Virus record (IMG/VR): IMGVR_UViG_3300025086_000098
Span: 1-36,928 of that record
Length of the DNA: 36,928 nucleotides
Reading direction: 5' to 3' (one strand)
Origin: a virus
The translations under genes and the position numbers were made by a program. Below, piece after piece: positions 1 through 36,928 of the stretch; the stretch's first letter is position 1, and each line of letters starts with the position of its first letter. Below the pieces are notes generated by a model. That model had not been told where the DNA came from. It did not search any database and saw only the letters and a list, made by a program, of their open reading frames with translations.

Positions 1-308
1 TTATAAAGCTTATTATATTCGTGCCACAAAAAGTGTCTTCTCTTAAATTTAATTAAACCCTCGCTTAAAGCTTTGTTGTACCGGTATCTTACATTTTCAG
101 GCTCCCAACCAGCCCACCAACAGATCTGTTCAAAATCTTTGGAAGTAGATATCCAGAAGTGAGCATCACATTTATTTAAACTTGATTTACGATCTGCACT
201 TAAAATTTTTAAATCTTCAAATGCATTTAATATGACATGACGCCATAGTTTTTGCTCATTACAAACATGATTCTCTGAGATAATATCAGATGCAATACTA
301 GTGCCCAT
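1..308 (-). CDS. Hypothetical phage protein, C-terminus cut off by window edge
   Basis: An ATG at 308 opens a frame that stays open for 102 codons to the left edge, so the stop lies outside the window. The readable part has a helical N-terminal half and a Trp-rich centre (CWWAGWEP at about residues 63-70) followed by an Arg/Lys-rich stretch. Its start overlaps the end of the upstream gene by 11 bases, the same close packing as its neighbours, which supports a real gene. I do not recognise the family and see no catalytic motif. Confidence 0.7.
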   Translation of the reverse strand, partial: MGTSIASDIISENHVCNEQKLWRHVILNAFEDLKILSADRKSSLNKCDAHFWISTSKDFEQICWWAGWEPENVRYRYNKALSEGLIKFKRRHFLWHEYNKLY

Positions 309-513
309 AAGTTTTAACAAGTCTAGCGAGTAAATCACGATAATGGCCTTTCGAATGTTTAAAATTACAACGATTGGCGACTTCGTAATGTTCATGGACA
401 TCTTCAATTAATATTGTGATGGCTGCACCTTCAAGATTTTCTTCCAAGATATGTTTCTTAATATCCCTGAAGTCTTGAGTCATTTCTTTTTTTGTATAAT
501 TATCCATTCTCAT
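298..513 (-). CDS. Small hypothetical protein (71 aa)
   Basis: A short, charged, mostly helical protein with no signal peptide or membrane segment. Its ATG shares an ATGA with the stop of the upstream gene, and its end overlaps the next gene by 11 bases, so it looks translationally coupled on both sides. A second Met two codons in could also be the start. The early-type position beside other tiny genes suggests a host take-over or accessory role, but nothing in the sequence gives a function. Confidence 0.6.
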   Translation of the reverse strand: MRMDNYTKKEMTQDFRDIKKHILEENLEGAAITILIEDVHEHYEVANRCNFKHSKGHYRDLLARLVKTYGH

Positions 514-809
514 ACTTTAACATCTTCTCTTCGATAAGAATTGAAATCTATTATATTGGACTTATTATTTTTTAATTTGACTATAACTTTCTTAGTTTTT
601 TTAGAATTTTGTGGCTTGCTATGAATACTATATATATCATTAGTATCTTGGAGGAATTGTGGTCCTAATTCAGTGTAACCATATTGAACACCATTTAATA
701 ATGAAAAGATTGTCGATTGAAATAGCTTGAATTGATTAGACGTAAGTTTCCCTGCTGCAATAACCGACAGCTTAGTTAGATCAGTGATACCATCCTTTTT
801 CTTTGCCAT
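510..809 (-). CDS. Hypothetical protein (99 aa)
   Basis: The N-terminus is basic (MAKKKDG), followed by a moderately hydrophobic middle and a Lys/Asn-rich C-terminal third. I see no known motif. The ATG lies inside the 3' end of the upstream zinc-ribbon gene (29-base overlap), and the stop shares ATGA with the next gene. Continuity with the flanking chain is the main evidence that it is coding. Function unknown. Confidence 0.6.
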   Translation of the reverse strand: MAKKKDGITDLTKLSVIAAGKLTSNQFKLFQSTIFSLLNGVQYGYTELGPQFLQDTNDIYSIHSKPQNSKKTKKVIVKLKNNKSNIIDFNSYRREDVKV

Positions 810-993
810 GTATAAAATCCCACGCTACTTTAAATAATAATGTTTGTTCTGCTTCTGATTTAGTTCCGTGAGACGTGCTTCCTGATCCGTTACAATGAAT
901 ACAAGAATGAATTGTTTTAGAATATGGAGCAACTATAAATCCATCACTCTTACATTCTATGCAGCTCTTGTAGTTGTAACTATTAACACTCAT
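781..993 (-). CDS. Small zinc-ribbon protein
   Basis: A 70-residue protein with two CxxC pairs: CIEC at about residues 11-14 and CIHC at about 31-34. The second is followed by NGSGS, like the CxxCxGxG repeat of DnaJ-type zinc fingers. The spacing fits a single four-Cys zinc site. Such proteins often bind nucleic acid or partner proteins, but the target cannot be read from sequence. A good sigma70-like promoter lies just upstream, so it may head the leftmost transcript. The ATG has no evident Shine-Dalgarno sequence. Confidence 0.65.
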   Translation of the reverse strand: MSVNSYNYKSCIECKSDGFIVAPYSKTIHSCIHCNGSGSTSHGTKSEAEQTLLFKVAWDFIHGKEKGWYH

Positions 994-1023
994 ATAAAAA
1001 AATTTTTATTTTCGCAAGTATTA

Positions 1024-1052
1024 ATTATAATTATTATTTTAAATGGGATCAA
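1024..1052 (-). promoter_or_regulatory. Sigma70-like promoter for the leftmost small genes
   Basis: On the minus strand TTGATC (1047-1052) and a perfect TATAAT (1024-1029) are separated by exactly 17 bases in an intergenic gap. Transcription would start near 1016, about 20 bases before the zinc-ribbon ATG. A short palindrome (GGGTT-TAT-AACCC, 1059-1071) sits immediately upstream and could be an operator or only part of the AT-rich spacer. Confidence 0.55.
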
Positions 1053-1077
1053 TGCCAAGGGTTTATAACCCACGACA

Positions 1078-1374
1078 TTATTTTCTATTTAAATGTTCAA
1101 ATGGACTACCTTTAAAGAAAGGTCCCTCTGCCATTAACTTTATCTGTTCATTCTTTAATTTTTGCATTTGCTGCATTAATGGAATCCATATAGCTTTATC
1201 TTTTTTAAACTTCTTCATCCATAACCAATTACAGAAAGACATAAGAAATCTATCATTCCATTTTTTATTTTCAGTGTTATCTATTTTTTCAATATCATAC
1301 TCAACACCTAAACATTTTTGAGTTTTTTCGTCTAAAGATTTATATATTTTATAAGCTAATTTGTTATATTTCAT
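1078..1374 (-). CDS. Hypothetical protein (98 aa), coupled to upstream micro-protein
   Basis: A basic, Trp-containing, probably helical protein (NWLWMKKFKKDK near the middle) with no recognised domain. I choose the ATG at 1374 over an in-frame start six codons upstream because 1374 shares an ATGA with the stop of the preceding 29-residue membrane micro-protein, the same junction used throughout this stretch. It is the last member of a coupled run of four small genes. Function unknown. Confidence 0.65.
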   Translation of the reverse strand: MKYNKLAYKIYKSLDEKTQKCLGVEYDIEKIDNTENKKWNDRFLMSFCNWLWMKKFKKDKAIWIPLMQQMQKLKNEQIKLMAEGPFFKGSPFEHLNRK

Positions 1375-1460
1375 ACATCCTCTTTGTTCCAAAACATTAA
1401 TAAAAATGTAATAAAGCCATATATTACTGCTATCAAAATAATACTTAATAAAAAATTCAT
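1371..1460 (-). CDS. Membrane micro-protein (29 aa)
   Basis: The whole protein is essentially one transmembrane helix (MNFLLSIILIAVIYGFITF) ending in an acidic tail, NKEDV. Its ATG shares ATGA with the stop of the upstream micro-protein, and its stop shares ATGA with the next gene. Two coupled junctions on a 29-codon frame argue against a chance ORF. It may be a small inner-membrane peptide such as a lysis or host-membrane factor, but no family assignment is possible. Confidence 0.55.
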   Translation of the reverse strand: MNFLLSIILIAVIYGFITFLLMFWNKEDV

Positions 1461-1555
1461 CTTCTTTTATCTTTAATTATTTTTGTATGTTTTCTCCAAG
1501 CCCAAGCACTCAGAGTCCCTGACCAACCCATTAACCAAATATAAAATTTAAGCAT
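1457..1555 (-). CDS. Trp-rich membrane micro-protein with basic tail (32 aa)
   Basis: One hydrophobic Trp-rich segment (FYIWLMGWSGTLSAWAW, residues 4-20) is followed by a strongly basic tail (KHTKIIKDKRR). This predicts a single membrane helix with the charged end on the cytoplasmic side. Small holins and other phage membrane peptides have this layout, but it does not identify one. The start overlaps the upstream stop as TGATG and the stop overlaps the downstream ATG as ATGA. Confidence 0.55.
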   Translation of the reverse strand: MLKFYIWLMGWSGTLSAWAWRKHTKIIKDKRR

Positions 1556-1653
1556 CATTTGAAATTATTTATAACATAATAAATTATTAATGAACCAATA
1601 AAAAAACATATCATACTATATGCAAACATACCTAAACCAAAAGTGGCACTCAT
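1555..1653 (-). CDS. Membrane micro-protein (32 aa)
   Basis: A single long hydrophobic segment (residues 4-28, rich in Phe, Ile, Tyr and Gly) with a short polar end, NNFK. The ATG shares an ATGA with the stop of the long upstream gene, so ribosomes finishing that gene could re-initiate here. The stop overlaps the next start as TGATG. First of three consecutive membrane micro-proteins that fill a stretch otherwise apparently empty. Function unknown. Confidence 0.55.
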   Translation of the reverse strand: MSATFGLGMFAYSMICFFIGSLIIYYVINNFK

Positions 1654-3188
1654 TCCCAATCACTTTCTATTTCAAAAGTCATTTGATAATCATATTTAAT
1701 CTCTTTAAGATAAGGTTTAATTAAGTTCCAGTCTTGAATTGTTGGATAAGAAAAACAATTATCAGATCTTAACCAATGATCAATTGTAGTTTTTTTAACA
1801 ATATCAGCTGCATATAAACTTTTTTTATCTAAATTTTTTTTTAAGTAATTAATAAAATCTAATTTAGGTGGTAAGTGTGGTCTCATCTTAAATTTTTCAT
1901 CATAAACATCTACTAAGTGTTGATTATTTTTTAAATGTTCTATAGCTACATCCATGGATAATGTTTTCTGCACCGGTTGTTTAGACTGAGATCTATTTAA
2001 CTTACCTTTTAATATTTTAGCTGCATACTTAAAACTATTGTCACCCTTATCCATTGCGGTCGGAGTCCGATAAAACTTTTTTGATGGCAAGTCCGATGAT
2101 TCTTGCACATTGTGGGACGATTGCGTTGCCGAGGCTTTTGATTCTGTTGGCTCTATTTTTGTCCAGTTCTTTGGAAATCCCATTAGGAACTCCACAAAGG
2201 TCGGATTCAATTTGCCACCAGGTTCTATTGGTTGATTTACTTTGTTCACTACATCGTTCAACTTGGCTCCGAACTTCGTCCCAGTGCCAACCCTCGTTAC
2301 ACTCCAACCTGATGAATTCTTTTCCACTGTTTCCGGTGGTGCTGTTACGTCCATCTGACAACTTGCCGATGGCGTTGGCCACATTATCTCTCCTCTCCTT
2401 GCCATGGCTTCTAAACACTTCGATGCTTGAGTGTTTCCCTTTAGTCGATACTGTTGCTCGTTGGCCGATGGCGTTGGAAACATTTGCATGTGTGCTGTTA
2501 GATTGTGTTGAGCTGCAGCTTTCTCTCCCTTCCTTTTGATCAGTGTCTCTGCATCCTCTTGTCCCGATGCTCTCGGTGTTGGATACATCTTTACTATTTG
2601 ATTCAATGGTGGCTTCTGCCCTCCTCCTGGATGAGGCTTCCTTGGTTTCGTTATCTCGTTCGAGTCGAAACTTGTTGGAGTCGGAAATGATTGTTTCTTT
2701 GATCGAAGATGTTTCTCTACATCTCTCATGTCTTTTATCGGCATTCCTGTCTGTACTTGCTCTGCTAAATTTCCTGGTGGAATTGATTTCCTCCCTATTT
2801 TTTCTCTCATTGCTATTCTTTTCTGCATTGCTTCTGGACTCCGCTGCGAGATATCCATTGTGCTTGGAGTGAGCCACAATCCAGACTCTATTCCTTTGGT
2901 GCCAAGCACCGATGCCTGAAGCTGGAATAAGGAAACATTGGACTTCGAAACCTTCACCTTCCAATTGGTCCTGCACCTGTCGGAGTACCATGCCGTCTTG
3001 GAGGTTAATAAGGCCTTGCACATTCTCCCCAATAACGAACTCTGGTTTAATTTCTTTAATGAGTCTAAACATTTCTGGCCAGAGATATCTGTTGTCGTTT
3101 GTTCCTTTTTGTTTTCCTGCAACACTGAATGGTTGACATGGGAATCCTCCAGTAATGACATCTGCTTCGAATTCTTGTCCTTTGACAT
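1650..3188 (-). CDS. PTP-repeat protein overlapping the cytosine methyltransferase gene
   Basis: A 512-residue frame in +1 register to the methyltransferase gene. It carries repeated (W/F/Y)-x-TP-x-(S/T/A) units at residues 105-110, 168-173, 202-207, 237-242, 270-275 and 373-378, then a conserved-looking block, LNPTFVEFLMGFPKNW (327-342). Residues 381-512 lie beyond the methyltransferase stop and hold a helix-rich, probably helix-turn-helix-like region (KKTTIDHWLRSDNCFSYP, about 465-482). I recall similar PTP-repeat ORFs with an LNPxWVExLMGFP block beside or within phage cytosine methyltransferase genes, but know no established function. An AAGGAG sequence lies nine bases before the ATG. The single-coding 3' part follows the low GC of the genome. 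Possible role: DNA binding or a partner of the methyltransferase (inference). Confidence 0.72.
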   Translation of the reverse strand: MSKDKNSKQMSLLEDSHVNHSVLQENKKEQTTTDISGQKCLDSLKKLNQSSLLGRMCKALLTSKTAWYSDRCRTNWKVKVSKSNVSLFQLQASVLGTKGIESGLWLTPSTMDISQRSPEAMQKRIAMREKIGRKSIPPGNLAEQVQTGMPIKDMRDVEKHLRSKKQSFPTPTSFDSNEITKPRKPHPGGGQKPPLNQIVKMYPTPRASGQEDAETLIKRKGEKAAAQHNLTAHMQMFPTPSANEQQYRLKGNTQASKCLEAMARRGEIMWPTPSASCQMDVTAPPETVEKNSSGWSVTRVGTGTKFGAKLNDVVNKVNQPIEPGGKLNPTFVEFLMGFPKNWTKIEPTESKASATQSSHNVQESSDLPSKKFYRTPTAMDKGDNSFKYAAKILKGKLNRSQSKQPVQKTLSMDVAIEHLKNNQHLVDVYDEKFKMRPHLPPKLDFINYLKKNLDKKSLYAADIVKKTTIDHWLRSDNCFSYPTIQDWNLIKPYLKEIKYDYQMTFEIESDWE

Positions 3189-3360
3189 TTCTTATATCTC
3201 CTTCTATTGGTATGCCTGGAAAATTTTTTTGTAAAACTTTCTGACAAAATTTATCAAACTCTACAAACTTTACTGTATCAAATATATCAGTGGAGTGAAG
3301 ACCTAAACTAAAGCCTCCAATACCACTGAATAAATCTAATACCTTAAGCTTATTGTTCAA
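2047..3360 (-). CDS. dcm: DNA C5-cytosine methyltransferase
   Basis: Transfers a methyl group from S-adenosylmethionine to cytosine C5, probably masking phage DNA from host restriction. Motifs: I, DLFSGIGG (residues 9-16); IV, GGFPCQPFS (71-79) with catalytic Cys75; VI, ENV (112-114); VIII, QRNRVW (155-160); and X, LGNAIVPQ (410-417). The roughly 220 residues between VIII and X, where target recognition normally lies, are hydrophilic and Ser/Arg/Asn-rich with repeated V-(A/S)-(N/D/H) units. This is the part read in a second frame by the overlapping PTP-repeat gene. The start is TTG, overlapping the preceding gene by 11 bases; no ATG lies close enough. Catalytic core complete; sequence specificity unknown. 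Confidence 0.93.
   Translation of the reverse strand: MNNKLKVLDLFSGIGGFSLGLHSTDIFDTVKFVEFDKFCQKVLQKNFPGIPIEGDIRNVKGQEFEADVITGGFPCQPFSVAGKQKGTNDNRYLWPEMFRLIKEIKPEFVIGENVQGLINLQDGMVLRQVQDQLEGEGFEVQCFLIPASGIGAWHQRNRVWIVAHSKHNGYLAAESRSNAEKNSNERKNREEINSTRKFSRASTDRNADKRHERCRETSSIKETIISDSNKFRLERDNETKEASSRRRAEATIESNSKDVSNTESIGTRGCRDTDQKEGRESCSSTQSNSTHANVSNAIGQRATVSTKGKHSSIEVFRSHGKERRDNVANAIGKLSDGRNSTTGNSGKEFIRLECNEGWHWDEVRSQVERCSEQSKSTNRTWWQIESDLCGVPNGISKELDKNRANRIKSLGNAIVPQCARIIGLAIKKVLSDSDRNG
3198..3203 (-). promoter_or_regulatory. Internal ribosome-binding site for the overlapping PTP-repeat gene
   Basis: The minus strand reads AAGGAG, nine bases before the ATG at 3188. These bases also encode part of the GDIRNV segment of the methyltransferase (about residues 54-59), a conserved type of sequence there. 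The site decides the start of the overlapping gene and is one of the better Shine-Dalgarno matches in this part of the window. Confidence 0.6.
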
Positions 3361-3547
3361 TTTGTTCTCTCATCTTTAAGAACTTTTGTTTTGCTATCTT
3401 AAGCATTCTATCAAATAAAGGTTCTGCTTTAATAGAGTGTATTTTGTTTCTCATCTCTCCGTTAACATATAAAGTTATGTTATTTGTTTGATGATCGAGT
3501 TCAATTGTAAAAAACTCTTTAGCTTTTATTTTTTTTGGATCCGACAT
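3350..3547 (-). CDS. Small hypothetical protein (65 aa)
   Basis: A charged protein with beta-prone N-terminal half (FTIELDHQTNNITLYVNGE) and a Lys-rich helical C-terminus. I choose the ATG at 3547 because GGAG lies six bases upstream; an alternative ATG four codons earlier has no such site. It starts within the end of the previous gene and its stop overlaps the TTG start of the methyltransferase. Function unknown. Confidence 0.6.
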   Translation of the reverse strand: MSDPKKIKAKEFFTIELDHQTNNITLYVNGEMRNKIHSIKAEPLFDRMLKIAKQKFLKMREQIEQ

Positions 3548-3743
3548 TTGCTTCTCCATTTATAAGTTTTGTACGAAAAACTGCATTAGGTACCTTATGT
3601 TTTCTAGCTTGATGATCTATGTAATCACTTAATATTTTAGAGATCATAGCACCAGGAGCTCTAAATTTTTCTTTACATAAACCTTTAAGTAAATCGTAAT
3701 CTGTTTTTTTAATTGCAACTGATTTCCATTTATTGATGTCCAT
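3519..3743 (-). CDS. Small protein, possible ribbon-helix-helix-like DNA binder
   Basis: Seventy-four residues. An early strand-like segment (WKSVAIKKTDYDLL) and two amphipathic helices around a Gly (APGAMISKILSDYID) resemble the strand-helix-helix order of CopG/Arc-type repressors, but I see no decisive motif. The C-terminus is basic. Position upstream of the methyltransferase and among early-type genes would suit a small regulator. That role is inference; it could be unrelated. Confidence 0.5.
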   Translation of the reverse strand: MDINKWKSVAIKKTDYDLLKGLCKEKFRAPGAMISKILSDYIDHQARKHKVPNAVFRTKLINGEANVGSKKNKS

Positions 3744-3969
3744 GAGAATTCTCCTCTGTGGTTACGATACCAAGTGCATCTTTTAATTTTTGATTTTCTG
3801 CTTTAAGTTTTTTTATATTTTCTCCAAGTTTATCAATATTATTTAATAAACTTTTCATAACTGCTTCTAGTTTACCTAAAGGATCTAAGTTTCCTTCTGG
3901 TTGTTCTCCTATAGGTGGTGTAACAACATTATTTATTGTACTATTTTCTTTTGCTTTATTCCAATCCAT
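3730..3969 (-). CDS. Coiled-coil hypothetical protein (79 aa)
   Basis: After a flexible N-terminus with Pro and Asn, residues 33-68 form a clear heptad pattern (LEAVMKSLLNNIDKLGENI and onward through LKAENQKLK), predicting an oligomerising coiled coil. No catalytic or membrane feature. It overlaps both neighbours by 14 bases, typical of this operon. Function unknown. Confidence 0.6.
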   Translation of the reverse strand: MDWNKAKENSTINNVVTPPIGEQPEGNLDPLGKLEAVMKSLLNNIDKLGENIKKLKAENQKLKDALGIVTTEENSHGHQ

Positions 3970-4237
3970 TTAAGTCCTCATTTGTTGGTTGTAATTTACG
4001 ACAATCTAATTCATCTTCAACTAGAATTGTTGCAATGGTTTTATTTATTGGATAATGTCTTCTGCCTATACCATCAACAAAATGAATTGCTGAAATACCA
4101 TCAACTAACATATCCATATGAAGTGAATCTTCAATTGGGCTACCATCAAAATCTGCTGTAGGTACTGCTGCCAATTGTTCATCTAACTCAGTCATGATAT
4201 TATCCAGTATAAGACTTTTACTCTTTTTGTTTTTCAT
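3956..4237 (-). CDS. Hypothetical protein (93 aa), first minus gene after a divergent junction
   Basis: An acidic protein with a short basic start (MKNKKSKSL) and a repeated D-G pattern (ADFDGSPIED, LVDGISAIHFVDGIG). I recognise no domain. It faces away from the plus-strand cassette starting at 4281; only 43 bases separate them. A minus-strand TTGACT (4268-4273) and TATGTA (4245-4250) are 17 bases apart there, but would give an almost leaderless transcript, so I do not call a promoter. Confidence 0.6.
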   Translation of the reverse strand: MKNKKSKSLILDNIMTELDEQLAAVPTADFDGSPIEDSLHMDMLVDGISAIHFVDGIGRRHYPINKTIATILVEDELDCRKLQPTNEDLNGLE

Positions 4238-4280
4238 GAAATCTTACATATATGGGACAAATACAAAAGTCAATTAAATT

Positions 4281-4493
4281 ATGAAATATTTATTAACAAT
4301 TACTCTATGTTCAATGATTGACAATGTATGTATACCACCCCATACATTTCCAAATGAATTCTTAGATTTATATACTTGTCAAACAATGGGGTATAAAAAA
4401 GCCCTTGATAAAATTGAAGAAATAGGTATCGATAAGGTAAACGAATTTAAAATTTACACAACATTTGCATGTAAGCCATTTAACACTATATGA
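4281..4493 (+). CDS. Small exported Cys-containing protein (70 aa)
   Basis: A hydrophobic N-terminus (MKYLLTITLCSM) resembles a signal peptide or lipoprotein-like leader. Cys residues at about 10, 17, 33 and 63 would suit disulphides in the periplasm. First gene of a four-gene plus-strand cassette against the dominant direction, joined by ATGA to the next. The pattern TC-x4-(G)-x-A ending in a Cys near the C-terminus recurs in the next gene and in the gene at 36283-36501, suggesting one small exported family. No function known. Confidence 0.6.
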   Translation: MKYLLTITLCSMIDNVCIPPHTFPNEFLDLYTCQTMGYKKALDKIEEIGIDKVNEFKIYTTFACKPFNTI

Positions 4494-4750
4494 TTTTAAA
4501 ATTTATATTACTAAGTAGTATGTGTTGGAATTTTCACGATGTAGGTACTCAATGCACTCAATATCTTGTAGATAACCTTTCAGATGCCACCACATGTAGA
4601 GAGAAAGCAATAGAGGTAGGTAGAGCCAATAAATCAAAGATCGAAGAATTAGGGGGGTTTATGGACTATTATGAGGTACATTGTATAGCTATTGACCCTG
4701 AAGGCTACAATCTTGACCATTCATTCAAAATATCTTATAATATCTTATGA
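4490..4750 (+). CDS. Small exported Cys-containing protein (86 aa)
   Basis: A hydrophobic start (MILKFILLSSMCW) is followed by a Cys-bearing domain: CTQYLVDNLSDATTCREKA and, later, YEVHC. The layout parallels the preceding gene and the protein at 36283-36501. It is coupled to both cassette neighbours by 4-base overlaps. Likely periplasmic with disulphides (inference); role unknown, perhaps host envelope modification or superinfection exclusion. Confidence 0.6.
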   Translation: MILKFILLSSMCWNFHDVGTQCTQYLVDNLSDATTCREKAIEVGRANKSKIEELGGFMDYYEVHCIAIDPEGYNLDHSFKISYNIL

Positions 4751-4932
4751 CGGCTTATCGTATCAGAGCTAGTATGGGAGGGCAGCAATTAGACCATGTT
4801 GTTGAAGCTGCAAATTGCACTGAAGCGATATTAAATCTGTCAGAACAAGTGGACCAAGGTAAGGTTGAAATAATCGATGATGGTTTCACCGGGAACACTA
4901 GGGTTCACATAACTTATGAGGAACTAAAATGA
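4747..4932 (+). CDS. Small hypothetical protein (61 aa)
   Basis: A compact alpha/beta-looking protein (strand TAYRIRAS, helix around CTEAILNLSEQV, strand KVEIIDD, strand RVHITYEE). It has no signal peptide and no known motif. Third gene of the plus-strand cassette, with 4-base overlaps on both sides. Function unknown. Confidence 0.55.
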   Translation: MTAYRIRASMGGQQLDHVVEAANCTEAILNLSEQVDQGKVEIIDDGFTGNTRVHITYEELK

Positions 4933-5111
4933 GTCCTGAAAAAATAAAGTTGTTGAAAGAACTTCAAGAACTTGAAAATAAGTGGTCAGCTGATTTAATG
5001 ACTAATGGTCTTTGTACAGTTGAAATGCTTAAAACAGAAAGTGATATTAGATCTAAAAGAAATGCGATCAAGTATCAAGATGTACAAGAAAATTTAGCTG
5101 CTGTTGGTTAA
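4929..5111 (+). CDS. Small helical hypothetical protein (60 aa)
   Basis: Almost entirely charged helix (KIKLLKELQELENKW), a possible short coiled coil. Last gene of the plus-strand cassette; its stop meets the stop of the oppositely oriented homing endonuclease gene, a 4-base tail-to-tail overlap with no room for a stand-alone terminator. Function unknown. Confidence 0.5.
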   Translation: MSPEKIKLLKELQELENKWSADLMTNGLCTVEMLKTESDIRSKRNAIKYQDVQENLAAVG

Positions 5112-5536
5112 TTTTTCTTAAGTTTTAAAAAAGGAAACTTTTTACTTAGGGCATCTGTCGGCTTTTTAAACTCATAATGATTTATAATTTTAAATAACTT
5201 TTCTCTTTTAGCTACAGCATAAGGTATAAATAATTTTGCAAGATGTAGTGCTTTTTGGTGAGAGCATCTCCATCTCCATTGATCTTTCTTTCCCATTGAT
5301 CCCTTACCAATCCCTTTAAAATGTATTGAACCAACTTGAACAATATCATAAAAATTTTTAATACAATCTAAATCTGTCATGGCTATTTCCATAGCTACAT
5401 TCCATTTTAAATAAACTTTACCATTTTGTTTTTTACATTTATATTGTGCGTAATTTACATTTCCTTCACCATCAAATAGTCCAGCTGCATATCCAACTAA
5501 ATCTTGATTGTTATGTGGTTTATTATTATTTTGCAT
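5108..5536 (-). CDS. LAGLIDADG homing endonuclease
   Basis: The motif VGYAAGLFDGEGNV (about residues 14-27) is a single LAGLIDADG helix with acidic D22/E24, followed by basic strands and helices typical of the DNA-binding saddle. At 142 residues with one motif it should act as a homodimer cutting a long asymmetric site. I choose ATG 5536 rather than a TTG 30 bases upstream, which is inside the polymerase gene. The start overlaps the end of the DNA polymerase gene by 11 bases; I see no intron or intein around it, so it appears free-standing. Confidence 0.85.
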   Translation of the reverse strand: MQNNNKPHNNQDLVGYAAGLFDGEGNVNYAQYKCKKQNGKVYLKWNVAMEIAMTDLDCIKNFYDIVQVGSIHFKGIGKGSMGKKDQWRWRCSHQKALHLAKLFIPYAVAKREKLFKIINHYEFKKPTDALSKKFPFLKLKKN

Positions 5537-7400
5537 CTCCCCAACTCTTCCCAAGACCAAACTCAACTACACTTGGAACTTTAAATTCTATTGAACTTTG
5601 CATTATTTTTTGAATTTCTTTTGCATGAGATTCATCTTTAATATTAAAACATAATTCATCATGTATTTGCAACATAGGTAAATGACCAGCACTATAACAA
5701 TCTAACATTGATTGCTTTGTTTGATCTGCAGAAGATCCTTGAATTAATCTATTTAAAGCTTTGTAAGTATAAGCTCTTTTAATATTGTCCTTACCATACT
5801 TAGCAACTGCATCCTCATATTTTTCTGCGACATGCAAACCAAAGTCTCTAGTTTCCCACATTTCAAATCTACATTTTCTACCTTTTTTAGTTCTTATGAC
5901 TCCCTTTTCATCAGCTGCATATTTACATCTGTCTGATAATTTTTTTACAAAAGGAACTTTTTTATTATATTTAATAATTAATTCATTAGCCTCATCTTTG
6001 GTGACACCCAATGAGTTAGCTAACTTATTCTTACCCATTCCATACATCAAACCCAGACCAATTGTTTTTGCTTGAGTTCTTTCAATACCAACAAGGTCGG
6101 CAACAGTTTGATGAAAGTCTGCACTTGCATTTTGATAAGCCTCTACTAATTCATTAGAACCCTCATACCCATCTCCGATAGATGCTGCATAGTGTACTGT
6201 CATTCTTGGCTCCTGTTGTGAATAATCAAAACTACCCCACTTAAAACCCTCCTCTGGTATAAATAAACTACGTATTTTAGGACCAAAGTCTTTGTTTCTG
6301 GCTGGGACTTGTTGTAGATTTGGATTACTCATTGAGAGTCTACCAGATACAGTGCCTCCATTGTCTCCTCTTAATTGATTAATCTCTCCATGAATTCTTC
6401 CATTGATTTGATACTTCATGATAGAAGATAAAAAAGTTCCGTGAAATTTATTTACTTCTCTTGCACTTACAATTAGTTGTGCTATTTTGTTTTTATTATT
6501 AATTAACCAATTTTGTGTAAAGGAAGGTTCTTTTGTTTTCTCAGTTCGCGGGTATTCTAATTTCAATTTGTCAAAAGCTTTGGCAATCTGGCGGGGTGCC
6601 CAAATATCTATTTCTAGTCCTGTTTCTTTCTGTATATCCGATAGTATTACTTTTTCTTGGAGCTTCATTTCTTTTTGTAGTTCTGCAGCTTTTTCCACTT
6701 GCACTCTCACACCTCGTTGACGCATCTTTATTAATATCGGAAGCAGTTGCTGCTCCATTTCCCATACAGTAGTTAAGCTCTGTTTTACTATTTCATTTTT
6801 AAATCTTTGCCATAATTTTAAAGTAAGCTCTGCATCTTGTTCAGCATAATAACCAACATGCTCTGCCGGTAGTTTCCACATCTCTGCTTTTGGATCTATA
6901 CCATGTGCTGCTGCAGCTTCTCTTAATTCTGTCTCTGCTTTTATTTCATTAAGATAATCTACCGATAATGTATTTAAAGAATAAGAAAATCTATTCTCAT
7001 CAATCAATGCAGCTGCAATCATTGTGTCAACTATAGGTCCGTGAACCTTGATACCAGATGCTTCTAACCAACCTACATCATATTGTGCATTGTGAAAAAT
7101 TTTTGTACTCGGTAAAGCACAAATGTCTTTCATATATTTTTTTACTTGTTCAGGTATCATGTTACCCCCACCTAGATGGCCAAAAGGAAAATATCCTTTC
7201 CATCCCTCAACGGCTACTGCAAACCCTACTATCTCTCCCTTGCCCAAAGCCCAACCAGCTCCAAGTCTTTCATTAATGCCATCATCTCTAGTTTCTAAAT
7301 CAATTGCTATTTCTTTATACTGAGACAAGTCCTTATATTCACTAGGTGTATTCCACATAGATTTTTTAAAAGTTAAAGTTAATTGTAATCCGTTACTCAT
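5526..7400 (-). CDS. polA: Family-A DNA polymerase with 3'-5' exonuclease
   Basis: Replicative polymerase of 624 residues, close to T7-like enzymes in size, with no 5'-nuclease domain. Exonuclease motifs: DLE at 34-36, HNAQYD at 103-108 and YAEQD at 185-189. Polymerase motifs: A, DYSQQEPR at 392-399; B (O-helix), R441, K445 and Y453; C, HDE at 580-582. The residue equivalent to E. coli Phe762 is Leu449 in AKTIGLGLMYG, a substitution other workers have linked with slower synthesis and temperate lifestyles in marine phages. The ATG overlaps the stop of the methylase-like gene upstream. Confidence 0.96.
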   Translation of the reverse strand: MSNGLQLTLTFKKSMWNTPSEYKDLSQYKEIAIDLETRDDGINERLGAGWALGKGEIVGFAVAVEGWKGYFPFGHLGGGNMIPEQVKKYMKDICALPSTKIFHNAQYDVGWLEASGIKVHGPIVDTMIAAALIDENRFSYSLNTLSVDYLNEIKAETELREAAAAHGIDPKAEMWKLPAEHVGYYAEQDAELTLKLWQRFKNEIVKQSLTTVWEMEQQLLPILIKMRQRGVRVQVEKAAELQKEMKLQEKVILSDIQKETGLEIDIWAPRQIAKAFDKLKLEYPRTEKTKEPSFTQNWLINNKNKIAQLIVSAREVNKFHGTFLSSIMKYQINGRIHGEINQLRGDNGGTVSGRLSMSNPNLQQVPARNKDFGPKIRSLFIPEEGFKWGSFDYSQQEPRMTVHYAASIGDGYEGSNELVEAYQNASADFHQTVADLVGIERTQAKTIGLGLMYGMGKNKLANSLGVTKDEANELIIKYNKKVPFVKKLSDRCKYAADEKGVIRTKKGRKCRFEMWETRDFGLHVAEKYEDAVAKYGKDNIKRAYTYKALNRLIQGSSADQTKQSMLDCYSAGHLPMLQIHDELCFNIKDESHAKEIQKIMQSSIEFKVPSVVEFGLGKSWGDAK

Positions 7401-7881
7401 TTCTAAATATCACTATCATTAATGGTTTTATGTAAGCTATCTTATTTGGGTCGTCTTCTGTTCCATCATCATGACCAAACCTAAAACCTTTAACTGGTTT
7501 TTTTAAAAATCTTATTTCACAATTAGGATTCTTATAAATAAAATCATGAAAGTATTTAGTATGTGTGGATGATGGTAATAAAAAAACACCAGTAAAGTTT
7601 TTTGTATTGTATGCCTTTTCAACAAATTTACCAATCTTTCCATCGAATAAAGGATGGATGTAAGCAATTTCTCCAGACCAATCTTTAGTCAAACAATCAT
7701 CATCAATTGTATAATATCTTGGTAGCAAATGATTATTATGAGATGCACAACAATCAATCGTAAAATCAAACTCTTCTATTAAATCTGACCAAATATTTTT
7801 AGGTGTCCTAAGATATTTCATTATTTTAGAACAAGTAAAACTTAAGTTTGTCTTTTCATATTTTAATTTTTTATTAATCAT
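7393..7881 (-). CDS. Phage N6-adenine methyltransferase-like protein with altered catalytic motif
   Basis: The order of blocks matches the phage Dam-type N6-adenine methyltransferase family: TPKNIWSDLIEEFDFTIDCCA (about 26-46), PRYYT, LTKDWSG, then a motif-IV position, then VFLLPSSTHTKYFHD and EIRFLK. At motif IV the family normally has N/D-PP-Y; here it is HPLF (residues 76-79). The enzyme may be inactive, altered, or used as a binding protein. An internal ATG at residue 21 is an alternative start; neither has a strong ribosome site. Lies between the polymerase and a zinc-ribbon gene. Confidence 0.8.
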   Translation of the reverse strand: MINKKLKYEKTNLSFTCSKIMKYLRTPKNIWSDLIEEFDFTIDCCASHNNHLLPRYYTIDDDCLTKDWSGEIAYIHPLFDGKIGKFVEKAYNTKNFTGVFLLPSSTHTKYFHDFIYKNPNCEIRFLKKPVKGFRFGHDDGTEDDPNKIAYIKPLMIVIFRNE

Positions 7882-7890
7882 TTAGATTCT

Positions 7891-8052
7891 TTAAGTAATG
7901 TTCTTACTATTGTTGTCCCTGGATTTAGATCGAAGTCTTTTATGCACCCCATCAATAAACTGCTTAACAACACAATCACCACAATAATAAATTTTGTTTT
8001 CAATAATAGCTGCATCTCTATCACACTTTGAACATTTAATTTTTTTCTTCAT
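7891..8052 (-). CDS. Small zinc-ribbon protein (53 aa)
   Basis: A short frame with CSKC at residues 7-10 and CGDC at 24-27, a compact four-Cys zinc ribbon, then a basic tail (HKRLRSKSR). It begins inside the last codons of the upstream DUF3310-like gene and ends ten bases before the methylase-like gene, exactly filling the gap. Probably binds nucleic acid or protein; role unknown. Confidence 0.65.
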   Translation of the reverse strand: MKKKIKCSKCDRDAAIIENKIYYCGDCVVKQFIDGVHKRLRSKSRDNNSKNIT

Positions 8053-8299
8053 CTTTTAGATGTTTAATTTCTAAGTCACAATAATGTTTTATTTTTTGTA
8101 AATCTTCTATGGCTTTCCCTTTAGATAAGTATCTACATACATATTTAATTATATTAGCTTGAAGTGGATTAAGACCATTCTTTCTAATAAAAGTCCAAGG
8201 TTGAATAATAAATTGCTTATAGTGGGATCCTCCAACTTGTTTGCCATCAGGAAAAGTTTCGTCAAAGATATCTTTATTTGTCATTTTTTTCTTGTACAT
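8036..8299 (-). CDS. DUF3310-like small phage protein
   Basis: The pattern VGGSHYK (22-28), IQPWTFI, then NIIKYVCRYLSKGKAIEDLQKIKHY matches the DUF3310 family, common in phage replication regions; T7 gp1.7, a nucleotide kinase, carries a related domain. No P-loop is visible, so activity should not be assumed. It overlaps the helicase gene upstream; a second Met at residue 6 is an equally possible start. Confidence 0.82.
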   Translation of the reverse strand: MYKKKMTNKDIFDETFPDGKQVGGSHYKQFIIQPWTFIRKNGLNPLQANIIKYVCRYLSKGKAIEDLQKIKHYCDLEIKHLKDEEKN

Positions 8300-9917
8300 A
8301 AATTAAATAATCTTGTCCAATAGGATAGTTAAACTTATAGTCAGTTCTTAACAAATGTAAAGTTTTTCTTGCTCTAGTAACTCCAGTGTACCAAACTTTA
8401 CGTTCATCACTTTTTTCTTGTTTATTTTTATTTTTATAATCAGATGGATAATTACCTTTACTGTATAATACAACATGATTCGCTTCCCCACCCTTAACAG
8501 AATGAATTGTATCAATGGTTATAAGAGGATCTTTATCTAATTCTTTTTGACCATATCTTCTAAGTAATCTTATGAAATGTCTGACTTGTCTTGGTTTAAA
8601 ATTTCTTCTTAGTATCCAATACCATGGTTTAGTTTTTTGATTATCTTCTAAGGTTAACCCACACCATTCTTTTAATGTTTGAAAATCATACTCTTTTAAA
8701 TCTGGTTCTGCTCTCCAAAATTTATCTTGTCTATAATTTGGATCTTCTAGCTCTCTTATATATTTATACATATTACGAGCTGATTTTTTATCTATCTTTT
8801 TATTTTTAGTTATAGCAGTCCATGCTTTTATTGCTTCCCATTGTTTTTGATCAAAACATTTTGTGCCCTTATTATCCTTATAATATAACCCAGCATCCTT
8901 AGCTAACATTCTTAATTCATTAACAGTTTCATTAATTCTACCAAGAATGTACCAATCCTCCTTAAAATTTTCAAAAGGGATTTCTTTAAAAGATAAATAA
9001 GCTTTTACATAACCTTTAGTTCCACCAGGGTAGTATTCTTTTTCCTCACTATCATTTATTCCTCTTCTAATTACTTGTGAGAATCTATGTATGGCTTCTC
9101 CGAATCTTTGAGTCTTTCTAAGTTTTACTTTACGCCCAGGGAAAAATTTAGTGAAATATTTTGGATCAGCTCCATTCCATTTGTATATGGCCTGGTCATC
9201 ATCTCCTGCTAAATATATTCGATCTACTTTAGGAGCCATCTTATATATGACAGACCATTGTAAAGGTGTGCAATCTTGAGCTTCATCTAATATTAAAACT
9301 TTAAGTGGTGGAAAATCTACTTCTTTTATTGCTCTTTCGATCATATCATCAAAGTCAATGAACGATCTTTCTCCACCCCCTACTTTATAATGTTCATAGG
9401 TACTTATCTTTCTGAGAAACACAGTGAGTGAATCTCTCTTATAACTTTCTAGCTTATATGCTTCTTCTGGTTTAATTAATAAATTTCTAGCTTTACTATA
9501 AACACCTAATGACCAATCCTTATACATAAAGTTATCGTCAGCTAATCTTTTGTCTGAAGTTTTTATTACTTTAGTTTGTAATGCAAAATCTATTGTACAA
9601 TCTTTTGGATCAAATACTTCTTCTGGAAAGTATCTTCTACAATAGGTATGCAGTGTTTTAAATCTAGAAAAATCATCTGTGTTATATTGTGGAAAAGACT
9701 CCATAGCTCTTTTAACAGCAGTGTTAACAGCTTTGTTTGTAAAAGATAAGTATGCTATCTCTTGTGGTCTAATACCTTTTCTTAAATAACTTTTTAAAAC
9801 TTTTTCTATAAGTGTGTAAGTTTTACCAGTGCCTGGGGGACCAAAGATCTTTATGGTTTTGTGATAAAGTTCTTTTAATATTTTAAGTTCTAAACTTTCC
9901 TGTGTGGAATTCTTCAT
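8274..9917 (-). CDS. Superfamily 1 (UvrD/Rep-like) DNA helicase
   Basis: ATP-driven 3'-5' DNA helicase, likely unwinding for replication or repair. Motifs in order: Walker A GPPGTGKT (26-33), Ia FTNKAV (59-64), Walker B LILDEAQD (208-215), III AGDDDQAIYKWNG (237-249), a QRFG block (270-273), V TIHSVKGGEANHV (470-482), VI YTGVTRARKTL (510-520). All are intact. At 547 residues it is compact. The ATG lies within the end of the primase gene, so the two are probably co-translated. Confidence 0.93.
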   Translation of the reverse strand: MKNSTQESLELKILKELYHKTIKIFGPPGTGKTYTLIEKVLKSYLRKGIRPQEIAYLSFTNKAVNTAVKRAMESFPQYNTDDFSRFKTLHTYCRRYFPEEVFDPKDCTIDFALQTKVIKTSDKRLADDNFMYKDWSLGVYSKARNLLIKPEEAYKLESYKRDSLTVFLRKISTYEHYKVGGGERSFIDFDDMIERAIKEVDFPPLKVLILDEAQDCTPLQWSVIYKMAPKVDRIYLAGDDDQAIYKWNGADPKYFTKFFPGRKVKLRKTQRFGEAIHRFSQVIRRGINDSEEKEYYPGGTKGYVKAYLSFKEIPFENFKEDWYILGRINETVNELRMLAKDAGLYYKDNKGTKCFDQKQWEAIKAWTAITKNKKIDKKSARNMYKYIRELEDPNYRQDKFWRAEPDLKEYDFQTLKEWCGLTLEDNQKTKPWYWILRRNFKPRQVRHFIRLLRRYGQKELDKDPLITIDTIHSVKGGEANHVVLYSKGNYPSDYKNKNKQEKSDERKVWYTGVTRARKTLHLLRTDYKFNYPIGQDYLIYVQEKNDK

Positions 9918-11436
9918 CCATCTCCGATACTTCTTTTGTTTGTTTTGGTTTAGTTGCTTTTTTGTAATCTACAAATTTAGGCATCTCTACCGACCATACA
10001 TTTTTAACACCTTCATGATAATCTATTCGTTCACAACCTAATAAGTGCATAGCTTCTGCTGCACTTTTAAATGTTTTATCATTACCTAAAAACTTTTCAA
10101 ACGTAATCTTTTTGAAATAACAAACATTTGTTTTGGAATCTAAGACAACATAGTTATCCTGTAATTTATCAAAGTCATCCTCTTCAATATGACTCTCAAA
10201 GAATTTTTTAAGAAAATTATATTTTTCTTCACCAAGAGTATCTTCGAATTTCATCTTCTCATTCTCTACTGCTTTTTTGACAATTGTAGACATAAGCATT
10301 TCAAATGGAGATGGTCCACTTCTTGGTCTAGGTAGGGTAACCCAATAAATTCCATATCTTAATAATTTTACTCTAAAAGACTTTTCATCTTTCATATCTT
10401 CGGGACCAATAATAATTTTCTCTCCTTGAAACTTAAAAGAATATTCAATCGACTTGGTACTTCTTATAAATTCAATTTCTTCAAAATCATCTATTAGATC
10501 TGGTACTTGTGAACCAATACCAAGTTTTCTAAACTTACATAAATCTTTATTACATATTGGTGTAATAGCACCAAGCTTAGGTGGGCATTTGTAATTGTAA
10601 TCTTTTTTAGTTACAGATCTTGCAACAGAGTTTTCTACCTCTCTGGTATCCATAGGTGTTACAAATATTTCTTGGTTTCTTTTTTGGAGAATTGTTCTCA
10701 TCTCTTCAATTGTAATTTTGCCATCAGACTTCTTCATCTCAAGAACACCAACATTATAAAGTAAATCATTACGATGATTACCAGACCACTTATCCATAAT
10801 CATTTTTTGAACACATGGTGGATAATGTTTCCAATCTTCTTCAGGTTCATATTCCTTAACTTTAATATTTTGTAATTCATCTAAAGATAAAGTTTTATTT
10901 CTAATTATTTCAATAAAAGTTCCAATCATTACTGGGGTATTTGATTCATTATATGCAAACTCAGTAGTTGCATTCATATTAAAATAAGGCATGTTCATAC
11001 ACTTATTCATCGGGAATACTTCAAGTGCTTGAAAGAAATTTTTATTCCATTCATTTAATTTTTTTAAAACATCTTTTACTGGATACCAATTATCTAAAAA
11101 CAAAAACAAATGTAGCCCACCTGATTTTGATCTTACTGGTACTAATGGTAATTGGTTGTCTCTAAGAATATCTATAACTTTTTTTTGTGAATAATCTTTA
11201 TAACTTTGTGGGTCAATATCTATACACCCCCACTTACACATATCATCCTTTTCAGGTTTGATACCTATACGTTTCGTACCTTCTAAATGTTCCTTCCAGA
11301 TTTTAAGAGTAACTGGTTCGTGGATCGTGAGTGTTTGACCTACTGTCTTGCCCCGTTCATCTACCTCTCCAGTAAGAGAGGTAGTGATGAACAGTTCAGA
11401 ATTACCCTCAAATATTTTTAAGAGCTCCTGTTCCAT
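9883..11436 (-). CDS. Archaeo-eukaryotic-type primase
   Basis: Makes primers for the polymerase. The AEP core is visible: DID at 73-75 (metal-binding DxD), SGGLH at 105-109 (the sxH motif) and an acidic residue in LEVFP (138-142). It is followed by a helical PriCT-like part (NHRNDLLYNVGVL, 220-232) and Cys residues 284, 295 and 300 in a zinc-knuckle-like segment ending KLGIG. The C-terminal 200 residues are unassigned. No DnaB-type replicative helicase was found in the window. Directly follows the putative single-strand binding protein gene with a 3-base gap. Confidence 0.85.
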   Translation of the reverse strand: MEQELLKIFEGNSELFITTSLTGEVDERGKTVGQTLTIHEPVTLKIWKEHLEGTKRIGIKPEKDDMCKWGCIDIDPQSYKDYSQKKVIDILRDNQLPLVPVRSKSGGLHLFLFLDNWYPVKDVLKKLNEWNKNFFQALEVFPMNKCMNMPYFNMNATTEFAYNESNTPVMIGTFIEIIRNKTLSLDELQNIKVKEYEPEEDWKHYPPCVQKMIMDKWSGNHRNDLLYNVGVLEMKKSDGKITIEEMRTILQKRNQEIFVTPMDTREVENSVARSVTKKDYNYKCPPKLGAITPICNKDLCKFRKLGIGSQVPDLIDDFEEIEFIRSTKSIEYSFKFQGEKIIIGPEDMKDEKSFRVKLLRYGIYWVTLPRPRSGPSPFEMLMSTIVKKAVENEKMKFEDTLGEEKYNFLKKFFESHIEEDDFDKLQDNYVVLDSKTNVCYFKKITFEKFLGNDKTFKSAAEAMHLLGCERIDYHEGVKNVWSVEMPKFVDYKKATKPKQTKEVSEMDEEFHTGKFRT

Positions 11437-11439
11437 GAT

Positions 11440-12252
11440 TTAAAATGGAACGTTAGTTTTATCTGGACTATTATTTCCGTGAGCTTGATTATCTTGTGTA
11501 AAATCTACTTTACCAAAAATATCACTCTTCATAGCACTTTGATAAAAGGCTTGAGTTGTCTCCAATACTTTTAAATGTTCTTGAGTATTTAAAAACTTAT
11601 CAAACTCAACAACCCATCCATACCAAGAGTTTTGTGAATTAGACTCTTTAGTAGTGCTTAGTTTGTAAGCAGTAGACCATGATGGTGGATTAAACATACC
11701 ATTTTTACCTTGTGCTCTTCTAGACATAATCATTGAATTCCATGTCTTAGATTTTTTCTTTTGAGTAGATTTCATAGTAATTAAAGCTTGTTCCATTGGA
11801 TTATAATTTTCATCCAAAATATAAACAAAGTGATTACCAGTATCTTCAACATAGTTTCCGTTTTCTAATCGGTCTTTGTTGTCGGCACCTCTAGTTGTTT
11901 CAGACATAATAGCTGGATCAGTATGAATACCTACTGGTCTTCCTGGACTATCCCCTTTGTCTTTCCACTCATTAAAAGTGTTTATGTAAAGACAAGGCAC
12001 TACTATTAATCCTTGTCTACCTTTCCATACTTTACCTGATGTTTCACTCCATATGTCTCCTTGCTTAGCAGTCTCAACATATTTGCCATCAGTCTCATCT
12101 AAGACTGGAGAGTTAGCATAAAGTATTTTTAGGATTGGTAGTTTTTGATCTCGAGCTGTTACAAACTCTTGACCTTGACCCGCCATCTGCTCTAAATTTA
12201 TTGCAGACGGAAGATTATCTTTTTTAGTCGTCATCGCTTTTTTTTCGATCAT
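11440..12252 (-). CDS. Putative single-stranded DNA-binding protein
   Basis: A 270-residue protein rich in Asn, Ser and Lys with beta-strand segments, ending in a polar, acidic tail that finishes NVPF. A terminal Pro-Phe or Phe on a flexible tail is how SSB (DDDIPF) and T7 gp2.5 contact replication partners. The location directly before primase and helicase fits. I cannot see an OB fold with certainty, so this is context plus tail. AAGGA sits about six bases before the ATG, overlapping the previous stop. Confidence 0.55.
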   Translation of the reverse strand: MIEKKAMTTKKDNLPSAINLEQMAGQGQEFVTARDQKLPILKILYANSPVLDETDGKYVETAKQGDIWSETSGKVWKGRQGLIVVPCLYINTFNEWKDKGDSPGRPVGIHTDPAIMSETTRGADNKDRLENGNYVEDTGNHFVYILDENYNPMEQALITMKSTQKKKSKTWNSMIMSRRAQGKNGMFNPPSWSTAYKLSTTKESNSQNSWYGWVVEFDKFLNTQEHLKVLETTQAFYQSAMKSDIFGKVDFTQDNQAHGNNSPDKTNVPF

Positions 12253-12254
12253 GA

Positions 12255-12800
12255 TTATTCCTTCGTGGTTATTTTAGTTTTATTTGCAACATAAGTTCCA
12301 AACAGTTCAGCAGGTACATCTTTACCAAGGTCTTGAATTTGTTCTCTAACAAATCCTCTAAGACTACTTGGATGAACAGAAGTTTTCTGCTTCACTGGAA
12401 GACCTTTTGCTTTCAGCTCTTCTATAATTGATTTAGCTTCATTGTCTTGCTTCATTCCAAATTCCAAAGACACTTGGTTTTTAATCAAGTCTCCATGTCC
12501 ATTTTCTCTAAGCCAATCAAAAGCTTCATCACTTTTAGACGCTGGTATTCTAGCTGAATAGAATGGTTTAACCTCAACGGATGAACCATCTGCTAATTTT
12601 AGCAGAGATAAACCAGCTTGTTGCATTAAGTTTGGAATTGTTTGCTCAGAAAGAGTAGTTTCGACTTCTTTTAACTTTTTAAGTTCTTCTTCAGCCGTCA
12701 TTATTTTTTTCTGAGTTTCCAATAACTTATTGCAAGATTTAGCAATGTCTGTCGACATGCCAGTATCTACCGATATGATAGATTCTGCTTCTAAGTCCAT
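12255..12800 (-). CDS. Conserved phage protein heading the replication operon (181 aa)
   Basis: The N-terminal half has a coiled coil (CNKLLETQKKIMTAEEELK) and the C-terminal part a basic segment, HPSSLRGFVREQI. I recall similar proteins in the replication regions of marine and other podoviruses but know no function. The start is ATG 12800: AAGGAGG lies five bases upstream, and a TTG 18 bases earlier lies at that ribosome site. First gene after a probable promoter; likely a replication or recombination accessory factor (inference). Confidence 0.65.
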   Translation of the reverse strand: MDLEAESIISVDTGMSTDIAKSCNKLLETQKKIMTAEEELKKLKEVETTLSEQTIPNLMQQAGLSLLKLADGSSVEVKPFYSARIPASKSDEAFDWLRENGHGDLIKNQVSLEFGMKQDNEAKSIIEELKAKGLPVKQKTSVHPSSLRGFVREQIQDLGKDVPAELFGTYVANKTKITTKE

Positions 12801-12823
12801 AAGAACCTCCTTGTGCAAGAATC

Positions 12824-12851
12824 AATATATTATTAATTTGATTTATGCAAA
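12824..12851 (-). promoter_or_regulatory. Probable promoter of the replication operon
   Basis: The minus strand has TTTGCA (12846-12851), a 16-base spacer and TATATT (12824-12829), followed by AAGGAGG (12806-12812) before the ATG at 12800. It sits in the gap between divergent genes (12801-12873), the only such gap inside the replication region. A promoter for the plus-strand helicase should also be here but I cannot pick one. Confidence 0.5.
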
Positions 12852-12873
12852 CAAATAATTTAAATAATTCTGC

Positions 12874-14280
12874 GTGTATAATTATAAAACAAAACCATTC
12901 AAACATCAAAGACAATCATTAATTGAAGGAGCCAAGCCTTATAACTTTGCTTATTTTATGGAGATGGGAACTGGTAAGACTAAAGTTGCTATTGATAATG
13001 CAGCTTATTTATATCAAGAACAAAGAATTAATTTTGCATTTGTGATAGCACCTAATTCTGTTTATCAAAATTGGAAAAAAGAAATTGATTTCCATTGTCC
13101 AGAGGAAACTAATATTTACATTTGGAAAGTAACCAAAGATAAAACATTTAAATTAGACCCAAAGAAACTTACATTTATATTAATGAATGTAGAGGCACTA
13201 TCTCATGCATCAGGTAAAAAATGGCTTGAATATAAATTATTGAAACATGGTATGAGAAGCATGATTATACTTGATGAAAGCACCTCTATCAAAAATCTAA
13301 AAGCATCTAGATCTAAGGCTATTATAAAACTAGGTCAATTAGCTAGATATAAAAGAATACTAACTGGTTCTCCTATTACAAAATCCCCATTAGATTTATT
13401 TTCTCAATGTGCTTTTTTAGATAAGGCATTATTAGGTTATGATAATTTCACTGTCTTCAAAGCTAAATATGCAGTAATGTATAGTATTGAAAGAGGCGGT
13501 TATAATATTCAAATTCCTAAATATTATATTAATCTCGAAGAGTTAGAATATAAATTAAAAAACTTTTCTTATAGGGTTAGAAAAAAAGATTGTTTGGATT
13601 TACCAGAGAAGATGTATGTGCAAAGATATGTAGATATGTCAGAAGAGCAAAAGCTAGCTTATGAAAGATTAAAAATTAATGCTTTAATGATAATGAAAGA
13701 TGAAGAGGTATCTTACAATAATAAACTTACTGAACTTTTAAAGCTTCAACAAGTAGCTAATGGTTTTGTAAAAACTAATGATGGTAATATTGTTGATTTT
13801 AAAACAAATGCCAAACTAAAAGAATTAATGAGTATCTTAGAAGAGAGTGAAGATAAATGTATTATATGGGCTAATTATGTACACAACATTGAAAGTATCA
13901 AAAGTAAATTAGCTGAAACTTATGGTGTTGATTCTGTAGTTTCAATATATGGTAAAGACTCAGTTGAGTCTCGAAATCAATCAGTAGAAAAATTTCAAAA
14001 TAAAGATGAGTGTAGATTCTTAGTTGGTAATCCCACAGTTGGTGGATATGGTTTAACGTTAACTGCTGCTAAATATGTAATTTATTTTAGTAATTCTTAT
14101 AACTTAGAAGTCAGACAACAAAGTGAAGATAGGGCTCATAGAATAGGACAGAAGTCTCAAGTCACTTATATTGATATAATCTGTAGAGATACTATTGATC
14201 AAATGGTATTACATAATTTAGAAAATAAAATTGAATTATCTGCTAAGACTCTTGGGGAACAGGTTCAGAAGTGGCTTTAG
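12874..14280 (+). CDS. SNF2-family (superfamily 2) helicase/translocase
   Basis: A DNA-dependent ATPase of 468 residues. Motifs: Walker A MGTGKT (31-36), Walker B LDES (133-136, so DExx rather than DEAH), III LTGSP (163-167), V GGYGLTLTAA in the second RecA-like lobe and VI QSEDRAHRIGQ (416-426), the SNF2 signature. The start is GTG with no clear ribosome site; no in-frame ATG lies nearby upstream. It is the only plus-strand gene in the replication block and its end overlaps the opposite nuclease gene by 38 bases. May remodel or translocate on DNA in replication or recombination. Confidence 0.92.
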   Translation: MYNYKTKPFKHQRQSLIEGAKPYNFAYFMEMGTGKTKVAIDNAAYLYQEQRINFAFVIAPNSVYQNWKKEIDFHCPEETNIYIWKVTKDKTFKLDPKKLTFILMNVEALSHASGKKWLEYKLLKHGMRSMIILDESTSIKNLKASRSKAIIKLGQLARYKRILTGSPITKSPLDLFSQCAFLDKALLGYDNFTVFKAKYAVMYSIERGGYNIQIPKYYINLEELEYKLKNFSYRVRKKDCLDLPEKMYVQRYVDMSEEQKLAYERLKINALMIMKDEEVSYNNKLTELLKLQQVANGFVKTNDGNIVDFKTNAKLKELMSILEESEDKCIIWANYVHNIESIKSKLAETYGVDSVVSIYGKDSVESRNQSVEKFQNKDECRFLVGNPTVGGYGLTLTAAKYVIYFSNSYNLEVRQQSEDRAHRIGQKSQVTYIDIICRDTIDQMVLHNLENKIELSAKTLGEQVQKWL

Positions 14281-14983
14281 TCTTATGATATCTATCAACT
14301 CTCTCTAACCATTTATCTTCATACTCTTTTAATTTAGATTCATTCATTTTAAACTCTTGGTACAAAACATCTTTGGTACAAATACATATAAGGCCTTGTG
14401 TTATGAGACCATATTGTTCTTTGTGTGCTAATGAGTATGCTGCTATTTGATAATAATAATCTTCTACAAACTCTTCTCTCTTTGGTTTATTGCTTTGTTT
14501 AAAGTCAATGATTGTAGGTTTATCATCATAAAGGCCGACTACATCTGTGGCTCCTGCCCATCTATCTTCATAAGCTAGACTTACTTCATTACCCCATACC
14601 TCTTTCAATAGGTCAAGATTGTTTACTATCTCATGAGCCATAAGTCTTGCTTTAGCTCCATCCTCAGAGAGATTTATATAACCACGACCATCTATGTAGT
14701 TTTCAAGGACATAGTGCATCTCCGTGCCTCTGAGAGCCGCCTGAGAGGTAATTCTAGCTGCTTCTTGGTATCCTACTCTTTCACGCCACCTATCAAGTCC
14801 AGCTTTCTTTTCTTCTGATTGAGTAGCAGACAGTATAGTTGTAACACTTGGTATTTTTTTGTTACCTACATTATAGGTCCGTGAACCGTCCTCCTCTTGT
14901 CTAGTATATTTCTTATACTTGTATTTACTTACTAACTTAAGATCGGTAATTTGAAATTTGTTATTATCTTTGATTAGTCGCAC
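14243..14983 (-). CDS. PD-(D/E)XK nuclease (RecB/MGME1-like)
   Basis: Likely a DNA exonuclease for recombination or genome processing. RGTEMH (86-91) resembles the family's GxxxH helix; the active site is GATD (144-147) then IIDFK (158-162, D160 and K162) followed by QIAAY (179-183). A glutamate at 133 (NEVSL) may complete the site. The start is GTG eight bases after the previous stop, with only weak ribosome-site similarity. Convergent overlap of 38 bases with the SNF2 gene. Confidence 0.85.
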   Translation of the reverse strand: MRLIKDNNKFQITDLKLVSKYKYKKYTRQEEDGSRTYNVGNKKIPSVTTILSATQSEEKKAGLDRWRERVGYQEAARITSQAALRGTEMHYVLENYIDGRGYINLSEDGAKARLMAHEIVNNLDLLKEVWGNEVSLAYEDRWAGATDVVGLYDDKPTIIDFKQSNKPKREEFVEDYYYQIAAYSLAHKEQYGLITQGLICICTKDVLYQEFKMNESKLKEYEDKWLERVDRYHKTKATSEPVPQES

Positions 14984-14991
14984 ATGGTCTT

Positions 14992-15207
14992 TTAGAATAC
15001 TTTAAATAGAAGAGCAACAATTATTCCTATCATAGATGTCATTAAAAAAGCAGTAGAGGATATAAGAATTTTTTCTATTCTATGTATATCATTGTGTAAA
15101 TCTTTTATTTGTTTATTAGTTTGTTCTTGCATGATTCTGCATAACTTCTCATGATCATCCATTCTTTGATGAGCAAGGGTATCTTTATTAGAAACTTTTC
15201 TTGGCAC
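14992..15207 (-). CDS. Holin-like protein (XhlA type)
   Basis: Helical N-terminus with a coiled coil (DLHNDIHRIEKIL), then one strong membrane helix at the C-terminus (residues 50-71, STAFLMTSMIGIIVALLF). This is the arrangement of XhlA-type holin-associated proteins. GTG 15207 is preferred to an ATG 15 codons later because AAGGGAGG lies eight bases upstream. It follows the largest putative internal virion protein and is far from the endolysin at 35 kb. Lysis role is inferred from topology only. Confidence 0.6.
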   Translation of the reverse strand: MPRKVSNKDTLAHQRMDDHEKLCRIMQEQTNKQIKDLHNDIHRIEKILISSTAFLMTSMIGIIVALLFKVF

Positions 15208-17803
15208 TTACAATTCCTCCCTTATTAAAAAGGTTAAGGGCTTGTGCTAATTCAGTATTAGATTGTCCCCCAAGTGGTAGATTAGAAGGTGTAACATTTG
15301 GTAAGGGTATGTTACTTGTGTTTTGAGGACTTGTAGAAGATACAGCTGTAGCTTGAGGTTGATTTAAATCAAACGGTATTGGATCTTCTTTAGTTGGATT
15401 GTAAGTTTCCTCAGTTGTAAAAAATGTATTATCTGGCAATTCATTTCTAAAAATTTTTTCTAAATTTTCTTGGTTTGATTTAATATTAGCTTGAACCATA
15501 GAATTTTGTTCCTCATCTATCAAACCTTCAGATACTAATGCCGAACCAAACTGACCCATAAATCTTGAGAACTGATTGAAGTTTCTAGCTTTTGCACCAG
15601 ATGTACCATCAATTAAAAATTTCATTAATCTTGGATTAGTAAATACTCTTGATAAAGCTGCGGGAGCTACAACAAAAGCTAATGCTGAACCGGGATCAAT
15701 TACTCCACCACCAGCTGCAGCAACAGCACCTAATTGTGTTAAAGCACCCATCTCTTTTAACTGAATAAATATTGTACCTCTACCAGCTTTTGCTCCAGGA
15801 GCAGTTATAGCTCCATCTGCAAATTTTAATGCATTTGTAAATTCTTTTAAATGTCCAGCTTGTCCTTTTGTAAGTAGACCACCTTTTTCTATAAATTCTT
15901 TAAAATCTCTTTCAACAAAATCTCTAGCCTTATTAGCTCTTAAATATAAATACTGATCTTTCATGTCAGTTGAATCAGCAATAAATTTTTTAATAAAGTG
16001 TCCTCTTATACCATCTTTAATTTTTTCTCGTTCAGCTAATTCTAATAAAGGTTTACCAGCACCTTTTTGACCTACTGCAATTCCAGTATCAGTCATATCA
16101 AGTTTTGTTAGGAAATCTTGTGCTACATCATTTTTTCCTTTAACTAATATTTGATCTAAAACTTTTTTCTGACCAATGTCTGTTTGTGCGATACGTTTAA
16201 ATATACCAGCATTAAACATTGGACCACCCATTTGTGCTAGGTTTGAAAGTTTAACATACTCAGCTCTTAATCCCGCAGGTAAAGGCATTTTATCAAGTTC
16301 TGCTTTTAACAATTTTTGAATTTGTCTACCTACTTGAGTATATTGTGCAGATTTACCTCCACTACTTAACGCTTGACTTAAAGCTCTATATTCTTCTAAA
16401 ACTTCACCAAAGGTAGCTTGGTTTGGCATAGTGTCTAAATCATTAATTAAATTTAATGCTTCTTCTTTAGCACCTGTTTGTCTAATCCTATCTAGTCTTC
16501 TTCTTTCTGTAGATAGTAAAGCTTTAAGACTAATTGCATCTTCAGCTTCTCGTGTTCTTGAATTAAACACATAATTTTTTCTTACACCATTCCAAGACAA
16601 ATCTATTCCATAACCTGGTTTAGGTATTATTTTACCATTTACTGTTTGTTCTGTCGCCCTAGCCAATAAAGGATAAAGATCTTTATAACCCTTATTTATA
16701 AATCTATTGTATGCAAGATTACTATTTTCAACTGATTTTTGTATAAGGACATTTAAAGTGTTAGGGTCTAAAACATCTTTATCTACACCTTTAACAACTT
16801 GTTCTACAAATTCATCCATAGAACCAAGTAAACCTAATCTAGCACCTTCTTTAGCTGTAAGCATTTTACCGCCACCAAAGAATGAAGCACCAATAATACT
16901 CTCTAATGTATCAATCATATTATTTTCTGTTACAAGTGCTGGTGTTAATGTACCCTCATCAACTCTTTTAAAAAAATCTGCTCCTCTTTCAGTAGTTAAT
17001 CTATCTACACTTTTTGATGCTAATTCAGGATTTTTTAAAATTTTAATTTGTTCTTCGGTCATCTGACCACCAATTTTTGTTTGTGTTTTTGCAATTAAAT
17101 CATCAGTAATATTTTCCCCCTTAGCAGCTTTTTCTAATAATGAGTAATAAGCTTTTTGTCTTAAGATAGTTTGTGAGGCAGCTCTACCTCCTTTTATCAT
17201 TTGAATTTTTTGACCAGCAACTTTGTTATAAACTTTACCCAAAGCACCAGCCATACCAAAACCAAGAACTTCACCAAAAGCACCTTGTGCTGCACCTCTT
17301 GCAACTTCTTTTACTATGTCTTCCTTAGGATCAAAAGCTTGTGCAATAGCAGCACCAGAACCTCCTCCAGCTGCAGCTCCAACTGTAGCTCTTCCGATTT
17401 TTCCTACTGTGTTTGCACTTATATTTAAAAGAGGTCTAGCTATTCTAGCTATTCTTGCAGCAGACATCGCAGTTAACGCTAATGATGATCCACCAGAAAA
17501 AGGAGCCATTGCAGCTCCTGCAATACCACCAGCAATAGATAAACCAACTTCAGTAATTATTCTTTTAAAAGTAGGAGATGCTAAAAAAGATTCAGTGTCT
17601 TGATTATACTTTCCTTTTTGTGCATCAGTTAAAATATCTTCTGGAGTTATAAAAACTTGACCATTATCAATATCTTGAATACCAGTTTTCTCATCATCTA
17701 AATTTCTTGCTTGTAAAAAAGTATCAATTGCTACTTGTTCTTGAGGAGTAGGTTGATCCCCTTTTATTTCGAATGTTTGTCCTGCTACTACTATCTCTGC
17801 CAT
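15188..17803 (-). CDS. Large putative internal virion / DNA ejection protein
   Basis: An 871-residue protein. The N-terminus (FEIKGDQPTPQEQVAIDTFL, residues 11-30) resembles the N-terminal region of large internal proteins of marine podoviruses. Residues 85-190 hold several Gly/Ala-rich hydrophobic segments that could cross a membrane during ejection; the rest is long helices. The C-terminus is Pro/Asn/Gln-rich and ends near NKGGIVSA. By size and position it plays the part of T7 gp15/gp16, but no lytic transglycosylase motif is evident. Overlaps the holin-like gene by 20 bases. Confidence 0.72.
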   Translation of the reverse strand: MAEIVVAGQTFEIKGDQPTPQEQVAIDTFLQARNLDDEKTGIQDIDNGQVFITPEDILTDAQKGKYNQDTESFLASPTFKRIITEVGLSIAGGIAGAAMAPFSGGSSLALTAMSAARIARIARPLLNISANTVGKIGRATVGAAAGGGSGAAIAQAFDPKEDIVKEVARGAAQGAFGEVLGFGMAGALGKVYNKVAGQKIQMIKGGRAASQTILRQKAYYSLLEKAAKGENITDDLIAKTQTKIGGQMTEEQIKILKNPELASKSVDRLTTERGADFFKRVDEGTLTPALVTENNMIDTLESIIGASFFGGGKMLTAKEGARLGLLGSMDEFVEQVVKGVDKDVLDPNTLNVLIQKSVENSNLAYNRFINKGYKDLYPLLARATEQTVNGKIIPKPGYGIDLSWNGVRKNYVFNSRTREAEDAISLKALLSTERRRLDRIRQTGAKEEALNLINDLDTMPNQATFGEVLEEYRALSQALSSGGKSAQYTQVGRQIQKLLKAELDKMPLPAGLRAEYVKLSNLAQMGGPMFNAGIFKRIAQTDIGQKKVLDQILVKGKNDVAQDFLTKLDMTDTGIAVGQKGAGKPLLELAEREKIKDGIRGHFIKKFIADSTDMKDQYLYLRANKARDFVERDFKEFIEKGGLLTKGQAGHLKEFTNALKFADGAITAPGAKAGRGTIFIQLKEMGALTQLGAVAAAGGGVIDPGSALAFVVAPAALSRVFTNPRLMKFLIDGTSGAKARNFNQFSRFMGQFGSALVSEGLIDEEQNSMVQANIKSNQENLEKIFRNELPDNTFFTTEETYNPTKEDPIPFDLNQPQATAVSSTSPQNTSNIPLPNVTPSNLPLGGQSNTELAQALNLFNKGGIVSAKKSF

Positions 17804-17806
17804 TCA

Positions 17807-18664
17807 TTACTCCGTTGATATTTTTATTGCACCTGATGCAGTTTTTTCAAAACCAACTGGAGAAGAAAAATCTATAAACTGAGCAACTCCACCTTGGCCT
17901 TCTATAATTTCTATAGCCGTACTAAAGTTACCACCAGTATTTTCAGAAATATCTTGAGCAGTCCCTAAATATTTTTCTAAGGCTTCTATTTTAGCTTCAA
18001 ATACTCTTTCTGTATCTCCAACTTGGGGTATTAATTCTTTAATTCTTTCTCGTTCTTGGTCAGATACTTGAGCACCTGAAATTGCTTTTGTTAAAAATAT
18101 TGTTGCTTGATCTATCTTTGTTTTAAAACCAGCATATTGTTTTGCGTAATCTGTTCCAGCTGCTTTACCAAAAAATCCTCTTAATCTATTTAAATCTCCA
18201 GGACCAACTGGTTTGCCTAAATTAACATAGTCAGTTGCAATATCACCTAATAATCTTCTTGTACTTTGAAAACCTCTTCTTTCTTCTAACTCTTTAGAAG
18301 TAGGTTTTGATACAACTGTTATTTTTCCAGTGCCATCAATTTGGGCTACAGTGCCTTTTGGTAAATTGTAAGCAGTTAATTCTTTTTCTCCTAAAGTTCT
18401 AACACCTTTTCCAGATCCCTTAGCCTTTTCAACAGATAAAATAGTTGCAGGTAATTTAGATACACCTTCTCCTAATGCACTAAATACAGGAGCTAAACCT
18501 TTTCCTTTAGCTTGTAGTAATGGAGCAGCAAGTGTTGCAGCATATATAGCTTTTTCTTTTGGAGATAATGCACTTATACCTCCTTCTTGAAAATGTTTGA
18601 TAGTCGGTTTTAAATTTTTAAAATATCTATCTTTAAATAATTTTCTAGTTAATACTTTATCCAT
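17807..18664 (-). CDS. Putative internal virion protein (285 aa)
   Basis: Helical protein with an Ala-rich hydrophobic stretch (AIYAATLAAPLLQAKGKG, about 39-56) and a long charged helix near the C-terminus. Shares an HFQEGGIS element with GG-I/L/M elements in nearby virion proteins. Sits two genes from the T7 gp13-like gene and directly before the largest putative ejection protein. Role inferred from the neighbourhood. Confidence 0.6.
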   Translation of the reverse strand: MDKVLTRKLFKDRYFKNLKPTIKHFQEGGISALSPKEKAIYAATLAAPLLQAKGKGLAPVFSALGEGVSKLPATILSVEKAKGSGKGVRTLGEKELTAYNLPKGTVAQIDGTGKITVVSKPTSKELEERRGFQSTRRLLGDIATDYVNLGKPVGPGDLNRLRGFFGKAAGTDYAKQYAGFKTKIDQATIFLTKAISGAQVSDQERERIKELIPQVGDTERVFEAKIEALEKYLGTAQDISENTGGNFSTAIEIIEGQGGVAQFIDFSSPVGFEKTASGAIKISTE

Positions 18665-18665
18665 A

Positions 18666-19508
18666 CTACCTCGGTTGCATCAAGTTGTAAGCAGAGTATG
18701 CACCTAGTCCTGCACCTAATGCTTGTCCAACTGGATTAGCACCGGGAGCCGTGGTTGCTGTAAGTGTACTCTGTGTTGTTGGTAAATTTGTCATAATACC
18801 TTTTAAGAATTCTATTCTTTGATAAGGTTCATATTGTCTTTGTAATGCAGTTTGTCTTTGTGCCTCTAGTCCTGCTTGACCAATTCCTCTTTGAACACCA
18901 CCTGCCTGCATTTGAGCTTGAATGTCTGCAAGAGACATGGCTTGTTGTTGAGCCCCTAAAGCACCTAACGAAGTTCCAGCGGATAATTGTTGCTGCCTTT
19001 GAGTTTGTGCTGCACCTAGTGCAGTTTGAAATCCTTGTGCTTGTGCTTGACCTATGTTTGCTAATCTAGCTCTTTCTATTTCAGCTTCTGCAATACCTTG
19101 TCTTGCACCACCAAATGCACCTGCACCTACTGCTTGTGCACCTAATCTGTTTGTTGCCATTTGTGCTTGTCTTGTAATTTCATCAGTAACATATGACTGA
19201 TATGGATTTAAAAATTGTGAAATATTAGGAGCAGCTTGTGCACCTTGTAAAGCAGTTATACCTTGACCAACAGTTCCAGCACCAACACCAACCTGCCCAG
19301 CTTGTGTGATAGCAGCTTGTTCTAATCCAGAAAGTGGAGCAACTTGTACTGCAGGTAATGATACTGGAGCAGAAGCTAGTTTAGCAGCTTGGTCATAAAG
19401 AGAAAGTTTTCTAGCTTCAACTCCTGGAGCTTCTCTTTGTGTTACAACTGATGAACCAGATTGTGTCTGGCCACCGCCTCCACCGCCTCCACCGAATATA
19501 AAACTCAT
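18666..19508 (-). CDS. Gln/Ala-rich putative internal virion protein
   Basis: After a poly-Gly start (eight Gly at residues 6-13) the protein is a long Ala/Gln/Gly-rich helix (GAQAVGAGAFGGARQGIAEA and similar), typical of podovirus ejection or core proteins. No enzyme motif. Joined to both neighbours with almost no gap (1-2 bases). The overlap in composition with T7 gp14-like proteins is suggestive, not proof. Confidence 0.65.
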   Translation of the reverse strand: MSFIFGGGGGGGGQTQSGSSVVTQREAPGVEARKLSLYDQAAKLASAPVSLPAVQVAPLSGLEQAAITQAGQVGVGAGTVGQGITALQGAQAAPNISQFLNPYQSYVTDEITRQAQMATNRLGAQAVGAGAFGGARQGIAEAEIERARLANIGQAQAQGFQTALGAAQTQRQQQLSAGTSLGALGAQQQAMSLADIQAQMQAGGVQRGIGQAGLEAQRQTALQRQYEPYQRIEFLKGIMTNLPTTQSTLTATTAPGANPVGQALGAGLGAYSAYNLMQPR

Positions 19509-19969
19509 TACTTAATCTCCTTTGTATATAAATATCTTTTAACATCCCAACCTTTTGTTTTTAAAAAAGGTTGCCAACCAGGTCTTGCATGTACTGCAAT
19601 TCTTTTACAATTTGCAGATTTAGCAAGTCTTTCTATTGTATCAGCAAGTTCGTCTTGCCACAATTCTCTCTTCTCACCCTTTAACAAAATTACTTCACAT
19701 TGATTAAAATTAGGAAGTAACGTGATTCGTGTAACACATACACCAAATACTTTGTATTGAATACCATCATCAGAACCAAACATAACAAATAATTGCATTT
19801 GATTGTTTTTTATTAATTGTTTCAAGTCTTCAATACTCATAGGGTCACCATCATATTTTAAACCCTCTCGCAACATAAAGTCTACTAAATTCCAATACTC
19901 ATCAAGCATTCTAGGAAAAATTTCAAGTATCTCTACTTGTTTTTTTATTTTAGTTTGGTTTGCTTGCAT
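19508..19969 (-). CDS. GNAT-fold, T7 gp13-like virion protein
   Basis: A 153-residue protein with the GNAT strand-helix order. Near the end, RPGWQPFLKTKGWDVKRYLY (about 129-148) resembles the C-terminal strand and helix of phage gp13-like acetyltransferase-fold proteins. The classical acetyl-CoA loop (Q/R-x-x-G-x-G/A) is not clear, so enzymatic activity is doubtful. Its position among ejection proteins matches T7 gp13, which is needed for virion assembly. Confidence 0.55.
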   Translation of the reverse strand: MQANQTKIKKQVEILEIFPRMLDEYWNLVDFMLREGLKYDGDPMSIEDLKQLIKNNQMQLFVMFGSDDGIQYKVFGVCVTRITLLPNFNQCEVILLKGEKRELWQDELADTIERLAKSANCKRIAVHARPGWQPFLKTKGWDVKRYLYTKEIK

Positions 19970-20864
19970 TGACTAAATCGTAAATTCTTTTTAATTTTTT
20001 TTGTTGATCATAAAAAAAGTCAGCTCCTGCTTTTCTCATACCTTTAAAACTTTTTGGGTCTGCACCAGATAATATACCTGCTCCTAATACTGCATCTGCA
20101 CGTGATACAAATTCTCCATCTGCTAATTGTGCTAACATAGTATCTTCATCTTTATCTCCAGCACCTGCACCATCTTCTACATAACCTTCTGCTCTAACAT
20201 AATTGTTAACATCATTTTCGTTGTGATCTATTTTAGATGGAAGATAATTTACACCACCTTGATTATATTTTGGTATTGCTGTTGCAAGTCCACCTTGGTT
20301 TGCATAAAACATATTTGAACCAAAAACTTCTGATCTAGTAGGCATTGCGTTAGTAACTGGATCAAAACCACCTTCTAATTTTGTTGATTGTTGTTCATAA
20401 GCTTTTTTATAATCCTCTTCTGAAAAAATAGGTTTTACTTCTTCTTCTTCTCCTAGTAAAGGTAAAACAGAACTTGCAATCAAAGCAGTTTCTAATTTAT
20501 TATCTTTAGCTTTTTTTAATAATGCTTGAATACCTGTTGGCTCTACTGCACCTTTTTTTGCTGCACCCATAGCTCCTTCTTTAAAAGCAACTTCTTGTAA
20601 AGCTGGTGTTCTAAATTGTGCACCTGCGACTTGTGATTTACTTAATTGTGGTAATCCTGCTGCTTGTTGAGCTACCGCAGATTGTCCACCAAAACCTATA
20701 GAAGAAAAAGCCGGTTGTGAAAAAGATTGAGGTCCTACACCTGCAGCTCCTAAAGCATAAGAACCACCACCAATTATGGCTGCATCTCTCAATGCTCTTT
20801 TTGTTGATTTACCCCGAAGTTTTTGTACGCCAAACGTGGCTAGTGCTAATGTAAATGGATCCAT
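19950..20864 (-). CDS. Putative internal virion structural protein (304 aa)
   Basis: Begins with a hydrophobic/Ala-Gly-rich part (residues 1-70), then an acidic linker with EEEEVKP and two GG elements (NQGGLATA, NQGGVNYL). The C-terminal block MLAQLADGEFVSRADAVLGAG is of a kind I recall in many marine phage structural proteins. No enzyme motif. It has its own probable promoter, an AGGAA ribosome site before the ATG, and heads the block of ejection genes. Confidence 0.62.
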   Translation of the reverse strand: MDPFTLALATFGVQKLRGKSTKRALRDAAIIGGGSYALGAAGVGPQSFSQPAFSSIGFGGQSAVAQQAAGLPQLSKSQVAGAQFRTPALQEVAFKEGAMGAAKKGAVEPTGIQALLKKAKDNKLETALIASSVLPLLGEEEEVKPIFSEEDYKKAYEQQSTKLEGGFDPVTNAMPTRSEVFGSNMFYANQGGLATAIPKYNQGGVNYLPSKIDHNENDVNNYVRAEGYVEDGAGAGDKDEDTMLAQLADGEFVSRADAVLGAGILSGADPKSFKGMRKAGADFFYDQQKKLKRIYDLVNASKPN

Positions 20865-20878
20865 ATACTAATTTCCTA

Positions 20879-20887
20879 ATTATAGCA
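20879..20887 (-). promoter_or_regulatory. Probable extended -10 promoter of the ejection-protein block
   Basis: Minus strand TGC-TATAAT (20879-20887) is a perfect extended -10 element in the gap between the glycosyltransferase gene and the 304-residue virion protein gene. I find no good -35. The start point would fall near 20872, just at the AGGAA ribosome site, giving a short leader. Confidence 0.4.
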
Positions 20888-20899
20888 TATATTAACATT

Positions 20900-21781
20900 T
20901 TACTTAGCTGGTATCAACTCATCGGCAAATCTGCCCTCATATGAGTATTCTCCAATATGTGAAATACGATCATCGACATAAGCATAACACTTGCCTCCAA
21001 TATCTTTCCATAATTTACAAAAACTAAAATCTTCACCTAAATAAGTTTTGGTTTCAGGGTCATGTATACAATCAAAAAAATTCCACATATGTGGTCTATC
21101 AACATATTTACCATTTATAACTGTCTTTTGTACAATCCCCTTGTCAGGATATGCTTTGATAAGCTTATCAAATACTTGTCTTTTAATTAACATACAACCG
21201 GTTGGACTATGAGTTACTTCCATAACACCATTTTCAAGTTGAATATTTTTAGGGTCTTTAACTTTCATTGGATAAGTGTTCACCCACTTTTTTAAATCAT
21301 CAGGGCTTTTAATTTGATTGTTTTGCATTTTTTGAAATAGTTTATCCCACATCATAGTTTTTAACGGATAAGGTATAGATATTATTTCTTTGTCTCTTTC
21401 GACCATTTTTAAAATTGATGGTGGATGAAAATATATATCTGAGTCTACAAATAACAAATGTGAAGCTTTGCTTTCTAAAAAAGAAGATACACATAAATTA
21501 CGACCCTGAGTAACAAGTGAAGATTTTATTAAAGAGAAAGTTATTTTAATTTTTTTATCTAAACAAAGTTTTTGAAGTTCAAGTAGTGCTTGTGCATAAT
21601 GTATAGAACATTCACTATGTACGGGTGTACAAACATGAATAGAAAAAGCAGTTGACCATTTTTCTTCCTTATCATTTTTCCATATCGGATTTATTCTTTT
21701 TTGATATTCATCTGGAAGAACTTTAAACTCTTTTAACGTTTGGTAAGTGTCTTCATTTACAAATTCATTTTTTTCGTTCAT
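20900..21781 (-). CDS. Glycosyltransferase, GT-A-like
   Basis: Transfers a sugar from a nucleotide sugar. The conserved block GRNLCVSSFLESKASHLLFV leads to the metal-binding DSD (residues 113-115), then a variable acceptor part and a SPTGCMLIK block (about 191-199). Likely targets are virion proteins, host surface glycan or modified DNA; sequence does not say. It overlaps the other glycosyltransferase gene by 17 bases, so they probably act together. Located between ejection and tail genes, a place for accessory genes. Confidence 0.82.
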   Translation of the reverse strand: MNEKNEFVNEDTYQTLKEFKVLPDEYQKRINPIWKNDKEEKWSTAFSIHVCTPVHSECSIHYAQALLELQKLCLDKKIKITFSLIKSSLVTQGRNLCVSSFLESKASHLLFVDSDIYFHPPSILKMVERDKEIISIPYPLKTMMWDKLFQKMQNNQIKSPDDLKKWVNTYPMKVKDPKNIQLENGVMEVTHSPTGCMLIKRQVFDKLIKAYPDKGIVQKTVINGKYVDRPHMWNFFDCIHDPETKTYLGEDFSFCKLWKDIGGKCYAYVDDRISHIGEYSYEGRFADELIPAK

Positions 21782-22697
21782 GTAAAACTCCTTTTAAAAA
21801 ACTTGTCCATTCTTCTCCTTTTTTATTCCAGTTATAAAATCTTTTATAGAATTTCTGCTGTTCTTCAAGATGTTCTTGAATATAATCTTCATGTAAATAA
21901 GATGCAGCATGTTGTATTGCATTTGCAGTATCAATAGCCATTTGTTCGTAATCACTACTATAGTTGATGTAAGTAGGCCATTCAGAGCATGTCTCGAACA
22001 AAGCTCCAAAATTATTTGTAATTACATGTACACCAGATGCTAGAGCCTCTAAAGCTGAAGCACAAGAAGTTTCTTCAAATATAGATGGATATACGAACAT
22101 ATCATAATTAGGCATCATCTCTCTAATATATTCATTAGGTTTATAACCTATATAATTTACATTAGGTAAACTTTTGGCTTGTTCATACAAAGGTAAAAAA
22201 TCTTTTTCATTTTTTTCTGCAAATTCTGAACCATAAATTTTACAAGAAGAGTAGACATCTAAAACTATATTAGAATCTTTTATTTCTTGCATTGCTCTAA
22301 GTAAAACATTTAAACCTCTCCAAGGAGTACAATGGTGTACAAGTTTTATAGGAGTTCCTTTTTTATATATTTTTCTTATTGGAAAATCTTCTATACCATT
22401 TTTAATTACGATAGATTTACTTTGAGGTATATCAAAGAAAAGTCTAAACTTTTCATAGTTCCAATGACTATTAAAAACATACCAATCATATTCATTGTGT
22501 CTTGATTTGTTTGCAAAGAATTCATGTAAATTAGGTTGATCATAAGAATTTTTTTGCCATAGTATATTTACTTTATTTGGATCGATTGGCACTTTTCCTG
22601 GAATAGATGTACAAATTTGAACTTGATCTAATAATTCTTTTGGAACATACTTATTAAGCATTTCCATTTGTAATTCGGTAGCACCTCTAGGTTTCAT
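21765..22697 (-). CDS. Glycosyltransferase, GT-B fold (family 1/4-like)
   Basis: C-terminal donor-site block FEETSCASALEALASG (207-222) gives the E-x7-E motif (E209, E217) of GT4-type enzymes, followed by GALFET. An N-terminal FNSHWNYEKF region and HHCTPWRGLNVLL (121-133) are also typical. 310 residues is short but complete. The start shares TAATG with the upstream stop. Partner of the GT-A-like gene; acceptor unknown. Confidence 0.85.
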   Translation of the reverse strand: MKPRGATELQMEMLNKYVPKELLDQVQICTSIPGKVPIDPNKVNILWQKNSYDQPNLHEFFANKSRHNEYDWYVFNSHWNYEKFRLFFDIPQSKSIVIKNGIEDFPIRKIYKKGTPIKLVHHCTPWRGLNVLLRAMQEIKDSNIVLDVYSSCKIYGSEFAEKNEKDFLPLYEQAKSLPNVNYIGYKPNEYIREMMPNYDMFVYPSIFEETSCASALEALASGVHVITNNFGALFETCSEWPTYINYSSDYEQMAIDTANAIQHAASYLHEDYIQEHLEEQQKFYKRFYNWNKKGEEWTSFLKGVLHERKK

Positions 22698-22897
22698 TAT
22701 TTTTTTGTTAAAGCATCCATTGATACTCTTGTAACTTTTATTTCAAGGTCTTGCCTAAAATCATCTTGAGTTGTATCAATATTAGGATCTTTAACTTCAG
22801 CATCGAATTCTTCTTTTGTTTTATAAACTTTACCAGTTCTTTTGTGTTTAATAATTTCTTTTGCTTCCGCAGGTATTTTGGGTAAATTATTTGTCAT
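22697..22897 (-). CDS. Small conserved phage protein (66 aa)
   Basis: A charged protein with KHKRTGKVYKTKEEFDAEVKD (about 17-37) and an acidic run of DPN and DD. I recall similar proteins near tail genes in marine podoviruses; function unknown. Ends one base into the next gene and overlaps the previous gene by 11 bases. Confidence 0.6.
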   Translation of the reverse strand: MTNNLPKIPAEAKEIIKHKRTGKVYKTKEEFDAEVKDPNIDTTQDDFRQDLEIKVTRVSMDALTKK

Positions 22898-23093
22898 CTT
22901 TTTTTTCTTTTTTTTTATCTTTTATTTTTGCATTTGCTCTACCTAAAGCTTTAAGCGTATTAAATAAAATATTAATCAATTCCTCTGTTTTATTCATATC
23001 TAATTCTAATGCAGTTTTTTCTTGAATAATTTTTACTTCTTCAGGTGTAAAATCAATTCGTATGTAATCATCATTTACAGCAATTAATTTCAT
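22887..23093 (-). CDS. Small hypothetical protein with Lys-rich tail (68 aa)
   Basis: Beta-prone start (MKLIAVNDDYIRIDFTPEE), a helix with NKTEELINILFN, then a basic/acidic tail (KDKKKEKKDDK). No motif. The ATG shares ATGA with the preceding tiny basic protein gene. Function unknown. Confidence 0.55.
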   Translation of the reverse strand: MKLIAVNDDYIRIDFTPEEVKIIQEKTALELDMNKTEELINILFNTLKALGRANAKIKDKKKEKKDDK

Positions 23094-23224
23094 GGTCTGC
23101 CTTGTCTATTATATTTTTTATTATTTTGCAACTTCTTTTTTTTATTAGGACTCTTACAATGACGGCCTGGACGCTTACGAGGTTTTGGCCTTGGTACGAA
23201 GTGTACAAATTTTTGTCTAGCCAT
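23090..23224 (-). CDS. Tiny Arg/Lys-rich basic protein (44 aa)
   Basis: Very basic and Pro-rich: FVPRPKPRKRPGRHCKSPNK at residues 9-28, then NKKYNRQGRP at the end. The RPKPRKRPGRH core is familiar from marine podoviruses, where tiny proteins like this accompany tail genes; DNA or RNA binding, or structural filler, are all possible. Start overlaps the previous stop by 8 bases; the stop shares ATGA with the next gene, which strongly supports a real gene. Confidence 0.7.
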   Translation of the reverse strand: MARQKFVHFVPRPKPRKRPGRHCKSPNKKKKLQNNKKYNRQGRP

Positions 23225-23558
23225 TTTCCTGTGATCTATCTAATAATGCATAAGATACAATACCTTGAATTTCATCGGCTGTACCTGCAGTCATTTTTAG
23301 CACATCTCCTGCCTCTAAAACTAAAGTATGATTTATAATATCTATTGTTGTTGTTGCTGCTATTTGTTCATTAAATATTCTAAAAGTTGCAGTTGCAGAA
23401 GTGTCTGTAACTTGCACACTTAAACTTACTGCTCCAGTTGAACCATTGTTAATTTGTATTTGTTTTATTAAAATTGTTGCATCACTAGGGGCTGTAAAAA
23501 CACTAGTTGTTCCAGTAGTTGTTAAATTAATACCTTCATTTTTGTATCTAATTGTCAT
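23217..23558 (-). CDS. Small structural protein (113 aa)
   Basis: Predicted all-beta (FTAPSDATILIKQIQINN, then VSLSVQVTDTSATATFRIF, then TTIDIINHTLVLEAGDVLKM), like small beta-sandwich decoration or tail proteins. No signal peptide. Lies immediately after a 54-residue gene downstream of the gp10-like hub. Its ATG shares ATGA with that gene's stop. Function is inferred from fold and position. Confidence 0.65.
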   Translation of the reverse strand: MTIRYKNEGINLTTTGTTSVFTAPSDATILIKQIQINNGSTGAVSLSVQVTDTSATATFRIFNEQIAATTTIDIINHTLVLEAGDVLKMTAGTADEIQGIVSYALLDRSQENG

Positions 23559-23719
23559 GATATAAACCAGGTAAAAGTATCTTGTTCATTTTTTAATTCT
23601 TGTTGATATGAAGTGTTTAACTTATCTTGCATAGTTCGTAAAGACTGATTTATCTGTCTTTGATTTTCTTCAGTATAAAGAGGTGATGGTTCTGGAATTA
23701 CAATATCTACTCTAGCCAT
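23555..23719 (-). CDS. Tiny tail-module protein (54 aa)
   Basis: Starts MARVDIVIPEPSPLYTEENQ and continues as a Gln/Asn-rich helix ending TWFIS. I recall this type of protein with the tail genes of marine podoviruses; role unknown. It starts at the stop of the gp10-like gene (TAATG) and shares ATGA with the next gene, so it is a coupled member of the tail operon. Confidence 0.68.
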   Translation of the reverse strand: MARVDIVIPEPSPLYTEENQRQINQSLRTMQDKLNTSYQQELKNEQDTFTWFIS

Positions 23720-25869
23720 TATCTCATTCCATCTGGTTGAACGTCTGCTCTAAACGTGCCATAACGCCAATTTTGATCTGTTGAAGTATTTTCTACTTTT
23801 AAACTTGCAAATCTTGATCGTGCTCTAGTATCAACTTTTTCTGTAGAACTTGATATAGTAAAAGGTCCGAGAGGCGAGGAGCTTGCAGTATCAGAAGGAA
23901 ATCTTCTTAAATTTATAGTGATCTGACAATTACCTGTAAGTAACTTAAAATCAGGAATAAATCTTCTCATGCTCATAAAAAATTGACCATCTCCTCCCTG
24001 ACTTAAATCAAAATCCCCAGATTGTATAAAAGCTGGAATTGCAGTTTTATTACCTTCAGAGTCTACTTGATTAACTCCTGTTTCATGTGCGTAATAAGTA
24101 GTTGCACCATTTATATTTGTAATACCTTGAATCGTTGGAAAAGTTGGAACACTAGTTGAACTAAATTCTGTAGCATAGGGCACATCATATAAATTAGCAT
24201 CAGCCCAAGTTGTTCTAGCTAATGATCCAGTTGTCCACGTACCATTTTGATAATTATATGTTACACATCTGTCAACCAATGAACTACCATTTTTTGGATA
24301 GAACCAAGTTATTTCTTCATAAAGATGATTAAGACCAGCATAGACTGATTCACCATCTCCATAATTAACTCCTAAATTAGATCCTTTAGTTGTAAAAACA
24401 AAATCCTCTACTAAACATGGTAAAGCTTTAACAGTACCATCATAAACAAAAAAGCCACCTGATTCTCCCATCCAGTACACAGCTCCATTAACATACTTCA
24501 TTGCATGTTGACCAATACATCCACAATTAGAACCAACTTGTCTTACAGAAAATGTAAACGGAGGTCCCACAAACTGAATTACATATGCAGCATTATCAGT
24601 TAATACAAAAGTATAATCTTTACCTTTTATTGCTCCAACAATTTTTGTACCAGAATCAAGTCTAAAAAATCCTGCAGTGTTAACTGAAGTTGGGGTATAG
24701 TCTGTAATATCTTCCTGATCAGAAAATCTTATAAACATTTTATCTTGCGTTCCTGGACTTCCAATTGTAGTTTCAGTTCCAAGCATAAATAGGTGTCTGT
24801 CTCTATCAGAAACTAAAGACATTACAGATTGTGTTGGTGCATTTGAAATTATGATAGCTCTAGTAGTAAGTGCATTAGGATTTGAATTAATAGGATTCCA
24901 AGAAAATGATTTTCCATTTTTAATAGTTGCTATTAATTGTTCTCCAAAATTATCTAGTGACCATGAAGCTGGATCAACACTTAGAGTTTGTGATAAAGAA
25001 GATTCTCCCCACCCAGTAAAAAATTCTACACCTGATCCATCAGCATGAGCAGATCTAGTACCCGCCACTGCTCTCGTTATTCCAGTTAAATCATTTGTTG
25101 AAATACCCGTATAAGAAATAAATTCAGCCCCTACTTTAATAGTACCTGATGTTGGAAAACCACTTGTTGAAGCTAAAGTAATAGAAGTTCCAGACCCACC
25201 TGTTCCTGCAGTGTCATCTAATAAGGCACCATTAAGAGTTCCAAATACTTGTTGACCTCCACCCCATAAAGCAGTGCCCCATCCAAATCCAAAAGTTGAA
25301 CTTAAATTTCCAGGTTTTACATAAGGGTTTATAGTAGCTGATCCACTACCATTAACAGTTGTACCTGCTGCAGAAGCCATAGTAATTGTAAATTCGTCAC
25401 TATCAGGAACTGTGATTACTTGAAAAGTGTTTGTCTCAAAATCTGCTGTTGTGTAACCAGCTCCACTTGGAGGAGTTACCGATGTAAAAGTAAATAAATC
25501 TCCTGGTTCTAAAGAATGTGCAGCTTTATTAACTGTAACTGTAGCAGACGTGTTTACAGTATCAAAAGTACATCCAGTCAATGCTGTGTCTAAAGGAGTA
25601 ATATCATAAAAAGCTCCTTCATAATAAATAATTAAAACTTTGTTTGTTCCTATAGCTCCATATTTTCTTCCATCTAAATCTGCCCATATAAATTGTTCTC
25701 TTGCTGCACCAACAATTGTGTTATCTAAAATTTCTGCCCATCCACCTATTTTTTCTGGTAGACCATATCTAAATCTAACAAAATCACCATCAGTCCACTG
25801 ACCCTCTGCACCAGTTTGTGTTACTTGTTTATTAAACCCAGGTTGTATTTGTACGTTTGTTAAAGGCAT
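23719..25869 (-). CDS. Large tail hub protein, P22 gp10-like
   Basis: A 716-residue all-beta-looking protein. The N-terminal block (PGFNKQVTQTGAEGQWTDGD, residues 10-29) is shared by the DNA-stabilisation / tail-hub family that includes P22 gp10. Around 100-180 and 228-286 are two inserted beta modules; the second is also found in the gp4-like protein at 32078-32989. Between them a WG-rich segment (FGFGWGTALWGGG, 193-205) recalls the WG segments of the beta-repeat protein at 29507-30490. It would close the portal end of the tail. Confidence 0.75.
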   Translation of the reverse strand: MPLTNVQIQPGFNKQVTQTGAEGQWTDGDFVRFRYGLPEKIGGWAEILDNTIVGAAREQFIWADLDGRKYGAIGTNKVLIIYYEGAFYDITPLDTALTGCTFDTVNTSATVTVNKAAHSLEPGDLFTFTSVTPPSGAGYTTADFETNTFQVITVPDSDEFTITMASAAGTTVNGSGSATINPYVKPGNLSSTFGFGWGTALWGGGQQVFGTLNGALLDDTAGTGGSGTSITLASTSGFPTSGTIKVGAEFISYTGISTNDLTGITRAVAGTRSAHADGSGVEFFTGWGESSLSQTLSVDPASWSLDNFGEQLIATIKNGKSFSWNPINSNPNALTTRAIIISNAPTQSVMSLVSDRDRHLFMLGTETTIGSPGTQDKMFIRFSDQEDITDYTPTSVNTAGFFRLDSGTKIVGAIKGKDYTFVLTDNAAYVIQFVGPPFTFSVRQVGSNCGCIGQHAMKYVNGAVYWMGESGGFFVYDGTVKALPCLVEDFVFTTKGSNLGVNYGDGESVYAGLNHLYEEITWFYPKNGSSLVDRCVTYNYQNGTWTTGSLARTTWADANLYDVPYATEFSSTSVPTFPTIQGITNINGATTYYAHETGVNQVDSEGNKTAIPAFIQSGDFDLSQGGDGQFFMSMRRFIPDFKLLTGNCQITINLRRFPSDTASSSPLGPFTISSSTEKVDTRARSRFASLKVENTSTDQNWRYGTFRADVQPDGMR

Positions 25870-25898
25870 GTCATATTATACCATTTTAATTATACTTC

Positions 25899-26435
25899 TT
25901 AAAGTTCTTGCTTATCGTTGATTTTATCATTTTTGTAGTCTGCAAAAGGACCATCTTTGTTAACATAGTGTAAAAAAAATTGAAAATGATAGTCTCCCTC
26001 ATATGGTTCTCTCCAATGTTGTAATTCACACCCCTTATAAAATACAGCATCACCTGGCTTCAAAGATACAGGTTTTCCCTCCATATAAATAGGCCAGTCA
26101 GGTTTATCTGCATCAACAAAAATTGTTACACTATATTCACAAGAAGGCCTATCTTTGTGGCTATCTAATGTAGACTTATAAGTATAACATCTCCAAAAAG
26201 AATAAGTATGGTTTAATCTTAAACCAACCTCTTCTTCAACTTTATTTTTTTTAATTTTTAAAATAGAATCTAATAAAAAATCTTTATAAACACCAGAGTC
26301 ATAATTAATGTTATCTGCAGCAAAGTCATAACATTTTCTTTGTTTACTTTTTAAATATTCTGCACACAAATTTATTTCATCTTGAGATAAAAAATTTTTG
26401 ACTACCTTATATTTTGCTCTACCTAGCTTATCCAT
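25899..26435 (-). CDS. 2OG-Fe(II)-dependent oxygenase
   Basis: Oxidises a substrate with 2-oxoglutarate and iron. Metal ligands are H93-x-D95 (DSHKDRPS) and a distal H140 (CELQHWREPYEGDYH); the core is surrounded by the usual double-stranded beta-helix pattern. Substrate unknown; phage members may modify DNA, protein or small molecules. Overlaps the next oxygenase gene by 13 bases. The two overlapping oxygenases differ clearly, so they are not recent duplicates. Confidence 0.85.
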   Translation of the reverse strand: MDKLGRAKYKVVKNFLSQDEINLCAEYLKSKQRKCYDFAADNINYDSGVYKDFLLDSILKIKKNKVEEEVGLRLNHTYSFWRCYTYKSTLDSHKDRPSCEYSVTIFVDADKPDWPIYMEGKPVSLKPGDAVFYKGCELQHWREPYEGDYHFQFFLHYVNKDGPFADYKNDKINDKQEL

Positions 26436-27013
26436 GATACTATTACAAACCTTGTTCCTTCAGTTACTTTTTGAGCAGTATGTGGGTACATAAAATTAGA
26501 AGGCCATAATACTAATTTTCCCACTTCTGGTTTTACTTCTTTTATAATTTCATTAGTTTTTGGACAATGGAAAGTTAGACTTCCACCCTTATAATCATTA
26601 TTTAAAAAAATAATAACGCTTAGTAATCTCGGAAAATTAATATTGTAATCTGTATGTGTTTTGTAAAAATCTCCAGCTCCATATTTAAGTATAGATATTT
26701 CGTTTATTTGAGAAGCTGAAAATTTTGTATAAAATTTATTTTCAAAATTTTTAATTGAAGTAAAGATTAATTTAGAAATTAAATTGAACCAATGATTTTC
26801 TGTAAAACTTTTATCCTTACTTAGACATGATCCTTTTACTTTTCTATGTGTGGTATTAATTATAGATTTTTCTTTATTTTCTTCTGTTATAATTCCTTGA
26901 GCTTCAAATTCTAATTTATTTGCAAACTGAATCAAATTGCCAATTGTTCTTGGTGCTAGAGTTGGATGTACAATGTGTATAAAGTCTTTTATGTCCATTT
27001 TTTCTTTTTCCAT
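26423..27013 (-). CDS. 2OG-Fe(II)-dependent oxygenase, prolyl-hydroxylase-like
   Basis: The HTDYN segment gives H120 and D122; KLVLWPSNFMYPHTAQKV supplies H178; R188 (GTRFV) should bind 2-oxoglutarate. Between them LLSVIIFLNNDYKGGSLTF is the classic P4H-type core. Substrate unknown. The ATG at 27013 overlaps the previous gene; a second Met five codons later is a possible start. Confidence 0.92.
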   Translation of the reverse strand: MEKEKMDIKDFIHIVHPTLAPRTIGNLIQFANKLEFEAQGIITEENKEKSIINTTHRKVKGSCLSKDKSFTENHWFNLISKLIFTSIKNFENKFYTKFSASQINEISILKYGAGDFYKTHTDYNINFPRLLSVIIFLNNDYKGGSLTFHCPKTNEIIKEVKPEVGKLVLWPSNFMYPHTAQKVTEGTRFVIVSWIS

Positions 27014-27705
27014 ACTTTTGTTTTATAACTATGTAAAAAGGAAGTCCAAAAACCAATTCCAATATTTGGTTTACTATCTTTTTTGACTTCCATTTTCCAA
27101 TGGTCTCTTTTGAAAGGAATTACTTGAACATAAGGTGTGCCTGCTTTGATAGAGTAAGAATTTTCTTTAGTGTGTTTTTTAAAAACAATAGGAAAATTAA
27201 TTTTATTTCTGTAAATATCAGTATCAACAATTCCAGAAATAATTTCAAAATTATTTTGATTATTATTTAAAACATTCAAGAATAAACAAGAATAACCTTT
27301 TGGTGTTCTTATAGTCCAAGGATTCATAATTTTTAAAAAAGGCATTCCGTTATTTTTCTCTATCATTGGAGAACCCTCTAATTGATTTTTATCATGAAAA
27401 GTTGAATCTATTTTTTCTGGACTATTAGTAATATGATCCTTACTTGCAATATTCAAATTAAGATGAATTTTATCATCTTTATGTTTGACTGCTAATTCCA
27501 TATCAGTTGGAACCTTTAATATATAGCCAGAAGTAATAGCATCTAAAAAAGGCATACAACCTTTTATTGTTTTTTGATCTATTTTATGGTCTAATTTTTT
27601 AAACCAACTAGGAATATTTAATTTAGTTGGAATAGGAAGTATATTGGGACTATTTTTAATATATTCTTCCTCTGCGTAAAATTTTATTTTACATTCATTA
27701 AACAT
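26989..27705 (-). CDS. Putative DUF6065-like protein in an oxygenase cassette
   Basis: 238 residues. The block CMPFLDAITSGYILKV (about 50-65) and the beta-rich PKGYSCLFLNVL part remind me of DUF6065-type proteins found beside 2OG oxygenases in marine phage genomes; I cannot confirm the family. Function unknown. A 7-bp hairpin precedes its ATG. First gene of a three-gene accessory set with the two oxygenases that follow. Confidence 0.55.
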   Translation of the reverse strand: MFNECKIKFYAEEEYIKNSPNILPIPTKLNIPSWFKKLDHKIDQKTIKGCMPFLDAITSGYILKVPTDMELAVKHKDDKIHLNLNIASKDHITNSPEKIDSTFHDKNQLEGSPMIEKNNGMPFLKIMNPWTIRTPKGYSCLFLNVLNNNQNNFEIISGIVDTDIYRNKINFPIVFKKHTKENSYSIKAGTPYVQVIPFKRDHWKMEVKKDSKPNIGIGFWTSFLHSYKTKVWKKKKWT

Positions 27706-27715
27706 TGAGTTTTTA

Positions 27716-27733
27716 TACCACTTGAAAGTGGTA
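27716..27733 (-). other. Intercistronic hairpin before the oxygenase cassette
   Basis: TACCACT-TGAA-AGTGGTA (plus-strand reading) forms a perfect 7-bp stem with a 4-base loop in the 34-base gap between two minus-strand genes. No T-run follows in transcription, so it is not a standard terminator. It may be an RNA-processing site, attenuator or stability element. Confidence 0.45.
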
Positions 27734-27739
27734 AGTCAA

Positions 27740-28213
27740 TTAAGTATTAATATGTGTAGCTAAAGAAAGAGGATGCATTGAGTTTGCACATCTATCACAA
27801 ATATCTTTTTCTATATTTCCAGTAAAAGGAAAAGATATACTTGATACATCAATTAAATCCAACTCACTTAAGAAAAGTTCTATTTTATCTTTTTTACTTT
27901 CGTTCCAATCACATTCTTTATAAATATTCATTTCCTGTTTAAACCATTTAATTTGATCTTCGTATTCAGTTTGATTTAGAATTTTTGGATTTCCATTTTC
28001 ATCTTCTGGTGCTGGAATATCAATCCAAGTTAAAGAATTATCTTCATTAACTGTAAATGTTTTATTGTAAGAAACAAAATTATTATAGTCAGAATCTGAA
28101 ATTTCTAAAACATGATAAACAGATTCTAAACCAACACTTTCACTGGATGATAAAATTCCAGATAAATTTATTCTTTTAATTTCTTTGTTTAATGAAAAAA
28201 GTAACTTTGCCAT
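27740..28213 (-). CDS. Hypothetical protein following the tail fibre (157 aa), possible fibre-associated protein
   Basis: The layout beta-strand, then a Glu/Asn-rich linker (PAPEDENGNPKILNQTEYED), then helix recalls tail-fibre assembly chaperones, which often lie just downstream of the fibre gene. No signature motif is visible. C-terminal Cys pair CDRC near the end. It starts five bases after the fibre gene stop. Treat function as a guess. Confidence 0.5.
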   Translation of the reverse strand: MAKLLFSLNKEIKRINLSGILSSSESVGLESVYHVLEISDSDYNNFVSYNKTFTVNEDNSLTWIDIPAPEDENGNPKILNQTEYEDQIKWFKQEMNIYKECDWNESKKDKIELFLSELDLIDVSSISFPFTGNIEKDICDRCANSMHPLSLATHINT

Positions 28214-28218
28214 AATAA

Positions 28219-29469
28219 TTACCCTATATCCTCAAAAACCAAAATTAAACCATTTCCACCATCATTGTTTATCGAACTGGGACCATTATATGTTTTTCCT
28301 CTACAATGTTTCGATTGACTTACATCTCCGAAAGTTCGATCAAAATTTTGTGTGCCTGAGGATGGACCTGATACTTGGTAAGAAATAACTGCTCCTGGAG
28401 CAGTACCTGGGTTTCCTCTCGCACCAAACCCTGATCCTGCATTACCTGCATTAGCAGTAAAATTACCAAATGTTGAAGCATTACCAGTATTACCAGATGC
28501 ATTTGGACTTCCATTGTTTCCACTAGTACCAGCTGCATAATTTACTGTTAGGGCTTGAGTAATACTTGTTACATAAACACCTACCCCACCTGATCCACCC
28601 ACACCAGGAGGTCCAAAAGTTCTAACTCCTGAGCCACCACCACCCATAAGTACTTGAACTTTTGATGTTGTTGGTTGTGATGTAAAAGAATTACCTGGGT
28701 ATGTTGTACCATCGTCGCTATTTAAAGTTAAGACCATATTTCCGCCTCCAGCAGTACCGGTAGATGCAGCTGTTAGTCTTCCTTGTGCATCTACAGTAAT
28801 TGATGCAAGTGTATATGAACCTGCACTAACTGAAGTATCTGCAAGTTTTGCAGCACTAACCGCATCATCCGCAATTTTTGCAGTGCTAACTGCAGAATCT
28901 GCAATTTTTGCAGTAGTAACATTAGCATCTAAAATACCAGCAGTAACAACTGCGTTATCTGAAATTTGAGCAGCTCTAATTGCATCGTCTGCAATTTTAG
29001 CATTTGTAACCGCATCATCTGCAATTTGTGCAGTTCCAATAGTTCCCCCTAAAGTATCTAAGGATACTTCAGTTATATTTGTACCATCAGAGTATGCAGC
29101 ATAAATTTTTGCAGCGTCTGGAGAAAATCCAGTCCCTGATACAGTTTTAATTGTTAAGTTAGATGGATTTGTTAATCCTGAACAATCAAAAATATAAAAT
29201 TTTTCAATTGAATTAGGCACAGTACAAATTGTACTAGCTGCAATTGTTGCAGTAGCAAATTTGATTACCATATTTCTTGCGTTTGATAATGTACCATCAG
29301 TCATAGCAAGAGCTAACGTACCTCCTGATGATAATGTTACTTGTTCAAAACCACTAATGGCTTGTTGAATTAATCTTAAATTTTGATTTGTTTTATCTCC
29401 CCATGTACCAGCGTTTTCGCCAGTTACCATAAGTTCTAGTTTTAAATCTGCGGAATAACTTGATGTCAT
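28219..29469 (-). CDS. Tail fibre protein
   Basis: The N-terminus (MTSSYSADLKLELMVTGENA and GTWGDKTNQN, residues 1-30) resembles a virion-anchoring domain of marine podovirus fibres. Residues 145-214 are seven tandem 10-residue repeats (consensus AKIADDAVTT), a trimeric-fibre-like coil. After about 260 comes a Gly-rich receptor-binding end (MGGGGSGVRT, then GPPGVGGSGGVG) that may form a polyglycine lattice. GGAG ribosome site, own promoter just upstream. Receptor is unknown but presumably the host surface. Confidence 0.85.
   Translation of the reverse strand: MTSSYSADLKLELMVTGENAGTWGDKTNQNLRLIQQAISGFEQVTLSSGGTLALAMTDGTLSNARNMVIKFATATIAASTICTVPNSIEKFYIFDCSGLTNPSNLTIKTVSGTGFSPDAAKIYAAYSDGTNITEVSLDTLGGTIGTAQIADDAVTNAKIADDAIRAAQISDNAVVTAGILDANVTTAKIADSAVSTAKIADDAVSAAKLADTSVSAGSYTLASITVDAQGRLTAASTGTAGGGNMVLTLNSDDGTTYPGNSFTSQPTTSKVQVLMGGGGSGVRTFGPPGVGGSGGVGVYVTSITQALTVNYAAGTSGNNGSPNASGNTGNASTFGNFTANAGNAGSGFGARGNPGTAPGAVISYQVSGPSSGTQNFDRTFGDVSQSKHCRGKTYNGPSSINNDGGNGLILVFEDIG
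28828..29037 (-). repeat. Seven tandem 30-bp coding repeats in the tail fibre gene
   Basis: Each 30-bp unit encodes ten residues around (K/Q)-I-(A/S)-D-x-(A)-(V/I). Units have diverged at third bases and in several residues, so they are old repeats under selection for the protein rather than a fresh slippage array. Copy-number change by recombination could alter fibre length. Confidence 0.85.
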
Positions 29470-29494
29470 AAATAAATTCTCCTAAAATATCTTA

Positions 29495-29523
29495 ATTATA
29501 CATTTTCTATGCTGCCAAATCAA
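29495..29523 (-). promoter_or_regulatory. Sigma70-like promoter before the tail fibre gene
   Basis: Minus strand TTGATT (29518-29523), a 17-base spacer and perfect TATAAT (29495-29500). The start falls near 29488, about 20 bases before the fibre ATG at 29469, leaving room for the GGAG site. It lies across the end of the upstream gene (stop 29507), so it gives the fibre its own transcript. Confidence 0.55.
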
Positions 29524-30490
29524 CCTCTGACCATGTATTAGTTACACCTGGATTTACTTCTTGCCAAGGTGTTACTGCAACATTACCTATAGAAGAAGTC
29601 ATTTGAATACCTGTAACATCAATATTAGCTAAACCAATCACGGTTACTGAACCAATAGAACTAGATAATTGTAATCCTCCAACACCTATAATTTGACCAG
29701 GTATTTCAGCATGTTGACCTAAAGTTAAAGTTGCTGATTGTCCAGTAACTGATTCATTTGTAGATTGAACCAGAGTAAAATCTCCCATGGTAAATGAAGC
29801 TTGAATACCAGTTACATCTACAGGAGTTTTAAGTCCAGCAATTGTAGTTCCTATTGATCCAGTTAATGATCCAGCACTACTTACTGTAACATTAGCATCA
29901 GCATCGAATTCTGATGCTCCAATCGTAAAGTCTAGTTGATCTTCAGCTGCAAATACAGTTATGTCAGAATCTATTTTTAGTGAAAAACTTCCAAATGTTG
30001 AAGTTAAAGAACCAGCACTTGTAACAGAAACCGATACATCAGTTTTTCCAATAGCAGAACCAATTGAAGAAGTTAAAGTTTGTCCAGTTGCTATAACAGA
30101 ATAAGCTCCACCCCATGCAAGGTTACCCCAAGTTCTTCTACCCCAACCAATTCCTGTTAGTTCGTCTTCATCTACTGTAGCAGCACCAATACTACTTGCT
30201 ATACCCAATGAACCAACTGGTACACCAATACCAATAGTTACTCCACCAACAGCCATGGATTCTAAACTTCCAGTTACTTGAACTAAAGCAGAAGTACCAC
30301 CAATTGTTGTACCTTGAGATGATGTTAATTGAACACCAGTAACAGAGACATCCGCATTTGCGGTTGTTGTAACAGAGCCTTGAGCAGAAGCTAACGAAAC
30401 TCCTGATCCACCCCAGTCATTAGAACTCCAAGTGGATTGACCCCAATATTCAGAGCCTGGCGACTGAACTGGAACTGTAATGTCAGCCAC
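29507..30490 (-). CDS. Beta-repeat virion protein with WG segments
   Basis: 327 residues made of roughly ten imperfect repeats of about 22-26 residues, each like (V)-x-V-T-G-x-x-(L/M)-T-S-S-(I)-G-x-(V). This predicts a stacked beta structure (shaft or decoration). Two Trp/Gly segments, EYWGQSTWSSNDWGG (14-28) and GIGWGRRTWGNLAWGG (113-128), may be the attachment points. Start is GTG with AGGAGG seven bases upstream. Precedes the fibre gene, so a tail or fibre-associated role is likely. Confidence 0.68.
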   Translation of the reverse strand: MADITVPVQSPGSEYWGQSTWSSNDWGGSGVSLASAQGSVTTTANADVSVTGVQLTSSQGTTIGGTSALVQVTGSLESMAVGGVTIGIGVPVGSLGIASSIGAATVDEDELTGIGWGRRTWGNLAWGGAYSVIATGQTLTSSIGSAIGKTDVSVSVTSAGSLTSTFGSFSLKIDSDITVFAAEDQLDFTIGASEFDADANVTVSSAGSLTGSIGTTIAGLKTPVDVTGIQASFTMGDFTLVQSTNESVTGQSATLTLGQHAEIPGQIIGVGGLQLSSSIGSVTVIGLANIDVTGIQMTSSIGNVAVTPWQEVNPGVTNTWSEVDLAA

Positions 30491-30507
30491 TAGGCTCCTC
30501 CTTTAAA

Positions 30508-30954
30508 TTAAGCTAATCTTAAAATCGCAGCAGAAGTTGTAAACGCTGGAAACTGAATTGTAAATGTTCCAGACGTTGCAGTTTTATCTGCACCAAAATC
30601 TAATACTGCTACAGCATCAGTAGTATTTGAACCACCATCTGTTGTTGTATTGTAAATTAATGCTCCTCTAGCAGTTAATGTAACTCCTACAAAAGATAAG
30701 TCAGCAAAATCAGTGATAGCCACTGAAGATGAAACTTTAACACCTTGATTTACTAAAGCTTTTCCACCTGCAGTATATCCTGATGGTGAAGAAACTTCAT
30801 TTGCAGTTGCATAGTTTGTAGTTGATTTACCTAAAGTTGCTGAACTTGTATACATCGCTAATTTATAAGTATCTGATGATGTATCAAAATCATGTTTTGC
30901 TTGAAGTAATTCTTTTTTAAAAGAATCACAGATTGCATTTGTTGTTATTGCCAT
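30508..30954 (-). CDS. Small structural protein (148 aa)
   Basis: The N-terminus TNAICDSFKKELLQAKHDF, then YKLAMYTSSATL (about 31-42), resembles a phage structural family I recall from siphoviruses and podoviruses. The rest is beta-rich with conserved-looking SYTAGG/SFVGV-type strands (GYTAGGKALVNQG). No enzymatic motif. A good AAAGGAG ribosome site. Probably a tail or head-decoration protein. Confidence 0.68.
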   Translation of the reverse strand: MAITTNAICDSFKKELLQAKHDFDTSSDTYKLAMYTSSATLGKSTTNYATANEVSSPSGYTAGGKALVNQGVKVSSSVAITDFADLSFVGVTLTARGALIYNTTTDGGSNTTDAVAVLDFGADKTATSGTFTIQFPAFTTSAAILRLA

Positions 30955-30972
30955 AATTATTCTCCTTTAAAT

Positions 30973-31623
30973 TTATGGACTAGGAGAATCGACTTTGATT
31001 CTTGGAACTCCGTCTTGATATTCTCCTCGTCTTCTTCTACCCATTTGTTGTAGGGCAAAATTTTGTGTTTCTTCATTATACTTTGAATTATAGAGGTTGT
31101 ATAGATTGTCGGGTCCTTTAAGAAATCTGAACGCTTCAGCTAACACCCCATGCAGTAACATTGATTCCTGATAAGTTGATAAAAATGTGTTATTTGATGA
31201 AGTAAAGTTAGGTGGATCAATTATATAATTAATTTGAATTTCATATGCTTGATCTGGCATTGGAGCTACTAATAAAGTAAAATCATCCCAATTTGCCCAA
31301 TATTTTGGTAAAGCTTGAGTAGAGCTACTATTAAATTCTGATATAAAACTAGTGTCTCTTTTTTCTAAAAATGTTCTTGTACCCGAATCGATTACTTGAA
31401 CAGACCTTATTATAATTAGATCAGAGGGTAAAGTTACATATCTATTTGCAGCAGTAAAATTTGATGTTGAATATTTTCTTAAATCATCGTAATCAACTTT
31501 TCCTGCTATATCTAATTCAACAGACCTAATAAAATCTTGAATAATTGCATCAGTTAAAACATTACTATCAACTTCTGTATAGTTTCTAACTTGAGTTAAA
31601 AAATTTGCATGTGTTACAGCCAT
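30973..31623 (-). CDS. Head-tail adaptor protein, SU10-type
   Basis: 216 residues. N-terminal helices (THANFLTQVRNYTEVD and AIIQDFIRSVELDI) followed by beta-rich SVQVID, then LPSD and PDQAYEIQINYII, match phage adaptor proteins that dock between portal and tail. The C-terminus is helical, basic, with GRRRRGEY. Shares a TAATG-type junction with the next gene. Confidence 0.72.
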   Translation of the reverse strand: MAVTHANFLTQVRNYTEVDSNVLTDAIIQDFIRSVELDIAGKVDYDDLRKYSTSNFTAANRYVTLPSDLIIIRSVQVIDSGTRTFLEKRDTSFISEFNSSSTQALPKYWANWDDFTLLVAPMPDQAYEIQINYIIDPPNFTSSNNTFLSTYQESMLLHGVLAEAFRFLKGPDNLYNLYNSKYNEETQNFALQQMGRRRRGEYQDGVPRIKVDSPSP

Positions 31624-32078
31624 TACGTAATACTCACTCCTACATTACCTATTGTTGAAATTAACTCTCTTCTTCTATTTTGAAGAGATGGATCTTCTGG
31701 AACCATACTATGTATTGTTGTTGTAATACCATTTGATGTTACTTGAAAATCTTGAGTTCTAAATGCAAAATCTCCTGGCAAAGATAGATTAGCTACTCCT
31801 ACAAATATTCCACCTGAATCTGCAATTGTATCATCATTAGGAGCTTGAGGATTTATAGCTGATATATCCGTTGGTTGTTGAAACTTCATTGTTCTTGGAT
31901 TCTGTAAAGCTATAGCATCGGCTTTGTGATAAGGTGGATCTAATTGTGGATGCTTTGGTTCAAATTCAGAAATATGCACCAATGCACCAGTCCATTCTTT
32001 TACCATTTCTCTATAAGGAAATGCTTGGCCTGATCTATCAGATATAGCTAATGATCTTTTTCCACTTGCATAAGCCAT
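31623..32078 (-). CDS. Structural protein of the head-tail module (151 aa)
   Basis: A protein of a family I recall in marine podoviruses between the adaptor and gp4-like genes. Features: ISDRSGQAFPYREMVKEWTG (12-31), HISEFEPKHPQLDP (36-49), a Ser/Thr-rich linker and a beta-rich end. No enzyme motif. Start and stop both share TAATG junctions, so it is coupled to both neighbours. Confidence 0.65.
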   Translation of the reverse strand: MAYASGKRSLAISDRSGQAFPYREMVKEWTGALVHISEFEPKHPQLDPPYHKADAIALQNPRTMKFQQPTDISAINPQAPNDDTIADSGGIFVGVANLSLPGDFAFRTQDFQVTSNGITTTIHSMVPEDPSLQNRRRELISTIGNVGVSIT

Positions 32079-32989
32079 TATACACCATCTCCAAAATATG
32101 TTTGAGGAGAAATATAAACTGAAGTTCTCGAACCATCTTCATTTAATGCTCTTAATAATTCATCCTCATAAAGTTGTTTTAATAATTGAATTCTATCTGG
32201 AGATTTTTTTTGTGATAAATAATATGCAAGACCAGAACACATGCATGGTAAAAATCTAAAAGGTACATCTGGATTATTTGTGTAAGATCCAGCATCTTCA
32301 ATTCTATCAATTGAATAGTATTTTAACGTTGTAAAAGTTGATGCATCTGGAGCAAGATAAACACTTATTGTTGGTTGTGTTTGTCTATCAACATAATATT
32401 GTGATGGTTGACCTGTTGTTAATTTATTTGGTAAAGCGGAATAAGCCGATCTATCTATTTTTGTAAGTGCAATATCATTTGTAGAAGAAGTACCTTGTCC
32501 AGTTATATTTTGTACTGGAACACCAGCAGCATGAGCCACGGCTAACGAACCACGAGCTCCCCTTGTTGCTCCAGTTAATGTGTTTGTAGATTTACCAGTA
32601 TAAGTAATAAATTCTAATCCTATTTGAAGTGTACCACTTGATGCAAATCCAGTAGCATCTGTTAAAACAACACTTGTTGCAGTGCTGGTTAAAGCAGTAT
32701 TTAATGTTCCATTTACTGCACCACTAGAAGAAATATAAGCCTCTAAAACATCGTTTACTTGAATTGGAACTGAATACGTTGCAACTCCAGCTGTAAATTG
32801 GATTTGATTTAATTTAACTTTCCAGAGATGAACACCTCTGTTACCCCACTCTGAAAATAAAAGATTTAAACTTCTTCTGGCACTTCTTATATCATAACCA
32901 CTATTAGTTCGAATACCACATCTTTCGTATGCTTCTTCTATAATATCATCGATTTGTAAATCGAATGTAGTAGTTCCTGACGTTGCCAT
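32078..32989 (-). CDS. Tail accessory factor, P22 gp4-like
   Basis: 303 residues. Helices at the N-terminus (IDDIIEEAYERCGI, 13-26) and ARRSLNLLFSEWGNRGVHLW (37-56) typify gp4-like tail accessory proteins that fill the portal-tail junction. Residues 105-160 are an extra module shared with the gp10-like hub. The C-terminal helical part (FRLPCMCSGLAYYLSQ-like) is also in keeping. P22 gp4 has lysozyme activity in some reports; no such motif is evident here. Confidence 0.78.
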   Translation of the reverse strand: MATSGTTTFDLQIDDIIEEAYERCGIRTNSGYDIRSARRSLNLLFSEWGNRGVHLWKVKLNQIQFTAGVATYSVPIQVNDVLEAYISSSGAVNGTLNTALTSTATSVVLTDATGFASSGTLQIGLEFITYTGKSTNTLTGATRGARGSLAVAHAAGVPVQNITGQGTSSTNDIALTKIDRSAYSALPNKLTTGQPSQYYVDRQTQPTISVYLAPDASTFTTLKYYSIDRIEDAGSYTNNPDVPFRFLPCMCSGLAYYLSQKKSPDRIQLLKQLYEDELLRALNEDGSRTSVYISPQTYFGDGV

Positions 32990-32995
32990 AATTCA

Positions 32996-33610
32996 TTACA
33001 TTATATCTTTATAATAATCTAAAGTCTTTCCTGCGGGTAAACTTTCATCTTGTAGACCCATTCCTGAAGTTCTAGCTGCACCAAAACCTTTAGTTGACTT
33101 CATTTCACCACCTAAGAATTTTTTATCTACCTGATTATCAGATTTTTGTTTGTTACGTTCTCTCATTAACTTTTTTAATCTTTCTTTTCTTTTAGGGTCA
33201 TCCATCATTTTTTTTGCTTCTTCAGGAGTAAATCTTTGCAGTAGGGTTTGAAATTTTTGAACAGTACCTTTGTTTTGTTTAGTAGCAGTTGATACAAATT
33301 CTTTTGCTTTACCTAATACATCTTTACCTTTGTAATCACCTTGCATTTTAAATCCAAGTTTGTAATCTTTTTTAGCTAACACACCTTTTTTGGCTTTTAA
33401 CATTTTACCTTTTTCTCTTTTAGAACTTTTAGATGCACCAATCATAGATTCTGTTTTTCTAATATCTCTTTTATCATCATCTTTTGTAGACATAGTACCT
33501 GATTTAGCGTAAGTCATTTTACCTTTTTTTGCAAAACCCATTCTATTTCTTACCTTTTCAGGTAGCTTTGCAAGTCCTGGATTTTTTTCTTTATTCACTG
33601 GTTTTAACAT
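32996..33610 (-). CDS. Lys-rich basic protein (204 aa), putative virion-associated
   Basis: Extremely basic and low-complexity: KGKMTYAKSGTMSTKDDDKR, then KREKGKMLKAKKGVL, then helices with RKERLKKLMRER. The end (LGGEMKSTKGFGAARTSGMG) has a GG and small-residue motif like those of the neighbouring Lys-rich proteins. May bind DNA in the capsid or act as an assembly linker. Function unknown. Directly precedes the gp4-like gene. Confidence 0.55.
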   Translation of the reverse strand: MLKPVNKEKNPGLAKLPEKVRNRMGFAKKGKMTYAKSGTMSTKDDDKRDIRKTESMIGASKSSKREKGKMLKAKKGVLAKKDYKLGFKMQGDYKGKDVLGKAKEFVSTATKQNKGTVQKFQTLLQRFTPEEAKKMMDDPKRKERLKKLMRERNKQKSDNQVDKKFLGGEMKSTKGFGAARTSGMGLQDESLPAGKTLDYYKDIM

Positions 33611-33621
33611 ATCAATTCTCC

Positions 33622-33897
33622 TTAAGTTTCTATCATACCACCATAATACTTCTTGGTAAAGGTGCTTACATTTGTTGGTTTACCACCCACTCCTTGAGCT
33701 TTACTTCTTTTTCTCGCAACGGCACTCCTCTTTTGAGAGTCTGTCATCCTCGCTGCTTTGGCAGCAGGGACGCATTTTGGATACTTCCGTTTTTGATCCG
33801 ATGCTAACTTTGAACGGCCACAAGGTGCGTAAGAACCATCTTTTCGTTTGCTTCCAATATCTACCCATTTTTGATCAAACCATTTTTTAAGACTCAT
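33622..33897 (-). CDS. DUF5872-like small basic protein
   Basis: 91 residues. The pattern WVDIGSKRKDGSYAPCGRSK (11-30), KYPKCVPAAKAARMT (39-53) and SAVARKRSK match a family I associate with the DUF5872 name: short Lys/Arg-rich proteins of marine viruses with two Cys (about 26 and 43). Function unknown. The C-terminus YYGGMIET carries the GG-M element. Confidence 0.7.
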   Translation of the reverse strand: MSLKKWFDQKWVDIGSKRKDGSYAPCGRSKLASDQKRKYPKCVPAAKAARMTDSQKRSAVARKRSKAQGVGGKPTNVSTFTKKYYGGMIET

Positions 33898-34292
33898 TAG
33901 AATACGCCTTTAAAACCTTTACCTCTGATAGCTGCTCCTGTTCCTCTAGCCATACCACCTTCACTTCTTTTTTTTAATTTTTTAGTGATATTGAACATTA
34001 CATTTTTATTTTTTCCTTGCTTTCCTGCTGTCAAAGAAAATTCAGAAGAGTCACCTTGATCAATACTACCTTTTTTTATACTAAGAGAAACCTTACTATT
34101 TATATTTTCTTTACTTAATTTACTAATCGGTTTTTCTAGTCCAGCAGAAACCAATGTATTACCTTTTCCAAAACTTACACCTGCTTTTGGTGTAGTAACA
34201 AAGTCATTATCATCTATGCCGAAAGTACCCCCGACTGTAGAGTCAGAAAGTGATTTTTTTAAATAATCTGGTATATTCTTTTTCTTTCCCAT
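33897..34292 (-). CDS. Lys/Gly-rich protein with conserved C-terminal RGxGAAIRG motif (131 aa)
   Basis: Basic (MGKKKNIPDYLKKSL start), with a beta-prone middle, and ending SEGGMARGTGAAIRGKGFKGV plus Phe. The last 20 residues match those of the next gene at 16 positions, although the rest of the two proteins differs, so the tail is a shared functional element. Its stop and start share single bases with its neighbours. Function unknown. Confidence 0.65.
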   Translation of the reverse strand: MGKKKNIPDYLKKSLSDSTVGGTFGIDDNDFVTTPKAGVSFGKGNTLVSAGLEKPISKLSKENINSKVSLSIKKGSIDQGDSSEFSLTAGKQGKNKNVMFNITKKLKKRSEGGMARGTGAAIRGKGFKGVF

Positions 34293-34624
34293 TAAAATAC
34301 TCCTTTAAATTTTGTACCTCTTATTGCTGCTCCAGCTCCTCGACACATGCCCCCATCTCTTAACCCTTTAGCCTCTATTTTTTTTGCATCTCTAAAATCT
34401 GCTCTGTCTTCATCATCTCCAGCTTTTCTAGCATCAAAAGGATTATCGAAAAATTTTTCTTTTCTACCACTTCCAACTAATTCTTCTGCTGTTTGATATC
34501 CTTTTTTCTTTTTTTTATTTTTAGTCATCGTAGTTAAATAAATACGTTTACCCTTGGGTAAATCTTTTAAAATTTTTTTACTTCCTTTAGGTAAGTTTCT
34601 TAATATTGTAGACTCATCACTCAT
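34292..34624 (-). CDS. Lys-rich protein with conserved C-terminal RGxGAAIRG motif (110 aa)
   Basis: The N-terminal part is Lys-rich with KGSKKILKDLPKGKRIYLTT, the middle is acidic with an EKFFDNPFDARKAGDDEDRAD segment, and it ends GGMCRGAGAAIRGTKFKGVF. Same tail as the preceding protein in the list. Overlaps its upstream gene by 8 bases. Possibly a virion or packaging-associated protein (inference). Confidence 0.65.
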   Translation of the reverse strand: MSDESTILRNLPKGSKKILKDLPKGKRIYLTTMTKNKKKKKGYQTAEELVGSGRKEKFFDNPFDARKAGDDEDRADFRDAKKIEAKGLRDGGMCRGAGAAIRGTKFKGVF

Positions 34625-35012
34625 CTAACATTCCTTTGTAATAATTAGTATAACTTTTATTTGAAACTTCGTGACCTGCAAGATTGCCTTTTATGTAACT
34701 TCCATCATATGGTTCTAGTTTTTGTGCGAATTGTCCATCAGAAGCTTTTACAACAGATTTTAATGTTTTAGCTTGAGCAGCATGTAGTTTTGATGCTTTT
34801 TGTAAACCAGTTATTACTTTTTTAACTTTAGCTTCTCCACCAGAAACTTTACCAGCTGGTTTAGGTCCCTTAAAATCTTTTCTTTTTACACCACTTGGGT
34901 CTTTAATTTTACCCGCACAAATTTTACTAGCATAAGCATTAGCATATGCTGAAGGATATACTCGAAATTTTCTTTTAGCGGCCGCTTTGCCTCTAGCACA
35001 TAGTTTTGTCAT
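34617..35012 (-). CDS. Basic protein with KRKFRVYPSAYANAYASK motif (131 aa)
   Basis: Near the N-terminus LCARGKAAAKRKFRVYPSAY and ANAYASKICAGK (4-35) is a motif I recall from many marine phages, including large cyanophages; it includes two Cys that could bind metal. A Lys/Ala-rich middle (KASKLHAAQAKTLK) follows. Function not established. Overlaps the small gene upstream by 20 bases. Confidence 0.68.
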   Translation of the reverse strand: MTKLCARGKAAAKRKFRVYPSAYANAYASKICAGKIKDPSGVKRKDFKGPKPAGKVSGGEAKVKKVITGLQKASKLHAAQAKTLKSVVKASDGQFAQKLEPYDGSYIKGNLAGHEVSNKSYTNYYKGMLDE

Positions 35013-35121
35013 AGTGTTTAAGCCTTTTTCTGTTGTACAACTTTTTAGATTGTATCACTTTTGGCTTATAGTTTCTAGACCTTAACTTTTTTGCTACTGG
35101 ATTTTTTATAAAGGTCATCAT
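34993..35121 (-). CDS. Tiny basic protein (41-42 aa)
   Basis: Tandem ATGs at 35121 and 35118 open a frame encoding TFIKNPVAKKLRSRNYKPKV and QSKKLYNRKRLKHYDK. The NPVAK and KKxYxRK elements are of a type seen in tiny phage proteins. It overlaps both neighbours (20 and 47 bases), the same style as adjacent genes. Reasonable but unproven; could be a product of no function. Confidence 0.5.
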   Translation of the reverse strand: MMTFIKNPVAKKLRSRNYKPKVIQSKKLYNRKRLKHYDKTMC

Positions 35122-35245
35122 AGTACGAGCTAAGTCCTTTAACATTTGGAGCCTTTACTTTAAATTCTTTTCTAGTTTTTTTACCCCAACCTCTACCTAA
35201 GCCAGGTTCTAATAAACTTGGTATTTGTCCACGTGTTATTGCCAT
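35075..35245 (-). CDS. Small basic protein (56 aa), virion-module neighbour
   Basis: Starts MAITRGQIPSLLEPGLGRGW, a start common to several marine-phage structural proteins, then KKTRKEFKVKAPNVKG and a Lys-rich end. Much shorter than the larger proteins sharing this N-terminus, so either a distinct micro-protein or a trimmed relative. The ATG is 38 bases downstream of the endolysin stop. Function unknown. Confidence 0.6.
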   Translation of the reverse strand: MAITRGQIPSLLEPGLGRGWGKKTRKEFKVKAPNVKGLSSYYDDLYKKSSSKKVKV

Positions 35246-35283
35246 ATATATTTATACCATAAAAGTAAGTAAATCAAAGATGA

Positions 35284-35763
35284 CTAAATAAATATATCTT
35301 TTGCTTTACCTAATATAGGTTTGTATTTTGTTTTACCTTCTGATCGGTATGCATGTAAAAATTGTTTTCTATCCATACCCTCCGTTACGCTACAATGTAT
35401 CCAACCAGAATTAGGTTCACCTGGAGTGTAAAATTCTAATATTAATTGATCCCATTCTAACTCTCTATGTATCCAATCTGCAAGTTCAGCATTATCAACG
35501 CCTACACATTCGAAATCTGCCGCTTCCGCTTTAGCATGTTGTGACCTGCTAGAGCTACCGATGGCTTCACATAATTCAGGGCTACGGAATCCGCTGGTCA
35601 CCTTGACCCTGCCGAAGTGGTCACGTACCGGCTGTAAAATTTTTTCGCAAAGTGTTTTTAATTTTTCTATTTGTTCTGCGTTTGGATTATTATTAATTCC
35701 CTTACGAATTGCTGTGTCTGATTTAGTTAATTCTTCTAAAGTAAAATTACGTGAAAGTTCCAT
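35284..35763 (-). CDS. Endolysin, M15 family peptidase
   Basis: A 159-residue zinc peptidase that cuts peptidoglycan cross-links. Zinc ligands appear as H76 and D83 (QHAKAEAADFE) and H123 (GWIHCSV), as in the D-Ala carboxypeptidase VanY/M15 family, with conserved SGFRSPEL (57-64). No signal peptide, so it would need a holin, for which the 14992-15207 protein is a candidate 20 kb away. Its central part has markedly higher GC (34 of 60 bases at 35581-35640) than neighbours. Confidence 0.9.
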   Translation of the reverse strand: MELSRNFTLEELTKSDTAIRKGINNNPNAEQIEKLKTLCEKILQPVRDHFGRVKVTSGFRSPELCEAIGSSSRSQHAKAEAADFECVGVDNAELADWIHRELEWDQLILEFYTPGEPNSGWIHCSVTEGMDRKQFLHAYRSEGKTKYKPILGKAKDIFI

Positions 35764-36283
35764 TATTATTTACCTCTACTAGTACATTTAAATTTAAACG
35801 ATATTTTGTTTTTGTTGGTCCCACTCCTCTATGCTTCAAATTACTTTTAAAAATTTTAGCTTCATCTTCTATATCATATATTTTCTCATCACTTATTTCA
35901 ATATAGCCATCAGAAGTATTTAAAGAATATAAAATAGAATAATGATTATTTTGGTCATGGTCACAATGATATGATCCTACTTCGTTTTGAGTGTAATAAT
36001 TCCACATAATTCTTTTAATTTGTTTTAGATTTAAATTTAATTTTTTACATACAATTTCAGTTATTATAAAGCCAAAATCGTTTAATCTTATACTAATTAA
36101 TTCATTTTTATATTTATCAAGACTAGTACAACACATCATTCCTTTAGTGTTTACATCTTTACCAAATATATTTTCATTATCAGATGTATCTTTACCAATC
36201 TCAAATCTAAGATCTGCTAAAATAGTTTTTAAATATTTTATCAAATTAGGTGTTAATATATTATTAACAATTTTATAATCCAT
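35747..36283 (-). CDS. 2OG-Fe(II) oxygenase-like protein
   Basis: A double-stranded beta-helix oxygenase: SYHCDHDQNNHYS provides H106 and D108, KHRGVG gives H151, and YRLNLNVLVE supplies R162 for 2-oxoglutarate. The N-terminal 90 residues are variable. Substrate unknown. Third oxygenase of the window but in a different neighbourhood (beside the endolysin) and not closely similar to the other two. Confidence 0.8.
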   Translation of the reverse strand: MDYKIVNNILTPNLIKYLKTILADLRFEIGKDTSDNENIFGKDVNTKGMMCCTSLDKYKNELISIRLNDFGFIITEIVCKKLNLNLKQIKRIMWNYYTQNEVGSYHCDHDQNNHYSILYSLNTSDGYIEISDEKIYDIEDEAKIFKSNLKHRGVGPTKTKYRLNLNVLVEVNNNGTFT

Positions 36284-36501
36284 TACTCAAGTATTAGTTT
36301 TTTTATTGATAAACTTCCGTCAATATTCGACTCTAATTCTGCCATAGATTTTATGCACTGGTATTTAACATGTCCATTAGGTTTTAACTGACGTTTAGCT
36401 ACACGTGCCCCTTTGAGACATTCAGACATCGAAGTTTGTATACGTGCCTCCTTGATTTCTCCCTGTACAATCATAAGTAGGGCAACCACTAACTCTGTCA
36501 T
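36283..36501 (-). CDS. Small exported Cys-containing protein (72 aa)
   Basis: Hydrophobic start (MTELVVALLMIVQGE) of signal type, then SECLKGARVAKRQLKPNG and YQCIKSMAELE: two Cys separated by about 20 residues. It resembles the two exported proteins at 4281-4493 and 4490-4750 in layout (Cys, Ala at +3 to +5, distant Cys). I recall similar proteins near lysis genes in marine podoviruses. Role unknown; perhaps a spanin-like envelope protein (guess). Confidence 0.62.
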   Translation of the reverse strand: MTELVVALLMIVQGEIKEARIQTSMSECLKGARVAKRQLKPNGHVKYQCIKSMAELESNIDGSLSIKKLILE

Positions 36502-36668
36502 ACTATCTTACCTTTGTTTTCACCTTGCTTGATAACATATTTTTGTGTTCCATGCTTGCCAGTTTCTACTTCTTTTTTTAAATTTTTTACAAACTTCATT
36601 TGTTTAGCTTTTTTTTCCATCGATTCAATGTAACCTATAATTTGTCTATTAATGCGTCCCGTTGCCAT
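36498..36668 (-). CDS. Small basic helical protein (56 aa)
   Basis: Starts MATGRINRQIIGYIESMEKK, continues with Lys-rich helices (AKQMKFVKNLKKEVETGK) and ends KGKIV. No motif. It overlaps the partial coiled-coil gene upstream by 20 bases and shares ATGA with the exported protein gene. Function unknown; perhaps a structural helper. Confidence 0.62.
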   Translation of the reverse strand: MATGRINRQIIGYIESMEKKAKQMKFVKNLKKEVETGKHGTQKYVIKQGENKGKIV

Positions 36669-36928
36669 TTGCTCTTACCTTATCTTTTAATGTTTCTACA
36701 TCTACTAACAATTTTTCAGTTTGTTTTTGTATAAACTGTATATTTACTTTGTTATGCATCATGTCTTCAATCCGTGTTTCGATTTGCTCGACACTTTTAT
36801 AGAGATCCTCGAGTAAAAAATGTTGCTCCTGATCGGTAGGGATCTGCTCAGATTTTTTTAATAAATCATTTTCAAACAGCTCACGTGATGTCTCCAGCGA
36901 TACTAACCTTGCCGTGAGCTCGGTGTAT
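36649..36928 (-). CDS. Coiled-coil protein, N-terminus cut off by window edge
   Basis: An open frame enters from the right edge and ends at 36649, giving 92 readable residues with heptad-rich segments (EDLYKSVEQIETRIEDMM and KQTEKLLVDVETLKDKV), a clear coiled coil. The start is outside the window. GC near this edge looks higher than in the neighbouring genes. Function unknown. Confidence 0.65.
   Translation of the reverse strand, partial: YTELTARLVSLETSRELFENDLLKKSEQIPTDQEQHFLLEDLYKSVEQIETRIEDMMHNKVNIQFIQKQTEKLLVDVETLKDKVRANGNGTH

Follow-up and report, generated by a model that had tools for sequence, protein, structure and literature searches.

C5-cytosine DNA methyltransferases of Bacillus phages (SPbeta, phi3T, rho11, SPR and H2) are multispecific single chains, encoded in one frame, with several tandem recognition domains between motifs VIII and IX. 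In M.EcoHK31I, the beta chain is read from an alternate frame inside alpha. The published account places motifs I-VIII and X of M.EcoHK31I in its large polypeptide, motif IX in the small one and the predicted recognition domain in the large subunit; M.AquI is described there as two chains, of which the small one holds part of the variable region and motifs IX-X (PMC3404938). Type I S subunits are described as undergoing domain movement (DOMO), in which TRDs move and are gained or lost via recombination at flanking repeats (PMC3077401).

Here, we analysed a 36,928-nt stretch of viral DNA (IMG/VR record IMGVR_UViG_3300025086_000098; hereafter the window), in which a marine phage appears to encode both halves of a DNA-methylating enzyme, alpha and beta, in one DNA stretch read in two frames. 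As in M.EcoHK31I (YGGCCR; compared by description), the large subunit of the window holds motifs I-VIII and X and the small one holds motif IX, an assignment based here on location and on the structure of a fused relative rather than on sequence similarity. Beta is likewise read from an alternate frame inside alpha. In contrast to M.EcoHK31I, the recognition modules of the window appear to lie in beta, as a shuffled multi-unit array, and beta extends past the alpha stop with a further domain; where the description of M.EcoHK31I puts the recognition domain in the large subunit, the constraint in the window falls on beta. The layout of M.AquI (CYCGRG) is resembled by eight genome relatives, with motifs I-VIII in alpha and modules, IX and X in beta, whereas in the window motif X lies in alpha (2110-2157) and not in the smaller subunit, and the overlap is about 1.1 kb. 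Unlike in the Bacillus phage enzymes, the array belongs to a separate second-frame subunit, giving two ORFs. As in DOMO, candidate recognition units are gained, lost and moved, but the enzyme class is another one and the cassettes of the window must stay open in two frames.

A C5 methyltransferase of two polypeptides is already known from M.EcoHK31I; new here is its dual-coded, cassette-shuffled and probably multispecific form. The original prediction, made from the sequence of the window, knew of no described overlapping pair, but M.EcoHK31I is one, and some phage records, such as that of Paenibacillus phage Bloom, already annotate both ORFs. Among the matches listed in the open-licence literature, no description of this arrangement in phages was found, and plasmid searches for a recognisable EcoHK31I relative returned only relatives less than 60% identical.

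Alpha and beta share 1142 nt in two frames

Both genes lie on the minus strand. Alpha, the predicted large subunit of a C5-cytosine methyltransferase, occupies 2047-3360 (TTG start, stop at 2047-2049, 437 aa), and beta, the predicted specificity subunit, occupies 1650-3188 (ATG start, stop at 1650-1652, 512 aa). ORF calling placed beta in the +1 frame relative to alpha, with its start 172 nt inside alpha and 1142 nt common to both ORFs, reproducing the coordinates of the original prediction. The ribosome site that it had assigned to the second frame was also recovered: a Shine-Dalgarno AAGGAG, a spacer of nine bases and the beta ATG (3186-3203) lie inside the alpha 'EGDI' codons, and in 33 of 34 pelagiphage-like loci beta is likewise preceded by AAGGAG or AGGAG, with AGGA in the remaining one. 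All six sites said to pair a V-(A/S)-(N/D/H)-type unit in one frame with an x-TP unit in the other carried both; five (2876, 2687, 2585, 2480 and 2381) are module starts, and the sixth (~2075) overlaps the alpha C-terminus.

Alpha matched PF00145 end to end (residues 5-427, 8.2e-53) and PHROG_363 (2.4e-75), and the motifs of the PF00145 superfamily, namely I, IV (PCQ), VI (ENV), VIII and X, were all found in it. Alignment to M.HhaI located motif I (VLDLFSGIGGF) at 3310-3342, motif IV (GGFPCQPFS) at 3124-3150 and motif VI (GENVQGL) at 3010-3030; the numbering is that of the C5-MTase family, and the Cys of motif IV is the catalytic one. In the alignment to the PDB, the similarity to M.HhaI stopped at residue 163, at motif VIII (HQRNRVWIVAHS, 2866-2901). 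Motifs VIII and X are separated by a linker (2158-2865) that is open, weakly constrained and holds the V-(A/S)-N shadow repeats, and in the motif X region (NRANRIKSLGNAIVPQ, 2110-2157) constraint is on the alpha frame. A recognition domain and motif IX beside I-VIII, as in the single-chain M.HhaI type, were not found in alpha, although PF00145 still spans it. Because the M.HhaI similarity ends at motif VIII and the recognition stretch is constrained in the other frame, the 'complete C5-cytosine methyltransferase' of the original prediction holds for the ORF but probably not for the enzyme.

Both overlapping frames behave as genes

In the window, whichever ORF was preserved and whichever codon model was used, the other frame stayed open in none of 300 synonymous recodings. 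We then recoded 30 distinct homologous pairs drawn from the window and 50 loci; of these 51 sequences, 12 had no landmark pair and 9 were duplicates. With alpha kept, beta was open in 4 of 9000 recodings when codons were permuted and in 0 of 9000 with pooled codon usage; with beta kept, alpha was open in 0 of 9000 under both codon models. The third frame of the recoded pairs held 14-32 stops per locus. For 65 distinct genome pairs with 200 trials each, the other frame was open in less than 5% of trials in 59 pairs when alpha was kept and in 64 when beta was kept.

The original prediction had proposed asking whether both frames stay open together in homologues, and in 71 distinct viral loci they were jointly open over the region that begins with the beta N-domain and ends with the IX block, L051 included although its alpha is interrupted near the start. 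These came from 173 loci and the window, 24 of which fall outside the count, the others being duplicates. The 24 consist of 11 loci cut by a contig end (L038, L040, L041, L044, L048, L050, L092, L097, L100, L105 and L117), apparently frame-broken loci (L045 and L120 from a single contig, L147 and L154), the fused L160 and L166, L162, with modules, IX and X in a single ORF and no alpha ORF found in the locus, and loci that are partial or below the profile threshold (L153, L161, L164, L170, L171 and L173). Both frames were also open in 70 of 80 bacterial-genome loci, the top-ranked 80 among 277 relatives from a genome scan. A second frame full of stops, which would have spoken against the original prediction, was not seen in most close relatives, and genes with many stops in one frame have another architecture, as in the two comparison sets that follow.

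Beyond the alpha stop, the alpha phase contained 350 stops in 2320 codons, in 17 of 17 loci tested. The eight AquI-like loci had 6-19 alpha-phase stops (alpha's own included) between the alpha end and IX, a stretch occupied by modules of like kind. An N-domain-like +1 ORF was missing in 23 of 27 C5-methyltransferase ORFs from other genomes, among which the longest +1 overlap was 264 nt; these 27 were, among the matches listed, the ORFs of at least 240 aa that passed the alpha profile, which excluded, for example, L285 and L286. The results confirmed that both overlapping frames behave as genes; the recoding and phase controls ruled out chance or composition as the origin of the second frame.

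Constraint switches between the frames

Codon-position differences were counted in 34 loci, using only pairs 60-97% identical, which are not independent and number 6-20 for some module families. In the alpha-only region, differences at alpha positions 1/2/3 were 0.149/0.092/0.390 (34 loci), and at motif X 0.139/0.075/0.316 (30 loci). The corresponding values were 0.364/0.171/0.068 for module family 3, 0.311/0.092/0.034 for module family 7, 0.211/0.073/0.110 for the IX block (30 loci) and 0.318/0.113/0.055 for the beta-only C-terminus (11 loci). In nine of nine module families, alpha third positions showed 0.03-0.19 differences per site, compared to 0.18-0.41 at beta third positions, and module identity was 0.50-0.78 in the alpha frame compared to 0.69-0.90 in beta. 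The VIII-to-X spacing of alpha ranged from 64 to 296 aa across 58 viral loci.

Alpha is thus the constrained frame at motifs I-III and X, and beta is the constrained one across the modules and the IX block. This variation by codon position marks the alpha-frame repeats as a passenger linker; the V-(A/S)-N units seem to be mere shadows cast by beta, and the codon-position data ruled them out as the true recognition domain. Since the modules and IX block are constrained in beta, the recognition domain is most likely located there. The link drawn earlier between the second gene and the target-recognition region therefore stands, but the codon positions place the domain outside the methyltransferase frame. 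The unique second-frame C-terminus described in the original prediction proved beta-specific, with beta third-position wobble.

Beta carries an array of TP modules that shuffles

Beta matched PHROG_1008 ('DNA methyltransferase', 4.4e-25), which bears the same name as PHROG_363; the descriptions shown do not flag overlapping subunits. Its N-domain (2877-3188, minus strand, like all beta features) is dual-coded with alpha motifs IV-VIII and is followed by five modules assigned to families by clustering: module 1 (family 1, 2688-2876), module 2 (family 16, 2586-2687), module 3 (family 3, 2481-2585), module 4 (family 18, 2382-2480) and module 5 (family 5, 2220-2381). The family of module 1 is also that of the sole module found in Escherichia phage Delraymugoa. 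The modules are followed by a motif-IX-like block (GGKLNPTFVEFLMGFPKNWTKIE, 2151-2219). Motif IX itself was not detected by sequence in the fused relative L202, of which phmmer aligned residues 2-166 alone to M.HhaI, and the block is therefore assigned by its place before X and by the structural similarity of a fused relative to M.HhaI. An extra TP unit (1923-2075) lies mostly past the alpha stop and so is mostly single-coded, and a C-terminal helical domain (1653-1922) reached AF2 pLDDT block means of 81-91 over residues 441-500. Relatives of this last domain were found within phage DNA methyltransferases, one of them from another class. The AF2 model of the window beta alone was poor (mean pLDDT 52.6), its profile matched no PDB chain at E up to 10, and Pfam named neither this beta nor the five AquI-like betas examined. 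An N-domain profile trimmed of modules matched the window beta at 1.2e-4 only and did not find the beta of Delraymugoa or of Citrobacter plasmid L255.

The five tandem modules occupy the VIII-to-IX place of multispecific enzymes, but in beta, and are candidate recognition domains. Each module opens with (Y/F/W)-x-T-P, usually after Met. Pattern segmentation yielded 432 modules in 128 betas (57 of them genome betas with an N-domain above threshold), from 1 to 6 per beta, and 0 in a single beta without a match to the pattern. Of 32 multi-member families, 30 occurred at two or more ordinal positions, a count in which family 0 is over-merged by single linkage and any upstream gain or loss of a module likewise changes ordinal position. 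The same module type was seen in arrays of differing length and position, and among 5687 locus pairs whose N-domains were at most 40% identical, 245 shared a module at least 65% identical, the window being absent from all 245. The beta of L002, 97.1% identical to that of the window, is without exactly one 99-nt module (the length of module 4), which is bounded by a 14-nt direct repeat. Alignments of arrays of unlike modules contained gaps not divisible by three in 4 of 6 pairs, which we read as misalignment. The setting is orphan phage-like: no restriction-endonuclease Pfam family was found in 20 neighbour proteins (of 44 listed) from loci with at most two modules, and 7 of the 20 had no Pfam family.

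Relatives with other architectures

In L160, L166 and L202, motifs I-VIII, TP modules, an L(N/S)PDWVECLM block and X lie within a single ORF. L160 matched both PHROG_363 and PHROG_1008, and its model (residues 1-350, low-confidence stretches excluded) aligned with M.HhaI at Z 26.2 over 234 residues at 2.8 Å. Much of the module region of this model had pLDDT <50 and beta was poorly modelled, so that the role of a module as recognition domain is not seen in any structure. In the eight AquI-like genome loci, alpha ends after motif VIII (and is interrupted in L207 and L248) and beta comprises modules, IX and X. Two bacterial-genome loci were classed as fused, of which L239 is actually a joined, interrupted ORF and no true fusion. 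The alpha of Streptococcus phage MM1 contains a motif-IX-like block itself, and the corresponding beta is scarcely more than the N-domain. The single-ORF and AquI-like relatives support a putative recognition domain in beta.

A predicted two-subunit enzyme and its alternatives

We conclude with good confidence that the locus encodes a two-subunit C5-cytosine DNA methyltransferase in two overlapping frames, with an array of putative recognition cassettes in beta. Our analyses show dual coding, the constraint switch, the arrangement of domains, relatives of single-chain and AquI-like type, and the shuffling of cassettes. Alpha would provide motifs I-VIII, which make up the large AdoMet-binding and catalytic domain, and motif X, with the variable linker between them. 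Beta would provide the N-terminal partner domain, the module array, motif IX and a further domain of DNA-binding-like character, and both subunits would come together as a single enzyme. Each module may be a separate recognition cassette with its own DNA target, in which case several short sequences would be methylated and the phage genome shielded from several host restriction enzymes. Cassettes are gained, lost and swapped, probably via recombination at a short repeated DNA word at the joints, the phase of which keeps both frames open.

That the modules jointly form one long recognition surface of a real split enzyme, with a single specificity altered by module number and order, would suit modules without assigned targets and an AF2 model without separate module folds. 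However, module number varies from 1 to 6, with one in Delraymugoa, the same module type recurs in arrays of unlike length and at unlike positions, and multispecific phage enzymes carry tandem recognition domains; we consider a single surface rather unlikely. End-to-end PF00145 coverage, together with the MM1 locus, could instead point to alpha as a full methyltransferase alone and beta as an overprinted accessory protein, for example anti-restriction or regulatory. Against this stand the drift of the alpha frame within modules, the variable VIII-to-X spacing, and the TP modules and IX block inside the catalytic chain of L160, L166 and L202, which make an accessory beta improbable. Fused single-frame relatives could suggest programmed frameshifting that joins alpha and beta as one chain, but the ribosome would have to change frame once past motif VIII and then return past IX, and beta has its own start and ribosome site; we hold it to be very improbable. 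Even less credence is due to a second frame that arises merely from composition or repeat codons and is not translated into a protein. Since V-(A/S)-N and TP units occupy the same nucleotides, one would yield the other, but the recoding tests contradict this reading, as do the wobble of the beta-specific C-terminus, the AGGAG-type sites upstream of beta and the 23 other C5-MTase ORFs lacking an N-domain-like +1 ORF.

Beyond the two-subunit reading of this locus, we lean slightly towards a large, mostly unrecognised class of phage methyltransferases in which the alternate frame of the catalytic gene stores a library of interchangeable DNA-recognition cassettes. These would each be pre-adapted to two open frames, and the fixed phase of the shared joint word would permit recombination to reshuffle specificities with both genes left intact; the beta N-domain would be an old overprinted gene, and the recognition part would have moved between frames. 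All four architectures observed have the N-domain dual-coded with motifs IV-VIII. Cassette swaps under two-frame constraint would offer a natural experiment in protein evolution, and the two motifs noted in the original prediction as recurring in phage databases would be explained as one object.

In three plasmid loci, the gene table, which describes itself as incomplete, lists alpha alone, yet the beta ORF is present, so that annotation-based clones could miss the specificity subunit; methylome studies could misassign such enzymes where beta is unannotated. Among the best 80 of 277 genome relatives, about 1 kb of dual coding is kept in loci titled with many bacterial phyla.

The alpha and beta frames are both coding

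The window comes from a virus and is 36,928 bases long. On its minus strand, alpha, a C5-cytosine methyltransferase ORF (3360..2047, 437 aa), shares 1142 nt with beta (3188..1650, 512 aa), which lies in the +1 frame relative to it. Alpha matched PF00145 from residue 5 to 427 (8.2e-53) as well as PHROG_363. Beta found no convincing family in Pfam, and its best PHROG was PHROG_1008, likewise named DNA methyltransferase (4.4e-25). As the original prediction held, the second frame has its own ribosome site: AAGGAG lies nine bases upstream of the beta ATG, within the alpha codons for EGDI. When the first 10 kb of the window were searched by megablast, Pelagibacter phage HTVC023P was the only DNA match among annotated phages (79.9% identity, 28% of the query).

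Both frames are coding. A beta protein search returned 50 viral loci. Landmarks in both ORFs then served to define 30 distinct alpha/beta pairs among these loci and the window. Their overlaps spanned 792-1245 nt, and their third frame held 14-32 stops. With alpha kept, beta was open in 4 of 9000 recoding trials when codons were permuted and in 0 of 9000 under pooled usage; with beta kept, alpha was open in 0 of 9000 trials under both codon models. The viral set grew to 173 loci once 80 of the 517 relatives confirmed in a broader profile search, the results of two single-protein searches and five named phages had been added. After removal of duplicates, 71 distinct viral loci had a beta with the N-terminal domain (N-domain) and a motif-IX-like block (IX block), and an alpha open from end to end of that stretch, the overlaps measuring 317-1260 nt. 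A further 24 viral loci fell outside this count.

Beta carries a probable motif IX and an array of putative recognition modules

Beta runs from the N-domain through a variable array of units, mostly starting (Y/F/W)-P-T-P, to the block LNPxFVEFLMGFPxNWT, followed in some betas by a C-terminal extension. A single scan of genome contigs from bacteria and archaea gave 277 relatives. The best 80 comprised 70 loci with full +1 overlap, 8 with an AquI-like layout, in which alpha stops after motif VIII and beta carries the modules, IX block and motif X, and 2 assigned to a fused class, to which just one truly belongs. In three relatives (the fused loci L160, L166 and L202), like units and a like block lie inside a single catalytic ORF between motifs VIII and X. 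With low-confidence stretches excluded, residues 1-350 of the AF2 model of L160 (mean pLDDT 79.3, pTM 0.76) could be aligned to M.HhaI with a Z score of 26.2 and an rmsd of 2.8 across 234 residues; much of the module region in this model was under pLDDT 50. Because of the fused loci, the AquI-like layout and this structural match, the assignment of the block as motif IX is well supported, and the units are read as putative recognition modules from their position, analogy and shuffling. By eye, an additional TP-like unit was seen between motifs IX and X in two relatives (L190 3911-5041; L248 3493-4536).

The window beta alone was poorly modelled by AF2, except for its helical C-terminal domain (1653-1922; residues 441-500, block means 81-91). 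Five phage records contained relatives of this domain; the annotation reads DNA methyltransferase in four of them and is absent in the fifth. In the one record examined further, Staphylococcus phage Alsa_2 (L256 2501-2674), the relative lies within a methyltransferase with an SPPY motif, which we take to mark a class different from the C5 type; this recurrence suggests a DNA-binding domain that may be portable.

Constraint switches between the two frames along the gene

Pairwise differences per site were measured at alpha positions 1, 2 and 3 in 34 pelagiphage-like loci. In that order, they were 0.149, 0.092 and 0.390 in the alpha-only part; 0.095-0.167, 0.030-0.092 and 0.145-0.246 in the beta N-domain; 0.184-0.414, 0.072-0.216 and 0.034-0.187 in nine module families; 0.211, 0.073 and 0.110 in the IX block; 0.139, 0.075 and 0.316 in motif X; and 0.318, 0.113 and 0.055 in the beta-only C-terminus. 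Alpha position 1 coincides with beta position 3. On either side of the array the wobble therefore follows the alpha frame, and inside the array the beta frame. Module identity was 0.50-0.78 in the alpha frame versus 0.69-0.90 in the beta frame, and the N-domain was held in both (alpha 0.83-0.90, beta 0.67-0.84). The alpha phase fills with stops where alpha is not needed: past the alpha stop it held 350 stops in 2320 codons, in 17 of 17 loci tested, and the 8 AquI-like loci had 6-19 alpha-phase stops each between the alpha end and IX, alpha's own stop included.

Module cassettes are shuffled

When 128 betas, 71 of them viral and 57 genomic, were segmented, 432 modules resulted, and most proteins carried two to five. 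Thirty of the 32 module families with at least two members occurred at two or more ordinal positions, counts that include upstream gains and losses. A module at least 65% identical was common to 245 of 5687 locus pairs with N-domain identity of 40% or less, and lay at different positions in 154 of the 245. The window, whose family order is 1-16-3-18-5, was in none of these 245 pairs. Its relative L002 (97.1% identity over beta) lacks exactly one module, of 99 nt, which in the window is flanked by the direct repeat CCAACGCCATCGGC. The word ATGTATCCAACACC was present at at least 42 of 95 module joints, with one base making up 82-86% at three of its beta third positions. Because this bias is partly codon preference, recombination at the word is judged no more than likely outside the L002 case. 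Since the joints stay in one phase, both frames would remain open after a reshuffle as long as every cassette is itself open in the two frames.

Spread, known systems and proposed function

The alpha/beta pair was also found in Paenibacillus phage Bloom, with both ORFs annotated, in Escherichia phages Delraymugoa and pangalan, in an uncultured Chosvirus, with alpha interrupted near its start, and as split pairs in both mycobacteriophages examined. In the genome relative L239 (1144-2643), an in-frame HNH-like insert appeared by eye to break up the alpha N-terminal ORF. Nine genome betas, trimmed before the first module, supplied an N-domain profile that was searched against 11,956 ORFs. It recovered the beta of the window (1.2e-4), the +1 ORF present as a separate gene at each fused locus (L160, 1.1e-21; L202, 6.7e-19; L166, 4.3e-6) and, in Streptococcus phage MM1, the ORF annotated as beta (1.9e-5); in this pool it missed the beta of Delraymugoa. 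All four architectures encountered thus have an N-domain ORF that overlaps in the +1 frame. In MM1 (L259 1303-2460 and 1454-1879), the annotation names the overlapping ORFs as the alpha and beta subunits; alpha has a motif-IX-like block of its own and beta is little beyond the N-domain, a pair suggesting that recognition modules may not be needed for the N-domain to act. This +1 overlap is not general to C5 methyltransferases: in 63 genomes, 27 distinct ORFs were examined and 4 had it, three of the four in seed genomes and the other being 1 of 16 from the 60 unseeded genomes.

The gene for the small polypeptide of M.EcoHK31I lies in an alternate frame, as beta does. M.AquI and M.EcoHK31I are described as two polypeptides each, with motif IX alone in the small polypeptide of M.EcoHK31I (PMC3404938), a further likeness to our pair. 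In Type I systems, recognition domains are described as moving at flanking repeats (domain movement; PMC3077401). Among the matches listed, open-licence papers did not describe a recognition array that is both dual-coded and shuffled.

Among 20 neighbours (of 44 listed) of genome loci with two or fewer modules, none belonged to a restriction-endonuclease family and seven had no family at all; others included phage-type and adenine-methyltransferase genes. Such a neighbourhood is in line with an enzyme that protects the phage and has no partner nuclease. C5 methyltransferases of Bacillus phages are known multispecific enzymes, and by analogy with them the module arrays suggest that the present enzyme would be multispecific.

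Elsewhere on the minus strand of the window, another ORF has a DNA methyltransferase PHROG match (7393-7881; phrog_111, 3.8e-28), an HNH endonuclease ORF (5108-5566; phrog_5046) overlaps the end of the DNA polymerase ORF (5526-7400), and an ORF matching a PHROG named ferrochelatase (25899-26435; 1.9e-48) is a possible auxiliary metabolic gene. A helicase-like ORF (12874-14280, plus strand), on the strand opposite to the other large ORFs, overlaps an exonuclease-like ORF (14243-14983, minus strand) tail to tail.
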